Shown in pieces: positions 1 to 64,000 of a stretch of 64,000 nt of DNA. The DNA comes from Clostridia bacterium (GTDB taxonomy: Bacteria > Bacillota > Clostridia > Oscillospirales > Acutalibacteraceae): contig JAFQCT010000007.1 of NCBI GenBank assembly GCA_017399405.1, positions 28,957 to 92,956 of the forward strand, written 5' to 3'. Positions within the stretch are counted from its first letter, which is position 1, and the number at the start of each line of letters is the position of its first letter. The notes beneath the pieces are model-generated. The model searched no databases and was not told where the DNA came from. It saw only the letters and a list, made by a program, of their open reading frames with translations. Position numbers and translations under genes: made by a program.

Positions 1-1
1 T

Positions 2-1861
2 ACTCTTAAAGAATATATTGAGCAACAGGGCGTAATTAACTGGAAAGAAGCAGTTCATTTTATGGGACAAATTCTTGCAGCATTACAGCACGCTCACGAT
101 AAAGGTATTGTTCATCAGGATATCAAACCACAGAACATTATGCTTTTACAGGATGGTACAATTAAAGTTACTGATTTTGGTATTGCAAGATTCAGTCGTG
201 TTGATAATGATACAACTTCTGAAAATGCAATCGGTTCAGTTCACTATATCAGTCCTGAACAGGCAAGGGGAGAAATGACAGACGATAAAGCTGACATTTA
301 TTCTGTTGGTGTTGTTATGTATGAAATGCTTACAGGCAAACTCCCTTTCCAGTCTGATAGTGCGGTTTCAGTGGCACTTATGCAACTTCAACAAGACCCG
401 AAACGCCCAAGAGATATTATACCTACTCTTCCTTTGGGACTTGAACAGATTACAATTCGTGCTATGCAAAAAAATCCTAATGACCGTTACGGTTCAGCAG
501 CAGAAATGCTTATGGATATTAACGAATTTAAGCGTAATCCTGCAGTTAAGTTCAATTACACATATTTTGTTGACCAAGAGCCTACAAAGTTTGTAAGAAC
601 AGGCGGTACTGCAACTCGCGGTCAGGTAAATCAGCGTAATGAAAAGCCTGAAACAGAGTCAAAATCTATAAATAAAACAACTGCAATTATGTTAGGTGCA
701 ATTGCAGGTGTTGTGGTACTTATTCTTATTATTGCTGGCATTTTTATTGGCGTTGGTAATCAAAAAGTTGAAGTACCTAACTTTGTAAATCTCAATTACT
801 ATGAAGATATTGAGAATAATAAAGAATATACAGATAAGTTTGAATTTGTTGTAGAGTTCGATGTGAATTCAACTCTTGAAGACGGAACAGTTCTTGACCA
901 AACACCATCTGCAAGTGAAAAAGTTAAGAAACATTCTGAAATCAAACTTATTATAGTTAAGAAAAATAATGTAGTTATTGATTCTTCAATTCTTGGTATG
1001 AATGAAGAGCAAGCTCGCACTTATCTCATAAACCGTGGTGTTATCCCAACAATTAAGTACGAATTTTCTGAAACAATTGCACCGGGAATTGTTCTTAAAA
1101 CCTCACCTGAAGTTGGTTCTTCAGTAAAAATCGGTGGCGAAGTAATCGTTTATGTGGCAACTGATAAAGAAGAAACTGTGAAAGTTCCTGAACTTATAGG
1201 TTGCAGTAAAGAGGTTGCTGAACAACTTCTTAAAGCATCTGACCTTGTACTTGGAACTGTTACAGAAGTAAATAGCGATTTAGAAGCTGGTGTGGTTGTA
1301 AAACAGAGCATTGAAAAGGATGAATCTGTGCCGGTCGGCTCAAAAATTGATATTGAAGTAAGTACGGGTATTCCTGCAGAATCTTCTGTTGATATTAAAG
1401 TTAATCTTCCTGCTGTTAATAAATCAGGAGTTTTGAAGATTTATGTAAATAACGAACTCTTCTTTACATCAAATGAGTTGTATCTTGACGGTGCTGAAAA
1501 GACTTATACAATCAAGGGTAGCGGTGCAGATAGTTCTTATGTCGTAATGGTTGATGACAGCCCTATTCAAAAAGGTAAAGTTGACTTTACAAAATCACCT
1601 GCAGTTGTAAGTGGTGTTGAAAATATTGCCTATGAAAGCGTTGCGATTTTGCCAAATAATCTTGTAGGTAAAACAAAATCCGAAGCAATCAGCCAGTTGA
1701 ATGCAGCAGGTTTTGCAAATGTAGAAATCGTTGAATCACCAAGCGATGCAATTGAAAGTGGTTGTGTAATTGCACAAGACCCTGTATCCGATGGCACAAC
1801 TAAGATTCCAACAAGTACAACAATTAAACTTACAATCAGTACAGGACCAAATGCAGAATAA
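2..1861 (+). CDS. prkC: Ser/Thr protein kinase with PASTA repeats, PrkC type (5' end outside window)
   Basis: Membrane Ser/Thr kinase of the PrkC/Stk1 family, which senses muropeptides outside and phosphorylates growth and translation proteins inside. The reading frame is open from base 2, so the start and the N-lobe lie upstream. Visible are the catalytic loop (HQDIKPQN, bases 113-136), the DFG motif (near 172-182) and SPEQ in the activation segment. A single membrane helix follows (about 680-755). Outside are three PASTA repeats (about 770-1370), a divergent domain, and a last PASTA repeat (about 1640-1858). The HRD arginine is replaced by glutamine. Followed at once by rsgA and thiN, the order known from Bacillus. 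Family assignment is firm. Confidence 0.95.
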   Translation, partial: TLKEYIEQQGVINWKEAVHFMGQILAALQHAHDKGIVHQDIKPQNIMLLQDGTIKVTDFGIARFSRVDNDTTSENAIGSVHYISPEQARGEMTDDKADIYSVGVVMYEMLTGKLPFQSDSAVSVALMQLQQDPKRPRDIIPTLPLGLEQITIRAMQKNPNDRYGSAAEMLMDINEFKRNPAVKFNYTYFVDQEPTKFVRTGGTATRGQVNQRNEKPETESKSINKTTAIMLGAIAGVVVLILIIAGIFIGVGNQKVEVPNFVNLNYYEDIENNKEYTDKFEFVVEFDVNSTLEDGTVLDQTPSASEKVKKHSEIKLIIVKKNNVVIDSSILGMNEEQARTYLINRGVIPTIKYEFSETIAPGIVLKTSPEVGSSVKIGGEVIVYVATDKEETVKVPELIGCSKEVAEQLLKASDLVLGTVTEVNSDLEAGVVVKQSIEKDESVPVGSKIDIEVSTGIPAESSVDIKVNLPAVNKSGVLKIYVNNELFFTSNELYLDGAEKTYTIKGSGADSSYVVMVDDSPIQKGKVDFTKSPAVVSGVENIAYESVAILPNNLVGKTKSEAISQLNAAGFANVEIVESPSDAIESGCVIAQDPVSDGTTKIPTSTTIKLTISTGPNAE

Positions 1862-1862
1862 T

Positions 1863-2744
1863 ATGTTAAAAGGAATAATAACAAAAGGTATTGGCGGCTT
1901 CTATTATGTTGAAGTCGCCAATGCGACTTATGAATGTAAGGCAAGGGGACTTTTCAGAAAAAACAGAATAACACCACTTGTCGGTGATACTGTTGAGATT
2001 TCAGTTAATGAAAACGCTGAAAACACAATTGATAAAATCTGTGAGCGTAAAAACTTTCTATTAAGACCGCCTGTGTCTAATATTGACAACTTAATTATTG
2101 TTGTTTCAACTTGTGAGCCAAAGCCAAATTTTCTTGTAATTGATAAACTTATTGCAACTGCTGAATATAAAAATATTGAGCCCGTAATAGTTGTATCAAA
2201 AACAGATTTAGGTGATTATAGCAGTATTGTGGAGGCTTATAAAAATAGTGGAATTACTTTAATTGTAATTGAAAACGATGAAGATGTAGAAAAAGTTCGT
2301 GCTTTAATGAAAAATAAAATTACGGCGTTTACAGGTAATTCGGGTGTAGGTAAAACAACATTGTTAAATAAACTTGACAGCACACTTAAACTCTCAACAG
2401 GTGCAATAAGTGAAAAACTCGGCAGAGGTCGTCATACTACCCGTGAAGCACAACTCTTTAATGTTTGTGGCGGTTATGTTATTGACACTCCGGGATTTTC
2501 GTCACTTGATTTCGCTAAAACAGAGATTATAAGAAAAGATGATTTGCCATATTGTTTCCGTGAGTTTAGAGAGCATTTAGGTAACTGTAAATTTTCAACT
2601 TGTTCTCATACTTGTGATAAAGGTTGCAAAATCTGTGAAGCAGTTGAAAACGGAGAAATAAGTAAATCAAGACACGATAATTATATTGCTATGTATAATC
2701 AGGCGAAGGAAATTAAAGAATGGGAACTGAAAGAAGATGTGTAA
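1863..2744 (+). CDS. rsgA: Ribosome small subunit-dependent GTPase A
   Basis: Circularly permuted GTPase that checks late 30S maturation (293 residues). The G motifs come in the permuted order: SKTD (G4) first, then the GNSGVGKTT P-loop (about residue 157), then DTPGF (G3, about 206). The C-terminal zinc-binding region is seen as spaced Cys/His (CKFSTCSHTCDKGC). An N-terminal OB fold is expected. The start is chosen at 1863 because homologues begin M-x-G-x-I-x-K-G-I-G-G-F. An in-frame ATG at 1851 is closer to the AGGA at 1843-1846, so it remains possible. It begins just after the prkC stop and overlaps thiN by 25 bases: one operon. Confidence 0.95.
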   Translation: MLKGIITKGIGGFYYVEVANATYECKARGLFRKNRITPLVGDTVEISVNENAENTIDKICERKNFLLRPPVSNIDNLIIVVSTCEPKPNFLVIDKLIATAEYKNIEPVIVVSKTDLGDYSSIVEAYKNSGITLIVIENDEDVEKVRALMKNKITAFTGNSGVGKTTLLNKLDSTLKLSTGAISEKLGRGRHTTREAQLFNVCGGYVIDTPGFSSLDFAKTEIIRKDDLPYCFREFREHLGNCKFSTCSHTCDKGCKICEAVENGEISKSRHDNYIAMYNQAKEIKEWELKEDV

Positions 2745-3352
2745 TCATCGGTGGGGGAGATTGCTCTGCCGAAATCCTTAAAAAGAATATTTTAACTGAT
2801 GATTTTATAATCTGTGCTGATAGTGGTTTTGATATTGCAACCGAGTGCGGATTTATACCTGACCTTTTAATTGGCGATTTTGACTCAATTAAAGCTGTTC
2901 CCACTAATGTTAGTAAGATTACACTTCCCGTTGAAAAAGATGTTACAGACACTGTAGCAGCCTTTAATGAGGGCGTAAAACTTGGATTTAATAAGTTTGT
3001 GCTTTTTGGGGGAACAGGTGGCAGATTTGAACATACACTTGCCAATATCTCGCTCATGGCGAATGCATCAAAATCGGGGGTTACTTTTGAAATTATTGAT
3101 AATAAACATATTTTCAGAAGTATTACAAATTCGTCAATTAAAATTAAGAGAAAAGATAATCAACAAGTGTCTGTGTTCGCTTTTGGTGACCGTGCTTTTG
3201 GTGTAACGCTTAAAGGTTTTCACTATCCGTTATGGGATTATACTCTTGACCCTTTTAATGGTGCTTTAGGCACAAGTAATGATATTGTTGAAGATTTTGG
3301 TGAAATATCTGTATTAAAGGGTACTTTAATTATAATTGAAACAGAAATGTAA
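2720..3352 (+). CDS. thiN: Thiamine pyrophosphokinase
   Basis: Transfers pyrophosphate from ATP to thiamine, making the cofactor TPP in the cytoplasm (210 residues). Typical motifs are IIGGGD near the N terminus, CADSG, GDFDS for metal/ATP binding, DVTDT, and GGTGGRFEHTLANI. The ATG at 2720 has AAGGA nine bases upstream and lies inside rsgA. In Bacillus rpe sits between rsgA and thiN; here rpe is absent. No TPP riboswitch is visible upstream, as expected for a gene deep in an operon. Confidence 0.93.
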   Translation: MGTERRCVIIGGGDCSAEILKKNILTDDFIICADSGFDIATECGFIPDLLIGDFDSIKAVPTNVSKITLPVEKDVTDTVAAFNEGVKLGFNKFVLFGGTGGRFEHTLANISLMANASKSGVTFEIIDNKHIFRSITNSSIKIKRKDNQQVSVFAFGDRAFGVTLKGFHYPLWDYTLDPFNGALGTSNDIVEDFGEISVLKGTLIIIETEM

Positions 3353-3357
3353 CAAAT

Positions 3358-3406
3358 AAATACCCCTTGCGTATAATGTAATAAATACATAGCAGGGGGT
3401 ATTTTT
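3358..3406 (+). terminator. Terminator hairpin carrying the next gene's ribosome binding site
   Basis: Thirteen contiguous pairs (one G-U): 3358-3370 with 3392-3404, ending in five Ts. The descending arm contains the GGGGG that serves as Shine-Dalgarno for the ATG at 3407. The loop holds a perfect TATAAT (3372-3377) with GTAACA 17 bases upstream (3349-3354). A transcript from that promoter would start near 3384 and lack the left arm, leaving the ribosome site free. Read-through from thiN would be terminated or masked. The pairing and motifs are seen; the regulatory reading is inference. Confidence 0.7.
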
Positions 3407-3553
3407 ATGGGAAGACGCTCAGGAGCAAAAGGAATAATTTTTGTAGCTTTGGGTCTTGGGTTAATAATTTCATTGATTCTTCCTGAAAAGTTCGTAATTG
3501 TATTACTTGCAATGGCACTTGTAATATGCGGAACTGCCCTTTGCAGAGCATAG
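3407..3553 (+). CDS. 48-residue membrane peptide upstream of spoVM
   Basis: A 48-residue frame starting MGRRSGAKG. A basic N terminus is followed by two hydrophobic stretches (about residues 9-26 and 29-44) separated by PEK, so a hairpin of two short membrane helices or one long helix with a kink is likely. The GGGGG ribosome site lies seven bases before the ATG, inside the terminator-like stem. The stop at 3551-3553 directly precedes AGGAGG for spoVM ten bases on, so the two are translated from one message. I do not recognise the family. Its place suggests a role linked to the spore or forespore membrane, but this is inference from context. Confidence 0.7.
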   Translation: MGRRSGAKGIIFVALGLGLIISLILPEKFVIVLLAMALVICGTALCRA

Positions 3554-3563
3554 GAGGATTTTT

Positions 3564-3644
3564 GTGAAAGTAGTATTGGTAAAAAGTCCAAAAGTCATAG
3601 GTGGTATTTTAAGAAAATTTTTTGGAATTAAAAAGACAACATAA
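3564..3644 (+). CDS. spoVM: Stage V sporulation protein M, 26 residues
   Basis: A 26-residue amphipathic peptide starting at GTG with AGGAGG (3552-3557) seven bases upstream. It has the same length as Bacillus SpoVM and shares the key residues at the same positions as I recall them: K2, K7, P9, K10, G13, G14, I15, R17 and G21. SpoVM recognises the convex forespore membrane and recruits the SpoIVA coat basement layer; P9 is needed for its shallow insertion. The position after prkC-rsgA-thiN matches the Bacillus order, which strongly supports the call. A terminator follows directly. Its presence suggests the organism can form spores or descends from a spore-former. Confidence 0.88.
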   Translation: MKVVLVKSPKVIGGILRKFFGIKKTT

Positions 3645-3647
3645 AAG

Positions 3648-3678
3648 AAAGTTCCCAATGAAATCATTGGGAACTTTT
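3648..3678. terminator. Bidirectional terminator between spoVM and rubrerythrin
   Basis: Fourteen-pair inverted repeat (3648-3661 with 3664-3677) around GTTCCCAATGA, flanked by A-run and T-run on either side, between convergent genes. Confidence 0.85.
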
Positions 3679-3693
3679 AACATTAAGTATAGA

Positions 3694-4239
3694 TTAACCG
3701 AAGTATCTTTGAAGAAGACCTTCAAATGCTTTACCGTGTCTTGCCTCGTCGCGAGCCATTTCGTGAACTGTATCATGAATTGCATCAAGACCAAGTTCTT
3801 TAGCGCGTTTTGCAAGGTCGAATTTGCCCATTGTTGCACCGTTTTCAGCGTCAACTCTCATTTCAAGGTTTTTCTTTGTGCTGTCTGTTACAACTTCACC
3901 AAGAAGTTCTGCAAATTTAGCAGCGTGTTCTGCTTCTTCATAAGCAGCCTTTTCCCAATAAAGACCAATTTCAGGGTAGCCTTCACGGTGTGCAACTCTT
4001 GCCATAGCAAGATACATACCAACTTCTGAACATTCACCTTCAAAATTTGCACGAAGGTCCATAATAATATCTTCACGTACACCTTTTGCAACGCCTACAA
4101 CATGTTCAGCAGCCCAAGTTCTTTCGTCTTCTTTTACCTCGTTGAACTTGTCAGCAGGAACTTTACATTGAGGGCATCTTTCAGGTGCTGAATCTCCTTC
4201 ATGAACATAACCACATACTGAGCATACAAATTTTTTCAT
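3694..4239 (-). CDS. rbr: Reverse-type rubrerythrin (rubredoxin domain first)
   Basis: Non-haem iron peroxidase that reduces hydrogen peroxide in anaerobes (181 residues). The rubredoxin domain is N-terminal (CSVCGY ... CPQC, residues about 5-25), and the four-helix diiron domain follows, with ExxH-type ligands (EEAEHAAKF and DEARH). This is the domain order of the 'reverse' rubrerythrins of clostridia. The start at 4239 has GGAGG about ten bases upstream. It lies 25 bases downstream of the PerR-type gene on the same strand, so it is probably co-transcribed from the perR promoter and derepressed by peroxide. Confidence 0.93.
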
Positions 4240-4264
4240 AGTTTTTTTCCTCCAAAAAATAATT

Positions 4265-4645
4265 TTAATTTGATTTGTTACAGTTTTTGCATATTCCAAA
4301 TGCCATTAAACTGTAATTAGTTACATAACCTACAATCTCGTCAGAGAAGGTGATACTGTCATTTTTGAATGACATTAAATCATATACTTTACCGCAGTCA
4401 GAACACTTAAAATGTGCGTGTGGGTTTACATTTCCATCAAAACGGTCATTAGCACCGTCGGGAATTCTTAAAACCATGCCACATTCCTCAAGCTGTGAAA
4501 GATTTCTGTAAAGTGTACCAAGGCTTAAATTTGGTATAACCTCACGAACTGACAGATAAAGTTCCATAGCAGTAGGGTGGTCATAACGCGATTGTAAATT
4601 TTCAATAATTGCTTCGCGTTGCTTACTTCGTCTTTCAATTGCCAT
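4265..4645 (-). CDS. perR: Fur-family peroxide-responsive repressor, PerR type
   Basis: DNA-binding metalloregulator of 126 residues. A winged helix (residues about 10-70, with [13 protein letters not shown] as recognition helix) is followed by a dimer domain with HAHFKC and two CxxC motifs (CSDC and CKNC) for structural zinc. Co-transcription with a rubrerythrin and the operator sequence favour PerR over Fur or Zur, but metal and inducer are inferred. The ATG at 4645 is preceded by AAGGAG at eight bases. Confidence 0.88.
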
Positions 4646-4661
4646 TGTTCTCACTCCTTAT

Positions 4662-4706
4662 CAGTAATGATTACTGTTATTATATCACATCTTTTGTAGT
4701 TGTCAA
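4662..4706 (-). promoter_or_regulatory. perR-rbr promoter with PerR-box-like operator
   Basis: Minus-strand TTGACA (4701-4706), 16-base spacer, TATAAT (4679-4684). Immediately downstream is a perfect 7-1-7 palindrome, CAGTAATGATTACTG (4662-4676), with the AATnATT core of Fur-family boxes. It covers the expected start point, ideal for autorepression. Confidence 0.8.
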
Positions 4707-4735
4707 TACTTTTTTATAAAAAACAGGTGATTTTT

Positions 4736-5920
4736 TTGAAAAAAATTTTTGCGTTGATTTTAATTATTATATTTATATTCTCGGGTTGCGAAAATACAAC
4801 AAATGAAACAACAGAAATAACTCAAAAACCAAATGAAAATATTATAGGTGTGTGGATTAACTATAACGAAATTCAAAATCTTATTGACGATTGTGATAAT
4901 CAATCGCAACTTAATGATAAAATAATTTCAATGCTCAATGAGTTTACAAAATACAACATAAATACAATTTTTCTTCATTCAAGAGCATTTGACGATTGCT
5001 TTTATAATTCAAAACTTTATCCGCCAAGCGAATATTGTGTAAATGATAATAATGAATTGAAATTTGATGTCTTGCAATCTTTTATTGATTTAAGTAAAGA
5101 TTTTAACATTGAAATTCACGCGTGGGTAAACCCTTACAGAATTCGCAAAGATAATAAAACAGATTTAATCAATAAAAACACTTTAGCAGGTGAATGGTAC
5201 GCTAAAAATCCCCAAGACCAAAGACTGATAATTACAGATAACAGCATTTTTTATAACCCTGCATATATTGAAGTTCAAAAATATGTTTTAAGTGGAATTA
5301 AAGAGATTTTAGAAAATTATAGTGTTGATGGAATACACATTGACGACTATTTTTATCCAACTACAAGCGATACAATTGATACTGAAATATATAATAATTA
5401 TGTAAAAAATGGTGGTAAGTTGTCACTTGCAGATTTTAGAAGAGAAAATGTTAATTCGCTCATAACTTCAATATATTCACTTGTTAAATCATATAATCAG
5501 GATTTGTGCTTTTCAATCAGCCCGTCAGCTGATATTGATGCCGACTATAACTCCCATTATGCAGATGTAAAATTGTGGGCATCGCAAAAAGGATATGCAG
5601 ATTATATAATTCCGCAAATCTATTTCGGTTTTGACCATGAAACAATGCCATTTGAAACCGTACTTAAAGAGTGGCTTAAACTAAAAACCAATCATTGCAA
5701 AATCGCAATAGGACTTTCAATTTATAAGTCCGGTAAAATAGATAATTATGCAAAGTCAGGCAGTAGCGAATGGCTTGACAATACAAATATACTTCAAAGA
5801 CAAATATCAATAATTGATAATAATGAAAATCTTAACGGTTATGCTTATTATTCTTGTGATTACTTCTTAAACGATTTCAATGAAAATCTGCAACAGGAAA
5901 AGCTGAATATTATTTCATAG
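4736..5920 (+). CDS. GHL10-family (family-10-like) glycosyl hydrolase lipoprotein
   Basis: Predicted exported lipoprotein of 394 residues. A short basic start, a hydrophobic stretch and a lipobox (FSGC, Cys at about residue 21) are followed by a TIM-barrel of the GHL10/YngK family. Family-like motifs are HSRAFDD, HAWVNPYR, DGIHIDDYFYP and IIPQIYFGF. Such proteins are thought to act on wall or exopolysaccharide glycans; the substrate is unknown. The start is TTG at 4736: AGGTGA lies six bases upstream, and the residues from there form a proper signal peptide, whereas upstream in-frame codons do not. Confidence 0.85.
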   Translation: MKKIFALILIIIFIFSGCENTTNETTEITQKPNENIIGVWINYNEIQNLIDDCDNQSQLNDKIISMLNEFTKYNINTIFLHSRAFDDCFYNSKLYPPSEYCVNDNNELKFDVLQSFIDLSKDFNIEIHAWVNPYRIRKDNKTDLINKNTLAGEWYAKNPQDQRLIITDNSIFYNPAYIEVQKYVLSGIKEILENYSVDGIHIDDYFYPTTSDTIDTEIYNNYVKNGGKLSLADFRRENVNSLITSIYSLVKSYNQDLCFSISPSADIDADYNSHYADVKLWASQKGYADYIIPQIYFGFDHETMPFETVLKEWLKLKTNHCKIAIGLSIYKSGKIDNYAKSGSSEWLDNTNILQRQISIIDNNENLNGYAYYSCDYFLNDFNENLQQEKLNIIS

Positions 5921-5936
5921 TTGGCAATATATGTAT

Positions 5937-5985
5937 CTTGACGATTATAGTGATTTTTGGTAAAATAATCATATAAATTGTCAAG
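5937..5985 (+). promoter_or_regulatory. Promoter of the dockerin gene, with long inverted repeat
   Basis: TTGACG (5938-5943), 17 bases, TAAAAT (5961-5966). The -35 region is part of an inverted repeat: CTTGAC (5937-5942) with GTCAAG (5980-5985), plus ATTAT with ATAAT inside. The right arm reaches into the ribosome site AAGGAAG. Confidence 0.6.
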
Positions 5986-5996
5986 GAAGTGAGAAA

Positions 5997-8054
5997 ATGA
6001 AAAACAGTATTTTCAAAAGCATTGTTTCATTAGTTTTAACTATATCTATGCTGTTTTCATTTTCATCAATTTTCTTTGTAAATGCAGCCGAAACTAAAAC
6101 AGGTGTTATTATTACAACTGCAAGGTTAAGAACAGGTCCCGGCACTAACCACAGTCAGACTGTTGATAAATATGGTGAAAAAATTGCACTATATAAAGAT
6201 GATGTTGTTACAATCTTGTCAGAACACGAATCATCAAATAATGATATCAATAATCCTATTTGGTATAAGGTTTCAATTAAAAGAAGTGGCACAACATATA
6301 CAGGCTATGTTTCAGCAAGTCTTGTTATAGTTAATACAAATTCAGGGGCACTTGAAAATGTGCCTGAAGAATATAAATCATACATTGAAAAACTTCTTGC
6401 ACTTCATCCTGATTGGAATTTCGTTGTTTACGATACTGGTATTGAATGGGATAGTCTTTTCACTACCGCTGCTCAATGTGCATTTGGTACAAATGTTGTC
6501 CATTCTTCTTATTGGTTGTCATATCGTTCAACTCAATCGGGTGCGTACAACTGGCGAACTGATGAATGGTATAATCCCGAAAAAGAAACCGGTTGGTATC
6601 AGGCAAACGCACAGTTGATTGCTTACTATATGGACCCTCGTAATTTCCTTAACGAACAACATATATTTATGTTTGAAGCATTATCTTATGACGAAAAAAC
6701 ACAAACTCTTGATGGCGTTAAAAAGATTTTATCAGGTTCATTTATGGATGATACTGAAATAACTAACACAACCGGTGACAAAATCTTGTATGCAGAGGCT
6801 TATATCAATGCTGGTCAGATTGCTGATGTTAGTCCTTATCATCTCGCTTCCCGTACAGTTCAAGAAGTAGGTAAAAACGGTAGTGGCTCAACAAGTGGTA
6901 CATATAAAGCAAAAGACGGTACTGATTATTCAGGCTATTATAATTTCTATAATATAGGTGCTACTGCAAGTTCAGACCCTATAGGTAACGGTTTGAAATA
7001 TGCAACAGGCTCAACATCTAATAGCACTCAAAAAGAAAGATATTTGTTACCTTGGAATTCACAATATAAAGCTATTGTTGGCGGTGCAAAGTGGATTGGC
7101 TATGGTTATATAAATAATAAACAGGACACTTTGTATTATCAAAAATTCAATGTTGTAAATAAGGTGTGGACACATCAGTATATGGCTAATGTTATGGCAC
7201 CTGCTTCTGAATCGGTAACAATTAAAAATGCATATTCAAACCTTGGTATTCTTGATAATAGCTTCACATTTTTAATTCCATATTACAGAAATATGCCTAC
7301 TGAAGCCTGCTCACCACCCATAAAGAGTAATGCAAACCCTAACAACTGGCTTTCAACACTTAAAATCGGTAATTATGATATAAATTTTGATGCGGGTAAA
7401 ACAAGCGGTTATTCATTAGAGGTTGGCGGTGATGTTTCTTCAGTAAACATCTCGGCAACAACTGTTAATGCAAAAGCAAAAGTTGAGGGTGTAGGTACTG
7501 TAGCGTTAAAAGAGGGTAATAACACAATAAATGTTGTTGTTACTGCTGAAAATGGCGATAAGCGTACTTATACTGTAAATATCACTCGTAACATTGAAAA
7601 CAAAATACCACTAAAGAGCATTTCATTAAGTAAAACAGAACTTTCAATGTTTGACGGTGACTCAACAACTCTTAAGGTAAGTTATAATCCATCAACAACT
7701 ACTGATGATAAGACAGTAACTTGGACATCATCAAACACAAAAGTTGCTACCGTTTCAAAAGATGGTAAAATTACTGCTATTGGTGCAGGCATAACAACAA
7801 TTACTGCAAAAGTTGGTAATTGTACTGCAACTTGTAAAGTAACGGTGTCAAGCAATATCATAAAAGGCGATGTTGATGCCGATAAAGAAGTTACAATTGC
7901 TGATGCACTTATGATATTTAAGTATAAATCAGATGAAGTAAGCCTTTCTTCATCACAACTTAAAGCCGCTGATACTGATGGTAATGGATATGTTGAACTT
8001 GCAGATGCTTTAAGAATTTTCAAATTTAAGAGTCAGGAAATTGATTCCTTATAA
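5997..8054 (+). CDS. Secreted SH3-glucosaminidase protein with BIG2 and C-terminal dockerin
   Basis: Exported 685-residue modular protein. Signal peptide (residues 1-30, cut near VNAAE); bacterial SH3 domain (about 35-110); N-acetylglucosaminidase-like catalytic region (about 200-420, with ASRTVQEVG giving the likely acid Glu); cadherin-like beta-sandwich (about 450-535); BIG2 domain (about 540-618); and type I dockerin with two calcium loops (DVDADKEVTIADAL and DTDGNGYVELADAL, about 622-685). It probably cuts peptidoglycan and can dock to a cohesin. It has its own promoter and terminator. Catalytic specificity is inferred; the domain order is well supported. Confidence 0.88.
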   Translation: MKNSIFKSIVSLVLTISMLFSFSSIFFVNAAETKTGVIITTARLRTGPGTNHSQTVDKYGEKIALYKDDVVTILSEHESSNNDINNPIWYKVSIKRSGTTYTGYVSASLVIVNTNSGALENVPEEYKSYIEKLLALHPDWNFVVYDTGIEWDSLFTTAAQCAFGTNVVHSSYWLSYRSTQSGAYNWRTDEWYNPEKETGWYQANAQLIAYYMDPRNFLNEQHIFMFEALSYDEKTQTLDGVKKILSGSFMDDTEITNTTGDKILYAEAYINAGQIADVSPYHLASRTVQEVGKNGSGSTSGTYKAKDGTDYSGYYNFYNIGATASSDPIGNGLKYATGSTSNSTQKERYLLPWNSQYKAIVGGAKWIGYGYINNKQDTLYYQKFNVVNKVWTHQYMANVMAPASESVTIKNAYSNLGILDNSFTFLIPYYRNMPTEACSPPIKSNANPNNWLSTLKIGNYDINFDAGKTSGYSLEVGGDVSSVNISATTVNAKAKVEGVGTVALKEGNNTINVVVTAENGDKRTYTVNITRNIENKIPLKSISLSKTELSMFDGDSTTLKVSYNPSTTTDDKTVTWTSSNTKVATVSKDGKITAIGAGITTITAKVGNCTATCKVTVSSNIIKGDVDADKEVTIADALMIFKYKSDEVSLSSSQLKAADTDGNGYVELADALRIFKFKSQEIDSL

Positions 8055-8058
8055 TATT

Positions 8059-8093
8059 TAACTACTGATTATATAATCGGCAGTTAATTTTTT
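8059..8093 (+). terminator. Terminator after the dockerin gene
   Basis: Imperfect 14-pair hairpin TTAACTACTGATTA / TAATCGGCAGTTAA followed by six Ts. Confidence 0.75.
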
Positions 8094-8113
8094 AACAAAA
8101 ATGTCAAAATTCG

Positions 8114-8164
8114 TTGACACTTTTCAATATTAGGAGTAAACTTATATTGTTAAAAATTTGTTAA
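8114..8164 (+). promoter_or_regulatory. Promoter of the aconitase-X operon
   Basis: TTGACA (8114-8119), 17 bases, TAAACT (8137-8142). Just downstream the heptamer TTGTTAA occurs twice in direct orientation (8147-8153 and 8158-8164). Confidence 0.65.
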
Positions 8165-8188
8165 TCTTATAAAAGAGGTGTTATAACA

Positions 8189-9469
8189 ATGGCAATGCAG
8201 TTAACTGCTGAACAGCAGGCAATGCTCAACGGCGAACAAGGCGAAGTTATGGCTAAGGTTATGAAAACACTTGTTATGTACGGTGAAACTTTCGGTGCAG
8301 AAAGAATGGTACCAGTAACAAGTGAAAAAGGTCATCTTGTTACAAGTTTCGGTCTTAAGATGATGACTCCTGTTTTCGATTTAATGGACCAGTTACTTAA
8401 TGCTGGTGTTACTTCAAAGCAGAAATTTTCAGTTGACCCTAAACCATTTGACCCGGCAGTTCCATCAGATTTCTTAAAGAACTTTGTTTTCAAAAAGTTT
8501 ATGTATTCAAAGCAAGATTCATATAACGAACAGCTTCGTAAAATGGGTCTTCTTGATGATAATGCATATACTTGTGCTTGTTATCTTGATGAAGTAGGCA
8601 ACACTCCAAAGAAAGGCGACATTCTTTCTTGGGCAGAATCAAGTGCGGTGGCATACGCAAACTCAGTTATCGGTGCTCGTTGCAACCGTAACTCAGGTCT
8701 TATTGAAATGATGGGTTCAATTGCAGGTTTCGTTCCTGATTTTGGTCTCCTTACAGATGAAGGCAGAAAAGCAACATGGATTATCGAAGTTAAATGTTCA
8801 AAGAAACCTGAAGCACAGATTTTAGGTTCTGCTATCGGTATGAAAGTTATGGAAGATGTTCCATTCGTTAAAGGTATGAACGAATGGCTTGGCAACGAAC
8901 TTAATGACGATGCTAAAGCATATCTTAAAGATTTCGGTGCTGCTTGTGCATCTAACGGTGCAGTTGGTCTTTATCATATTGAAGGACTTACACCTGAAGC
9001 AGTTGAACTTGGTGACTCTCTTATCGCTGAAAATGCACAGGTTTATGTTATTGATGATGCTGAACTTGAAAGAGTTAAGGCATCATACCCGGTTATGTGG
9101 AAAAATCCTGATGCAACACCTAAGCTTTGCTTCGTAGGTTGCCCACATATGACTATGGCTCAGCTTAAAGAGTGGACAAACAATGTTTACGAAGGTCTTA
9201 AAAAGAACGGTAGAAGCAAGGTTTCAGTTCCTACAGTATTTACAGCTCCTCCTGCAGTTTGTGACGAATTCAAAAAGACAGATTTGTATGCAAAACTTCA
9301 ATCTACAGGTGTTGTACTCAGTTACATTTGCCCACTTATGTATATGAACAACCCACTTGCAAAGAAGATGCCTGTAATCACAAACTCAAATAAACTTCGT
9401 ACATATACAACTTCTCGTTACTATACAAGCGAAGAAATTCTTGACATTATTACAAAGGAGGCAAAATAA
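8189..9469 (+). CDS. Aconitase X catalytic (large) subunit
   Basis: Large subunit of the AcnX (DUF521) branch of the aconitase superfamily, 426 residues. Known members are hydro-lyases: bacterial ones dehydrate cis-3-hydroxy-L-proline, archaeal ones act on mevalonate 5-phosphate. Family-like stretches include the SSAVAYANSVIGARCNR block, the FVGCPH motif and CPLMY near the C terminus, with cysteines suited to an iron-sulfur cluster. AGAGGTG precedes the ATG. The small subunit begins one base after the stop. Hydroxyproline use is plausible in a host-associated anaerobe, but no other hydroxyproline gene is nearby, so the substrate stays open. Confidence 0.88.
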   Translation: MAMQLTAEQQAMLNGEQGEVMAKVMKTLVMYGETFGAERMVPVTSEKGHLVTSFGLKMMTPVFDLMDQLLNAGVTSKQKFSVDPKPFDPAVPSDFLKNFVFKKFMYSKQDSYNEQLRKMGLLDDNAYTCACYLDEVGNTPKKGDILSWAESSAVAYANSVIGARCNRNSGLIEMMGSIAGFVPDFGLLTDEGRKATWIIEVKCSKKPEAQILGSAIGMKVMEDVPFVKGMNEWLGNELNDDAKAYLKDFGAACASNGAVGLYHIEGLTPEAVELGDSLIAENAQVYVIDDAELERVKASYPVMWKNPDATPKLCFVGCPHMTMAQLKEWTNNVYEGLKKNGRSKVSVPTVFTAPPAVCDEFKKTDLYAKLQSTGVVLSYICPLMYMNNPLAKKMPVITNSNKLRTYTTSRYYTSEEILDIITKEAK

Positions 9470-9470
9470 A

Positions 9471-9911
9471 ATGAAAACATTCAAAGGTCGTCCAGTAGTT
9501 CCGGGTACAGCAACAGCTACTGCTCTTGTTTCACACGGTGGTTTCAATACACTTGCTTCTTTTCAGGGTGCATTACAGTTTGGCGATAAACAAGCAAAAT
9601 GTGGTGACCAGAATAATGCTGATATCTATGAAAAACCAATGGTAGGCACAGCACTTTGCCTTCCACAGACAATCGGTTCAACAACAGGTGGTCTTGTTCT
9701 TTATTGTGCAAAGGTTATGGAGCGTTGTCCTGCTTGTATGCTTTTCTCAGAGCATATCGACTCACTTGCAGCTGCAGGTGCAATTATCGGTTCAGTGTGG
9801 ACTGATACTCCAATGCCAACAGTTGACTGTCTTGGCGAAGAGTTCTTGAACACTGTAAAAACAGGTGATAAAATCACAGTTTACGAAGACGGAACAGTAA
9901 CAGTTGAATAA
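9471..9911 (+). CDS. Aconitase X swivel-domain (small) subunit
   Basis: DUF126 protein of 146 residues that supplies the swivelling domain of AcnX; in other bacteria it is fused to the large subunit. Motifs seen: RPVVPG at the N terminus, the IGSTTGG loop, and PACMLF. The start at 9471 has AAGGAGG eleven bases before the ATG; an earlier in-frame codon at 9441 lies inside the large subunit and lacks a ribosome site. The one-base gap ensures coupled translation. A strong terminator follows. Confidence 0.9.
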   Translation: MKTFKGRPVVPGTATATALVSHGGFNTLASFQGALQFGDKQAKCGDQNNADIYEKPMVGTALCLPQTIGSTTGGLVLYCAKVMERCPACMLFSEHIDSLAAAGAIIGSVWTDTPMPTVDCLGEEFLNTVKTGDKITVYEDGTVTVE

Positions 9912-9917
9912 TTAAAA

Positions 9918-9947
9918 TAGGCACCCATTCGGGTGCCTAAATTTTTT
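9918..9947 (+). terminator. Terminator of the aconitase-X operon
   Basis: Nine-pair stem TAGGCACCC / GGGTGCCTA with loop ATTC, then six Ts. Confidence 0.9.
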
Positions 9948-9963
9948 GCTTAACAATAAAGAT

Positions 9964-10341
9964 TTAAGGAAGTTTTTTACCACACTTATTGCAGAATTCA
10001 AATTCATCTTCAACGGGATTTCCACAGAAAGGACAAAAACTACTTTCCCTGTTATTAGGAAAAGAATAATCGTAATTATTTCCAAATTTTTCGTTTAATG
10101 GGTCCGGTTCTTCGTTTTCGTTAGTAATATCATATTCTGAATATCTTTTTTTAGAAGTAGCGTTCTTAAAGTTGTATATAGTTGTAACAATGGCAATTCC
10201 TGTCCAAAGCAACCCGAAAACTGCCATAATTAGACTTGCTTGTGATGCTAAAAATGTCCAGAGTAGTCCAAAACCAATCATAAATATGCCGATAATACCA
10301 CTCATAAAAGATGGACCACGACCGCGTTTTATACTTTTCAT
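9964..10341 (-). CDS. Membrane protein with C-terminal zinc ribbon
   Basis: 125 residues: a basic start, two membrane helices (about 13-33 and 36-58), a polar linker and a C-terminal zinc ribbon with CPFCG ... CNKCG (about 103-122). Zinc-ribbon membrane proteins of this sort are common in Firmicutes and mostly without known function. The ATG at 10341 has AAGGAG at a good distance. It stands alone, convergent with the AcnX operon. Confidence 0.85.
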   Translation of the reverse strand: MKSIKRGRGPSFMSGIIGIFMIGFGLLWTFLASQASLIMAVFGLLWTGIAIVTTIYNFKNATSKKRYSEYDITNENEEPDPLNEKFGNNYDYSFPNNRESSFCPFCGNPVEDEFEFCNKCGKKLP

Positions 10342-10424
10342 TAAGAGACACTCCTTTGTTAATTTTATTCTGTATTGATTATATCATGCTTACTTTTATA
10401 TCGCAATATTTAAGTAAAAAATAC

Positions 10425-10453
10425 TTGATTTTGTTTTAAGTATAATATATAAT
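10425..10453 (+). promoter_or_regulatory. tRNA-Ser promoter
   Basis: TTGATT (10425-10430), 17 bases, TATAAT (10448-10453), ending 16 bases before the mature tRNA. Confidence 0.7.
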
Positions 10454-10469
10454 ACATAACTGTTGATAC

Positions 10470-10562
10470 GGAGAGTTGTCCGAGCTGGTCGAAGGAGCAC
10501 GACTGGAAATCGTGTAAACTGCTAAAACGGTTTCGAGGGTTCGAATCCCTTGCTCTCCGCCA
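10470..10562 (+). tRNA. tRNA-Ser (anticodon GGA)
   Basis: 93-nt class II tRNA with encoded CCA. Acceptor GGAGAGT pairs with GCTCTCC; the anticodon stem CACGA/TCGTG holds loop CTGGAAA (anticodon GGA). A long variable arm follows, then the T-arm with GGTTCGAATCC. Confidence 0.96.
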
Positions 10563-10569
10563 AGAAAAT

Positions 10570-10610
10570 AAGGACACCACTAAATAAAATAGTGAGTGTC
10601 CTTTAATTTT
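10570..10610 (+). terminator. Terminator after tRNA-Ser
   Basis: Hairpin AAGGACAC-CACTA / TAGTG-a-GTGTCCTT with one bulged A, followed by a T-rich tract, before the symporter gene. Confidence 0.75.
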
Positions 10611-10626
10611 AGAATTGGGGTATTTT

Positions 10627-12027
10627 ATGTTCGAGCAAATTATAAATACTGTAAATGACGCGTTATATAGTTACATTCTTATTATCATTCTTTTGTTGGG
10701 TGGATTATATTTCACTTGTCGCACAAAGTTTGTTCAGTTTAGATTATTCAAAGAACAGTTCCGTGCAGTTATGGAAAAACCTAAAGATGCAAATGGTGTT
10801 TCTTCATTCCAAGCACTTATGGTGTCAACTGCATCTCGTGTAGGTACAGGTAATATTATCGGTGTTTCAACGGCATTATGCCTTGGCGGTTTTGGTTCAG
10901 TATTTTGGATGTGGCTTATTGCAATCGTTGGTAGTGCATCTGCATTTATTGAAAGTACACTTGCACAGATTTACAAGAAAAAAGGTCCTGACGGAAGTTA
11001 TGGTGGACCTGCTTATTATATTGAAAATGCCCTTAAATGCAGACCACTTGCCATTGTATTTTCAATTCTTTTAATTGTTACATATGGCTTTGGTTTTAAT
11101 ATGCTTGCTTCATATAACTTGCAGTCAACATTTTCAAGTTATGATTTTTATAATAAAGAAACAACTCCTTGGATTATAGGTCTTATTGTTGCTGTGCTTG
11201 TTGGCTTTTGTCTTTTCGGTGGTGGCAAGCGTATATTAAAGGTTACAAGTACACTTGTTCCATTTATGGGAGTTGCTTATATTCTTATAGCCCTTGTAAT
11301 TGTATTTATGAATATAGGTCTTTTGCCCGATATTTTCAAAACTATCTTTGCTGAAGCATTTGATTTTCAAGCAATATTTGGTGGATTTAGTGGCTCTTGT
11401 GTAATGTTTGGTATCAAGCGTGGAATTTTCAGTAATGAGGCTGGTGTTGGCTCTGCACCAAACGCCTCAGCATCAGCTCAAGTTAACCACCCAGTTAAAC
11501 AAGGGCTTGTTCAAGTACTTTCAGTGTTCATTGATACCGTTCTTATTTGTTCAGCAACCGCATTTATGTGTATGAGTTCAGGCGTTGAGCCAAGTGCAAA
11601 ACTTTCAGGTGCACCTTATGTTCAGGCTGCTTTAAGTAGTACTCTTGGTACATTCGGACCAATTTTTATTACAATTGCTATGATTTTATTTGCGTTTACA
11701 ACACTTGTTGGTAATCTTTTTTATGTAGATAAAGCAATTTTCTTTATCTACAAGAAAATGCCAAGCAAAACATTTATGAGAATTTATTATGTTATAGCAT
11801 CTTTAGTAATTTTACTTGGTGCAGGACTTAGTGCTGACTTGCTTTGGGATATTGCAGATATAACAATGGGTGCAATGACAATTATAAATATGCCTGTAAT
11901 CCTTTATTTAGGCAAATATGCATATAGAGCATTAAAAGACTATGAAAAACAGCGTAAAAACGGTGTAGAACCTGTTTTCAAAGCAAAGAACATAGATTTA
12001 CCACATAAAACTGATTATTGGAACTAA
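10627..12027 (+). CDS. Alanine/glycine:cation symporter (AGCS family)
   Basis: Sodium-coupled amino acid importer of the AGCS family, 466 residues, about ten membrane helices. The family signature lies in GTGNIIGVSTAL near residue 80, with NEAGVGSAPNASASA further on. The likely substrate is alanine or glycine. The ATG at 10627 is preceded by GGGG seven bases away. The gene is monocistronic: it follows the tRNA-Ser terminator and ends at the 12036 hairpin. Confidence 0.93.
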   Translation: MFEQIINTVNDALYSYILIIILLLGGLYFTCRTKFVQFRLFKEQFRAVMEKPKDANGVSSFQALMVSTASRVGTGNIIGVSTALCLGGFGSVFWMWLIAIVGSASAFIESTLAQIYKKKGPDGSYGGPAYYIENALKCRPLAIVFSILLIVTYGFGFNMLASYNLQSTFSSYDFYNKETTPWIIGLIVAVLVGFCLFGGGKRILKVTSTLVPFMGVAYILIALVIVFMNIGLLPDIFKTIFAEAFDFQAIFGGFSGSCVMFGIKRGIFSNEAGVGSAPNASASAQVNHPVKQGLVQVLSVFIDTVLICSATAFMCMSSGVEPSAKLSGAPYVQAALSSTLGTFGPIFITIAMILFAFTTLVGNLFYVDKAIFFIYKKMPSKTFMRIYYVIASLVILLGAGLSADLLWDIADITMGAMTIINMPVILYLGKYAYRALKDYEKQRKNGVEPVFKAKNIDLPHKTDYWN

Positions 12028-12035
12028 ATAACATT

Positions 12036-12074
12036 AAAATCACCTTATACATAAACTGTATAGGGTGATTTTTT
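12036..12074 (+). terminator. Terminator whose descending arm carries the amidase ribosome site
   Basis: Sixteen contiguous pairs (one G-U): 12036-12051 with 12057-12072, loop TAAAC, T-run 12069-12074. GGGTGA in the right arm is the only ribosome site for the ATG at 12075. Same layout as 3358-3406, but no promoter is visible in the loop. Confidence 0.75.
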
Positions 12075-12560
12075 ATGCGAAGTTTTGAATATAACAGAAA
12101 CAATGCAGTAGATTATGCAAAAAGATGGGCATTGTCACGAAATCCAAGATATTATGATTTTCACGGAATAGGAGGGGACTGCACTAATTTCGCATCACAA
12201 TGTATATATGCAGGTGCAGGAGTAATGAACTACACAAAGGATTATGGTTGGTATTATATTTCACCTGATGACCGTGCAGCTGCTTGGTCGGGCGTGGAAT
12301 ATTTATATAGATTTCTTACAACAAATACGAGCGTTGGACCCGTTGGCAGAAATGCCAATTTAAGCGAGATACAACTTGGTGATGTAATCTTTTTAAGTAA
12401 CGGACAAAGACTTTATCATACTCTTGTGGTAACGGGATTTGACACTGATGGCGAAATACTAATTTGTGCCCACACAAACGATTCATATATGCGTCGACTC
12501 GATAGTTACAGATACAACTCATTAAAACCCGTGCATATTGAAAAAGTGAATACTTGGTAA
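12075..12560 (+). CDS. Amidase-domain protein (Amidase_6 type)
   Basis: 161-residue protein of the putative amidase family found in many Clostridia. The N terminus YNRNNAVDYAKRWALSRNPRYYDF and the following GGDCTNFASQC, with the likely catalytic Cys, are family hallmarks; a His in YHTLVVTGF and acids nearby could complete an NlpC/CHAP-like triad. There is no signal peptide, so it acts in the cytoplasm or leaves by a non-classical route. Its ribosome site is locked in the preceding terminator stem, so expression may depend on read-through and unfolding. Confidence 0.85.
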   Translation: MRSFEYNRNNAVDYAKRWALSRNPRYYDFHGIGGDCTNFASQCIYAGAGVMNYTKDYGWYYISPDDRAAAWSGVEYLYRFLTTNTSVGPVGRNANLSEIQLGDVIFLSNGQRLYHTLVVTGFDTDGEILICAHTNDSYMRRLDSYRYNSLKPVHIEKVNTW

Positions 12561-12564
12561 AAGA

Positions 12565-12597
12565 AAAAGGATTGGAGCTATTTCCAATCCTTTTGTA
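12565..12597. terminator. Bidirectional terminator, amidase / CapA gene
   Basis: Twelve-pair stem AAAAGGATTGGA / TCCAATCCTTTT between convergent genes. Confidence 0.85.
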
Positions 12598-13761
12598 TTA
12601 CATCTGTTCCAAAATATATTGCTTTACATCTTCCAATTTGCTTTCTTTCCATTTGCCTTCTTCAGCTTTTTCGGCTAATGGACAAATAATATAGAAATCA
12701 AGCGTTTCACCGGGAACTCGACCTGTTCGCAAAGGCTCTGCAAAATGTTCTTTCCATTTCTCTTCACTTGCACCTTTGAATTCTTCAGGCTTTAAGTAGG
12801 TCATTTGTCGTTTTGTTGCAGCAATAAGCATCTTTGCCGATAAAGGTGCTAAAAGCTCATATTCGTCCTTTTGAACATCAACAAATATGCGTGGTAACTT
12901 ATCTTTAACAATTTTTTCTTCACCACGAATAATTTTAAGTCCCATTGGCTCAAAATTGAATTCATTTTCAGAAAAGTTAAGTTTAATAATCAACCCAATA
13001 TCAGTATTAAACTGTGAGCGTTGATAATCCGTATCAAAAATAAAGTTGCCAAGTGAATAGAAAATTACTTTATCCCCAACAGTTTCATAATTCATCGGTA
13101 CATGTGGATGATGTGCAACAACAATATCAGCACCCATTTCCAAATACTTGTGATATCTCTCACGAGTGTAAGGGGAAGGGAGCGGAGTAAATTCTTCACC
13201 TGCGTGGGCAACTACAATACACCAACGACAAGTCTTTTTAATTTCGTTAATGGACTTTTGAATTTCGTCAAGGTCACTCCAACTGTAACAACCCGGCTTA
13301 TCAACATCTGCTTTTCTGCAAGCTCGCTGATAACCAACGCCAAACATACCAATTCCGCCCGCTTCATTAAGAATAACGGGTTTTCTAGCCTCGTCAATAT
13401 TCATTCCTGCACCGATTGTCTGCACACCATTTTCTTTTGCAATTTTCAATGTACTTTCAATGCCATAAGGACCTGCATCCATAATATGATTATTACAGAT
13501 ATTCCATATATCTGATTTCATATTATTAAGTACTTTTACAGCCTTTGGGTCAATAGTATGTAATAACTGTTGAACACCACTTTGAGTAGTATTCTGTTCT
13601 GCAACAGCAACAGGACCTTCAACATTTGTGATTACATGGTCAGCACTATGAAGAAAGTCGAGAATTTCTTGTGATATTAAGTTTTCATCATCCCATTTAC
13701 CATACATATATCGGTCAAAACCAATATCACCGGTAAAAACTAAAGAAGTTTTTTCTTTCAT
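12598..13761 (-). CDS. CapA-family metallophosphatase-like protein
   Basis: 387-residue protein of the CapA family (named for poly-gamma-glutamate capsule synthesis), with a calcineurin-like phosphoesterase fold. Motifs seen: FTGDIGFDR at the N terminus, NVEGP, NNHIMDAG, VVAHAGEE, and AHHPHVPMNYE, giving the metal-binding Asp/Asn/His set. No signal peptide or membrane anchor is apparent, unlike many CapA proteins, and no other capsule gene is near, so capsule synthesis is doubtful; a solitary phosphoesterase is equally possible. AAAGG lies a few bases before the ATG. Confidence 0.88.
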   Translation of the reverse strand: MKEKTSLVFTGDIGFDRYMYGKWDDENLISQEILDFLHSADHVITNVEGPVAVAEQNTTQSGVQQLLHTIDPKAVKVLNNMKSDIWNICNNHIMDAGPYGIESTLKIAKENGVQTIGAGMNIDEARKPVILNEAGGIGMFGVGYQRACRKADVDKPGCYSWSDLDEIQKSINEIKKTCRWCIVVAHAGEEFTPLPSPYTRERYHKYLEMGADIVVAHHPHVPMNYETVGDKVIFYSLGNFIFDTDYQRSQFNTDIGLIIKLNFSENEFNFEPMGLKIIRGEEKIVKDKLPRIFVDVQKDEYELLAPLSAKMLIAATKRQMTYLKPEEFKGASEEKWKEHFAEPLRTGRVPGETLDFYIICPLAEKAEEGKWKESKLEDVKQYILEQM

Positions 13762-13815
13762 AGAAATAAGCCTTTCGAATAATTTATTTCATTATAACAT
13801 TATTATAGTTATATT

Positions 13816-14610
13816 TCAATTCGGTATTTTTGATTTGAATTCTTTTTTCTTTGATAGTTTTCTTTTTGTTCGCCTATCTGTAGAGTTGTCTTGCCATGTT
13901 GTTAAATTTGAAATACAAAGTTTTAAAAAGCTATTTACATATACATCAAAACATTCGTTAGTTCCATTGAAGTTATATCCATTAACAGTTGGTTCTATGT
14001 TTTTGAGAAATAATTCTCTCATTTCAAAGATATCAATGGGTGTACCGTTGCTGTTACTGAACCAACAACCGAAAGAAGGGTCAAAAACACACCATTTATC
14101 GAGTTCACTGATATATGCCTGACAAGTAAAATGACAACTTTTAAATTTTGTTGAAATCATACAAACAGGATACGCTTTGATGCCAACTGCAACAAGACAG
14201 TCTGCAAATGCAATAGCTTTCAGCCTACAGTTAATTGCATTTTTAAAAGGTTTATCAAACGAATAATTTAAAATATCCAATGTGTTGTCGCATATGGGTA
14301 TTATTTGTGCACCATTATAAAAAGTGTGTTCTTTTAACCAATTAAGTATTTGTAATACTTTTTCAAAATCACTATTATCTGTTGCGATATTGGATAATTT
14401 GTATTTATTTGTTATTTGTTTATGGAAATCACGATATGAAGTTATATTATCAATGTTAGTGACAAATGGGTCTTCGTTATTTTGAAATTTATCTCTTTTT
14501 GTTAATGGGTCTTCTGCAAGAGCTCTCTTATAATCAAAATTTTTAACGTATTCAATATATCTTTTCTTGTTTTGGACTTTAATACATTCAAGTAAAACTT
14601 TAATTCTCAT
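13816..14610 (-). CDS. Transglutaminase-like cysteine protein
   Basis: 264 residues, no signal peptide, very basic C terminus. The middle carries a transglutaminase-like triad: Cys in INCRLKAIAFAD, His in KSCHFTCQAYI, and Asp in WCVFDPSF, in the right order and spacing. Proteins with this core can be proteases, peptide:N-glycanases or transglutaminases; the true activity is unknown. It has its own promoter and no operon partner. The N-terminal 90 residues match nothing I recognise. Confidence 0.72.
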   Translation of the reverse strand: MRIKVLLECIKVQNKKRYIEYVKNFDYKRALAEDPLTKRDKFQNNEDPFVTNIDNITSYRDFHKQITNKYKLSNIATDNSDFEKVLQILNWLKEHTFYNGAQIIPICDNTLDILNYSFDKPFKNAINCRLKAIAFADCLVAVGIKAYPVCMISTKFKSCHFTCQAYISELDKWCVFDPSFGCWFSNSNGTPIDIFEMRELFLKNIEPTVNGYNFNGTNECFDVYVNSFLKLCISNLTTWQDNSTDRRTKRKLSKKKEFKSKIPN

Positions 14611-14646
14611 ATTTTTTCTCCATTTTTGTATTATTTCTTTGATTAG

Positions 14647-14675
14647 ATTATATCATTAACTATTAGTCAAAACAA
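14647..14675 (-). promoter_or_regulatory. Promoter of the transglutaminase-like gene
   Basis: Minus-strand TTGTTT (14670-14675), 17 bases, TATAAT (14647-14652). Confidence 0.6.
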
Positions 14676-14903
14676 TTGTTTAGTGGTTGTATTTTGCTAA
14701 AAATACTAACTTAATGGTTGAATTTGAATATTTTCTTCAATTATTTATATTATTACTAATTAGAAAATAGTAGTCCGACAAAATTCGAAACTGCAATTCT
14801 AGAGAGTATTCTGTTTACTTATTAACTTTTCACTATTACATCTTACTTTCCAAAAATCGATTCTAAAATTTAGTGAAGAGTGAATAGTTAAGAAGTAATA
14901 AGT

Positions 14904-14939
14904 AAAATCGAGAAGTCGCGAATACAACATCTCGATTTT
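14904..14939 (-). terminator. Hairpin abutting the tRNA-Leu fragment
   Basis: Ten-pair stem AAAATCGAGA / TCTCGATTTT with a 16-base loop, directly after the CCA of the fragment as read on the minus strand: the place a tRNA terminator would take. Confidence 0.65.
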
Positions 14940-14962
14940 TGGTGCGGGTAGCAGGGGTCGAA
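14940..14962 (-). pseudogene. tRNA-Leu 3' fragment (T-arm end, acceptor strand and CCA)
   Basis: Identical over 23 bases to the 3' end of the intact tRNA-Leu at 15150-15172, then diverges abruptly within the T-loop. No 5' half is recognisable upstream on the minus strand. Confidence 0.8.
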
Positions 14963-15109
14963 TGTATGCTACGGCTACGCCTTGCATCCATTTCGCTCGG
15001 TGACCCAAATTCTAACGAATTTCGGTACCCACCTCACGACCTTTTGCTAAAAATGATTCACCGAATCATTTTCTTAACGCAAAAACCTTCCCAGGTTCGA
15101 CCACCTGTA

Positions 15110-15146
15110 TAAAATAAAGGACCCCAACAAAATGTTGAAGTCCTTT
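15110..15146 (-). terminator. Terminator of tRNA-Leu
   Basis: Two-part stem (15116-15122 with 15140-15146; 15125-15129 with 15133-15137) and a T-rich tail on the minus strand. Confidence 0.75.
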
Positions 15147-15149
15147 GTT

Positions 15150-15234
15150 TGGTGCGGGTAGCAGGGGTCGAACCTGTACACCTCTCGGCACAAGATCCTA
15201 AATCTTGCGTGTCTGCCAATTCCACCATACCCGC
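15150..15234 (-). tRNA. tRNA-Leu (anticodon UAG)
   Basis: 85-nt class II tRNA with encoded CCA. Acceptor GCGGGTA pairs with TACCCGC; anticodon stem CAAGA/TCTTG with loop TTTAGGA (anticodon TAG); variable arm TGCCGAGAGGTGT; T-loop GGTTCGACCCC. Confidence 0.96.
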
Positions 15235-15246
15235 GAATACTTGCAT

Positions 15247-15275
15247 ATTATATCAAAGTTTTTTTCAAAATTCAA
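15247..15275 (-). promoter_or_regulatory. tRNA-Leu promoter
   Basis: Minus-strand TTGAAT (15270-15275), 17 bases, TATAAT (15247-15252), ending 12 bases before the tRNA. Confidence 0.7.
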
Positions 15276-15355
15276 TAGACAAATCCATTATTATGTATTA
15301 AAATATATATGATATTATGCCTTAATGGGCTTTGTATAATTTGGAGGTAAAAATT

Positions 15356-17110
15356 ATGGGATTTATGAAAACTCGTTGGACTGATAAGGTTGACAGAAAT
15401 AATCCGTTGCCTGAGTATCCTCGTCCACAAATGGAGCGTAGTGATTGGATGTCTCTTAATGGCGTTTATGACTATGCAATCAAAGGTGCAAATTGCGAAT
15501 GGGCGGAAGATTTTGATGGTGAAATCGTAGTGCCATTTGCAGTTGAAAGTATGCTTTCAGGTGTACAAAAACCATTACTCCCAAGTCAGCGTCTTTGGTA
15601 TAAAAAGACATTTACAATTCCAGAAAATATGAAAGGCAAGAACATTCTTCTTAACTTTGCTGCTGTTGATTGGCAGTGTAAAGTTTATGTAAACAAATCT
15701 CTTGCAGGTACACATACAGGTGGTTACGCAACATTTACACTTGATATTACAAGTTTACTTAATGACGGTGAAAATGAACTTGTAGTCTGCGTTTATGACC
15801 CAACTGAAAAAGGTTGGCAACAGCGTGGTAAACAGGTTATTGATACTCACGGATTCTGGTATGTTGCAACATCAGGTATCTGGCAGAGTGTTTGGCTTGA
15901 AGCAGCGGATGCTTGCCATATCACAAAACTTCGTATGATTCCTGACATTGACGAAAAAGCTCTTAAAATCAAAACTTTTGCTACAGAAGAAAATTGTGAA
16001 GTAAAGGTTACAGTTTTTGATGGCGAAACAGTTGTATCTGAAAACACAATCTCAATGGATGATGAAATCAAGTTTGACGATATAAAACTTTGGTCACCTG
16101 AAAATCCATTCCTTTATGACCTTAAAATTGAACTCTTGAAAGATGGCAAAACTGTTGATACAGTTAAGAGCTACATTGGTATGCGTAAGTTCTCAATGGA
16201 AAAAGATAATTACGGTATTCCAAGATTTTTCCTTAATAATGAGCCATATTTTCAGAAAGGTCTTCTTGACCAAGGTTATTGGTCAGATGGTGGTATGACA
16301 CCTCCAACAGATGAAGCAATGATTTATGATATTGAAACAATGAAGAGATTAGGCTTCAATATGCTTCGTAAACATATCAAAGTCGAACTTGACCGTTGGT
16401 ATTATCATTGTGACCGTCTTGGTATGCTTGTATGGCAAGATATGGTTAGTGGTGGCGAATACATAGGTCAGTTCCTTGCAGGTGTCACACCATTCTTTGG
16501 TATCCATGTTAAAGATGATAAATACAAGGCTTTTAAGCGTGGCGAAAAGAAATGGCGTGATGAATTTAAGCGTGAACTTAACGAAATGCTTAATCAGTTG
16601 TTTAATCACACTTGTATTTCAGTATGGGTACCATTTAATGAAGGCTGGGGTCAATTTGACTCAGTTCAGATTGCAACAAGTGTTAAAAACTTTGACCCAA
16701 CAAGACTTGTTGACCATGCAAGTGGTTGGCACGACCAAGGTGCAGGCGACTTTAACAGTATGCACAGATATGTTGTGCCTGTAACTCCTCGCAGAAATGA
16801 CGGTAGAATTTTTGTAATTTCTGAATACGGCGGATACAGCAGAATCGTAAGTGACCACACTTGGGACGAAACAAAGAGTTTCGGTTATATGATGTATAAG
16901 ACAAAAGAGTCACTCTCAAAAGCATATAAAAACTTACATGAAAGACAGATTATTCCACTTATTGACAAAGGACTTTGTGCAACCGTTTATACACAGGTTA
17001 GTGATGTTGAAAACGAAGTTAATGGTATTTTAACTTATGACCGTGAGCATATTAAGATTGATGAAGATGTGCTTATCGATATCAACAGCAAACTTACAAT
17101 AATGAAATAA
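15356..17110 (+). CDS. Glycoside hydrolase family 2 enzyme
   Basis: 584-residue GH2 enzyme (beta-galactosidase/glucuronidase superfamily) without signal peptide, so it cleaves imported oligosaccharides. A sugar-binding jelly roll (about residues 15-190, including FWYVATSGIWQSVWLE), an immunoglobulin-like middle and the TIM barrel follow in order. The acid/base Glu is in WVPFNEGWG (about residue 435), the nucleophile Glu in ISEYGG (about 490). The start at 15356 follows GGAGG. The sugar specificity cannot be read from sequence alone. A WYL regulator follows two bases on, probably controlling this operon. Confidence 0.92.
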   Translation: MGFMKTRWTDKVDRNNPLPEYPRPQMERSDWMSLNGVYDYAIKGANCEWAEDFDGEIVVPFAVESMLSGVQKPLLPSQRLWYKKTFTIPENMKGKNILLNFAAVDWQCKVYVNKSLAGTHTGGYATFTLDITSLLNDGENELVVCVYDPTEKGWQQRGKQVIDTHGFWYVATSGIWQSVWLEAADACHITKLRMIPDIDEKALKIKTFATEENCEVKVTVFDGETVVSENTISMDDEIKFDDIKLWSPENPFLYDLKIELLKDGKTVDTVKSYIGMRKFSMEKDNYGIPRFFLNNEPYFQKGLLDQGYWSDGGMTPPTDEAMIYDIETMKRLGFNMLRKHIKVELDRWYYHCDRLGMLVWQDMVSGGEYIGQFLAGVTPFFGIHVKDDKYKAFKRGEKKWRDEFKRELNEMLNQLFNHTCISVWVPFNEGWGQFDSVQIATSVKNFDPTRLVDHASGWHDQGAGDFNSMHRYVVPVTPRRNDGRIFVISEYGGYSRIVSDHTWDETKSFGYMMYKTKESLSKAYKNLHERQIIPLIDKGLCATVYTQVSDVENEVNGILTYDREHIKIDEDVLIDINSKLTIMK

Positions 17111-17112
17111 TT

Positions 17113-18111
17113 ATGAAAAGTAATAAACAAAAGTTAAGAATACTTTATATTATTGACATTCTTGCAAATAAATCTGATGAAGACCATTTATTATCCGCAA
17201 ACGACATTATTCGTTATCTTAAAGATGATTACGGTATAGAATGTGAGCGAAAAACTGTATATGACTGCATTGATTGTCTAAATGAATATGGTTATGAGAT
17301 TATAAAATCGTCATCTCCTCGCGGTTACTTTATGGTGCCATATCATTTTGAAACTGCCGAACTTCGTTTGCTTATTGATGCAGTTCAGTCTGCAAACTTT
17401 ATTTCTGCTAAAAAGACAAAAGCGTTACTTAAAAAGTTTTCTGCATTTGCAAGTGAGTATCAATATAAACGACTTGAAAAACAGGTTTATATTGACAACA
17501 GAAATAAAGGGTCAAATGAAAATATTTTTTATAATATTGATATTTTGAATAATGCGATTTTGCAGAAAAAACAAGTTGAAGTTGTTTACAGAAGACGAAA
17601 AGTAGTTGAAAGTAATCGTGCTCAATATGAAGAAAAGAGTATGACTATCAACCCGTATGCACTTATTTGGGCAGATGACCATTATTATCTTGTTGGTAAT
17701 TACAGTAAGTATGATAATCTTATTCATCTTCGTGTTGACCGTCTTAAAAGCGTCACTGTTACTGAAAAAAATGCTCGTCGTTTTTCAGAAGTTTCACCAT
17801 ATACAACATCATTTGATACTGCAGATTACAGCAACAAACACTTGTCAATGTTTGCAGGTGATATTAAACCTGTTGAACTTATTTGTAAAAATGAAATTAT
17901 CGAAGAATTTATTGACAGATTCGGTGAAAAATGTCTTATGAAGGCTTTTGATGATGAACATTTTATTGCAAAATTTGATGTTGCAGTTACAAATGGTCTC
18001 GTTTCTTGGATTATGCAGTTTGGCGATAGTATTAAGGTGCGAGGTCCTAAAGAGTTAAAAAATATGATAATAGACAAAACTAATTCGATTTTGTCTATGT
18101 ATAATGGGTAA
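17113..18111 (+). CDS. HTH-WYL domain transcriptional regulator
   Basis: 332-residue YafY-type regulator. N-terminal winged helix (about 10-75, RKTVYDCIDCLNEYGYEI), then the ligand-sensing WYL domain (about 145-225; NPYALIWADDHYYLVGNY holds the core, here W-A-D-D-H-Y-Y-L) and a C-terminal extension. WYL domains bind nucleotides or nucleic-acid fragments and sometimes other ligands. It is translationally coupled to the GH2 gene, two bases apart with no separate ribosome site, so control of sugar use is a fair inference. Confidence 0.9.
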   Translation: MKSNKQKLRILYIIDILANKSDEDHLLSANDIIRYLKDDYGIECERKTVYDCIDCLNEYGYEIIKSSSPRGYFMVPYHFETAELRLLIDAVQSANFISAKKTKALLKKFSAFASEYQYKRLEKQVYIDNRNKGSNENIFYNIDILNNAILQKKQVEVVYRRRKVVESNRAQYEEKSMTINPYALIWADDHYYLVGNYSKYDNLIHLRVDRLKSVTVTEKNARRFSEVSPYTTSFDTADYSNKHLSMFAGDIKPVELICKNEIIEEFIDRFGEKCLMKAFDDEHFIAKFDVAVTNGLVSWIMQFGDSIKVRGPKELKNMIIDKTNSILSMYNG

Positions 18112-18145
18112 AATGATAATTTTTTAACAAATCTGTACTTTATAC

Positions 18146-18174
18146 TTGAAAAAAAACAATCATTAGTATAAAAT
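18146..18174 (+). promoter_or_regulatory. pgk promoter
   Basis: TTGAAA (18146-18151), 17 bases, TAAAAT (18169-18174); an alternative -10 TATAAA overlaps. Confidence 0.6.
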
Positions 18175-18224
18175 ATGCTATGGTAAAATTTAATTTATAA
18201 TATCTTTGAAAGGATGTATTTTCA

Positions 18225-19418
18225 ATGAGCAGTGCATTAAACAAAAAGACAGTTGAAGATTTACAGGTAGCTGGCAAGAAAGTTCTTGTTCGTTGCGACT
18301 TCAATGTTAAAATGGAAAATGGCGTAATTACAAGTGACAAGAGAATTGTTGCTTCATTACCAACAATCAAATATCTTATCGAAAACGGTGCAAAAGTAAT
18401 TCTTTGCTCACACCTTGGTCGTCCAAAGGGTGAAGTAGTTCCTGAATTCTCACTTGCTCCTGTTGCTGCAAGACTTTCTGAACTTCTTGGTCAGGAAGTT
18501 AAAATGGCAAAAGATGTTGTAGGTGAAAGTGCAAAGTCTTTGGCAGCTGACCTTAAAGATGGCGAAGTTCTTCTTCTTGAAAATGTTCGTTATGAAAAAG
18601 GCGAAACAAAGAATGACCCAGAACTCAGCAAGAAATTTGCTGACCTTGCAGAACTCTATGTAAATGACGCTTTCGGTTCAGCTCATAGAGCTCACTCATC
18701 AACAGCAGGTGTTGCAGAACATCTTCCTGCAGCTTGCGGTTACCTTATTCAGAAAGAAATCGAATTTATCGGCGGTGCTCTTGAAAATCCAAAGAGACCA
18801 CTTGTTGCAATCCTTGGTGGTGCTAAAGTTTCTGATAAAATTGGTGTTATTACAAACCTTATTGACAAGTGTGATACACTTATCATCGGTGGTGGTATGG
18901 CTTATACATTTATGAAAGCACTTGGCCACAACATTGGTACTTCACTTCTTGAAGCTGATAAGATTGAACTTGCTGCTGAAATGATGAAGAAAGCTGAAGA
19001 AAAAGGTGTTAAGTTCCTTATTCCGGTGGACAACAAAGTTGGTAAGGAATACGCTGCTGATACTGAAGCAATGGTTGTTAATTCTGATGATATTCCTGAC
19101 GGTTGGATGGGTCTTGACATTGGTCCTAAGACACAGGCAATCTTTGCAGATGCAGTTAAAGATGCAGGCACAGTAATCTGGAATGGTCCTATGGGCGTTT
19201 CTGAATGGGCTAACTTTGCATCAGGTACAATTGCAGTTGCAACAGCTATCGCAGAAAGCAACGCAATTTCAATTATTGGTGGTGGCGATTCAGCTGCTGC
19301 TATCCAGAAACTCGGTTTTGCTGACAAGATGTCTCACATCTCAACAGGTGGCGGTGCATCTCTTGAATACCTTGAAGGTAAAGTTCTTCCTGGTATTGCA
19401 GCACTTAACGACAAATAA
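18225..19418 (+). CDS. pgk: Phosphoglycerate kinase
   Basis: Cytoplasmic glycolytic enzyme making ATP and 3-phosphoglycerate from 1,3-bisphosphoglycerate; 397 residues, the usual length. Motifs: [43 protein letters not shown] and the nucleotide-binding NGPMGVSEW with [16 protein letters not shown] precedes the ATG. It heads a pgk-tpiA-gpmI cluster; gapA and eno are not in the window. Confidence 0.98.
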
Positions 19419-19431
19419 TTAAAATAATATG

Positions 19432-19454
19432 GGAGGACTTTATAAGGTCCTCCC
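19432..19454 (+). terminator. Hairpin between pgk and tpiA
   Basis: Eight-pair GC-rich stem GGGAGGAC / GTCCTCCC with loop TTATAAG but only a weak T-tract. More likely a processing or partial-termination element that sets the pgk:tpiA ratio than a full stop. Confidence 0.65.
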
Positions 19455-19483
19455 ACAATTTGCAATAAGGAGTAAATATAATT

Positions 19484-20251
19484 ATGAAAAAAGAACTTCG
19501 TAGAGCAGTTATCGCAGGTAACTGGAAAATGAATAACACACCTTCTCAGGCAAAAGCACTTATTGAAGAAATGAAGCCACTCGTTGCTGATGCAAACTGT
19601 GATGTTGTACTTTGTGTACCATTTATTGATATTCCTGCAGCAGTTGAAGCAGCAAAAGGCTCAAACATTAAAATTGGTGCAGAAAATGTTCACTTCAAAG
19701 CTTCAGGTGCTTATACTGGTGAAATTTCAGCAGATATGCTTAAAGAAGCAGGTGTTGAATATGTAGTAATCGGTCATAGCGAAAGAAGACAGTACTTCGG
19801 TGAAACAGACCAGACTGTAAATCTTCGTTCACTTGCAGCTCTTAATGCAGGTCTTAAAGCAATTATTTGCGTTGGTGAGACTCTTGAACAGAGAGAACTT
19901 GGCTACACAGAAACACTTCTTAAGTTCCAGACAAAAATGGCGCTTACAAATGTTACAAAAGAACAGCTTAAAGATGTAATTATCGCTTATGAGCCAGTTT
20001 GGGCTATTGGTACAGGCGTTACTGCTACTGCTGACCAGGCTGACGAAGGTAACGGCTATGTTCGTGAAGCTATTGCAGAAGCATACGGTGCTGATGTTGC
20101 TGAAACAGTTACAGTTCAGTACGGCGGTTCAATGAACGCAGCAAATGCTGATGAACTTGTTGCTAAAGTAAATGTTGATGGCGGTCTTATCGGCGGCGCA
20201 TCTCTTAAAGCAGTTGATTTCTCCAAAATCGTTGCTGCTGCATCTAAATAA
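19484..20251 (+). CDS. tpiA: Triosephosphate isomerase
   Basis: Interconverts dihydroxyacetone phosphate and glyceraldehyde 3-phosphate; 255 residues. Catalytic landmarks: the GNWKMN lysine, the VIGHSERR histidine, the AYEPVWAIGTG glutamate with flexible loop 6, and the phosphate-binding YGGSMN. AAGGAG before the ATG. Sixteen bases separate it from gpmI. Confidence 0.98.
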   Translation: MKKELRRAVIAGNWKMNNTPSQAKALIEEMKPLVADANCDVVLCVPFIDIPAAVEAAKGSNIKIGAENVHFKASGAYTGEISADMLKEAGVEYVVIGHSERRQYFGETDQTVNLRSLAALNAGLKAIICVGETLEQRELGYTETLLKFQTKMALTNVTKEQLKDVIIAYEPVWAIGTGVTATADQADEGNGYVREAIAEAYGADVAETVTVQYGGSMNAANADELVAKVNVDGGLIGGASLKAVDFSKIVAAASK

Positions 20252-20267
20252 TTAAAAGGTGAATTAA

Positions 20268-21803
20268 ATGAAAAAACCTGTAGTTTTATGTATTATGGAC
20301 GGTTTTGGTTACAACCCAAGTGATTACGGTAATGCAATCATAGCGGCAAAAACACCAAGACTTGACGAAATTTTTAAGAATAATCCAATGACTTATATCG
20401 GTGCATCAGGTATGGATGTTGGTCTTCCTGATGGTCAGATGGGTAACTCTGAGGTTGGCCACACTAATATCGGTGCAGGTCGTGTTGTTTATCAAGAACT
20501 CACAAGAATCACAAAATCAATTATGGATGGTGATTTCTTTGAGAATGATGTGTTTATGGGTGCAATTGAGAATTGTAAGAAAAACAATTCAGCACTTCAC
20601 CTTATCGGTCTTCTTTCTGATGGTGGTGTTCATAGCCATAACACACATTTATATGCACTTGTTGAACTTGCAAAGAAAAATGGTCTCGATAAAGTATTTG
20701 TTCACGCTTTACTTGACGGTCGTGATGTTCCACCAAGTTCAGGTGTTGATTTTATTAAAGAACTTGAAGATAAACTTGCAGAAATTGGTGTAGGTAAAAT
20801 TGCTACAGTTATGGGTAGATTTTACGCTATGGACCGTGACAATATGTGGGACAGAGTTGGTATGGCTTACAATGCAATGGTTAACCGTGAAGGTATTGCA
20901 ACTGATTCTGCACTTGAAGCAGTTAAAAAGTCATACGAAACTATTGATGAAGACGGTAAATATCTTACTGACGAATTTGTTATGCCAACAGTTGTTAATG
21001 GTGCAGATGCAATTTCTGCAAACGATTCAGTAATCTTCTTTAACTTCCGTCCTGATAGAGCAAGAGAAATCACAAGAACTTTTGTTGACCCTGATTTTAC
21101 AGGATTTGAGCGTAAAGAATTCTTCCCACTTTACTATGTATGTATGACTCAGTATGATGCTGAAATGCCAAATGTAAATGTTGCATATAAGCCTGAGGCT
21201 CTTACAAATACAATGGGTGAGTATCTTTCAAAACTCGGTAAAACTCAGCTTCGTATTGCTGAAACACAGAAGTATGCTCATGTAACATTTTTCTATAATG
21301 GTGGCGAAGAAAAGGTTTATCCGGGTGAAGACAGAGTTCTTATTGACTCTCCAAAGATTTCAACATTTGACTTAAAGCCTGAAATGAGTGCATACGAAGT
21401 TTGTGATGCAGCTTGTGAACAGATTTTAAGCGGTAAATATGATGTTGTTATCCTTAACTACGCTAACTGCGATATGGTTGGTCATACAGGTATTTTTGAT
21501 GCTGCTGTTAAGGCTGTTGAAGCAGTTGACGAGTGTGTTGGCAAACTTGTTGATGCAGTAGAAAAAATGGATGGCGTAATTCTTATTACAGCTGACCATG
21601 GTAATGCAGATAAAATGTATGAAGATGATGGCTCACCATTTACTGCTCATACAACTAACCCTGTTCCATTGGTTGTAGTAGGTAAAGAATGCACTCTTAA
21701 ACAAGAGGGCGGTAAACTTTGCGACCTTTCTCCAACAATGCTTGACATTATGGGACTCGATATTCCTGCTGAAATGAACGGCGTGTCACTTATCGAAAAA
21801 TAA
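20268..21803 (+). CDS. gpmI: 2,3-bisphosphoglycerate-independent phosphoglycerate mutase
   Basis: Manganese-dependent mutase of the alkaline phosphatase superfamily, 511 residues; converts 3- to 2-phosphoglycerate. Seen are MDGFG at the N terminus, the nucleophile Ser in GNSEVGHTNIGAGRVV, the substrate-binding region around HALLDGRD, and metal ligands in NYANCDMVGHTG and ADHGNADKM. Last gene of the glycolytic cluster, followed by a strong terminator. Confidence 0.98.
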   Translation: MKKPVVLCIMDGFGYNPSDYGNAIIAAKTPRLDEIFKNNPMTYIGASGMDVGLPDGQMGNSEVGHTNIGAGRVVYQELTRITKSIMDGDFFENDVFMGAIENCKKNNSALHLIGLLSDGGVHSHNTHLYALVELAKKNGLDKVFVHALLDGRDVPPSSGVDFIKELEDKLAEIGVGKIATVMGRFYAMDRDNMWDRVGMAYNAMVNREGIATDSALEAVKKSYETIDEDGKYLTDEFVMPTVVNGADAISANDSVIFFNFRPDRAREITRTFVDPDFTGFERKEFFPLYYVCMTQYDAEMPNVNVAYKPEALTNTMGEYLSKLGKTQLRIAETQKYAHVTFFYNGGEEKVYPGEDRVLIDSPKISTFDLKPEMSAYEVCDAACEQILSGKYDVVILNYANCDMVGHTGIFDAAVKAVEAVDECVGKLVDAVEKMDGVILITADHGNADKMYEDDGSPFTAHTTNPVPLVVVGKECTLKQEGGKLCDLSPTMLDIMGLDIPAEMNGVSLIEK

Positions 21804-21818
21804 TTATTAATTGTAGTT

Positions 21819-21851
21819 ATGGACTTCACTTTTATAGTGAAGTCCATTTTT
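21819..21851 (+). terminator. Terminator of the pgk-tpiA-gpmI cluster
   Basis: Twelve-pair stem ATGGACTTCACT / AGTGAAGTCCAT with a short loop, then five Ts. Confidence 0.9.
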
Positions 21852-21866
21852 AATTTATCAATATTG

Positions 21867-21895
21867 TTGATTTTTATGAAAAATAGTGTTAAACT
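21867..21895 (+). promoter_or_regulatory. Promoter of a gene-less transcription unit
   Basis: TTGATT (21867-21872), 17 bases, TAAACT (21890-21895). Predicted start is near G21902, exactly where the long closing stem of the downstream RNA begins. Confidence 0.6.
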
Positions 21896-21901
21896 ACAAA
21901 T

Positions 21902-22076
21902 GCCAAACAAATTTAATTTTTTAGCTCACTATTAGTATGTGTATTTTTATTGTTTTTGGTAAAAATACAGATGCTCTATTTGCATATACTTTTGGTGAGT
22001 AATGTAGATTTGTTTGGCGACAGTTGGAGCTATGTATTTTTCGTGCGTTGGCTTTGGCTGGCGCACTTTTTATTTT
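21902..22076 (+). ncRNA. Candidate structured non-coding RNA, about 175 nt
   Basis: A self-contained unit with promoter, fold and terminator but no reading frame. Seen pairings: P1 GCCAAACAAAT (21902-21912) with ATTTGTTTGGC (22008-22018), 11 perfect pairs. Inside are CTCAC/GTGAG (21925-21929 with 21995-21999), AGTAT/ATACT (21934-21938 with 21986-21990) and GTATTTTT/AAAAATAC (21941-21948 with 21961-21968). A competing helix TAGCTC/GAGCTA (21922-21927 with 22027-22032) shares bases with CTCAC, so two folds are possible. Ends in a ten-pair terminator. Whether it is a trans-acting RNA or an orphaned riboswitch is unknown; I match it to no family. Confidence 0.6.
22043..22076 (+). terminator. Terminator of the candidate RNA
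   Basis: GTGCGTTGGC / GCTGGCGCAC (22043-22066; three G-U) with loop TTTG, then TTTTTATTTT. It is followed by a ribosome site (GTGGAGG) and ATG AAT TAA, a start with a two-codon frame. Confidence 0.75.
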
Positions 22077-22139
22077 GTGGAGGAAACTATTATGAATTAA
22101 TCCGCATAATTTCAAGTTAATAAACTACAATATTTTTTC

Positions 22140-22168
22140 TTGCAACATATTATTTAATATGATATTAT
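22140..22168 (+). promoter_or_regulatory. Promoter of the BspA-like gene
   Basis: TTGCAA (22140-22145), 17 bases, TATTAT (22163-22168), downstream of the RNA unit, so the two are transcribed separately. Confidence 0.6.
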
Positions 22169-22195
22169 AAAATTAGAAAATGGGAGATGAGAGTT

Positions 22196-24559
22196 ATGCG
22201 CAAAATACATAAGTTTTTATCAATTATCCTTGCAGTTTTTATAGTAATATCCATCATTCCAATCACAGCAAGTGCAGCTACATATACAGGCACTTGCGGT
22301 GATAATTTAACTTGGACTTATAATACATCATCATACACTTTAACTATTTCAGGCATAGGAGCCATATATGATTATGAATATAATAATCGTCCGTGGGAAA
22401 GCTATGAAGATAAAATTAAAAATGTTGTTGTTGAAGATGGTGTAACATCTATTGGTAACTATTCTTTTTATGGTTGCGGGTATCTTGTTAACGTTACATT
22501 ACCTGACGGTGTAACAAAGATTGGTCATCGTGCATTTTACAGTTGCAATTCCCTTGCAAATATAACAATTCCTGACACAGTAACCACTATTGGACAATCT
22601 GCATTTTATTATTGCTATTCACTTAAAAGTATCAACATCCCTTATGGGATAACAACCATTAGTGCGGGAGCGTTTAATTTATGTGAAAAACTTATAGAAA
22701 TAACAATTCCTGACAGCGTGACAGAGATTGGAGAATATGCATTTGCTGGATGTGATGGTCTTACGGAAATAATAATTCCCGATAGTGTAACAACAATTGG
22801 GAAACATGCATTTTCTGGATGTTATGGTTTAATAAGTGTAACAATAGGTAATGGTGTAACAACGATTGGAAATAGTGCATTTAATAGTTGTAAGGGTCTT
22901 ACAACTATAACAATCCCCAAAAATGTAGCAACAATTGAAAGTCGTGCATTTGCAAATTGTGAAAAGCTTACAGGCATAATGGTTGATAATGATAATCAAT
23001 ACTTTGTAAATGATGAATATGGAGTATTGTTTAATCAAGACAAAACAACTCTTATGCAGTATCCAATAGGACATACAAGAACAAGTTATACAATTCCTGA
23101 TGGAGTAACAACAATTGAAGAAATGGCATTCTATAATTGTTTGGCATTAACAAATGTCACTTTTCCAAATGGTGTTGAAACAATTAATTATTGTGCTTTT
23201 GATGGTTGTGCTAATATTACAAGCATAATTCTTCCTGATGGTGTAACAACAATCGACAGTTGGGCTTTTGGTTCTTGTAGTAGCCTAGAAAGTATAACAA
23301 TTCCTGCAAGTGTAACAAGAATTAGTAGCAATGCAATTTCATATAAGACAACCATTATTTATTATGGCGGTACCGCAAATCAATGGAAACAGTTATTGGC
23401 TAATAATCCAGCATCAGAGGGTGGTTATTTAGAAGAAAATATAGTTTTTTGTGCAGACCAAATGCTTCTTCCTTCAGGTGCTTGTGGTGATAATCTTACA
23501 TGGTCTTACAATATGCTTACTGGAGTTTTGAGAATTTCAGGTGCAGGGGATATGTATAATTATGGAACTCACCATCTTTCCCTTACAAATACTCCATGGT
23601 CAACTTTCTTAAATGATATTAAGGAAGTTGTTATTGAAGATGGTGTAACAAGCATTGGTACTTATGCATTTTATGGATGTTCTAATCTTTCTGATGTAAA
23701 AATTGGTGACGGAGTAACAACGATTGGTGAGCGTGCATTTGAATATTGTAGAGGTCTTAATACTGTAACAATTGGCAATGGTGTAACAACAATTGAAAAG
23801 TATGCATTTAAAGAGTGTACAGGTCTTACAAGTGTTATAATACCTGTCAGTGTTACAGATATGGATAGTGGAGCCTTTTATAAGTGTTCAGGCATAACTG
23901 ATGTTTATTATGAAGGCACGGAAGAACAATGGATAGATAATATTATTCTTTTTTCTCCTGATAATGCTTTAATAGGTGTTAAAATACCTTTTAATAAGGA
24001 TGTTACAATTCATTTTAATTATCACATACATAAATATAATTCAGTAGTATCCGAGCCAACCTGTACAGAGCAAGGTTATACAACATATACCTGTGAATGT
24101 GGTGAAAGTTATATTGACAATTATGTTGATGCTACAGGCCATAGCTATGATTCTGTAGTAACACCACCAACATGCACCGAAAAAGGTTATACAACATACA
24201 CTTGCGAATGTGGTGATAGTTATGTTGATAATTATGTTGATGCTACAGGGCATACTTACGGCGAATGGACTGTAACAAAAGATGCAACCGTTGACACCGA
24301 AGGTGAAATGGAAAGAGTATGTCCTTGTGGTGAAAAAGAGTATAATGCAATCGAGAAACTCTCTGCAGTTGACGACAAGGAAGAAGTAGAAGATACTAAC
24401 AAAGAAGATGCAAAAAATCCCGAAATCCCCAACACGGATTATAGTATAAAGTCATCTGCACACATATTATTTGTGGTTTTTATGTTTGTTTGTGTAGTTC
24501 TTTGTAAAATTCCATTCCGCAAGAAAATATATAATTTTACATCAGGGGTAGTAAAATAG
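22196..24559 (+). CDS. BspA-like leucine-rich-repeat surface protein
   Basis: 787-residue exported protein with a signal peptide (residues 1-27, ending ITASA). The body is two blocks, each opened by CGDNLTW...L.ISG.G and followed by BspA-type LRR_5 repeats (IP-x-x-V-x-x-IG-x-x-AF-x-x-C). Block one spans about residues 30-420, block two about 430-590. Then come two 37-residue CTExGYTTYTCECG repeats, an acidic linker, and a C-terminal membrane helix with basic tail but no LPXTG. Such proteins bind host or microbial partners in gut and oral species. The start at 22196 is preferred to ATG 22187, which touches the GGGAG ribosome site. Confidence 0.9.
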   Translation: MRKIHKFLSIILAVFIVISIIPITASAATYTGTCGDNLTWTYNTSSYTLTISGIGAIYDYEYNNRPWESYEDKIKNVVVEDGVTSIGNYSFYGCGYLVNVTLPDGVTKIGHRAFYSCNSLANITIPDTVTTIGQSAFYYCYSLKSINIPYGITTISAGAFNLCEKLIEITIPDSVTEIGEYAFAGCDGLTEIIIPDSVTTIGKHAFSGCYGLISVTIGNGVTTIGNSAFNSCKGLTTITIPKNVATIESRAFANCEKLTGIMVDNDNQYFVNDEYGVLFNQDKTTLMQYPIGHTRTSYTIPDGVTTIEEMAFYNCLALTNVTFPNGVETINYCAFDGCANITSIILPDGVTTIDSWAFGSCSSLESITIPASVTRISSNAISYKTTIIYYGGTANQWKQLLANNPASEGGYLEENIVFCADQMLLPSGACGDNLTWSYNMLTGVLRISGAGDMYNYGTHHLSLTNTPWSTFLNDIKEVVIEDGVTSIGTYAFYGCSNLSDVKIGDGVTTIGERAFEYCRGLNTVTIGNGVTTIEKYAFKECTGLTSVIIPVSVTDMDSGAFYKCSGITDVYYEGTEEQWIDNIILFSPDNALIGVKIPFNKDVTIHFNYHIHKYNSVVSEPTCTEQGYTTYTCECGESYIDNYVDATGHSYDSVVTPPTCTEKGYTTYTCECGDSYVDNYVDATGHTYGEWTVTKDATVDTEGEMERVCPCGEKEYNAIEKLSAVDDKEEVEDTNKEDAKNPEIPNTDYSIKSSAHILFVVFMFVCVVLCKIPFRKKIYNFTSGVVK
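24056..24277 (+). repeat. Two tandem 111-bp repeats in the BspA-like gene
   Basis: Copies 24056-24166 and 24167-24277 encode 37 residues each, with CTE, YTCECG and VDATGH conserved; clearly similar at the DNA level too, which suggests recent duplication. Confidence 0.75.
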
Positions 24560-25066
24560 TCTTACCATTATTCCCGCTAAAACAAAACTTGTAAAATCGG
24601 CACACAGCGAGCAAATTGCTGTGTGTCGTATTTTTTTTATACCAACTGCACCATAATACACTGTAATCGCATAAAATGTTGTTTCCGTTGACCCCATCAT
24701 AACTGATGCAACTCGTCCAATATACGAATCAGGTCCGTATTCGCTTATAATCGACTCAAAAACACTTAATGACCCTCCGCCCGAAATCGGTGAAAGTATG
24801 CACATTGGAAGTGCTTCGGGCGGGATTCTAAGCAAATCTGCTACAGGTGTAAGTATCTTTGTAACTATTTCAATACCTTGTGATGATTTCAGCATTTGTA
24901 CTGCAAGAAAAAGTGCAGTTAAAGAGGGGAGAATTGATAAAAACACATCAAATCCTTTTTTAGCACCATCAACAAAAGTACCAAATACATCAATTTTTTT
25001 ATATACACCAAATCCAATAATTATAAGGACAAATACAGGCAAAATATAATCAGAAAAGTTATTCAT
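24542..25066 (-). CDS. spmB: Spore maturation protein B
   Basis: 174-residue membrane protein of the nucleoside-recognition (Gate) fold, partner of SpmA in spore-core dehydration. Family-like motifs: SGGGSLSVFES and GSTETTFYAITVYYGAVGIKKIRHT. ATG 25066 is preferred, with GAAAGG about ten bases upstream; a TTG at 25084 would add six residues. It overlaps the end of spmA by eight bases (one operon) and the 3' end of the BspA-like gene by 18 bases, tail to tail. Confidence 0.93.
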   Translation of the reverse strand: MNNFSDYILPVFVLIIIGFGVYKKIDVFGTFVDGAKKGFDVFLSILPSLTALFLAVQMLKSSQGIEIVTKILTPVADLLRIPPEALPMCILSPISGGGSLSVFESIISEYGPDSYIGRVASVMMGSTETTFYAITVYYGAVGIKKIRHTAICSLCADFTSFVLAGIMVRLFYYP

Positions 25067-25643
25067 ACTTAAAAAACCTTTCAAGTATTTTTGCCATTGT
25101 TATGCCAACAGTCAACGCACAAATTGATGTAATTACTGATGGAACAATTATTTCTAATGGATTCGCTGACCCATGATTTGCTCGTATCCCCGCAACAGTT
25201 GAGGGGATAAGCCTCAATGCAGCAGAGTTCATAACAACAAATAAAACCATATTATTGCTTGGTGTTGATTTGCCTGAATTTTCTTTTGCAAGTTTTTTCA
25301 TAGCCTCAATTCCTATTGGTGTAGCCGCATTTGATAACCCTAATAAATTCGATGTGATATTAAGACTAATTGGTAAAATAGCATCACTATTTTTATTTAA
25401 TCCTTTGAAGATTTTACAAAGAATGGGTGCGGTTATTTTTGCGAATGTTTGTGATAACCCTGATTTTTCAGCTATATTCATTAAACCATTCCATAAGCAA
25501 AATGTTCCTAAAAGAGAAAAGCACAAATCAACTGCTGTATTTCCGCTTGTGATTATTCCGTTGGAAAGTTCGTTTGCAGTGCCATTGAATACTGCGGTTA
25601 TTACCGAAAAGAATATAATTGCAATCCATATATAATTCATCAT
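25059..25643 (-). CDS. spmA: Spore maturation protein A
   Basis: 194-residue membrane protein with several helices; motifs LSLLGTFCLWNGLM-like (CFSLLGTFCLWNGLMNIAE), GLSNAATPIGIEAM and NSAALRLIPSTVAG are typical. Works with SpmB in spore maturation in Bacillus and Clostridium. AGAGGT precedes ATG ATG. With spoVM this is the second sporulation locus in the window, which supports a spore-forming organism. Confidence 0.94.
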   Translation of the reverse strand: MMNYIWIAIIFFSVITAVFNGTANELSNGIITSGNTAVDLCFSLLGTFCLWNGLMNIAEKSGLSQTFAKITAPILCKIFKGLNKNSDAILPISLNITSNLLGLSNAATPIGIEAMKKLAKENSGKSTPSNNMVLFVVMNSAALRLIPSTVAGIRANHGSANPLEIIVPSVITSICALTVGITMAKILERFFKYE

Positions 25644-25703
25644 AACAGTAACCTCTAAAAATGATTTCTATATGATTTTTATGCAAATATTTTTGTGATA
25701 ATG

Positions 25704-25732
25704 TTGATTTTATTTATAGTTTGTTGTATAAT
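25704..25732 (+). promoter_or_regulatory. uvrB promoter
   Basis: TTGATT (25704-25709), 17 bases, TATAAT (25727-25732). I see no clear SOS box overlapping it. Confidence 0.65.
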
Positions 25733-25761
25733 AAGACGAACAAATGTGCGAGAGGTATAAA

Positions 25762-27708
25762 ATGTTTAAGTTAGTAAGTGATTACAAGCCGACAGGTGAC
25801 CAACCACAAGCAATTGAAAAACTTGTTGATGGTGTAAATAAAGGTTATAAAGAACAAACATTGCTGGGGGTTACAGGCTCCGGCAAAACATTTACTATGG
25901 CTAATATTATCGCGAAGCTTAATAGACCTACATTGGTCCTTGCACATAATAAAACACTTGCAGGGCAACTTTGTTCAGAGTTTAAGGAGTTTTTTCCCGA
26001 AAATGCAGTTGAATATTTTGTTTCATATTATGATTACTATCAGCCTGAAGCATATATAGCAACAACTGATACTTATATTGAAAAAGACTCTGCAATTAAC
26101 GATGAAATTGATAAATTGCGACATTCTGCAACATCTGCTTTGTCCGAAAGACGCGATGTAATTATAGTTGCAAGTGTGTCTTGTATTTACTCATTAGGTG
26201 ACCCTATCGATTATAAGTCAATGGTTATTTCATTGCGTACAGGTATGGAGAAAAGCCGTGATGATTTAATCGCTAAACTTGTTGAAATTCAATATGAGCG
26301 TAACGATATTAACTTTATTCGTAATAAGTTTAGAGTTAGGGGAGATATTGTTGAGATTTTCCCTGTATATTCAAATGATACCGCAATACGCGTTGAATTT
26401 TTTGGTGACGAAATTGATAGAATTAGTGAAATTAATGCCTTAACGGGTGCAGTTAAAAATGTTGTATCACACATTGCAATTTACCCTGCATCACACTATG
26501 TTGTTTCACCTGAAAAAATGGAAGAATCACTACAGAAAATCAATAATGAAATGGAACTCCAAGTTGCAGAGTTTGAAAAACAAGGAAAACTTATTGAAGC
26601 ACAGCGTATTCGCCAAAGAACCGAATATGATATGGAAATGTTGCGTGAAACTGGATTTTGTAAAGGTATCGAAAACTATTCTGCAATTATGTCAGGCAGA
26701 AAACCGGGCGAACCACCATTTACACTACTTGACTATTTCCCTGATGATTATGTATTATTTATTGATGAATCCCATGTTACATTACCGCAAGTCAGGGGTA
26801 TGTATGGTGGTGACCGTTCACGAAAAGAAAGCCTTATAAATTTCGGTTTTCGTTTGCCATCTGCTTATGATAATAGACCACTTACTTTCGAGGAATTCTA
26901 TGGTAAAACACACCAAAAAATATTTGTAAGTGCAACTCCTGGTCCATTTGAGGCAGAAAAAAGCGTTCAAGTTGCAGAGCAAGTTATAAGACCAACAGGA
27001 CTTCTTGACCCTGAAATATCAGTTCGTGGTACTGAAGGTCAAATTGATGATTTAATATCAGAAATCAACATCCGTATCGAGAAAAAAGAGCGTGTACTTG
27101 TTACTACTCTTACAAAGAAAATGGCAGAAAATCTTACCGACTATTTGTCTCAACACGGAATTAAAGTCCGCTATATGCACTATGATATTGACACTATTGA
27201 GCGTATGGAATTAATCCGTGATTTACGATTAGGCGAATTTGATGTTCTTGTGGGCATCAACCTTCTTCGTGAAGGTCTTGATATTCCTGAAGTATCACTT
27301 ATTGCAATTCTCGACGCTGACAAGGAAGGATTTTTGCGTTCAGAAACTTCTCTTGTACAGATTATCGGCCGAGCCGCTCGTAATGCTAACGGACAAGTTA
27401 TTATGTATGCTGATACTGTTACAAAATCAATGGAAAGAGCTATTGAGGAAACATATCGCAGACGCGAAAAGCAGATTGCATATAATGAAGAACACGGTAT
27501 TGTTCCACAGACTATTACAAAAGATGTTCGTGAAATACTTGAAATATCAAGTCGTGATAAATCAGGTAAAAAGCGTATGAGTCGCGAAGAAAAACAGAAA
27601 CTTATTATAAGACTTACTGAAGAAATGAAAGCAGCCGCAAAAATTCTTGAATTTGAGCACGCAGCATATTTACGCGATAAAATTGAAAAACTTAAATCGG
27701 AGAAATAA
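25762..27708 (+). CDS. uvrB: Excinuclease ABC subunit B
   Basis: DNA-unwinding damage-verification subunit of nucleotide excision repair, 648 residues. Walker A GVTGSGKT (about 35-42), beta-hairpin region [14 protein letters not shown] box, helicase motif [11 protein letters not shown], and a C-terminal UVR domain contacting UvrC. The start at 25762 has GAGAGGT five bases upstream; the earlier in-frame ATG at 25744 would overlap that site. The TAA stop is immediately followed by the ATG of uvrA. Confidence 0.98.
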
Positions 27709-30528
27709 ATGACACACGATAAAATAATTATTAAAGGTGCAAAAGAAAATAATCTTAAGAATATTGATATTGAAATACCACGCGATAAACTTGTAGTTTT
27801 TACAGGACTTTCAGGCTCGGGTAAATCTTCGCTTGCTTTTGACACTATCTATGCTGAGGGGCAAAGACGCTATATAGAGTCTTTATCATCTTATGCAAGA
27901 ATGTTTTTAGGTCAGATGGAAAAACCTAATGTAGAGGCTATTGAGGGGCTTTCTCCTGCAATTTCAATTGACCAAAAAACAACATCAAAAAATCCCCGTT
28001 CAACAGTAGGTACTGTTACGGAGATATATGACTATTTGCGACTTTTATATGCAAGAATTGGTATCCCACATTGTCCCGTTTGTGGCAGAGAAATTAAACA
28101 ACAAACTGTTGACCAAATTGTTGACAGTATTATGAGTTTGCCTGAAGGTACAAAGTTTCAGATATTATCACCTGTAGTTCGTGGTAAAAAAGGTGAGCAC
28201 GCCAAAGAACTTGCAAATGCGTTGAAAGCAGGCTTTGTCAGAGCAAGAATTGACGGCGAAGTTACTGAACTTGTTGAAGATATGAAACTTCAAAAGACCT
28301 TTAAGCACACAATTGAAATTATTGTAGACCGTCTTGTAGTTAAAGAGGGTATAAGAACTCGTCTTGCTGATTCTATCGAAACAACTACACAACATTCGGG
28401 CGGTAATGTAATAATCGATGTTATAGGTGATAAAGAATACCTTTATTCACTTAATTATGCTTGTCCCGAGCACGGAATCAGTATGGACGAACTCTCGCCA
28501 CGAATGTTTTCGTTTAACAATCCTTACGGTGCTTGTCCTACTTGTACGGGTCTCGGTACATTTATGAAAGTCAATCCTGACCTTGTAATTCCTAATAAGA
28601 ATTTATCTATTGCTGATGGTGGTATATGTGCAAGCGGTTGGAGTAAAGCAGAAAAAGGCTCAATTGCAGGAATGTACTATACTGCCCTCGGTAAACAGTT
28701 TGGGTTTACTCTTAAAACTCCAATTAAAGATATTTCAAAAGATGGTGTTAATGCCATTCTTTATGGTACAGATTCAAAACTTAAAATGACAAGACCTACA
28801 CTTTACGGTGCGGGGTCGTATATGTCAGAATTTGAGGGCGTTATAAATAATCTTGAACGCCGTTATAAAGAAACAACAAGTGATTGGGCAAGATGGGAAA
28901 TTGAGCAAGTTATGACTGCTTGTAAATGCCCTGATTGTAACGGTACTCGTCTTAAACCTGAAATCCTTTCAGTTACTGTTGGCGGTAAAAATATCAGCGA
29001 ATTTTGTGATATGTCAATTGTTAAGGCAATTGATTTCATTGATAATCTTAAATTAACCGAAAAAGAACAATTTATTGCAGAATCAATTATTAAAGAAATC
29101 AATAGCAGACTTAACTTCTTAAAGAGTGTTGGCCTTGAATATCTTACTCTTTCTCGCTCATCAGGCACACTTTCGGGCGGGGAAAGTCAGCGTATAAGAC
29201 TTGCAACACAAATTGGTTCTTCACTTATGGGTGTTGTTTATATTCTTGATGAGCCAAGTATTGGCTTGCACCAAAGAGATAATGATAAATTACTTGGCAC
29301 TTTAGAAAGACTTCGCGATTTGGGTAATACCCTTATTGTTGTTGAACATGATGAAGATACAATGCGTGCAGCAGATTATATTGTGGACATAGGTCCCGGT
29401 GCAGGTGTTCACGGTGGCGAAGTTGTATGTGCAGGTACTGTTGACGATATTGTTGATTGTAAAGACTCAATAACCGGTATGTATCTTTCGGGAAAAAGGA
29501 AGATTCCTGTTCCTAATACTCGTCGAAAAGGTAATGGTAATATACTAACTGTTAAAGGTGCTGCCGAAAACAACCTTAAAAATATTGATGTTGATTTTCC
29601 TTTGGGCTGTTTTACTTGTATTACAGGCGTTTCGGGTTCAGGCAAATCATCACTTATAAATGAAATACTTTATAAAAATCTTGCCAATGAACTTAATAAT
29701 GCTAAAAAATCAGTAGGTAAGTTTGATAAGATTTTAGGTCTTGAACATCTTGATAAAGTTATTGATATTGACCAGTCTCCAATTGGCAGAACTCCGCGTT
29801 CTAACCCTGCAACATATACGGGTGTATTCACTGATATTCGCGAATTGTTTGCTCAAACTCAAGATGCAAAAGTTCGTGGTTATAATTCAGGTAGATTTTC
29901 ATTTAATGTAAAAGGCGGTCGTTGTGAGGCTTGTCAAGGTGACGGTATTGTAAAAATCGAAATGCATTTCCTTGCTGATGTCTATGTACCTTGTGAAGTT
30001 TGTAAAGGTGCAAGATATAACCGTGAAACCCTTGAAGTTAAATATAAGGGTAAGAGCATTTTCGATGTTCTCGAAATGACTGTTGAAGAAGCTCTTGAAT
30101 TTTTCAGTAGTATTCCAAAAATCAAGAGAAAATTACAAACTCTTTATGATGTTGGGCTTGGTTATATTAAACTTGGTCAATCTGCAACAACTCTTTCAGG
30201 TGGTGAAGCACAACGCGTTAAACTCTCTACAGAGCTTTCTAAACGCTCAACGGGTAAAACTGTTTATATTCTTGATGAGCCTACTACAGGGCTTCACAGT
30301 GCAGATGTGCATAAGCTCATAGAGGTTTTACAGAAACTTGTTGACGGTGGTAACACGGTAATTGTTATTGAGCATAATCTTGATGTTATCAAAACTGCAG
30401 ACCATATTATTGACTTAGGCCCTGAGGGAGGAGACAAGGGCGGAAAAATTGTCGCTTGCGGTACTCCTGAAGAAGTTGCAAAGTGTAAAAAGTCTTATAC
30501 AGGTCAATATCTCAAGAAAATTTTATAA
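27709..30528 (+). CDS. uvrA: Excinuclease ABC subunit A
   Basis: Damage-sensing ATPase, 939 residues, with two ABC modules. Walker [10 protein letters not shown] near residue 32 and GVSGSGKSS near 645; ABC signatures LSGGESQR and LSGGEAQR; zinc sites CPVCG (about 122), CPTC/CPDC and the main CEACQGDG ... CEVC (about 745-770). Directly abuts uvrB with zero spacing. Complete. Confidence 0.98.
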
Positions 30529-30601
30529 GAATATTGTATTCTACGATTCATAGGTTGATTCTTTTTGCTGTTATAGTTACAATTTTGTTGAGGTGATAAT
30601 T

Positions 30602-31273
30602 ATGGATATTATGAAAATTGGAAATTTCATAAAAACTCAACGAACTGAATTAAATCTGACACAGAAAGACCTTGCTGAAAAAATAGGTTGCACAGATAAA
30701 GCAATTTCTCGTTGGGAAACAGGTAAAGGTTTGCCTGATATGTCGTTTATAATTCCATTGTCTAAAGAGTTGAATGTTTCGATTAATGAACTTTTAATTG
30801 GCGAGAAAATTGTAGATGATACAGGCGACCTTGATGAAACAGAAAAAGTTACAGATATTATCAAGAAAAATGACGAAATTTTTACGGATGTGATTGAAGA
30901 AAGTCAAGAAAAGATTAAACGACAATCTAAAATTTCTTTAGGACTTTTGATTTTACTATGTTTGCAAATGTTAGTTTTCTTTGTGTTACCAAATTTTGTG
31001 CAAAACTTTGTTTCACCTATTGAAATAATGATTGCATTTTCTATGGTTATTTCTGTTTTTGTAGGATTTAGTAAAAATAAACTTAAATGGTCGTTCCCAA
31101 TAGTGATTTCTTTAGTTTTTTTCCTGATAAATTTGTTCTTTCCAACTGAGGAAGGATTTCTTGGATTTGTTGTTTCTATTTATTTTGCTATAGGTTCAGC
31201 AATCATTATTGCAATTATTTCTTTTGTTTCATATCTTTACAGAAAAGCAAAAAAAATAATATTTAATGAATAA
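30602..31273 (+). CDS. XRE-family regulator with membrane domain
   Basis: 223 residues: Cro/C1-type helix-turn-helix at residues about 5-60 (LTQKDLAEKIGCTDKAISRWETGKGLPDMS), an acidic linker, then about four hydrophobic helices (about 110-215). Membrane-tethered XRE regulators of this form are common in Clostridia and of mostly unknown target. GAGGTGA precedes ATG 30602. Alone between uvrA and a terminator. Confidence 0.87.
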   Translation: MDIMKIGNFIKTQRTELNLTQKDLAEKIGCTDKAISRWETGKGLPDMSFIIPLSKELNVSINELLIGEKIVDDTGDLDETEKVTDIIKKNDEIFTDVIEESQEKIKRQSKISLGLLILLCLQMLVFFVLPNFVQNFVSPIEIMIAFSMVISVFVGFSKNKLKWSFPIVISLVFFLINLFFPTEEGFLGFVVSIYFAIGSAIIIAIISFVSYLYRKAKKIIFNE

Positions 31274-31285
31274 AACTGTATTAAA

Positions 31286-31318
31286 AACGCCTACCAAATT
31301 CGGTAGGCGTTGTCTTTT
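31286..31318. terminator. Terminator between XRE regulator and hydrolase
   Basis: Ten-pair stem AACGCCTACC / GGTAGGCGTT with loop AAATTC and a T-rich tail, between convergent genes. Confidence 0.85.
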
Positions 31319-32288
31319 ATATGTACTTGTTAATAAAGTTTGTAATTGAATTCCAATAAAGTTCAGGGTCAACACAAGCATTTCGAGCGTGTGGCGAGTT
31401 TTCAATTGTTACCTTTTCTTTTTCACTTGCACATGCCTCATAAACTTTATCAAGCATTTCGTAAGGAACAAAAGTATCTTTATCACCGTGAATAAAAATT
31501 GTAGGTGTTTTTGATTTCTTTAACTGTTCAACTGCTGATGCCTCTTTGAAATCGAATCCCGAATACATTTTATTTACAAGATTTGCAGAGTATAAAGTAG
31601 GGAACTCGTGCATTTTGAAATTGTTTGTAATCTTATTACTAAAAATATCCCATACTGAAGTGTAACCACAGTCTGCAACGGCAGCTTTCACATTATCAGG
31701 TAAATTTTCACCGGTTGTCATCATAGTTGTTGCTGAGCCCATTGACTCACCGTGAAGAATAATTTTGCTTTCAGGATAATTTTCTGCAATAAAGTTTACC
31801 CAATCAACAATATCAAGTCTATCTTTCCAACCCATTGTAACAACTGATGCTTCACTATCAGCGTGACCATTAAGACTCGGTGTAAGAACATTATAGCCTA
31901 ATTCGTGATATTTCTGTGCATACATTCCCATTCCGCGAGGGTCAGAAGTGTAACCGTGAATTACAATTACATACACATCACTTGGATTTTCAGCAAAAAT
32001 GAAATCTGCATGAAGTATTTTATCAGAATTAGAAGATTTGATTGCAAGTTTTTCTTTATTTACATTGTCAAACCATTCTTTTCCAACTTCTTTCATAGCA
32101 TCAAGTCGTTCTTTTTCTTCATCACCTTTTTTAGAACCACTTGCAATTCTTGCAACGAAAGGATTTTCAAGGCCTTTTTTGGTAAGTGTTACATAATAGA
32201 AGAAATTGCCGATTAAAAAATAGGTTGCAGCTGCTGATGCACCGACAATTCCTGCAGTTTTCAAAACTTTTTTTGTACTTTTTTTCAT
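31317..32288 (-). CDS. Alpha/beta hydrolase, membrane-anchored
   Basis: 323 residues with an N-terminal hydrophobic helix (about 10-30) that probably anchors it outside. Catalytic triad: Ser in HGESMG, Asp in HGDKDTFVP, His in NSPHARN. The oxyanion region is IHGYTSDPRG. It resembles the YqkD/serine aminopeptidase-like hydrolases of Firmicutes; the substrate is unknown. Confidence 0.88.
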   Translation of the reverse strand: MKKSTKKVLKTAGIVGASAAATYFLIGNFFYYVTLTKKGLENPFVARIASGSKKGDEEKERLDAMKEVGKEWFDNVNKEKLAIKSSNSDKILHADFIFAENPSDVYVIVIHGYTSDPRGMGMYAQKYHELGYNVLTPSLNGHADSEASVVTMGWKDRLDIVDWVNFIAENYPESKIILHGESMGSATTMMTTGENLPDNVKAAVADCGYTSVWDIFSNKITNNFKMHEFPTLYSANLVNKMYSGFDFKEASAVEQLKKSKTPTIFIHGDKDTFVPYEMLDKVYEACASEKEKVTIENSPHARNACVDPELYWNSITNFINKYI

Positions 32289-32378
32289 AAAGCATTCCTC
32301 CCATATACATTATTTTACAACTATTTTTTATAAATGTCTATTCCTTTTTATATTATTCGATAAAATTTGTAATAAGTG

Positions 32379-32407
32379 TTGTTTTATTTGAAAAAATCTG
32401 TTAAAAT
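32379..32407 (+). promoter_or_regulatory. Promoter of the coiled-coil/fumarase/pcrA operon
   Basis: TTGTTT (32379-32384), 17 bases, TAAAAT (32402-32407). Confidence 0.55.
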
Positions 32408-32438
32408 AAGTTGATATATTTCATAAGAGGTAAAAACT

Positions 32439-33152
32439 ATGAGTAAAGAATTTACTGTAATGAAAACTACATTGTTCGGTGGCTTCAAAAAATCTGATGT
32501 TCTCGCTTATGTTGAACAGTTACAAACTGAAACTGCTGATATTAAATCAATGCTTGACACAAAGCGTGAAGAATCTCTTGAGCTTAAACGCAAAATTGAT
32601 GAACTTGAAGTTAAACTTGAAAATCTTACACAAGTTAATGAAAAACTCAGCGAAAAAGAAAAAGAAGTGTCAGAACTAACTGTAAAACTTGAACTTACAC
32701 TTGCTGAAAACAAGAAGTTTAGTGAGAAGATTGCAGATTTTGATGAAAAGAGTGAAAAACTCCGTCGTGCTGAAAAGCAAATTGGTGCTGCATATATTGA
32801 TGCCCGTCGTTATTCTGACGACCTTGTAGATAATGCAAAAGCAAAAGCTAAAGATATTGGTGCAATTGCATCTCAAGATGTTAAGCGTGAAGCAAACGAA
32901 ATTGAGCAACTTCTTAAAGATGTTGACGCTATTTCAAAGAAGTTTAATTCATCACTCGAACAGTTACATAAGGATGTTTACGCACTTGGTACTAAACTTA
33001 ATACATCTGCATCTACACTTCTTAATCTTCATACTGATTTAACCGGTATTGAAGAGCAAAACTTTGATTTTGATATGGAAGATGAAACAAACTTTACGGT
33101 AATTTCATATAACGAGCATATTGATTTTGATGATAAGGTAAAAGAAGGTTAA
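32439..33152 (+). CDS. DivIVA-like coiled-coil protein
   Basis: 237 residues. The N terminus (FGGFKKSDVLAYVEQLQ) resembles the membrane-binding head of DivIVA/GpsB, followed by a long heptad-rich coiled coil (about 25-110), a second helical part (about 115-205) and an acidic tail. DivIVA-type proteins mark poles and septa. Homology is suggestive rather than firm. Two bases separate it from the fumarase beta gene. Confidence 0.7.
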   Translation: MSKEFTVMKTTLFGGFKKSDVLAYVEQLQTETADIKSMLDTKREESLELKRKIDELEVKLENLTQVNEKLSEKEKEVSELTVKLELTLAENKKFSEKIADFDEKSEKLRRAEKQIGAAYIDARRYSDDLVDNAKAKAKDIGAIASQDVKREANEIEQLLKDVDAISKKFNSSLEQLHKDVYALGTKLNTSASTLLNLHTDLTGIEEQNFDFDMEDETNFTVISYNEHIDFDDKVKEG

Positions 33153-33154
33153 TT

Positions 33155-33682
33155 ATGGCCGAATATTCATTTGAGTCAACACAGTTAATTGAATATGCAG
33201 AAAGAATTAAAGCAGGTGACCGTATTTACTTGTCAGGTGTAGTTTATACTGCTCGTGATGCGGCTCACAAAAGACTCAAATCAATGCTTGATAATGGCGA
33301 AACTTTACCATTTGATTTGAATAACGCTTTAATCTATTATGCAGGTCCAACGCCTACACCTGAAGGTCTTGCAATTGGTAGTTGCGGTCCTACAACATCA
33401 AGTCGTATGGATAAATTTGCCCCTCAATTTCTTGATTGTGGCTTAAAAGGTATGATTGGTAAAGGTCCACGCTCAAGTAAGGTAGTTGAGGCAATTATCA
33501 GGAACAAAGCAATCTATTTTTGTGCAACAGGTGGTGCAGGGGCACTTGCATCAAAACATATAAAATCCTGTGAAGTAATCGCTTTTGATGATTTAGGTTG
33601 CGAATCAGTAAAGAGGCTTGAGTTTGATAGATTTCCTTTAATTGTTGGTATTGACAGTTTTGGAAACAGTATTTTTAATTAG
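33155..33682 (+). CDS. Class I fumarate hydratase / tartrate dehydratase beta subunit
   Basis: 175 residues, the C-terminal (beta) half of iron-sulfur fumarases and L-tartrate dehydratases. Typical motifs: GDRIYLSGVVYTARDAAHKR, YYAGPTP, GSCGPTTSSRMD and GKG. The alpha subunit, which carries the cluster ligands and normally sits just upstream, is not here; its place is taken by the coiled-coil gene. Either alpha is elsewhere, or this is a stand-alone variant. Confidence 0.9.
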   Translation: MAEYSFESTQLIEYAERIKAGDRIYLSGVVYTARDAAHKRLKSMLDNGETLPFDLNNALIYYAGPTPTPEGLAIGSCGPTTSSRMDKFAPQFLDCGLKGMIGKGPRSSKVVEAIIRNKAIYFCATGGAGALASKHIKSCEVIAFDDLGCESVKRLEFDRFPLIVGIDSFGNSIFN

Positions 33683-33693
33683 GAGAAATAGTA

Positions 33694-36024
33694 ATGTATT
33701 CACAAATCTGTGAGTTAAGAGATAATATTATTAAAAAAGAATTTAACAGAATGAATAATATGCAGTTAAAAGCGGTCTTATCAGTTGACGGACCGCTTTT
33801 AATTCTTGCTGGTGCGGGTAGTGGTAAAACAACTGTACTTGTAAACAGAATTGCAAATTTAATGAAATTTGGTTCTGCTTTCGGCTCAAATGAGGTTAAT
33901 GCAAGAGTTGATGAAAATACATTAAACCTTATGAATGCTTATTATAATGGCGACAATTCAGTTTACGAAGATATAAAGCGAGTATTATCTGTTGATGCAC
34001 CAATGCCTTGGGAAATTCTTGCATTTACTTTTACAAATAAAGCCGCTAACGAATTAAAAGACCGACTTGTGCTTCGTATTGGCGAAAGTGCAAATGATAT
34101 ATGGGCAGGCACTTTCCATTCAATATGTGTCCGTATTTTACGCAGAAATGCTGAGTTATTAGGTTTTACAAAACATTTCACAATCTATGATACTGATGAT
34201 AGTAAACGCATTATGAAGGATTGTCAGCGACTTCTCAATATTGATGATAAGTTTTTGCCACATAAATCAATTCTTGCGGAAATCAGTCGTGCAAAAGATA
34301 TGCTTGTACCGCCTGAAGAATTTATGAATCTTGGTAGCGGCAATTATCGCGAAAAGCAGATTGGCGAATGTTATGCAAAGTATCAGAAACTTCTCAAAAG
34401 TGCAGACGCTATGGATTTTGACGATATTATTTTTTATACAGTTAAGCTTTTACAAGAAAATGATGATGTAAGAGAATACTATCAAAATAAGTTTAAGTAT
34501 GTGCTTGTTGACGAGTATCAGGATACTAACCACGCACAGTTTGTACTTACAAAACTTTTGTCAGAGGGTTACAATAACATCTGCGTTGTTGGTGACGATG
34601 ACCAGAGTATTTATAAGTTTCGTGGTGCTACAATTGAAAACATTTTGAGTTTTGAAAAGAATTTTAGAAACGCACAGACAATAAGACTTGAACAGAATTA
34701 TCGTTCAACACAAAATATTCTTGATGGTGCAAATGCAGTTATTTCACACAATGAACAGCGTAAAGGCAAAAACCTTTGGACTTCAAATAGAGAAGGCGAT
34801 AAAATAATTCTCAATACTCTTGATGATGAGTATGGTGAGGGTAAGTATATTGCTGACGAGATAATGAAAGAAATGGGCACAACAGGTAAATTTAGTGATT
34901 TTGCTGTGCTTTATCGAATGAATGCTATGTCTAACTCAATTGAAAGAGCGTTTGTTCGTAGTGGTATTCCATATAGAATTATTGGCGGTCATAAGTTCTA
35001 TGACCGAATGGAAATTAAAGATGCATTGGCATATTTATCTGTTATTGTTAATCATGACGATAGTGTTCGTCTTGAACGCATTGTAAATGTACCAAAGCGT
35101 GGAATAGGTGCTTCAACTATTGCTTATGCAAAAGAAATCGCCGATGCACTTGGAATAAGCTTATTTGAAGTTTTCAAAACTGCTAATGAATATGAAAAGT
35201 TAAAGCGTAGTGCAGATAAACTTATCGCGTTTACACAGATGATTGAAAGTTTCGCTGACTTGCTAACCAGAGAGTCAATGTCATCAGTGTTTATTTCTCT
35301 CCTTGACGAAACAGGCTATAAAGCAATGACAATGGCAGATAGAGAAAAAGGTGAAGAAAGATTACAAAACTTGGACGAGCTTAATAACAACTTAATCAGA
35401 TATAAGGACGAAAATCCTGATGGTGAACTTTCTGACTTCCTTGAAGAAGTTGCATTGATGACCGATATTGATAACTACAATGCAGATGCTGATACAGTTG
35501 TACTTATGACACTTCATGCATCAAAGGGTCTTGAATTTCCTGTAGTGTTCATTCCAGGTATGGAAGAAGGCATTTTCCCGGGTATGCAGTCAATGTATGA
35601 TGCTACCGAAATTGAAGAAGAAAGACGACTCGCTTATGTTGGTATTACCCGTGCAAAGCAAAAACTCTATTTACTTAATACTCGTTCAAGAATTATTTTT
35701 GGTGCAACAAAATTCAACTTGCCGTCAAGATTTTTGAATGAGTTGCCTGCAGAGTGTTATGAAACACGCGTGCCACCAAAGAAACCGATTAAGCAAAAGC
35801 CTGTTGTTAAAAATACAACTGGTTTTGGTGCTGAATTTGGTTACCAACCAAAGAAATCAACAGATACATTTATGGTTGGTGAACAGGTAACACATCGTGT
35901 ATTCGGTAAAGGTATGATTGTTTCACTTAAACCAATGGGTAATGATACACTTATGGAAATTGCCTTTGAAAAAGTAGGAACAAAAAAGATTATGGCAAAT
36001 ATGGGTGCTGTTAAAAAAGTGTAA
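33694..36024 (+). CDS. pcrA: ATP-dependent DNA helicase PcrA/UvrD
   Basis: Superfamily 1A 3'-5' helicase, 776 residues, for repair and rolling-circle replication. Motif I GAGSGKTT (about residue 40), motif Ia FTNKAA, motif II DEYQDTN, motif III GDDDQSIYKFRGA, motif IV NYRS, motif V LHASKGLEF, motif VI YVGITRA, plus a C-terminal Tudor-like RNA polymerase-binding end. AGGAG precedes the ATG. Confidence 0.96.
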   Translation: MYSQICELRDNIIKKEFNRMNNMQLKAVLSVDGPLLILAGAGSGKTTVLVNRIANLMKFGSAFGSNEVNARVDENTLNLMNAYYNGDNSVYEDIKRVLSVDAPMPWEILAFTFTNKAANELKDRLVLRIGESANDIWAGTFHSICVRILRRNAELLGFTKHFTIYDTDDSKRIMKDCQRLLNIDDKFLPHKSILAEISRAKDMLVPPEEFMNLGSGNYREKQIGECYAKYQKLLKSADAMDFDDIIFYTVKLLQENDDVREYYQNKFKYVLVDEYQDTNHAQFVLTKLLSEGYNNICVVGDDDQSIYKFRGATIENILSFEKNFRNAQTIRLEQNYRSTQNILDGANAVISHNEQRKGKNLWTSNREGDKIILNTLDDEYGEGKYIADEIMKEMGTTGKFSDFAVLYRMNAMSNSIERAFVRSGIPYRIIGGHKFYDRMEIKDALAYLSVIVNHDDSVRLERIVNVPKRGIGASTIAYAKEIADALGISLFEVFKTANEYEKLKRSADKLIAFTQMIESFADLLTRESMSSVFISLLDETGYKAMTMADREKGEERLQNLDELNNNLIRYKDENPDGELSDFLEEVALMTDIDNYNADADTVVLMTLHASKGLEFPVVFIPGMEEGIFPGMQSMYDATEIEEERRLAYVGITRAKQKLYLLNTRSRIIFGATKFNLPSRFLNELPAECYETRVPPKKPIKQKPVVKNTTGFGAEFGYQPKKSTDTFMVGEQVTHRVFGKGMIVSLKPMGNDTLMEIAFEKVGTKKIMANMGAVKKV

Positions 36025-36031
36025 AAAGTGT

Positions 36032-36063
36032 AAAAAAGAGGTCGCAATTGCGACCTCTTTTTT
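36032..36063. terminator. Bidirectional terminator after pcrA
   Basis: Perfect palindrome: six As, GAGGTCGCAATTGCGACCTC, six Ts or more; serves both convergent genes. Confidence 0.92.
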
Positions 36064-37096
36064 ACTTGAAGTAATCAATATATGTAATTATTTTATTTTT
36101 AATATCCTCACAAATTTCTGAAAAAGTTGCTTCTTGTAATGGCTCTAATGATAAGAACACTAATCCCCAAAAAAGTTGTTTATGCTGTTCTGGAAAGGCG
36201 TTGCATGTTTCAAGAAATTTATCGGGTTGGTCCCATTCGTTATCTCTTATTGCAATCCAAAAAGGTGTTTCAACAGTTGCGGGATTTTTCCACATATCTC
36301 TGTCGTAATTAAATGTTATTGTAAAATCATCATTAATAAATAAGCTTCGAGTATAGCCTTTTCTATAAGCAGTAGCTTTTAGTCCTTTTTTTGATGTTTT
36401 AATTGATTTATCGGCACATAATAGTTCAATAACTTCATCAACAACTTGATAATATCTTTCTGCTTTATTTGCCATTTCTGCTGATAAATCTTCAGCTGTA
36501 AAAGGAATAAATGCTTCACTATCTAGTTGATTACAATATCCTTCTAATTGTTTAACATCAGAAAAAAACACAACTGCGGTTGATGATGAGACTTGCTTTA
36601 ATAATTCTATAATTTCAGTCCAAGTTATAATTGCAAGCTTAATTCCATCAACTTTTATACAATACTGATTTACTTCTTCAATACTCCTTTTGCTACATAA
36701 CTCTTTTAATTTGTACCACAAATTTGTTAAACGAGCCTCAGGACAAACAAAGACCAACCCTTTTCCATCATTGGTTTTTAGTCTATCAAGATATGTAAGT
36801 GGCTGGTTAACTGTCAATGTAGCATAGAATTTCATTTCACATAGGAAGATTTCTTTTCCATTTGAATCCAATGCCGACATATCAGGTTTTTCTTTTTCTT
36901 CGCTTTTGCCTGTTGATTGACAAACATATTGCAATGTTTCTTCTGTATTAAATTCCATTATATCAGAAATTCTTTTTGTGAAAGCACGATTTAATTCTTT
37001 TGATTGTAACAACAAATACTGTAAAGAAAATGTTGCTATGTCTTCTTGTGAGCCTTTTATATGTGGGTATAAATGAGCTAATAATGAATATGACAT
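36062..37096 (-). CDS. PD-(D/E)XK nuclease-like protein
   Basis: 344 residues. Residues about 70-130 carry KPDMSALDSNGKEIFLCEMKF followed by NQPLTYLDRL: Asp, then E-x-K on the next strand and a Q-x3-Y helix, the layout of the PD-(D/E)XK superfamily. The C-terminal half (about 200-340) includes an aromatic, charged domain with TFNYDRDMWKNP. No methylase or other defence gene is adjacent, so it may be a housekeeping repair nuclease, a solitary defence protein or an inactive relative. It lies just downstream of rodA. Confidence 0.62.
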   Translation of the reverse strand: MSYSLLAHLYPHIKGSQEDIATFSLQYLLLQSKELNRAFTKRISDIMEFNTEETLQYVCQSTGKSEEKEKPDMSALDSNGKEIFLCEMKFYATLTVNQPLTYLDRLKTNDGKGLVFVCPEARLTNLWYKLKELCSKRSIEEVNQYCIKVDGIKLAIITWTEIIELLKQVSSSTAVVFFSDVKQLEGYCNQLDSEAFIPFTAEDLSAEMANKAERYYQVVDEVIELLCADKSIKTSKKGLKATAYRKGYTRSLFINDDFTITFNYDRDMWKNPATVETPFWIAIRDNEWDQPDKFLETCNAFPEQHKQLFWGLVFLSLEPLQEATFSEICEDIKNKIITYIDYFK

Positions 37097-37108
37097 AAAT
37101 TTCTCCTT

Positions 37109-38290
37109 TTATATCTCCGAAAATGGATTGTAAATGTTCTGCTGACTTACATGTATTAAATCTCTTTGTTGATTATATCTGTAGAAACTTAAAATCAAAC
37201 CGATTGAGAAATAAATACAAAGATTTGAAGAACCACCTGCACTGAAGAAGGGGAGAGTAATACCGATAACGGGTAAAAGCATTAAGCACATACCTACATT
37301 GATAATAACTTGTCCCGCAATCATTGCTGCAACACCATAGCACATAACTTTTGTATTGCCAATGTTGTCGTGTCTGCCTGTACGAATTATTCTTATAACA
37401 ATAAATGTAAGCAACAGTAGTGCAAGTACAGTGCCAACAAGACCTAATTCTTCACCAATAACTGTGAAAATCATATCGTTTTCCGCTTCTGGAATTGCAT
37501 CAGGTGTTTGTGTAAGTCTTCCTTGGAACAAACCTTGTCCCGTAATACCGCCACCACCAAGTGCTGCCATTCCGCGTTCTTGCTGATAAATAACATCAGT
37601 ATAAAGTTCAGGGTAGGCAAGTGCTAAAAATCGTTCTTTCTGAATGTTATCAAGTACAAAAACCCAAGCAAGTGGTAGTGCAGCAACTACTAAAAGTCCG
37701 CCACCTAAAAAGTAACCCCAATGAAGTCCTGCCACAAAAAGCATAGCAACTGTAATAATAATGAACACAAGTGCAGAGCCCATATCGCCGGATTTCATAA
37801 CAAGTAAAATAGGAATAAGTGCGTGAACACCTAATTGTAAAATAGATAGTGGGTGATTTATGTTGCCCTTTAACTTTTCAAGGTGAACACCAAATGTAAT
37901 AATATAACCAATTTTAACAAGTTCCGACGGTTGAAAGAAAACCGAGCCGAATTTAAGCCAAGTTTTTGCGTCAGGTCGTTCAATAGGACCAACACCAACC
38001 GCAAAAAGTAAAAGCATTATTCCAATGCAGAATAGCCCTATAAATGGTGCCATTTTCATTATGAATTCATAGTCGATAAGCGAAATTATAAGTGCAATTA
38101 CAATACCCGCAATACAAGCCGCACACATAACTAAAAAGTCACGGGAAAACTTTTCTCCTTCGTCAACAGTCCATAATGTAGCACTTAATACACTGACACA
38201 ACCGTATGCAGATGCAAGTGTGCAAAGTAACAACAATATTTTATCAGTTTCTCTTATGAAATTTTTTATACTCTTAAAAAATTTCTTCAT
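37109..38290 (-). CDS. rodA: SEDS peptidoglycan glycosyltransferase, RodA type
   Basis: 393-residue polytopic membrane protein that polymerises lipid II with a class b PBP. About ten helices; motifs TWLKFGSVFFQPSELVKIG, KSGDMGSALVF with the conserved Asp, and GLFQGRLTQTPDAIPEAENDMIFTVIGEE-type loop residues are typical. RodA is favoured over FtsW or SpoVE by sequence feel and because an mreB-like gene lies 4 kb away, but SEDS proteins are hard to separate. Twelve bases downstream of the DUF4091 gene. Confidence 0.9.
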   Translation of the reverse strand: MKKFFKSIKNFIRETDKILLLLCTLASAYGCVSVLSATLWTVDEGEKFSRDFLVMCAACIAGIVIALIISLIDYEFIMKMAPFIGLFCIGIMLLLFAVGVGPIERPDAKTWLKFGSVFFQPSELVKIGYIITFGVHLEKLKGNINHPLSILQLGVHALIPILLVMKSGDMGSALVFIIITVAMLFVAGLHWGYFLGGGLLVVAALPLAWVFVLDNIQKERFLALAYPELYTDVIYQQERGMAALGGGGITGQGLFQGRLTQTPDAIPEAENDMIFTVIGEELGLVGTVLALLLLTFIVIRIIRTGRHDNIGNTKVMCYGVAAMIAGQVIINVGMCLMLLPVIGITLPFFSAGGSSNLCIYFSIGLILSFYRYNQQRDLIHVSQQNIYNPFSEI

Positions 38291-38302
38291 TTTAATACTC
38301 CG

Positions 38303-39934
38303 TTATTTAAGATTTTCTTTAATTTTTGAGTTGATTTTTTCCCTTGTGCCAAGTAACCACTCATCATTATGTGGATATTCTGAAAATGTAATTGAATGTT
38401 TACCGTTTTCTTCAATAATTTTAAGACATTCTTGCTTATTAGTCAACTTTTCGAGCGTATTCAGTGCCGCCATATCTTGCAACGCATCAAAAAATACTTT
38501 TAATCTTATTGAATGATAAGCAGTACCGTCATTTGCAGGATAAACAACATAACTGTCGCCGGAGGGGAATTTGCCACCTGCGTCACTTACTTTATATGGG
38601 TCTATAACCGCCTTTGAAAGTTGAGTGTAATAAAAGTTGTAACCCCAATGCAAAAAGCCTTTAATGTCAAATTTGAACATCTGATAGCCGATTACTCTTG
38701 TGCGTATAGAATCGTTACAGAAAAATCTGTTTGATACATTCTTTTTATTTTGTGCACTGCAATAATAAGTCCATAAGTCTTTGCCTTTGCCAAGAAAATT
38801 ATGTATGTGGTCGGTTGATGGGATTGGATTTGACACAATACCAAGTTTATAAAACCATACATCTGACAAGGCATCAACAATTTTATAGCCTTTATAAAGT
38901 TTATGAATAAGTTTTGAAGCCTTAGCGTATGGGCGTAACATAGAAAAATTAGGCTCATCGCTAACATGAATAAAAACTTTATCTTTAAGATTTCCTTCTT
39001 CAAGGTATTTCTTAAATTCTACTGAAAAATCAGTTAAGAATTTTTTATATTCCTTTGATGATGCTTTTGTTTCCCAACCGAAAATCTTTTTGTATTCACC
39101 GTCAACGGTTGCCATAATCTTTGGTGCGTGATAAGCACCCCATTGTGTAAAGAAATGAGCCATTTCAAAATGTGTTATACCACAACGCTTTGACATTTCA
39201 ATCCATTTACTTAATTTTTCAAAATTAAATGAATAAATACCATTGTTAAGTGTAACATCAACTAATTGTACTGTAGGTCTTTCTTTACCGTTTTCTGTAT
39301 CAAGTGGGGGAGTGAAAATTGGTGTAAGAACACAATTCATTCCATATTCATTTGCGGTTTTCAAAAAGTTTTCAGTAACTCGCCAATATTCATTAGAAAA
39401 TGCATCGAATCCATAGTGTGACATTAAACAATCTGTATGAAACCAGTTAGTATAAACAAAATCCTTAAAATCAAGGTTACAATCAATAACTTCAACTTCA
39501 AGTGATGTTTCACCAACTATTTTTTCACTATCTTTAAGTTCAATTTTAATTGTGTTAGTGCCGATATTCTGTTCATTTGCACTGATTTCAACCCAAAATA
39601 CAGAAATACCTTTTGTTACTCTAACTTTTTCATTTACAGGTAAAAGTAAATCAGGGTAATATTTATCATTGCTATAGCGATTGTAATCATCAGCACCCTT
39701 GAACATTGGAAAATCTGATTTAATATGTTCAACGCTATATACACGAACATCGTTGAAATTAGATTTAATTATGAGTTCTGCATCAATATCTTTTTCACTT
39801 TCAACAGCAATCTGAAAAGATTTCTTTTCGTTTTTAAGCATAGAAAAATAAGATAAAGCGTTTTCAGGGACTTTATCGTCGTGATAAATCTTTTCAAGTG
39901 AAGAAATAACTTTAATGTTTACAAAACTATTCAT
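38303..39934 (-). CDS. DUF4091-type putative glycoside hydrolase
   Basis: 543 residues, no signal peptide. An N-terminal beta-sandwich (about 1-150) precedes a TIM-barrel-like part with WFHTDCLMSHYGFDAFSNEYW, HVSDEPN (likely a catalytic acid) and the DUF4091 end GFLHWGYNFYY ... GDSYVVYPANDG. Related proteins occur in polysaccharide loci of gut bacteria. Substrate unknown. It probably leads the minus-strand unit that includes rodA. Confidence 0.85.
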   Translation of the reverse strand: MNSFVNIKVISSLEKIYHDDKVPENALSYFSMLKNEKKSFQIAVESEKDIDAELIIKSNFNDVRVYSVEHIKSDFPMFKGADDYNRYSNDKYYPDLLLPVNEKVRVTKGISVFWVEISANEQNIGTNTIKIELKDSEKIVGETSLEVEVIDCNLDFKDFVYTNWFHTDCLMSHYGFDAFSNEYWRVTENFLKTANEYGMNCVLTPIFTPPLDTENGKERPTVQLVDVTLNNGIYSFNFEKLSKWIEMSKRCGITHFEMAHFFTQWGAYHAPKIMATVDGEYKKIFGWETKASSKEYKKFLTDFSVEFKKYLEEGNLKDKVFIHVSDEPNFSMLRPYAKASKLIHKLYKGYKIVDALSDVWFYKLGIVSNPIPSTDHIHNFLGKGKDLWTYYCSAQNKKNVSNRFFCNDSIRTRVIGYQMFKFDIKGFLHWGYNFYYTQLSKAVIDPYKVSDAGGKFPSGDSYVVYPANDGTAYHSIRLKVFFDALQDMAALNTLEKLTNKQECLKIIEENGKHSITFSEYPHNDEWLLGTREKINSKIKENLK

Positions 39935-40025
39935 AAAATATCACCCCTGAATAATTTATATAAATTTTATCTTATTTTTACTGATTTGTAAAGTGTATAA
40001 AAGTTAATTTAGTGTTAATTAGTCC

Positions 40026-40054
40026 TTGCACAAAGCAATATATGGTGGTAAAAT
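40026..40054 (+). promoter_or_regulatory. typA promoter
   Basis: TTGCAC (40026-40031), 17 bases, TAAAAT (40049-40054). Confidence 0.65.
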
Positions 40055-40087
40055 ATATAGTCGAAATTAAAAGCGAAGGTGAATTTT

Positions 40088-41908
40088 TTGAAAATAAGAG
40101 AAGATGTAAGAAATATAGCAATTATCGCCCATGTTGACCACGGTAAAACTACACTTGTTGATGAATTGCTTAAACAGAGTGGTATTTTTAGAAGTAATGA
40201 GGTTGTTCAGGATAGAGTTATGGACTCAAATGACCTTGAAAGAGAGCGTGGTATCACAATTCTTTCAAAAAATACTTCTGTTCACTATAAAGATATTAAA
40301 ATCAATATTGTTGACACTCCCGGACACGCCGATTTTGGCGGTGAAGTTGAACGAATACTTACAATGGTTGATGGCGTTCTTTTACTTGTTGATGCTTTTG
40401 AGGGCTGTATGCCACAAACTCGATTTGTTCTTAAAAAAGCATTAGGTCTTAACAAAAAAGTTGTAGTTGTTGTAAATAAAATTGACAGACCCGGTGCTCG
40501 TCCTGATGAGGTTATTGATGAAGTTCTTGACTTGTTTATTGAACTTGGTGCTAGCGATGAACAGATTGAGTTCCCTGTTGTTTACGCATCTGCAAGAGAC
40601 GGTTATTCATCACTTGATTCGAGTGTACGCGAGGGTGATATGCGTCCGCTTTTCGATACTATTATTGAAAATATCGAAGCACCAAAAGGTGATATTGACG
40701 CACCTTTACAAATTCTTTTTTCAAGTCTTGATTATGATGATTACATTGGTAGAATTGGTGTAGGTAGAGTTGAGCGTGGTAGAATAAACCGCAATGATAT
40801 GGTGACTCTTTGCAAAACTGACGGAACACAAGAGAATGTGCGTATTTCTCGTTTGTATCAGTTTGAAGGACTTCGTCGAGTTGAAGTTGAATCTGCTGCA
40901 ATCGGTGATATTATTTGTATTTCAGGTATTACAGACATAAATATTGGTGAAACAATTTGCTCACCTGATTGTGTTGAACCTTTGCCATTTATCAAGATTG
41001 ACGAGCCAACTCTTTCAATGAACTTTATTGTTAATGACAGCCCGTTTGCAGGTAAAGAGGGCAAATTTGTCACTTCTCGTAATCTTCGTGACCGACTTTT
41101 CAAAGAAGTTGAAACAAATGTAAGTATGCGTGTTGAAGAAACAGAGTCAACAGATACTTTCAAGGTTTCAGGTCGTGGTGAATTGCATCTTTCAATCCTT
41201 ATTGAAACAATGCGTAGACAGGGTTATGAATTTCAGGTTTCTCGTCCAAAAGTAATTACAAAAGTTGAAAACGGTAAACTTTTAGAGCCTATGGAATTAC
41301 TTATTGTTGAAGTGCCTGAAGAATATGTTGGTGCTGTAATGATGAAAATCGGTGCTCGTCGCGGTGAACTTGAAAATATGGGCACTCGTGATGGTGGTGC
41401 AACTCATCTTGAATTCAAAATTCCTGCCCGTGGACTTATCGGTTATCGTTCTGAGTTTATGACTGATACAAATGGTAATGGTATTATGAATAACCTTTTT
41501 GCAGGGTATGAAGAATATAAAGGCGAAATTGAGACTCGTGAGCGTGGCTCAATTGTTGCTCACGAAACAGGTGAAAGTACTGCATACGGTCTCTTTAACA
41601 CTCAAGATAGAGGTAGATTGTTTATAGGACCAGGTGTTCCCGTGTATGAGGGTATGATTGTTGGTGAGTGTGCAAAAAATGAGGATTTAACTTGTAACAT
41701 CTGTAAGACAAAACACCTTACTAATACTCGTGCTTCGGGTTCTGATGACGCATTGCGTCTTGTACCTCATACAGTATTGAGCCTTGAACAGTCAATGGAA
41801 TTTATTAAAGATGATGAACTTATGGAAGTTACGCCTGTAAGTATTCGTCTTCGTAAAACGATTCTTTCTAAGGATTTAAGACTTAAACAACAATTCAAGA
41901 AAAAATAA
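40088..41908 (+). CDS. typA: Ribosome-associated GTPase TypA/BipA
   Basis: Translational GTPase of 606 residues involved in 50S assembly and stress adaptation. G1 AHVDHGKTT, G2 RGITI, G3 DTPGHADFGGEV, G4 NKID, then EF-G-like domains and the BipA-specific C-terminal domain. The start is TTG at 40088: AAGGTGA lies at 40076-40082, and a GTG at 40079 would sit inside that site. Confidence 0.96.
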   Translation: MKIREDVRNIAIIAHVDHGKTTLVDELLKQSGIFRSNEVVQDRVMDSNDLERERGITILSKNTSVHYKDIKINIVDTPGHADFGGEVERILTMVDGVLLLVDAFEGCMPQTRFVLKKALGLNKKVVVVVNKIDRPGARPDEVIDEVLDLFIELGASDEQIEFPVVYASARDGYSSLDSSVREGDMRPLFDTIIENIEAPKGDIDAPLQILFSSLDYDDYIGRIGVGRVERGRINRNDMVTLCKTDGTQENVRISRLYQFEGLRRVEVESAAIGDIICISGITDINIGETICSPDCVEPLPFIKIDEPTLSMNFIVNDSPFAGKEGKFVTSRNLRDRLFKEVETNVSMRVEETESTDTFKVSGRGELHLSILIETMRRQGYEFQVSRPKVITKVENGKLLEPMELLIVEVPEEYVGAVMMKIGARRGELENMGTRDGGATHLEFKIPARGLIGYRSEFMTDTNGNGIMNNLFAGYEEYKGEIETRERGSIVAHETGESTAYGLFNTQDRGRLFIGPGVPVYEGMIVGECAKNEDLTCNICKTKHLTNTRASGSDDALRLVPHTVLSLEQSMEFIKDDELMEVTPVSIRLRKTILSKDLRLKQQFKKK

Positions 41909-41940
41909 TCAAAATTAAATCTATATTGGAGGTGACAAAA

Positions 41941-42990
41941 GTGAAAGGTATGAAAATCGGCATTGATTTTGGTTCTTCATCTCTTAAAATCTATGCAGAG
42001 GGTAAAGGAATAGTAGTTGATGAACCATCAATTGTCGCAGTTGAGGCAGAAACAGGTAAACCTATTGCATTCGGTAAGGCCGCCGATTCAGTTTATGGTA
42101 GAACTGTTGATGATATAAAAGTTGTTAAAGTTATTCGCAACGGTGTTATTTCTGACTTTGTTCTCGCAGAAAGAATGTTGCGTTATTATCTTCAACGTGT
42201 TTGTGGTAACCGTATTTATAAACCTAACGTAATTATTTCACTTTTGTCCGACATATCTGCACTTGAAAAAAAGACGTATCTTGATGCAGTTACACTTGCT
42301 GGTGCAGGTAGGGTTTGTATGGTTGAGGGCATTCTTGCTTCTGCATTCGGTTCAGGTGTTGCAACTGACAAAATTGGTGGAAGAATGGTAATTGACATTG
42401 GTCATAATGTAACTGAATATGCAATTGTATCAATGGGCAGTATTGCAGCAAGTGGTACAATAAGGCGTGGTAGTGATGAAATTGATAAAGCGATTATCAA
42501 ACACCTTAAACGCGACCGCGATATTATCATTGGTCCACATACTGCACGCGAAATTAAATATAAAATCTCATCAGCACTCAAACGAGAATGTGAAACTGCG
42601 TTGATGGTGTCAGGCAAGAGTAATCTTGACGAAATGCCTATTTCTTTTGAAATAACTTCTAATGAAGTTTTTCCTTATGTTGATGAGCAAATCAATATGC
42701 TTGTAAAGGATATTCATTCGGGTATTTCTGAAATACTTCCCGAACTTTTAGCCGATGCTGCTGACCACGGTATTTTACTTTGTGGTGGCGGTGGTCTTAT
42801 ATTTGATATGGCGAATAGAATTGAATCTGAGTTAGATATAAGATGCACTCTTGTTGATGAGCCTATTCACGCGAAAATTCGTGGACTTGGTGATTTAATG
42901 CAAAACGATAAACTTCTTGAAGATAATGGATACAGATTTATTTTTAAGGACGAAATTCGTGACAGAATAAGTAAATATGAAAAAATGTAA
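41941..42990 (+). CDS. MreB/Mbl-family actin-like protein
   Basis: Bacterial actin homologue of 349 residues that guides lateral wall synthesis at the inner membrane. Phosphate loops GIDFGSSSLKIY and DIGHNVTEYAIV, adenosine motif LLCGGGGLI, and the RRGSDEIDKAI stretch are typical. GTG 41941 has GGAGGTGA four bases upstream; ATG 41950 is an alternative. 32 bases after typA, probably co-transcribed. mreC and mreD do not follow, so it may be an Mbl-type paralogue. Confidence 0.9.
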   Translation: MKGMKIGIDFGSSSLKIYAEGKGIVVDEPSIVAVEAETGKPIAFGKAADSVYGRTVDDIKVVKVIRNGVISDFVLAERMLRYYLQRVCGNRIYKPNVIISLLSDISALEKKTYLDAVTLAGAGRVCMVEGILASAFGSGVATDKIGGRMVIDIGHNVTEYAIVSMGSIAASGTIRRGSDEIDKAIIKHLKRDRDIIIGPHTAREIKYKISSALKRECETALMVSGKSNLDEMPISFEITSNEVFPYVDEQINMLVKDIHSGISEILPELLADAADHGILLCGGGGLIFDMANRIESELDIRCTLVDEPIHAKIRGLGDLMQNDKLLEDNGYRFIFKDEIRDRISKYEKM

Positions 42991-43044
42991 AGTATAAGGG
43001 TGAACACATAGAATCGTACCCTATGCATATAAATGGTGATTAAA

Positions 43045-43539
43045 ATGTTAAACATATGCAATTTGAATTTTGAACAACACAAAGCACTTATTAATTATGC
43101 TTTCAGTTTTTGTGATAGTATTTCATTTATTGTTCAAAACTACAATCATTCAAATAGTAACAATTTAAATATATTGAAAGATGATTTTGGTAACGACGAC
43201 AGCGATTTCTGCTTACACTATAAAAATACGCAAAAATTAATTAAAGAATTGAATTTAATTGTTTCTAAAAGCGATATCAATTCAATATATGGCACTCAAA
43301 GATATCGAAATGAGTCCAAAGCATTTTTTGTTGTGCCGAATCAAAAACTCAAAAAATTTTTAAGTTTGAATATGTTTGAAAATTGGACATTTCCAAATTT
43401 ACCTGAAGATATAATTATATATAAAAATCACAGAATTTGGCTTGAAACAATATCACATGAGAATATAATATGGATACATAATGAAAGCAAAGATGATATA
43501 GAATTTCTAAAAAGAAATAATATTAGTTTTTTCAAATAA
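43045..43539 (+). CDS. Uncharacterised protein
   Basis: 164 residues, rich in Asn, Ile, Phe and Lys, with no signal peptide, membrane helix or motif I recognise. Starts MLNICNLNFEQHKAL; aromatic, basic stretches such as TFPNLPEDIIIYKNHRIWLE suggest a compact alpha/beta fold. TGGTGAT precedes ATG 43045. Very AT-rich and atypical of its neighbours, hence possibly a fast-evolving or acquired gene. Flanked by a possible small pseudoknot upstream and a strong terminator downstream. Confidence 0.65.
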   Translation: MLNICNLNFEQHKALINYAFSFCDSISFIVQNYNHSNSNNLNILKDDFGNDDSDFCLHYKNTQKLIKELNLIVSKSDINSIYGTQRYRNESKAFFVVPNQKLKKFLSLNMFENWTFPNLPEDIIIYKNHRIWLETISHENIIWIHNESKDDIEFLKRNNISFFK

Positions 43540-43594
43540 GATAGGGGACAATTTATATTTTGTAATCAACAACAAAAATTACTAACAATATTAA

Positions 43595-43632
43595 AGCCGA
43601 TGGAATTTTTTATGTTCCATCGGCTGATTAAT
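43595..43632. terminator. Terminator between orphan gene and ldh
   Basis: Eleven-pair stem AGCCGATGGAA / TTCCATCGGCT between convergent genes. Confidence 0.88.
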
Positions 43633-43649
43633 TTATTTATATAGTTTCA

Positions 43650-44603
43650 CTAAAATCCAATTTCTTTTGCAGTTTCTTTTAAGAAGTTACAAGACTCAAT
43701 AAATGCTGTTCGTTCATTTTCTTTAAGGTCAAGCACTATTATATCTTCAACACCGTTTCTGCCTATAATTGATGGAAGACCTGCGTAAACGCCATCAATG
43801 CCATATTGACCATTAAGCATTACTGAAACCGTTAAAGCACTCTTTTCGTCACCAAAAATTGCTCTAACGATTCTTACAAGTGCCATTCCGATACCATAAT
43901 ATGTTGCAGATTTTGCCCTTATAATCTCTTGTGCAGCACCTGTAACATTTTTACCAATCTGATATAAATCTTCAAACTTAAATTTACTGTTAGAAGAATC
44001 AACAATATCATAGATTTTTTTTGTAGTAACATAAGCCTGTGACCAAGGAACAATCTCGCTGTCACCGTGTTCACCAATAACATAAGCGTGAACATTTCGT
44101 GGGTCAATTGAGAAATAGTCACCAAGTAATGAGCGAAGTCGGGCAGTATCAAGTGTAGTACCGCTACCGATAACACGGGACGGGTCAAAACCTGATAATT
44201 CAAGAGTAATTTTAGTCATAATATCAACAGGGTTTGTTGCAACAAGAAAAATACCGTCAAATCCGCTTTTAACAATAGGGTCAATAATTGATTTGAATAC
44301 TTCAAGGTTTCTTTTAAGAAGTGCTATTCTGCCTTCGCCTTCTTTTTGTGCTACGCCTGCCGCAATAACAACAATGTCAGCATCGTGGCAATCGCTGTAT
44401 TCACCATCATAAATCAACATATTTCTTTTTGCAAAGGGGAGACCGTGGTTTAAGTCCATAGCCTCACCGTGTGCTTTAACTTTGTTCACATCAATAAGCA
44501 CAAGTTGGTCACATTCACCACTGTTAAGAAGTGCATAAGCAAAACTCATACCAACAAAACCGGTACCTACAAGTGCTACTTTTTTCAAATCACCATTTTT
44601 CAT
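43650..44603 (-). CDS. ldh: L-lactate dehydrogenase
   Basis: NAD-dependent enzyme of 317 residues reducing pyruvate to L-lactate, regenerating NAD. GTGFVGMSFA nucleotide loop, GVAQKEGE substrate loop with Gln at the position that separates LDH from malate dehydrogenase, NPVDIMT, and catalytic His in GEHGDSE. ATG 44603 is preferred, since an upstream in-frame ATG at 44612 abuts the AAAGG ribosome site. Twelve bases downstream of asnB, an unusual partner. Rex nearby in the genome commonly controls ldh, but no full Rex box is seen here. Confidence 0.94.
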   Translation of the reverse strand: MKNGDLKKVALVGTGFVGMSFAYALLNSGECDQLVLIDVNKVKAHGEAMDLNHGLPFAKRNMLIYDGEYSDCHDADIVVIAAGVAQKEGEGRIALLKRNLEVFKSIIDPIVKSGFDGIFLVATNPVDIMTKITLELSGFDPSRVIGSGTTLDTARLRSLLGDYFSIDPRNVHAYVIGEHGDSEIVPWSQAYVTTKKIYDIVDSSNSKFKFEDLYQIGKNVTGAAQEIIRAKSATYYGIGMALVRIVRAIFGDEKSALTVSVMLNGQYGIDGVYAGLPSIIGRNGVEDIIVLDLKENERTAFIESCNFLKETAKEIGF

Positions 44604-44615
44604 TTTGTTCATCCT

Positions 44616-46445
44616 TTATTTTATGATAATTTTATATTTTTCAAGCCAATAGTTTATTTGTATAAAATATGCTATTGTCTGTGGAGTTGTCATTAACTGA
44701 CCATACCAAGGCTCTGACTTGTTACTATTCAATAGTTTTTCCAACTCCGATTTTTTTATAAATGATAACATAGGTGAGCTGTTGTTTTCAATAATTTTTT
44801 GCAATTTTTTTGAAACAATTGATAGGTATTCAGGATTATGAGTTTTAGGATACGGACTTTTCTTTCTCCAAAGTACTTCTTCCGGCAAAATACCTTCAAC
44901 AGCTTTTCTTAAAAGACCCTTTTCGTATGAATTATAGTCTTTGTATTCCCAAGGAACTGAATAAAGATATTCGGCAATTCGGTAATCGCAGAAAGGCACT
45001 CGCACTTCAAGTGCGTTATACATACTCATTCTGTCTTTTCTGTCAAGAAGAGTTTGCATAAACCAATCAAGATTTAACTTCATCATTTCTTTCATTCGTG
45101 ATTCAAGAGGGGATATTCCATCAATTTTTGAAGTGTTTATAAGCGTATCTTTATATCTTGAGTAAACATAATTTTCAGCATCAGGTATTTTTATATCGTC
45201 TTTAATAAAAGATTTTCTGTAGTGCGTTGATTGTGCCCAAGGGAAACCGTTTATTGCACGAATTTCTTTATCGCGATACCAAGGGTAACCGCCAAAAATT
45301 TCATCAGCACATTCGCCCGATAACGCAACAGTGCAGTGCTTTTTTATTTCTTTACAGAATAATAGTAATGACGAGTCAACATCGCTCATTCCCGGCAAAT
45401 CTCGGGCATCAACTGCCATATATAATGCGTTAGCAAGGTCACTGTTGTTAAGTACAATCAAGTGGTGTTCACAACCAAGATACTCAACCATTTTTTTAAT
45501 GTATTCTGTGTCGCTGTTAGGTTGAAATTTACTTGTCTTAAAATATTTATCATTATCTTCATAAGTTACAGAAAAAGTCATAAGTTTTTGACCTTTTTCT
45601 TTGAAATATGAATTTGCAATTGACGAGATAATACTTGAATCAAGTCCGCCCGATAAAAATGTACCCACAGGAACATCTGAAACTAATTGTCGGGTAATAG
45701 AATCTTTTACAAGTTCCCGAACTTTTTCAACAGTTTGTGGAAAAGTGTCTGTATGTTCACGGTCTTTTAGAGTCCAATATTTTCTGATTTTTATTCCGCT
45801 TTTATTATAGTAACCACAACAAGCAGGTTTAATTTCATTTATATCTTTGAATACTCCGCAACCGGGAGTTCTGCCGGGGCCAATAAACATTATTTCTGCA
45901 ATTGAGTTTTCGTCAATTATAGGTTCAACAAACTTATGTGCAAGTAATGCTTTTATTTCAGAGCCGAATATAAAAGAGTTGTTGACTATTGTATAAAATA
46001 AAGGTTTTACACCGATTCTGTCGCGAGCAAAAAATAACCGTTGTTCTTTATCATCCCAAACTGCAAATGCAAAGATTCCGTTAAACTTATTTACACATTC
46101 GTCTTTCCATTGAATAAATGCCTTTAATACAACTTCTGTGTCAGAATGTCCTAAAAATTTATGTCCGTATGCTTTTAATTCATTTCGCACCTCATCAGTA
46201 TTATAAAGTTCACCATTATAGATAAGTGTGTATTCATTGTCCCCATATTTAGCAGTCATAGGTTGCAATCCGTTTTCAATGTCAATAACACATAATCGTG
46301 AATGAATAAGTGCAACCTTGTCTTTAATAAATATACCATTTTGGTCAGGACCTCGTGGCTCTAAAACTTTTTGCATTCTTAAAAATGAATCTTTATTTTT
46401 TATAACTGAATTTGAAAACGATACTTCTCCTGCAATACCACACAT
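44616..46445 (-). CDS. asnB: Asparagine synthase, glutamine-hydrolysing
   Basis: 609 residues. N-terminal Ntn glutaminase with Cys2 (MCGIAG), RGPDQNG and GELYN; C-terminal synthetase with PP-loop SGGLDSS (about residue 265) and the downstream LRKAVEG and WRKKSPYPKTHNP segments. Makes asparagine from aspartate, glutamine and ATP. AGGTGA precedes the ATG. Transcribed divergently from the GH28 gene with a nearly mirror-image start region. Confidence 0.96.
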   Translation of the reverse strand: MCGIAGEVSFSNSVIKNKDSFLRMQKVLEPRGPDQNGIFIKDKVALIHSRLCVIDIENGLQPMTAKYGDNEYTLIYNGELYNTDEVRNELKAYGHKFLGHSDTEVVLKAFIQWKDECVNKFNGIFAFAVWDDKEQRLFFARDRIGVKPLFYTIVNNSFIFGSEIKALLAHKFVEPIIDENSIAEIMFIGPGRTPGCGVFKDINEIKPACCGYYNKSGIKIRKYWTLKDREHTDTFPQTVEKVRELVKDSITRQLVSDVPVGTFLSGGLDSSIISSIANSYFKEKGQKLMTFSVTYEDNDKYFKTSKFQPNSDTEYIKKMVEYLGCEHHLIVLNNSDLANALYMAVDARDLPGMSDVDSSLLLFCKEIKKHCTVALSGECADEIFGGYPWYRDKEIRAINGFPWAQSTHYRKSFIKDDIKIPDAENYVYSRYKDTLINTSKIDGISPLESRMKEMMKLNLDWFMQTLLDRKDRMSMYNALEVRVPFCDYRIAEYLYSVPWEYKDYNSYEKGLLRKAVEGILPEEVLWRKKSPYPKTHNPEYLSIVSKKLQKIIENNSSPMLSFIKKSELEKLLNSNKSEPWYGQLMTTPQTIAYFIQINYWLEKYKIIIK

Positions 46446-46561
46446 AAAATCACCTCAAAAATATACTTCATAATAGAATATGAATTTAGGTGAAAAAAAT
46501 ACTTGATTAAACCTTTTATTTTATCTTTTATTATGTTAGAATATTTTTTGAGGTGATATTT

Positions 46562-48094
46562 TTGTCACGATTTATAAATCATATTGGTTCGTTTTTGCCT
46601 AAACTTCAAAAAGATTTTAAGATTTATGATGGCGAAGTTTTTACAGAAGTCTATGATGGTGATTTTTATAAAGATATACCATTTTCAAAATATATAAATT
46701 ATAACTTAAACTTACCTTTAGATGATGCTGTATTTGTTCGTGATTTTGGTGCAAGACCAAATGATGTAATCATCAATAATGCAACATATATCAATAACGC
46801 AATTGAAAGTTGCAGTAATAATGGTGGTGGAATTGTTGTAGTAGATGGTGGTGCATTTACAAGCGGAACAATTTATCTTAAAAGTAATGTTGTTTTGTAT
46901 ATTGCAAAAGACTCTTCTATAGTAGCAACACACAATACCGACGATTACATAGAAAACGCATTGATTTATGCAGATAATTGTGAAAATGTGGGTATTGTTG
47001 GTCCCGGCAAAATCTGTGGTGAAGGTAATTTATTCTCATTAGCACCATATTTGCCACCAAAAACGGAACCATTCACTAAAACTCTTGATGTGTGGGATTT
47101 GCGTCAAGAATACAGAAAAAGAATCCGTTTTTCTCATAAAAGTAAGTATGGGTATTTGTTGTATTTCAAAAATTGTAACAAAGTTAAACTATATAACCTT
47201 ATACTTGAAAACTCTGCAATGTGGACAGTTAATGTCAACTCTTCAAACGATGTTAGTGTTTCAAATGTTGTTATAAACAATAATCGTCATATTGCGAATA
47301 CTGATGGCATTGATATTTGTGGCTCATCTAATGTGGTTATTAAAAATTGTTTTATTTCAACTGCTGATGACGGAATTGTACTTAAAAATAATATGAGTAT
47401 TGCTACATCAGGTGACGATGGACTTAAAATCAAGAATAATCTTGATGTTTCTTGCAAAAAGGGAATGAGTAATATTTATGTTCACGATTGTGAAGTTGTT
47501 TCTTGTACAAACGCTTTTAAGATTGGTACTGAAACATCTTTAGACATAAGTGATGTTACCGTTGAAGATTGCAAATTCTATCTTACTGATATTTACCCTG
47601 CAGGTGTAAGTGGAATATCAATAGAATCTTGCGATGGTGCAAAAGTCAATAATGTGAACATTTCAGATATTGAAATGGACTCAATGGCTTGTCCGTTGTT
47701 TATTCGTCTTTGTAACCGTAATGGCGATAATAAACCTGACCTTGATGGTAGGGGAGAAATCACCAATATTTCAATAAAAAATATTGTAGCCAAAAACATT
47801 GAAATTCCTGTTATGATTATGGGAATACCTAATCAAAAAATTTGTGATATAAGTTTTAAAAATTTTGATTTGAAATATGCAAATGGAAAAGATTATTTTG
47901 ATTTAAGATTTAAGATTCCTGAACAAGAAAAAGAATACCCCGAATGTAACCGTTTTAGAAACATAAATGCGTACGGAGTGTTTGTAAGACATGCAAAAAA
48001 TATTGCTTTAGAAAATATCAATGTAAAACCACGCGACAAGACTTGGCGTAAATTCAAGAAAATAATTGATTGCAAAAATTTCAGTATAAAATGA
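46562..48094 (+). CDS. Glycoside hydrolase family 28 (polygalacturonase-like)
   Basis: 510 residues of right-handed beta-helix, for pectin fragments. FGARPNDVIINN opens the family fold; NTDGIDI and ADDGIVLKN give the catalytic Asp trio, FKIGTE matches the substrate lysine region. The GHG histidine loop of classical polygalacturonases is not apparent. No signal peptide, so oligogalacturonides would be taken up first. The start is TTG 46562 after GAGGTGA. An acetyltransferase and a cupin follow in the same operon. Confidence 0.88.
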   Translation: MSRFINHIGSFLPKLQKDFKIYDGEVFTEVYDGDFYKDIPFSKYINYNLNLPLDDAVFVRDFGARPNDVIINNATYINNAIESCSNNGGGIVVVDGGAFTSGTIYLKSNVVLYIAKDSSIVATHNTDDYIENALIYADNCENVGIVGPGKICGEGNLFSLAPYLPPKTEPFTKTLDVWDLRQEYRKRIRFSHKSKYGYLLYFKNCNKVKLYNLILENSAMWTVNVNSSNDVSVSNVVINNNRHIANTDGIDICGSSNVVIKNCFISTADDGIVLKNNMSIATSGDDGLKIKNNLDVSCKKGMSNIYVHDCEVVSCTNAFKIGTETSLDISDVTVEDCKFYLTDIYPAGVSGISIESCDGAKVNNVNISDIEMDSMACPLFIRLCNRNGDNKPDLDGRGEITNISIKNIVAKNIEIPVMIMGIPNQKICDISFKNFDLKYANGKDYFDLRFKIPEQEKEYPECNRFRNINAYGVFVRHAKNIALENINVKPRDKTWRKFKKIIDCKNFSIK

Positions 48095-48104
48095 GGAGAT
48101 AATT

Positions 48105-48707
48105 ATGGATATTCGTGAAAAAATGCATAGTGGAGATTTGTATCTTTCAATGGATGAAGATTTGTTTAACGAACAACTTACATATCTTGATAAGTTATAT
48201 GATTTCAATGCAACAAGACCGCTTGAACTTGCAAAAAGAACTGAAATGCTTAAAAATATGTTTGCCGAGATAGGTGAAGATTGCTATATTGAGCCACCAC
48301 TTCATGCAAATTGGGCAGGTCGATTTGTTCATTTTGGCAAGGGTATTTATGCTAATTTCAACTTGACTCTCGTTGATGATACTCATATTTACATTGGTGA
48401 TTACACAATGCTTGGTCCTAATGTCGTTATAGCAACTGCGGGACATCCTATTTTACCTGAACTCAGACCACTTGCGTATCAGTATAATATGCCTGTGCAT
48501 ATCGGTAAAAACTGTTGGCTTGGTGCAGGTGTACTTGTATTACCGGGTGTTACTATTGGTGATAATACTGTAATTGGTGCAGGTAGTGTAGTAACAAAAG
48601 ATATCCCTGCAAATGTAGTTGCAGTTGGTAACCCTTGTAGAGTTTTACGCGAAATCAACGACCACGATAAAGAATATTATTTTAAGAATAGGAAGATTGA
48701 ATTATGA
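48105..48707 (+). CDS. Sugar O-acetyltransferase (Maa/LacA type)
   Basis: 200-residue left-handed beta-helix acetyltransferase using acetyl-CoA. N-terminal Mac domain (EKMHSGDLY, residues about 1-55) and hexapeptide repeats; the catalytic His lies in TAGHPILPELRP. Ends PANVVAVGNPCRVLR as usual. Ten bases after GH28; its stop overlaps the ATG of the cupin gene (ATGA). Confidence 0.93.
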   Translation: MDIREKMHSGDLYLSMDEDLFNEQLTYLDKLYDFNATRPLELAKRTEMLKNMFAEIGEDCYIEPPLHANWAGRFVHFGKGIYANFNLTLVDDTHIYIGDYTMLGPNVVIATAGHPILPELRPLAYQYNMPVHIGKNCWLGAGVLVLPGVTIGDNTVIGAGSVVTKDIPANVVAVGNPCRVLREINDHDKEYYFKNRKIEL

Positions 48708-49051
48708 TTGATAAAATTAATCTAAAAGAAGAAGTAAACTCAATAAATCAATTGTTTGAATATAAAGAGATTTGTAAACTCAATAATCATACATTTAATG
48801 TTTTAAAAGCAGAAAATCGTACACTTGAGTTTCATAAACACGATTTATCAGACGAGTTGTTTTATTGTATTGAAGGTGAGTTCGATATTGAATTTGAAGA
48901 TGGTAAAACTCATTTATGTGAAGGGGATTTAATAGTAATTTCTAAAGGGGTGTTACATAGACCAGTTTGCACGACATTGGTGAAATGTCTTCTTATAGAA
49001 TTGGACGGTACATTAAATAGTGATAATACAGGTGGAACTTATAAAAAATAG
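48704..49051 (+). CDS. Small cupin-domain protein
   Basis: 115-residue single cupin barrel. Motif 1 FHKHDLSDELFYCIEGEFDI with metal-binding His/Glu, and motif 2 near GDLIVISKGVLHRP with a further His. Four-base overlap with the acetyltransferase indicates coupled translation. Cupins next to pectin or uronate genes may be sugar isomerases or sensors; the exact job is unknown. Confidence 0.85.
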   Translation: MIDKINLKEEVNSINQLFEYKEICKLNNHTFNVLKAENRTLEFHKHDLSDELFYCIEGEFDIEFEDGKTHLCEGDLIVISKGVLHRPVCTTLVKCLLIELDGTLNSDNTGGTYKK

Positions 49052-49077
49052 TCACACAGTTTGTGTGACTATTTTTG
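49046..49077. terminator. Terminator between cupin gene and trmO
   Basis: Thirteen-pair stem AAATAGTCACACA / TGTGTGACTATTT, overlapping the cupin stop codon. Confidence 0.9.
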
Positions 49078-49758
49078 TTATGTGATATCAACTATTTCAA
49101 GTTCGTTACCATCAACCTTAAACTTTACCTGTAAATCACCAAAACTCATACCATATACTCTTTCACTGTCATTTTGGTATGAAGGTCGTGGGTCGTGTTT
49201 TAATGTTTCAAGTAATCCATCTACTAAATCAAATGGGATTTTACTTAAAATCTCGTCACTATACTTTATATCAAGTAAACCGTTTACATCATCTAATGCA
49301 AATCCGTTTGTAGCATCAGGTTTGCTGTCTGTATATGGTAAATAAGGTTTAATGTCAATAATAGGTGTACCATTCATTAAATCTGCACCTGAAACAAAAA
49401 TTGATTTACCTTCTTTGTAGTTAAACTCTGTTTGAATTAACTTTACACAAGATATTCCAATTCTGTTTGGTCTGAATGGTGAGCGAGATGCAAAAACACC
49501 TACACGCTTATTTCCGCCAAGTTTTGGTGGTCTTACTGTTGCCTTAATTTCTTTTTTATCTATTTCTGAAAAATACCAGATTAGCCATAAATGAGTGAAT
49601 GATTCAATTTCTCTAAAAAAATCAGGGTCTTGATAATCCTCTACAAAAGTAATTTTTGAAACAACATTTTCAGTAAGTCCACTTTGTCTTGGAATACCAA
49701 ATTTTTCTTTATAATCATTTTCTATGTAACCTATTGGTTCAATTGTTATTCTTCCCAT
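49078..49758 (-). CDS. trmO: tRNA (t6A37) methyltransferase TrmO
   Basis: 226 residues, SAM-dependent enzyme methylating N6-threonylcarbamoyladenosine 37 in tRNA-Thr. Family motifs: IGYIENDY, IESFTHLWLIWYF, FASRSPFRPNRIGIS, GTPIIDIKPYLPYTD and the C-terminal DPRPSYQ segment. Monocistronic. Confidence 0.93.
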   Translation of the reverse strand: MGRITIEPIGYIENDYKEKFGIPRQSGLTENVVSKITFVEDYQDPDFFREIESFTHLWLIWYFSEIDKKEIKATVRPPKLGGNKRVGVFASRSPFRPNRIGISCVKLIQTEFNYKEGKSIFVSGADLMNGTPIIDIKPYLPYTDSKPDATNGFALDDVNGLLDIKYSDEILSKIPFDLVDGLLETLKHDPRPSYQNDSERVYGMSFGDLQVKFKVDGNELEIVDIT

Positions 49759-49871
49759 ATTTTAACACCTCAAACGAATTATAACACATTGAAAAAATTT
49801 TTTCTACTTTTAGTTGTAATTTTTGAAAAATATGGTAGAATAATAATATAAATTTTTAAGGAGTGATTTTA

Positions 49872-50411
49872 ATGGAACTTAAAGGTTCAAGAACAGAAGC
49901 TAATCTTATGACTGCCTTTGCAGGTGAGTCACAGGCAAGAAACAAATACACATATTATGCATCTAAAGCTAAAAAAGATGGATATGTTCAGATAGCACAG
50001 ATTTTTGAAGAAACAGCTAATAACGAAAAAGAACACGCAAAAATCTGGTTCAAACTTCTTCACGATGGTGGTATTCCTACAACTGTTGAAAACCTTAAAG
50101 ATGCTGCTGAAGGCGAAAACTATGAATGGACAGAAATGTACGCTGAATTTGCCAAAGTTGCAAAAGAAGAAGGATTTGACCATATTGCAGCACTTTTTGA
50201 AATGGTTGCTAAAATCGAAAAAGAACACGAAGAAAGATACAAGAAATTACTTGCTAACATTGATGGTGGCGTAGTGTTCTCAAAAGATAATGATATTGTT
50301 TGGATTTGCTCAAACTGTGGTCATATCCATATTGGTAAAAAAGCACCTGAAATTTGCCCTGTATGTGCTCATCCACAGGCATATTTTATGGAAAGAGCAG
50401 AAAATTATTAA
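49872..50411 (+). CDS. rbr: Rubrerythrin (classical domain order)
   Basis: 179-residue peroxidase: diiron four-helix domain first, with ligands in [17 protein letters not shown] and IEKEHEERY, then a C-terminal rubredoxin domain (CSNCGH ... CPVCAH). AAGGAG precedes ATG 49872; an upstream in-frame GTG lies in the ribosome site. Complements the reverse-type rubrerythrin at 3694-4239. No PerR-like palindrome is obvious upstream. Confidence 0.96.
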
Positions 50412-50420
50412 ATCATACAA

Positions 50421-50449
50421 AAAAAGTGGAGTGCTTTGCTCCACTTTTT
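50421..50449 (+). terminator. Terminator after rubrerythrin
   Basis: Eleven-pair stem AAAAAGTGGAG / CTCCACTTTTT. Confidence 0.88.
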
Positions 50450-50470
50450 ACATATTATGAGGTGAATAAT

Positions 50471-50671
50471 ATGGCAGTCAGATTAAACGAGAACAAAGAA
50501 ATCGTAGCAAAAATTAAAGAAGGACTAAAAGCGAAAGATGGCTATTGTCCTTGTAGATTACAAAAATTAGAAGAATATAGATGTATTTGTGAAGAGTTTA
50601 AGCAACAAATTGCTGACCCTGATTTTGAAGGCTATTGCCATTGTAAATTGTATTATAAATCTAAAGATTAA
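50471..50671 (+). CDS. Small ferredoxin-thioredoxin reductase beta-like protein
   Basis: 66 residues with six cysteines arranged CPC ... CIC ... CHC (YCPCRLQK, RCICEEF, GYCHCKLYY), the layout of the catalytic beta subunit of ferredoxin-thioredoxin reductase, which holds a 4Fe-4S cluster next to a redox disulfide. It is shorter than the classical subunit. The start at 50471 is fixed by AGGTGA; the frame stays open upstream but only across rubrerythrin and its terminator. Likely links ferredoxin to thiol redox control. Confidence 0.85.
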   Translation: MAVRLNENKEIVAKIKEGLKAKDGYCPCRLQKLEEYRCICEEFKQQIADPDFEGYCHCKLYYKSKD

Positions 50672-50710
50672 AAAAGATGCTATGTAAAACTACATAGCAT
50701 CTTTTCTTTT
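50672..50710. terminator. Bidirectional terminator between FTR-like gene and rex
   Basis: Fifteen-pair stem AAAAGATGCTATGTA / TACATAGCATCTTTT with loop AAAC. Confidence 0.9.
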
Positions 50711-51344
50711 AGTCTAAATTGCTTACATGGTAACTTAAAGTCATTAAACTATCGCTTAAATGAACATTTTCTACTGCAACCTGTGGGTAATCTGCTGAAA
50801 TATCATAATGGCTGAAATTCCAGAAGCCTTTAATACCAAGTTCAACAAGTTGGGGTGCTAACTCTTTTGCTGCTGCACTTGGAATGCAAAGTACTGCAAC
50901 GGTAGGGGAGTTATCTTTACAAAAATCATATAATCCATCAGTATGGCGAATAGGTAAACCGCGAAGCATTTGTCCTGAAAGTGCTTTGTTACGGTCAAAA
51001 ACACCAATTACATTAAAACCACGCTGTTCAAAAGACATATGTAATGCAACAGCCTTTCCAAGGTTACCTGCACCAATTAAAATTGCTTTTCTATTACTAT
51101 TTACGCCAAGAATATTACCGATTTCATTATATAAACTTTCTATATTATAACCGTATCCTTGTTGACCAAATCCACCAAAACAATTTAAGTCCTGACGAAT
51201 TTGTGACGCTGTAAAGCCCATTTTTTCTGACAAATCTTTAGATGAAATTCTGACAACACCATTTTCTTTTAGTTCACCTAAAAATCTGTAGTAGCGGGGG
51301 AGTCGCTTAATGACAGAAATTGAAACTCCATCATTTCTACTCAT
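50709..51344 (-). CDS. rex: Redox-sensing transcriptional repressor Rex
   Basis: 211-residue repressor that leaves DNA when NADH rises. N-terminal winged helix (LPRYYRFLGELKENGVVRISSKDLSEKMGF) and Rossmann domain with GAGNLGKA, plus the domain-swapped C-terminal helix. ATG 51344 is set by AAGGAG eight bases upstream. It lies 12 bases after icd on the same strand, so aconitase, icd and rex may form one transcript. Confidence 0.96.
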   Translation of the reverse strand: MSRNDGVSISVIKRLPRYYRFLGELKENGVVRISSKDLSEKMGFTASQIRQDLNCFGGFGQQGYGYNIESLYNEIGNILGVNSNRKAILIGAGNLGKAVALHMSFEQRGFNVIGVFDRNKALSGQMLRGLPIRHTDGLYDFCKDNSPTVAVLCIPSAAAKELAPQLVELGIKGFWNFSHYDISADYPQVAVENVHLSDSLMTLSYHVSNLD

Positions 51345-51356
51345 ACTTTTCACTCC

Positions 51357-52520
51357 TTATGAAAGCTTTTTAACAGTTTCCATTACATAGTCGCCGAAGT
51401 CACTACATGTAGCACCATTATCACGACCTGTGATTGTAAGTTTCTTTTCTTCAAACATACAAATATCAAGTGCTCTTTCAAGTAAGTCTGCTTCTTTTTG
51501 TTTACCGATATGTGAAAGGAGCATAACTGTTGCACGAAGCATTGAGCAAGGGTCAGCATATTGACCACGACCTTCACGAATCATACGAGGTGCTGAACCA
51601 TGAATAGCCTCAAACATTGCATATCTCTTACCAAGGTTTGCACTACCTGCAGTACCAACACCGCCCTGGAATTCAGCAGCTTCATCAGTAATAATATCAC
51701 CATAAAGGTTAGGAAGAACAAATACCTTAAAGTCTTTTCTTCTCTTTTCGTCAATAAGTTTAGCAGTTGTAATATCAACATACCATTCATCAGTAATGAT
51801 TTCAGGGTATTCTTTACCAACTTCTTTACATATTCTGAGGAATTTACCGTCAGTTGTCTTAATTACATTTGCTTTGTTGATAATAGAAACTCTTTCTTTA
51901 CCATTTCTCTTTGCGTAATCATAAGCCATACGAGCAATTCTTTCAGAACCTTCACTTGTTGTAACAACAAAGTCCATAGCAAGGTCTTCTGTAACATTAA
52001 CACCTTTTGAACCAACTGCATAAGCACCTTCTGTGTTTTCACGGAAGAAAGTCCAGTCAATACCTTGGTCAGGAACTTTTACAGGACGAACATTTGCAAA
52101 AAGGTCAAGTTCTTTTCTCATTGCAACATTGGCACTTTCAATATTTGGCCATGGGTCGCCAGCCTGTGGAGTAGTTGTAGGTCCTTTAAGAATTACATGA
52201 CATTCTTTAAGTTCTGCAAGAACATCATCAGGAATTGCTTTCATAACAGCAACTCTATTTTCAATTGTAAGCCCGTCAATTACCTTGAATTCTACTTTAC
52301 CTGCTTTTACATCATCAGCAAGCATATATTCAAGCACTCTTGCTGATTCTTTTGTAATGATTGGTCCAATACCGTCACCACCACAAACACCGATAATGAT
52401 TTTATCAAGATTATCAAAATCAACAAATTCTTTTTGTGCTTTAATTTTTTCGTTTCTTGCAAGTTGTTCTCTGACAAGAGCCTCAAACTTTGCAAGAGCT
52501 TCTTTAATTTGATTTTCCAT
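51357..52520 (-). CDS. icd: Isocitrate dehydrogenase (NAD-type)
   Basis: 387-residue member of the isocitrate/isopropylmalate dehydrogenase family; oxidises isocitrate to 2-oxoglutarate. Motifs: GGDGIGPIIT, KGPTTTPQAGDPWPNIES, RENTEGAYA, NLYGDIITDEAAE and EAIHGSAPR. Neighbouring aconitase decides for isocitrate rather than isopropylmalate. The cofactor (NAD or NADP) is inferred only. Twelve bases downstream of the aconitase gene. Confidence 0.9.
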   Translation of the reverse strand: MENQIKEALAKFEALVREQLARNEKIKAQKEFVDFDNLDKIIIGVCGGDGIGPIITKESARVLEYMLADDVKAGKVEFKVIDGLTIENRVAVMKAIPDDVLAELKECHVILKGPTTTPQAGDPWPNIESANVAMRKELDLFANVRPVKVPDQGIDWTFFRENTEGAYAVGSKGVNVTEDLAMDFVVTTSEGSERIARMAYDYAKRNGKERVSIINKANVIKTTDGKFLRICKEVGKEYPEIITDEWYVDITTAKLIDEKRRKDFKVFVLPNLYGDIITDEAAEFQGGVGTAGSANLGKRYAMFEAIHGSAPRMIREGRGQYADPCSMLRATVMLLSHIGKQKEADLLERALDICMFEEKKLTITGRDNGATCSDFGDYVMETVKKLS

Positions 52521-52532
52521 AATTAAAACTCC

Positions 52533-54464
52533 TTAAAATGATTCTTTAGTATAATTTAACAAACCACCTGCAAGAATAATATCTTTCTGACGCTGTGAAA
52601 GGTCATATTTGATTTCATATTCTTCGTTAGTTGTAAGATTTACAAGTGTTGCAGGTTCATTGTTGATGATTGCGTTCTTAATACTTTTAAGGCTTAATTC
52701 ATCACCTTGTGTAATCTTGTCATAATCATCAGGATTTACAAAGTTAAGAGGAAGAATACCTGCGTTTATAAGGTTTGCACAGTGAATTCGAGCAAATGAC
52801 TTGGTAATAACTGCCTTAACACCAAGATAAAGCGGAACAAGAGCAGCATGTTCACGAGATGAGCCTTGTCCGTAGTTAGCACCACCAATTACAATACCTT
52901 TGCCTTCTGCCTTAATTCTTTCAGGGAATGTTTTATCACAAACACCGAAACAATACTGTGAAAGGAATGGAATGTTTGAACGATAGGGGAGAATTTTAGC
53001 ACCAGCAGGCATAATGTGGTCTGTTGTGATATCGTCACCAACTTTAAGAACTGCTTTTGCTGTAATATCATCACCCATAGGCTCACTTGTTGGGAATGGT
53101 TTGATGTTTGGTCCATACATAACTTCAACATCTTTTGCTTCTTCAGGAGTTGCAGGCATTGCAACCATATTGTCATTGATAATAAATTCGTCAGGAAGTA
53201 CAATTTCAGGGAATTCACCTAAATCGCGTGGGTCTGTAAGATAACCTGTAAGAGCAGATGCTGCTGCAACTTCAGGGCTTACAAGGTAAATACCTGCATC
53301 TGCAGTACCTGAACGACCCTCAAAGTTTCTATTGAATGTTCTAAGCGATACACCTGCTGAATTTGGAGACTGACCCATACCGATACAAGGACCGCAAGCA
53401 CTTTCAAGAATACGAGCACCTGCATCAATCATATCTGCAAGAGCACCATTCTGTGAAATCATATTAAGAACCTGTTTTGAGCCGGGTGCAATTGAAAGAC
53501 TTACTGCAGGGTGAACTGTTTTGCCTTTAAGAATAGCAGCAACTTTCATCATATCAAGAAGTGATGAGTTTGTGCAAGAACCGATACAAACTTGGTCAAC
53601 CTTGATTTTACCTATTTCTGTAACTGATTTAACTCTGTCAGGCATATGAGGACAAGCTGCCATTGGGGCAAGTTCTGACAAGTTAATGTTAATTACTTCA
53701 TCATAAACTGCATCTTCATCAGCTTTAAGTTCAACCCAATCTTCTTCACGACCTTGTGCCTTTAAGAATGCTTTTGTAATATCATCTGATGGGAACACAG
53801 ATGTAGTAGCACCAAGTTCAGCACCCATATTTGTGATAGTGGCTCTTTCAGGAACTGAAAGTGTAGCAACACCTTCGCCACCGTATTCAATGATTTTACC
53901 AACGCCACCCTTAACAGTCATAATACGAAGAACTTCAAGGATAACATCTTTTGCAGCAACCCAAGGGCTGAGTTTACCTGTAAGATTAACTCTAACCATT
54001 TTAGGCATTGTAATATAATATGTACCGCCACCCATAGCAACAGCAACATCAAGTCCACCTGCACCCATAGCAAGCATACCAATGCCGCCACCGGTTGGTG
54101 TGTGGCTATCTGAACCGATTAATGTTTTACCAGGCTTACCAAATCTTTCAAGGTGAACCTGATGGCAAATACCATTACCTGGTCTTGAAAAACGAATACC
54201 ACGCTTTTTAGCAACACTTTGAATGAATCTGTGGTCATCAGCGTTTTCAAAGCCTGTTTGCAATGTATTATGGTCAATATAAGCAACTGAAAGTTCAGTT
54301 TTTACCTGTTCAATTCCCATAGCTTCAAGCTCAAGATATGCCATAGTACCTGTAGCATCTTGAGTTAATGTCTGGTCAATTTTAAGGCCAACCTCACTGC
54401 CTGGTGTCATATCACCGCTGACAAGGTGAGATTTAATAAGTTTTTGTCCGATTGTCATACCCAT
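52533..54464 (-). CDS. acn: Aconitate hydratase
   Basis: 643-residue 4Fe-4S enzyme converting citrate to isocitrate; compact mitochondrial-type length. Cluster cysteines in CIGSCTNSS and CGPCIG; substrate residues in DSHTPTGGG and the swivel-domain GGANYGQGSSREHAA. ATG 54464 (MGMTIGQ) has AAGGAG nine bases away; a frame start at 54491 would place that site inside the gene. With icd it gives 2-oxoglutarate for glutamate; citrate synthase is not in the window. Confidence 0.96.
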   Translation of the reverse strand: MGMTIGQKLIKSHLVSGDMTPGSEVGLKIDQTLTQDATGTMAYLELEAMGIEQVKTELSVAYIDHNTLQTGFENADDHRFIQSVAKKRGIRFSRPGNGICHQVHLERFGKPGKTLIGSDSHTPTGGGIGMLAMGAGGLDVAVAMGGGTYYITMPKMVRVNLTGKLSPWVAAKDVILEVLRIMTVKGGVGKIIEYGGEGVATLSVPERATITNMGAELGATTSVFPSDDITKAFLKAQGREEDWVELKADEDAVYDEVININLSELAPMAACPHMPDRVKSVTEIGKIKVDQVCIGSCTNSSLLDMMKVAAILKGKTVHPAVSLSIAPGSKQVLNMISQNGALADMIDAGARILESACGPCIGMGQSPNSAGVSLRTFNRNFEGRSGTADAGIYLVSPEVAAASALTGYLTDPRDLGEFPEIVLPDEFIINDNMVAMPATPEEAKDVEVMYGPNIKPFPTSEPMGDDITAKAVLKVGDDITTDHIMPAGAKILPYRSNIPFLSQYCFGVCDKTFPERIKAEGKGIVIGGANYGQGSSREHAALVPLYLGVKAVITKSFARIHCANLINAGILPLNFVNPDDYDKITQGDELSLKSIKNAIINNEPATLVNLTTNEEYEIKYDLSQRQKDIILAGGLLNYTKESF

Positions 54465-54511
54465 TTGAATCAACTCCTTGGACTTTTTCATTTTTTTAAC
54501 AATCTTTTATA

Positions 54512-54540
54512 ATTTTATTATATTGTCAGAAATTTGTCAA
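54512..54540 (-). promoter_or_regulatory. Promoter of acn-icd-rex
   Basis: Minus-strand TTGACA (54535-54540), 17 bases, TAAAAT (54512-54517). Confidence 0.65.
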
Positions 54541-54579
54541 TATATTTGTATATATTAAAAAGTATTTTTAAACAAAACA

Positions 54580-54608
54580 TTGATATTGAAAATAAATTAT
54601 GATACAAT
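54580..54608 (+). promoter_or_regulatory. Promoter of the ClpP-like gene
   Basis: TTGATA (54580-54585), 17 bases, TACAAT (54603-54608). Confidence 0.65.
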
Positions 54609-54683
54609 ATTTAGTAGTTTTGGCATAAATAATTAAGTTGCATTCGGTAAAAATATTTACATATTTTGAAAGGATGCGATAAT

Positions 54684-55412
54684 ATGTGTATTTATTATGA
54701 CGATTTTACCACACCTGCTAATTCTAGTTCACCTGAACAAAGTAGTGTGAATGATAGCGAATCTAATAATACATCTAAAAATGAAATGACTGATAATGGT
54801 GCTTTTTCCGTAAACAAAAACGGAAAATATATTCATTGTCTTACAATAATAGGGCAGATAGAGGGCCATTATATTCTCCCGCCATCTGATAAAACTACAA
54901 AATATGAACATGTTATTCCTCAACTTGTTGCTGTTGAAGAAAGCGAAGATGTTGACGGTTTACTGATAATACTTAATACTGTTGGTGGCGATATTGAAGC
55001 AGGTCTTGCCATTGCTGAACTTATTTCAGGAATGAAAAAACCAACTGCATCATTAGTTCTTGGTGGTGGCCATTCAATTGGTGTACCATTAGCAGTATCA
55101 GCAGACAAATCTTTTATTGTTCCAACCGCTACAATGACTATACATCCCGTAAGAATGAATGGATTAGTCTTAGGAGTTCCGCAAACATTATCATATTTTG
55201 AACAGATGCAGGAACGAATTGTAAGTTTTGTGTCAGGTAACTCTAATATTCCACCTGAGCGATTTCGTGAACTTATGCTTTCAACGGGGGAGTTAGTAAT
55301 GGATGTCGGTACAGTTCTTGATGGTGAGAATGCTGTTAAAGAAGGTTTAATCGATAGTATTGGTAATTTGAAAGATGCAATGGCATATTTATATTCAGAA
55401 ATAGAAAGTTAA
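54684..55412 (+). CDS. ClpP-like protease of the TepA (YmfB) type
   Basis: 242 residues, ClpP/crotonase fold. A disordered Ser/Asn-rich start (about 1-45) precedes the core with [15 protein letters not shown], catalytic Ser in [11 protein letters not shown] and His in [10 protein letters not shown]. In Bacillus the related gene lies next to spoIIIE, as here close to ftsK. ATG 54684 follows AAAGGATG; an earlier TTG lies in the ribosome site. Role probably in processing exported or sporulation proteins. Confidence 0.88.
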
Positions 55413-55425
55413 TGGAGTTGATTTT

Positions 55426-56286
55426 ATGTCGATTATTAAAGCAATTATACTTGGTATTGTTCAGGGCGTAACTGAATTTTTACCAATTTCGAGCAGTGGT
55501 CACTTATCTTTATTTCAACATTTCTTGAATGTAGATGGTGAGGGTTCATTATTGTTTTCAGTTCTTTTACATTTAGGTACTTTGATAGCAGTGTTTATAG
55601 TATTCCATAAAACAATATTTGAACTTATAGTTGATGCTTTTGGACTTGTAAAAGACATTTTTACAGGTAAGTTCAAATTCAAACAACTTCAAGGCAAAAA
55701 GAAAATGCTTGTAATGTTCGTATTCTCTTGTATTCCTTTACTACTGTTGTTAATTCCTGTTGGCAATGACTTGAAACTTATGGATGTACTTGGCGGACTT
55801 TCAGAAGATGATAGTATTCTTGTAGAAGGCTTTTGCTTCTTGTTTACAGGATTTTTATTGTTAACATCTACATACATATCAAAAAAGAAAACATTAAACC
55901 GCGAAGTAAATACTCTTGATGCTTTTGCAATTGGTCTTGCCCAAGTATTTGCAGCAGGATTTCCCGGAATTTCCCGTTCAGGTTCAACAATCTCAACCGG
56001 TATGATTTGTGGAGTATCAAAAGAATATATGGTTGAATATTCATTTATTCTCGGTATTCCTGCAATTATAGTTGCAAATGCTGTTGAACTTAAAGATGCA
56101 GTAGAAACAGGTGCTCAACTTGAGTTGTTACCTACTATTATTGGTGTAATTGTAGCGGCTGTAGTAGGTGTAGCTTGTATCAAACTTTTACAATGGATTT
56201 TGAAAAAAGATATGTGGAAATATTTTGGTTTCTACTGTCTGATAATTGGTGTTTTTACAATAATTTGTAGTGCTTTAGGAATATAA
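55426..56286 (+). CDS. uppP: Undecaprenyl-diphosphatase
   Basis: 286-residue integral membrane phosphatase (BacA/UppP) that recycles the lipid carrier for wall synthesis and gives bacitracin tolerance. Motifs: GVTEFLPISSSGHL near the N terminus and FPGISRSGSTISTGM mid-protein, about eight helices. Thirteen bases after the ClpP-like gene. Confidence 0.97.
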   Translation: MSIIKAIILGIVQGVTEFLPISSSGHLSLFQHFLNVDGEGSLLFSVLLHLGTLIAVFIVFHKTIFELIVDAFGLVKDIFTGKFKFKQLQGKKKMLVMFVFSCIPLLLLLIPVGNDLKLMDVLGGLSEDDSILVEGFCFLFTGFLLLTSTYISKKKTLNREVNTLDAFAIGLAQVFAAGFPGISRSGSTISTGMICGVSKEYMVEYSFILGIPAIIVANAVELKDAVETGAQLELLPTIIGVIVAAVVGVACIKLLQWILKKDMWKYFGFYCLIIGVFTIICSALGI

Positions 56287-56305
56287 TTTGGAGATGTTAA
56301 AATAA

Positions 56306-58774
56306 ATGGCAAATCAAAGAAAAAGAAAAACAACACAAAAAAGAAATAATAAAAAATCAAATAACAGTTTTGTAATGAATAAGCAGTTATCAGCAATTAT
56401 TATGTTTGCTGTTGGTATATTGTGGTTTTGTATGGCATTGATTGATGCCCAAGGCTTGTGGGGTGGATTACGAACATTCTTGTTTGGTGTATTTGGTGTA
56501 TTCACTTTTATATTCCCTTTGTTCTTACTTGTATCAGCTGCATTTATGGCACTTGATAAGAATGATAACAACTTTACATCAAAAATAATACAAATCTCTA
56601 TTATTGTAACATTGATTAGTGGTATTGTGCATGTGTTCCAGTGTAATCCTGATGATACATATTTTATAGCCATTAAAGAAGCGTATAATGTTTTTTATAT
56701 TGATGGTAGTATGCTTGGTGGCGGTGCATTTGGTGCAATTATTGGCGGTATATTTCTTGCAATTACCGGTGGTAATGTTGCTGCAGCGTTGATTATCGAG
56801 TTTGTAATATCTTTTGTGCTTATAATGATTTTTACAGGTTTAACTCTCGGTAATCTTATCAGAGGTATTTCAAAGCCTGTTAAAAAAGTCGGTGAATTTA
56901 CAAGCGAAAAAATCAATGAATATGGTGAAAAAGCAGAACAGATTGCTGAAGAACGCAAAAAGAGAAAGGCTGAGTTTAATCCCGATGTTGATTTAGGTCC
57001 TGACCCTGATGAAAATGCTAAACCTTTGACTTTTGATGATGAAGAAATCGAAGAAGAATCAAATGAATTAGTGTCTTTCAGCGATATGAAAAATAATAAG
57101 CAGGAAACTGAAAAGGTTGAACAAGAAAAAGTAATCAATCTTGACGACATTATAAAGAAAAGTATCAAGAAAGAAGAACCTGTTGTTGAAGAAAAAGTTG
57201 AAGATAAAACTGATGAAGAAATTGTGGAAGAGATTGAAGAATCAGAAAAAAGAGTTTATCTTTTACCACCAATAGATTGTCTTAATATGCCAAAAGAGAG
57301 CAACGCATCTAATCTTGAGGCGGAACTAAAACATACTGCAAAGAAACTCGAAGAAACACTTAGTAGTTTTGGTGTAGAAACAAGAACTGTAGGTATCTGT
57401 TCAGGGCCATCAGTTACAAGATATGAAATTCAACCTGCTGCTGGTGTTAAAATCAGTAAAATTACTAACCTTGCTGATGATATTGCATTGAACCTTGCGG
57501 CATCAGGTGTCCGTATTGAAGCACCTATTCCTAACAAAGCGGCTGTTGGTATTGAGGTACCTAATAAAAATCGTAGAATGGTTACAATGCGTGAAGTAGT
57601 TGACCAACCACAATATAAAAATGCTAAATCAAAATTAAATGTAGCTCTTGGTAAAGACATTACGGGTGAATTTGTATATTCAGACCTTTCAAAAATGCCA
57701 CACTTACTCATTGCGGGTACTACAGGTTCAGGTAAATCAGTATGTCTTAATTCAATGATTGTTAGCATTCTTTATAATGCTACACCGGAAGAAGTAAAAC
57801 TTTTAATGATTGACCCAAAACAAGTTGAGTTTACAGTTTATAACGGTATTCCACATTTGCTTGTCCCTGTAGTTTCTGACCCAAGAAAAGCATCGGGTGC
57901 TCTTGCTTGGGCAGTTACTGAAATGCTTACACGATACAAAACATTCTCCGAAAACAGCGTTCGTGATATTTCAGGTTACAACAGCATTTGTGAAAGTCAG
58001 GGCAAAAAGAAAATGCCACAGATTGTTATTTTCATTGACGAGTTGTCTGACTTAATGATGGCTGCTCCTAATGAAGTTGAAGACTCAATCTGTCGTCTTG
58101 CACAGATGGCTCGTGCAGCGGGTATGCACCTTGTTATTGCAACTCAAAGACCATCAGTAGATGTTATTACAGGTATTATTAAAGCAAATATTCCAAGTAG
58201 AATTTCACTTTCAGTTTCCTCACAAGTTGATTCCCGTACAATTATTGACTCTGTTGGTGCAGAAAAACTTCTTGGTAATGGTGATATGCTTTATTATCCT
58301 GTTGGTATTCCAAAGCCAATTCGTGTTCAGGGATGTTTCCTTTCTGACAAGGAAGTTGAAAATGTTGTAACTCATATCAAAAACCAGGCACAGTCTGTTT
58401 ACGATGATGATGTTATGAAAGAAATTGACAAGAATGCTGCAAACACAGGTGCAAAGAAGAAAGATACATCTGCATCTGACAGTGATGGTGGTGACGGACC
58501 AGCAGATGAAATGCTTCCAAAAGCAATTGAGGCTGTAATTGAAGCACAATCAGCGTCAACAACACTTCTTCAAAGAAAACTCAAACTTGGCTATGCCAGA
58601 GCAGCAAGAATTGTTGATGAACTTGAAGAGCGTGGAATTATTGGACCTTATGAAGGTGCAAAACCTCGTAAAGTTTTGATTACAAAACAACAATGGTATG
58701 AAATGAATGCTCTTGCACAAGGCGGGGCAGATAAACCTTATGGTGAAGACGAAGAGGATATAAGTGAAGAATAA
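56306..58774 (+). CDS. ftsK: DNA translocase FtsK/SpoIIIE
   Basis: 822 residues. Basic start, about four to five membrane helices (about 25-185), a charged low-complexity linker (about 215-320), the alpha/beta motor with Walker A AGTTGSGKS (about 472) and Walker B IVIFIDELSDLMM, and the DNA-reading gamma winged helix at the C terminus (about 740-805). Pumps DNA through the septum at division and into the forespore. In this spore-related setting it may be SpoIIIE. Confidence 0.96.
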   Translation: MANQRKRKTTQKRNNKKSNNSFVMNKQLSAIIMFAVGILWFCMALIDAQGLWGGLRTFLFGVFGVFTFIFPLFLLVSAAFMALDKNDNNFTSKIIQISIIVTLISGIVHVFQCNPDDTYFIAIKEAYNVFYIDGSMLGGGAFGAIIGGIFLAITGGNVAAALIIEFVISFVLIMIFTGLTLGNLIRGISKPVKKVGEFTSEKINEYGEKAEQIAEERKKRKAEFNPDVDLGPDPDENAKPLTFDDEEIEEESNELVSFSDMKNNKQETEKVEQEKVINLDDIIKKSIKKEEPVVEEKVEDKTDEEIVEEIEESEKRVYLLPPIDCLNMPKESNASNLEAELKHTAKKLEETLSSFGVETRTVGICSGPSVTRYEIQPAAGVKISKITNLADDIALNLAASGVRIEAPIPNKAAVGIEVPNKNRRMVTMREVVDQPQYKNAKSKLNVALGKDITGEFVYSDLSKMPHLLIAGTTGSGKSVCLNSMIVSILYNATPEEVKLLMIDPKQVEFTVYNGIPHLLVPVVSDPRKASGALAWAVTEMLTRYKTFSENSVRDISGYNSICESQGKKKMPQIVIFIDELSDLMMAAPNEVEDSICRLAQMARAAGMHLVIATQRPSVDVITGIIKANIPSRISLSVSSQVDSRTIIDSVGAEKLLGNGDMLYYPVGIPKPIRVQGCFLSDKEVENVVTHIKNQAQSVYDDDVMKEIDKNAANTGAKKKDTSASDSDGGDGPADEMLPKAIEAVIEAQSASTTLLQRKLKLGYARAARIVDELEERGIIGPYEGAKPRKVLITKQQWYEMNALAQGGADKPYGEDEEDISEE

Positions 58775-60638
58775 TACATTTTTACCTGTCTCAAAAGTTG
58801 ATATGATTAACAGAGGCTGGGATGAAGTTGATTTTGTTTATGTGTCAGGTGATGCATATGTCGACCATCCCAGCTTCGGCGTGTCTATAATTACCCGTGT
58901 ACTTGAAAATGCTGGGTATAAAGTCGGCGTAATTTCTCAACCTGATTGGAGAAATAATGAATCTTTTAAGGTGTTTGGTCGACCAAGACTTGGCTTTATG
59001 GTTTCGTCAGGCAATATTGATTCAATGGTTGCTCATTATACTGTTGCAAAGCGTAAAAGAAGTACTGATGCGTATTCTCCTGGTGGTAAAATGGGATTGC
59101 GTCCTGACCGTGCAGTTATTGTTTATTGCCAAAAGATTCGTGAAATATATGGTGATGTTCCAATCATTATTGGTGGGCTCGAAGCATCTTTGCGTCGTTT
59201 TGCACACTATGATTATTGGGATGATGCTATTCGTCCGTCAATCCTTTTTGACTCAGGAGCAGACTTGATTTCATTTGGTATGGGTGAAAAACAGACAGTT
59301 GAAATCGCTAATCGTCTTAATAATGGTGAAAGCATTAAATCTTTGACCGATATTAAAGGTACTTGTTATGCAGTACCCGTTATAGAAACACCATATAAAG
59401 GTGTTGAGTGCCCATCATTTGAAAATGTGTTGGCATCTAAAAAGGAATATGCAATTTCTTGTCGTATTCAACAAGATGAACAAGACCATATTCGTGGTAA
59501 AGCTATTAAACAGCGTCACGGTAAAATGATGCTTGTTCAGAATCAACCAATGGAACCCCTTACAACGGAAGAACTTGATAAAGTGTATTCACTTCCATAT
59601 ATGCGAACATATCATCCTATGTATGAAAAAGATGGGGGAGTACCGGGCATTATTGAGGTTGAGTTTTCAATTACTCACAATCGCGGTTGTTTTGGTGCTT
59701 GTAATTTCTGTTCGATTGCTTTTCATCAAGGAAGATATGTTACTTGTAGAAGTAAAGAGTCAATTATAAAAGAAGCAAAACTTTTAACTGAATTAGATGG
59801 ATTCAAGGGCTATATTCACGATATTGGCGGTCCTACTGCAAACTTTAGAAGAACTTCTTGTGATGTTCAGTTAAAAAACGGATTATGCAAAGGTAAAAAG
59901 TGTTTAGCACCTAATCCTTGTCCCGCATTAGTTTCAACTCACGAAGAATATCTACAAATACTTCGTGAAATCCGTAATTTACCAAAAGTTAAAAAAGTTT
60001 TTATTCGCTCAGGAATCCGTTATGATTATATGTTGTGCGATAAAAATGATGAGTTCTTCAAAGAACTTGTTAAACACCATGTCAGTGGTCAGTTGAAAGT
60101 TGCACCTGAGCATTGTTCTGCAACTGTTCTTGATAAAATGGGTAAGCCTCATATTAAAGCATACAAGGAGTTTTCAAAGAAGTATTTTAACTTTACAAAA
60201 TCAATCGGTAAAGAACAGTATCTTGTGCCATATCTTATGTCATCACATCCCGGTGCAACATTAAAAGATGCTGTTGAATTAGCAGAGTTTATTCGTGACG
60301 AAAAACTTCATCCCGAACAAGTGCAAGATTATTATCCAACACCTGGCACAATTTCTACTGCTATGTATTATACCGAGCTTGACCCATATACACTTGAAAA
60401 AGTTTTTGTTGCTAAAAATCCGCACGATAAGGCTTTACAGCGAGCTTTAATGCAATATTTTAATCCTAAAAATTATGATTTAGTATATGAAGCATTGAAA
60501 AAAGCAGGTCGTTCAGATTTAATTGGCACATCTGCAAAATGTCTTATCAAACCTAAAGCAAATGATAGATTAAATGTGAAAAATAATAAGTATGACAAAA
60601 AACGAAAAGGCAATATACAAAAGCGGAAGAAAAAATGA
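58764..60638 (+). CDS. YgiQ-family radical SAM protein
   Basis: 624 residues, the large YgiQ/UPF0313 family. The radical SAM cluster motif is CFGACNFC (about residue 312), with an N-terminal cobalamin-like domain, a second Cys-rich insert (CKGKKCLAPNPC) and a Lys-rich tail. Biochemical role unknown. It starts at GTG inside ftsK (11-base overlap) after GAGGA, so it is translationally coupled. Confidence 0.92.
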   Translation: MKNNTFLPVSKVDMINRGWDEVDFVYVSGDAYVDHPSFGVSIITRVLENAGYKVGVISQPDWRNNESFKVFGRPRLGFMVSSGNIDSMVAHYTVAKRKRSTDAYSPGGKMGLRPDRAVIVYCQKIREIYGDVPIIIGGLEASLRRFAHYDYWDDAIRPSILFDSGADLISFGMGEKQTVEIANRLNNGESIKSLTDIKGTCYAVPVIETPYKGVECPSFENVLASKKEYAISCRIQQDEQDHIRGKAIKQRHGKMMLVQNQPMEPLTTEELDKVYSLPYMRTYHPMYEKDGGVPGIIEVEFSITHNRGCFGACNFCSIAFHQGRYVTCRSKESIIKEAKLLTELDGFKGYIHDIGGPTANFRRTSCDVQLKNGLCKGKKCLAPNPCPALVSTHEEYLQILREIRNLPKVKKVFIRSGIRYDYMLCDKNDEFFKELVKHHVSGQLKVAPEHCSATVLDKMGKPHIKAYKEFSKKYFNFTKSIGKEQYLVPYLMSSHPGATLKDAVELAEFIRDEKLHPEQVQDYYPTPGTISTAMYYTELDPYTLEKVFVAKNPHDKALQRALMQYFNPKNYDLVYEALKKAGRSDLIGTSAKCLIKPKANDRLNVKNNKYDKKRKGNIQKRKKK

Positions 60639-61599
60639 AAACGGTTATCCAAGATTTCGGTTTACCAAAAAGCAAAAGAAGTTTGTAGTATATACTATCT
60701 TTATTGTAATTTTTGGTATCATAGTTTATGCACTTGATTTTTCAGGTATTGCTTCTATTTCTGAAATCAAGAATGTTTTCGGTGCAATTGATGGCGTAAA
60801 GCCTGTTGATAGTGATTTTGCTGTGTATTATCTTGATGTTGGGCAAAGTGATTGCACAATAGTTGTTTGTGACGACGAAGTGCTTATGATTGATTGCGGT
60901 ACTTATAACCAACTCAACACTATTCGTCAGTCAATACATACCCTTAACATTGATAAAATTGATTATATGGTCGTAACGCATCAACATGATGACCACATAG
61001 GTAGTGCTATTGATTTGTTAGAAGATTTAACCGTTGAAAATTTTATAATGCCAAAACTTACACAATCTAATAATGTAACAAGTAAAACTTACAATGTTTT
61101 AGTCAATACTCTTGATGGTAAAAACATAAACAAAATACCTGCACAAGATTGCAAAAGCTTTATGTTAGGGGAGACACTTGTTGAAATATTGTCTCCAACC
61201 GTTCAAAGTAATAATCTTAATAATATGTCGGTTGTACTTAAAGTTACTTATGGCAACACAGAGTTCTTGTTCCAAGGTGATGCAGAATCAAAAATTGAAA
61301 ATGATTTGTTGCGTTCAGATTATGATATTGATGTAGATGTGTTAAAAACAGGTCATCACGGTAGTAAAACATCTTCAAGTGATAAATATATTGAGGCTAC
61401 AAGTCCTGAAATAGCAATTATTTCAAGTGGTTATGCCAATAATTACGGTCACCCTAACGCTATGGTGTTAGAAAGACTTGAAAAAGAGGGAATATCAACT
61501 TTTACTACTCTTCTTGATGGTGATATAGCGGTTGCAAGTGACGGCGAAACTATTACAGTTTATACGCAAAACAGTAGAAAGGTATTACAATATAAATAA
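60592..61599 (+). CDS. ComEC-like metallo-beta-lactamase-fold hydrolase
   Basis: 335 residues. One N-terminal membrane helix (about 30-48), then the soluble MBL domain related to the C-terminal part of the competence protein ComEC: YLDVGQSDC, metal motif THQHDDHIG, FQGDAES, TGHHGSKTS. Probably an extracellular, membrane-anchored nuclease or phosphodiesterase. The ATG lies 47 bases inside ygiQ in another frame; the ribosome site is weak, so coupling is likely. Confidence 0.88.
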   Translation: MTKNEKAIYKSGRKNENGYPRFRFTKKQKKFVVYTIFIVIFGIIVYALDFSGIASISEIKNVFGAIDGVKPVDSDFAVYYLDVGQSDCTIVVCDDEVLMIDCGTYNQLNTIRQSIHTLNIDKIDYMVVTHQHDDHIGSAIDLLEDLTVENFIMPKLTQSNNVTSKTYNVLVNTLDGKNINKIPAQDCKSFMLGETLVEILSPTVQSNNLNNMSVVLKVTYGNTEFLFQGDAESKIENDLLRSDYDIDVDVLKTGHHGSKTSSSDKYIEATSPEIAIISSGYANNYGHPNAMVLERLEKEGISTFTTLLDGDIAVASDGETITVYTQNSRKVLQYK

Positions 61600-61613
61600 A
61601 TTCAAAAAAACAC

Positions 61614-61642
61614 TTGCATTTATAAATTTGTTGTGATATAAT
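61614..61642 (+). promoter_or_regulatory. rpsB promoter
   Basis: TTGCAT (61614-61619), 17 bases, TATAAT (61637-61642). A leader of about 95 nt follows (to 61746), including CGCA/TGCG palindromes, with no known riboswitch recognised. Confidence 0.75.
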
Positions 61643-61746
61643 TTTTCAGCAATTCGCATGTGCGGTGATTTTAATGGTATTGCATACACAGTATGTCCCG
61701 TTAAAAGTTGACCCGTGCAGAGGATATAAATAAGGAGGAAAAAATC

Positions 61747-62490
61747 ATGTCAGTAGTATCTATGAAACAGTTACTCGAGGCAGGTGTTCATTTCGGACAC
61801 CAGACAAGAAGATGGAACCCCAAAATGGCAGAGTACATCTTCACTGAAAGAAATGGTATTTATATCATTGACCTTCAGAAAACAGTTAAAAAACTTGAAG
61901 AAGCTTACAAGGTAATCAAAGAAGTTTCTGAAAACGGTGGCGAAGTTCTCTTCGTAGGCACAAAGAAACAGGCTCAGGATTCAGTTAAGGAAGAAGCAAT
62001 TCGTTGCGGTATGCCTTATGTTAATGCTCGTTGGCTTGGCGGTATGCTTACAAACTTCTCTACAATTAAGCAAAGAATTAAGAGACTTGCTCAGCTTAAA
62101 GCTATGCAAGAAGATGGCACATTCGACCTTCTTCCTAAAAAAGAAGTTGCTAAGTATGAGCTTGAAATTGAAAAACTTGAAAAGTACATTGGTGGTATCA
62201 CAGAAATGAAAAAGCAGCCAGCTGCTATGTTCATTGTTGACCCAAGAAAAGAAAAGATTGCAGTTGCTGAAGCTAAGAAACTTGGTATTCCTGTAATTGC
62301 TATCGTTGACACAAACTGTGACCCTGATGATGTTGACTATGTTATCCCAGGTAATGATGACGCTATCCGTGCAGTAAAACTTATTGCTGGTGCTATGGCT
62401 GATGCTATTATCGAAGGCAGACAGGGTGAACAGATGGAAGTTGTAGCTGAAGAAGCTGCAGAAGCAGTAACTGAAGAAGTTGCTGAATAA
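61747..62490 (+). CDS. rpsB: 30S ribosomal protein S2
   Basis: 247 residues; typical start [31 protein letters not shown], and [29 protein letters not shown]. The acidic, Glu/Ala-rich tail is common. AAGGAGG is eight bases before ATG 61747. Pairs with tsf, as in most bacteria. Confidence 0.98.
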
Positions 62491-62503
62491 TTAAGTTTAT
62501 TAT

Positions 62504-62534
62504 AGCCCGTGGCATAATCGTTACGGGCTCTTTT
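62504..62534 (+). terminator. Attenuator-like hairpin between rpsB and tsf
   Basis: Seven-pair stem AGCCCGT / ACGGGCT with a 12-base loop and CTTTT. Probably partial termination, lowering tsf relative to rpsB. Confidence 0.7.
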
Positions 62535-62563
62535 CAAAATATTTGATATTGGAGGAAAAGAAA

Positions 62564-63664
62564 ATGGCATTTACTGCAAAAGATGTTCAGGCACTTCGTG
62601 AGAAGACTGGCGTTGGTATGATGGATTGTAAAAAAGCTCTTGTTGAAACAGATGGCGATATTGAAAAAGCTATTGACATTCTTAGAGAAAAAGGACTTGC
62701 TTCTGCTGCAAAGAAAGCAAGCCGTGTTGCTGCTGAAGGCGTAGTTGCTGCTTACAGCGACGCTAATGCAGGTGCACTTGTTGAAATTAACTGTGAAACA
62801 GACTTCGTTGCAAAGGGTGAACCTTTCGTTAACCTTGCTGCAAAAGTTGTTAAGACAGTTGTTGCTACAAAACCAGCTGATGTTGAAACACTTCTTGCTA
62901 CAAAAGCAGTTGATTCAGACAAAACAGTTGATGAAGAAGTTCAGGAAGTATTCCTTGCTCTTCGTGAAAATATGAAAGTTCGTAGATTTGCTCTTGTTGA
63001 AGGACATACATCAACATATATCCACGCTGGTGGTACTGTTGGCGTTATCGTTGCATTTGATGTTGACGACGCAACAGCAGCGAAAGATGAATTTGACGCA
63101 ATGGGTAAGAATGTAGCAATGCAGATTGCTGCTATGAACCCAGAATATTTGTGCAAAGCATCAATTTCTGATGATGAACTTGCTAAGATGAAGTCAATCA
63201 CAATTGATAGTGCACTTAACAAACCTGACTCACTTCCAGTTCCAATTCTTAACAGCATTATTACAGAAGCAATCAATGACAAGAAGTGGAGCGACGAAGA
63301 CGCTGAAATTTACAATGGACTTGACCAGAAACAGAGAAAGAACTTTGTTAACTTCATTTCAAAAGAAGCTTATGCTACAATGGCAGAAATCGCAGTTTCT
63401 CATAAAGCTGAAATTTCAGAAAACAAAATCTTCGTTGGTCTTGTTCAGGGTCGTCTTGCAAAACAGATTAAAGAAGTTTGTCTTCTTGAACAGACATTCG
63501 TTCGTTCAGACCTTTTTGACGGTTCTGTTGACGGTTATGTAAATTCAGTTGCTAAGGCTCTTGGTGCTGACATTAAGGTTACAAGCTTTGTTCGTTTTGA
63601 AAAAGGCGAAGGCATTGAAAAGAAAGAAGAAAACTTTGCTGCTGAAATCGCAAGTATGATGTAA
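62564..63664 (+). CDS. tsf: Elongation factor Ts with extended core
   Basis: Nucleotide exchange factor for EF-Tu. N-terminal UBA-like domain with AREKTGVGMMDCKKAL-type sequence and the TDFVAKG core are canonical. Length is 366 residues against roughly 280-310 for most relatives; the extra 50-60 residues lie at about 215-300 (SALNKPDSLPVPILN ... KAEISENKIF), just before IKEVCLLEQ. GGAGG precedes ATG 62564. Confidence 0.96.
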   Translation: MAFTAKDVQALREKTGVGMMDCKKALVETDGDIEKAIDILREKGLASAAKKASRVAAEGVVAAYSDANAGALVEINCETDFVAKGEPFVNLAAKVVKTVVATKPADVETLLATKAVDSDKTVDEEVQEVFLALRENMKVRRFALVEGHTSTYIHAGGTVGVIVAFDVDDATAAKDEFDAMGKNVAMQIAAMNPEYLCKASISDDELAKMKSITIDSALNKPDSLPVPILNSIITEAINDKKWSDEDAEIYNGLDQKQRKNFVNFISKEAYATMAEIAVSHKAEISENKIFVGLVQGRLAKQIKEVCLLEQTFVRSDLFDGSVDGYVNSVAKALGADIKVTSFVRFEKGEGIEKKEENFAAEIASMM

Positions 63665-63682
63665 TTTCTTGAATATTTCTAT

Positions 63683-63717
63683 AAAGCGTACAGAAATTTC
63701 TGTACGCTTTATTTTTT
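63683..63717 (+). terminator. Terminator of rpsB-tsf
   Basis: Fourteen-pair perfect stem AAAGCGTACAGAAA / TTTCTGTACGCTTT, then six Ts. Confidence 0.92.
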
Positions 63718-63731
63718 GCTTTAGAATAATC

Positions 63732-63760
63732 TTGCTTAATTTGTTAATATAAGGTATAAT
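63732..63760 (+). promoter_or_regulatory. Promoter of the sigma factor gene
   Basis: TTGCTT (63732-63737), 17 bases, TATAAT (63755-63760). Confidence 0.65.
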
Positions 63761-63784
63761 TTGTAGAAAAAAGGAGAGATTAAT

Positions 63785-64000
63785 ATGCTTTTAATGTATT
63801 TTGCTTTGCTTCAAAATCCTGAAGATGAGCCATTATTTGAGGTCTTTTACAATAAATTTTATAACACTATTTTCTACATTGCAAAGAAACATCTTAATAA
63901 TGTTGAGTCAGCCGAAGACTGTGCTCAAGAGGTTATGTTTGGCTTTGCTAAGAACTTTCATAACATAACACATGATTTTAACGATAAAAAATTATGTAAC
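63785..64000 (+). CDS. Sigma-70 family (ECF-like) RNA polymerase sigma factor, 3' end outside window
   Basis: The first 72 residues are seen. FEVFYNKFYNTIFYIAKKHLNNVESAEDCAQEVMFGFAKNF matches sigma region 2 (the DA-AEDC-QE-F core). AAAGGAGAGA precedes ATG 63785. The truncated end prevents deciding between ECF and other small sigma factors; no anti-sigma gene is visible yet. Confidence 0.82.
   Translation, partial: MLLMYFALLQNPEDEPLFEVFYNKFYNTIFYIAKKHLNNVESAEDCAQEVMFGFAKNFHNITHDFNDKKLCN

Follow-up and report, generated by a model that had tools for sequence, protein, structure and literature searches.

A multicopy structured RNA of Clostridia with competing helices, probably a new family of cis-acting transcription attenuators

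Terminator riboswitches are leader RNAs that lie between a promoter and a gene and combine a closing helix and a pseudoknot with mutually exclusive antiterminator and terminator structures. In trp leaders, pairing of strands 1:2 and 3:4 stands against pairing of strands 2:3, in an arrangement that includes an antiterminator. Surface proteins are known targets of cyclic di-GMP riboswitches. Other leaders, such as that of L10/rplJL (PMC4538822), are controlled by proteins. For the gut and other human microbiomes, PMC8040213 reports 3161 candidate structured RNAs, counted after members of Rfam families had been removed. The element described here is one copy of a large structured-RNA family outside the Rfam catalogue. 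Comparison of its copies suggests, with a probability that we put at roughly 78%, that it represents a new family of cis-acting transcription attenuators with their own promoter.

The window, a stretch of 64,000 nt from a Clostridia bacterium, carries the element on its plus strand. A sigma-70-like promoter, TTGATT-17-TAAACT, is readable in the sequence at 21867-21895 (-35 at 21867-21872, -10 at 21890-21895), as the first-pass annotation had proposed, and is absent from the list of a generic promoter scan. From the predicted +1 at G21902 runs the 5' arm of a closing helix, P1 (21902-21915), which is complementary to the 3' arm (22005-22018) at 13 of 14 positions with one mismatch, so that the closing stem noted earlier stands and extends to 14 positions. 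P1 encloses a variable inner domain (21924-22000) with helix P2 (about 21924-21941 with 21983-22000), which was placed from the fold and from a family-wide test. Within this domain lie strand A (GTATTTTTA, 21941-21949), assigned by its cognate test as the upstream partner of B, and strand B (TAAAAATACAGATGCTCT, 21960-21977), an A-run followed by a GCTC-like end that forms the conserved part of the domain in the homologue alignment. Strand C (GGAGCTATGTATTTTT, 22026-22041) is predicted by RNAalifold and by cognate tests to pair with B, as a pseudoknot across P1, or with strand D, as an antiterminator. Strands D and E make up the intrinsic terminator hairpin (22043-22066, with D at 22043-22057 carrying its 5' half), which was recovered by a terminator scan and by the D:E cognate test and is followed by a U-tract (22067-22076), in agreement with the GC-rich terminator first described. 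The folding energy of the 175-nt RNA (21902-22076) is -61.3 kcal/mol, whereas 200 dinucleotide shuffles average -33.5 (sd 3.3; z -8.4) and none of them folded as well, which bears out the strong fold with nested helices seen on first reading. In the C-D-E part of the window copy taken alone, the antiterminator fold (-17.2 kcal/mol) and the terminator alone (-16.0 kcal/mol) are near balance.

No gene lies directly behind the window copy, as had been noticed at the outset: a ribosome-binding site (GGAGG) leads only to the two-codon ORF ATG AAT TAA (together 22079-22100, the ORF at 22092-22100). A promoter-like site, TTGCAA-17-TATTAT (22140-22168; 9 of 12 matches, a level at which about 3 sites per 600 bases are expected by chance), precedes a gene for a BspA-like leucine-rich-repeat protein (22187-24559; Pfam LRR_5, E 5.1e-123). 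The window's own genome holds this one copy. Three other loci (L067, L039 and L110) share this order, with two to five codons in the ORF that separates the RNA from the promoter-like site of the BspA-like gene; their promoter-like sites also have 9 of 12 matches and a spacer of 17. A BspA-like gene related to the window's was found in 6 of 10 relatives' loci checked. The earlier suggestion that a downstream gene had been lost is plausible for the window copy, but the same arrangement recurs in several genomes. In a tandem pair of copies (L069:1501-1980), a short ORF lies behind the first copy; its initial five codons match the start of the second copy's gene, and it looks like that start broken off, which suggests a route by which orphan starts of this kind can arise. 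With the usual adjoining gene missing, the window copy would yield either a short RNA or a transcript that reads through into the BspA-like gene, for which a promoter of its own seems to be present.

The covariance models of Rfam 15 gave no match over the window element at gathering scores, and at E values up to 5 the sole match was a chance one (E 0.72) on the opposite strand, upstream of the element. On 20 further loci, the gathering-level matches were tRNAs outside the element only; sub-gathering overlaps occurred in a few single loci with a different family each, such as GcvB in L085 (22.3 bits versus 42). No T-box model matched in the window or in these 20 loci. A known Rfam family as the identity of the element is ruled out by the absent matches in the window and the 20 loci, in line with the first impression that it corresponds to no known riboswitch or small RNA. 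A literature search of titles and abstract openings, with subscription journals mostly outside its reach, returned no description of such an element; the family may be among the candidates of PMC8040213, whose text passages, on which the comparison was made, contain none like it.

When the window's own genome and 59 relatives were searched at the DNA level, 43 of the 60 had a match at E up to 0.1; the strong matches, down to E 1.5e-66, span the element, and the weak ones resemble chance AT-rich matches. A covariance model, R1, was built from 35 aligned copies (alignment A1) with only P1 and the terminator as helices. At E up to 1e-3 it matched 104 of 295 genomes in a draw from the order, and at E up to 1e-4 it matched 96 of 391 in a draw from the class; each count includes the window's own genome, and the two draws share a few genomes. 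Among 398 genomes drawn from the phylum, R1 matched only the window's own; the other 14 in-class genomes of this draw gave no match, and about 383 of the 398, as inferred from the order of the listing, lie outside the class and gave none, so that R1 appears specific. Copy numbers in eight genomes, hand-picked mostly for high counts, were 27, 27, 10, 10, 9, 7, 1 and 1. A pattern scan of named genomes returned at least 119 stretches; among the 80 titles listed, all were metagenome-assembled or uncultured and all but one (labelled Bacteroides) had clostridial names, and many named a gut or rumen site.

Some copies stand in tandem, tens to about 150 bases apart (L069:1501-1980, L109:2159-2700, L222:1501-1884, L233:1231-1670 and L256:146-549), and as read have promoter-like sequences of their own. 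Several copies (C3, C9, C19 and C28 of G181; C9 and C92 of G559) start less than 100 bases from a contig end, as if repeated sequence had broken the assembly. Phages or plasmids as the main home of the family were rejected, since viral material yielded only two viral-contig pattern matches (L218, L219) and one partial match, over 47% of the query, to the phage-labelled unannotated record MT835845.1 (L308), and plasmid records gave no match to the element.

The comparative set was assembled in two stages. From a first set of 48 loci, three without P1 by rule and one misplaced (L021) were removed; A1 comprises 35 of the remaining 44 copies, the nine long (type II) copies being left out. R1 was run on 200 sources, omitting L199-L217 (19 of the 119 pattern loci) and L245-L247, and gave 217 matches. 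The parser excluded 29 of these, namely 11 weak opposite-strand matches and 18 sense-strand ones, some cut by the locus end and others failing the P1 rule; from the 188 parsed copies, four near-duplicates and two misparsed rows were removed to leave 182 members. The length of the stretch cut out inside P1 divides these into type I (<108 nt, n = 102, including the window copy) and type II (longer, n = 80).

A -10-like hexamer was found near P1 in 176 of the 178 copies tested, at the same distance in 142. Of the spacers tried (15 to 18), 17 gave the best -35-like hexamer in 149 of 176 copies. The fixed distance in these 142 copies places the beginning of P1 at the expected +1. The view of the element as a self-contained transcription unit is supported. 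The paired share of P1 is a selected quantity because the parser demanded a good P1, but the variety of its pair types is still informative: among the 182 members, position 3 is CG in 133, GC in 41, TA in 6 and AT in 2, and position 5 is AT in 134, CG in 46, GT in 1 and TG in 1. The arms occur as GCCAAAC/GTTTGGC, GCGACAC/GTGTCGC, GCTACAC/GTGTAGC, GCAACAC/GTGTTGC and other variants. Judged from these sequences, P1 is maintained by compensatory change. We also asked whether strands pair with better energy when both come from one copy than when they are swapped between copies, using permutation nulls that ignore kinship (type I, n = 102; type II, n = 80). Cognate arms were favoured in P1 (z -24.4 in type I, -22.2 in type II), and a family test of P2 gave z -35.1 and -21.9.

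Beyond these nested helices, strand B is complementary both to A upstream and to C after P1, and C is also complementary to D. RNAalifold, run on A1 (35 homologues) with no structure given, picks B:C and D:E. Its column pair 88-168 comprises GC 22, AU 10 and GU 3 with none broken, whereas in column pair 94-163, which belongs to B:C, 8 of the 35 copies fail to pair; P1 is left undrawn because the alignment breaks its 5' arm. The cognate test supports all four pairings. For B:C, tests that use strand B alone are biased towards cognate pairs, B having been chosen as the best partner of C; a test of the whole loop against C, which is free of this bias, gave z -11.1 in type I and -7.5 in type II. 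The corresponding values were -13.3 and -3.1 for A:B, -5.1 and -5.4 for C:D, and -17.9 and -14.0 for D:E. Control pairings of C with the P1 3' arm (-1.4 and +0.5) and of B with D (0.0 and +0.1) gave no such signal.

In a stricter test on 136 copies, swaps were made between nearest relatives. Significance was retained in both types by P1, P2, B:C and D:E, B:C in type II at p 0.043 only and with B chosen to fit C; A:B was significant in type I only (type II, p 0.68), and C:D in type II only (type I, p 0.17). When the C-D-E part was folded alone, 133 of 182 copies formed the antiterminator, with 8 nt or more of C in pairs with D/E, and the antiterminator fold was not preferred in the other 49. 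By comparison, the family thus combines an intrinsic terminator with a mutually exclusive antiterminator, as expected of a transcription attenuator (C:D being significant under nearest-relative swaps in type II only).

The first-pass annotation had read a switching RNA from CTC at 21925-21927 pairing either with GAG at 21997-21999 or with GAG at 22027-22029. Its idea of competing strands is supported comparatively, but the alternative that it named is not. The CTC sits in the variable helix P2, and the P2 5' side against C gave z -0.7 in type I (243 of 1000 permutations as good) and -2.2 in type II (19 of 1000), with p 0.22 in both types under nearest-relative swaps. In the family, the partner of the GAG at 22027-22029 is either CTC 21974-21976 of strand B or the CTT in strand D.

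The pairings themselves are supported by sequence comparison, and from them we infer an effect on termination, its direction and a signal. RNA polymerase would start at the foot of P1. Strand B, inside P1, could pair either with A, upstream and also inside P1, or with C, just past P1, as a pseudoknot. With B on A, C would be free to pair with D as the antiterminator, and transcription would run on into the gene; with B on C, D would be free to pair with E as the terminator, and transcription would end after about 175 nt. The choice of B would be tipped by an influence on the P1/P2 domain, which a small molecule or a protein might exert.

The element might alternatively be a mobile repeat, such as a MITE-like inverted repeat or a recombination site, with the hairpin as a feature of the DNA. 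It is multicopy and patchy, some copies lie at contig ends, and gpmI had no match in the 10 relatives' loci checked (a few kb each), which means either that the site differs or that these short loci end before gpmI. The uniform distance between promoter and P1, the occurrence of G-U pairs in P1, the covariation of terminator and antiterminator and the gene directly behind the element count against such a repeat, which we consider very unlikely.

A ribosome-site-like sequence with an ORF of at least 40 codons follows within 320 nt in 170 of the 188 parsed copies, and in these 170 its median distance from the end of the model match is 23 nt. It lies within 100 nt in 146 of the 188 and within 30 nt in 106; random positions in the same loci had one within 100 nt in 428 of 1880 cases and within 30 nt in 173, and the antisense direction from the element gave 15 of 188 and 1 of 188. 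In the family the element is thus mostly a leader, and the term "gene-less" fits the window copy and not the nature of the element. These counts also bear on a stand-alone small RNA, a terminated 175-nt transcript that acts in trans with downstream genes being incidental. Such an RNA would have its own promoter and terminator, as observed, and would account for the copies without a directly adjoining gene, the window's included, and for tandem copies with promoter-like sequences of their own. The excess of adjoining ORFs over random positions within 100 nt argues against it, as does the antiterminator favoured between cognate strands, which a plain small RNA would not need; this explanation appears improbable to us.

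A Pfam scan covered 131 of the 170 downstream proteins, long ones being cut to their first 400 residues. BspA-type leucine-rich repeats were the commonest match (22 of 131), a zinc ribbon was found in 9, and CHAP, collagen-like, SHOCT, SLH and dockerin domains in a few each; the scanned genes point to no single pathway. A crude rule, applied without a control, assigned a signal-like N-terminus to 106 of the 170 proteins. By eye, in 20 regions from each of two 27-copy genomes, many copies precede BspA-like genes. A second recurring group consists of small proteins with a zinc-ribbon-like C-terminus, putatively AbrB-like in view of weak MazE and MraZ matches of one member; they could be regulators under the switch. 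Paralogues of this group in one genus (G593, G559 and G432) were seen at L255, L263, L264, L265, L267, L275, L282, L285, L287, L289 and L295. Another recurring small protein, starting with (M/V)PDYK, was seen after copies in L112 (5027-5212), L115, L187 and L069.

Given the surface-protein genes, which match the targets of cyclic di-GMP riboswitches, the element could be a riboswitch of this kind. We counted GGDEF and LRR_5 matches in 14 hand-picked genomes. Seven multi-copy genomes had 13 to 108 LRR_5 and 0 to 9 GGDEF matches, five genomes without a copy found had 0 to 11 and 0 to 17, and two one-copy genomes had 37 and 11 LRR_5 with 2 and 14 GGDEF. In G593 (27 copies, assembly 94% complete), no GGDEF match was found at E up to 1e-5; G559, the other 27-copy genome, has 2, and the range among the other multi-copy carriers is 1 to 9. 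G060 and G128, in which no copy was found, have 17 and 14. The trend is loose, as G098, without a copy, has 0 and the carriers G284 and G079 have 9 each. Moreover, no Rfam model of either cyclic di-GMP riboswitch family matched in the window or the 20 further loci. On the GGDEF counts, with their loose trend, and the absent model match, cyclic di-GMP looks unlikely as the signal, and we give this identity hardly any weight.

Within the attenuator reading, the unpaired bases bear on what might set the fold. Close to the P1 5' arm, AATA is present in 77 of 102 type I and 66 of 80 type II copies; the bases that directly follow P1 and those just ahead of the A-run of B also stand out, all as raw counts against an AT-rich background. 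This conservation appears modest and weak for a ligand pocket, and would speak slightly against a classical aptamer. The element could be a riboswitch, a leader under protein control or a kinetic switch that needs no ligand. If an RNA-binding protein set the fold, the strand logic would be the same, as a sub-case of the attenuator; the modest conservation of unpaired bases suits this, and a single shared protein could serve many copies, so that protein control is a possibility that we take seriously without holding it probable. We think it rather unlikely that the switch is a self-contained, ligand-free coin-toss, in which chance decides, while the RNA is emerging from the polymerase, whether B pairs with A or with C. 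Were it so, the genes behind up to 27 copies per genome, many of them for surface proteins, would be switched on independently in a fraction of cells, giving a diversity like that of phase variation at the level of RNA folding, without DNA rearrangement.

The element is present in about a third of the sampled genomes of the order and a quarter of those of the class, sometimes with 27 copies per genome, and in uncultured Clostridia of the gut and rumen it often lies ahead of genes that encode surface-type proteins. Its signal would therefore tell what triggers a change of surface in these bacteria. As the strands are defined base by base, the proposed mechanism is open to testing by in vitro transcription.

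Compared with known systems, the element resembles the class of terminator riboswitches in being a leader RNA with a closing helix, a pseudoknot and an exclusive antiterminator and terminator, a promoter upstream and a gene downstream. It differs from that class in having neither an Rfam match nor a ligand assignment, in the modest conservation of its unpaired bases, and in targets that are diverse and often envelope-like rather than belonging to one pathway. With trp leaders it shares the four-strand logic; unlike in trp leaders, P1 encloses A and B but not C, and, read by eye, P1 at the predicted +1 leaves no room upstream for a ribosome site, so that a leader peptide seems unlikely. Protein-controlled leaders such as that of L10/rplJL (PMC4538822) are also among the closest known systems.
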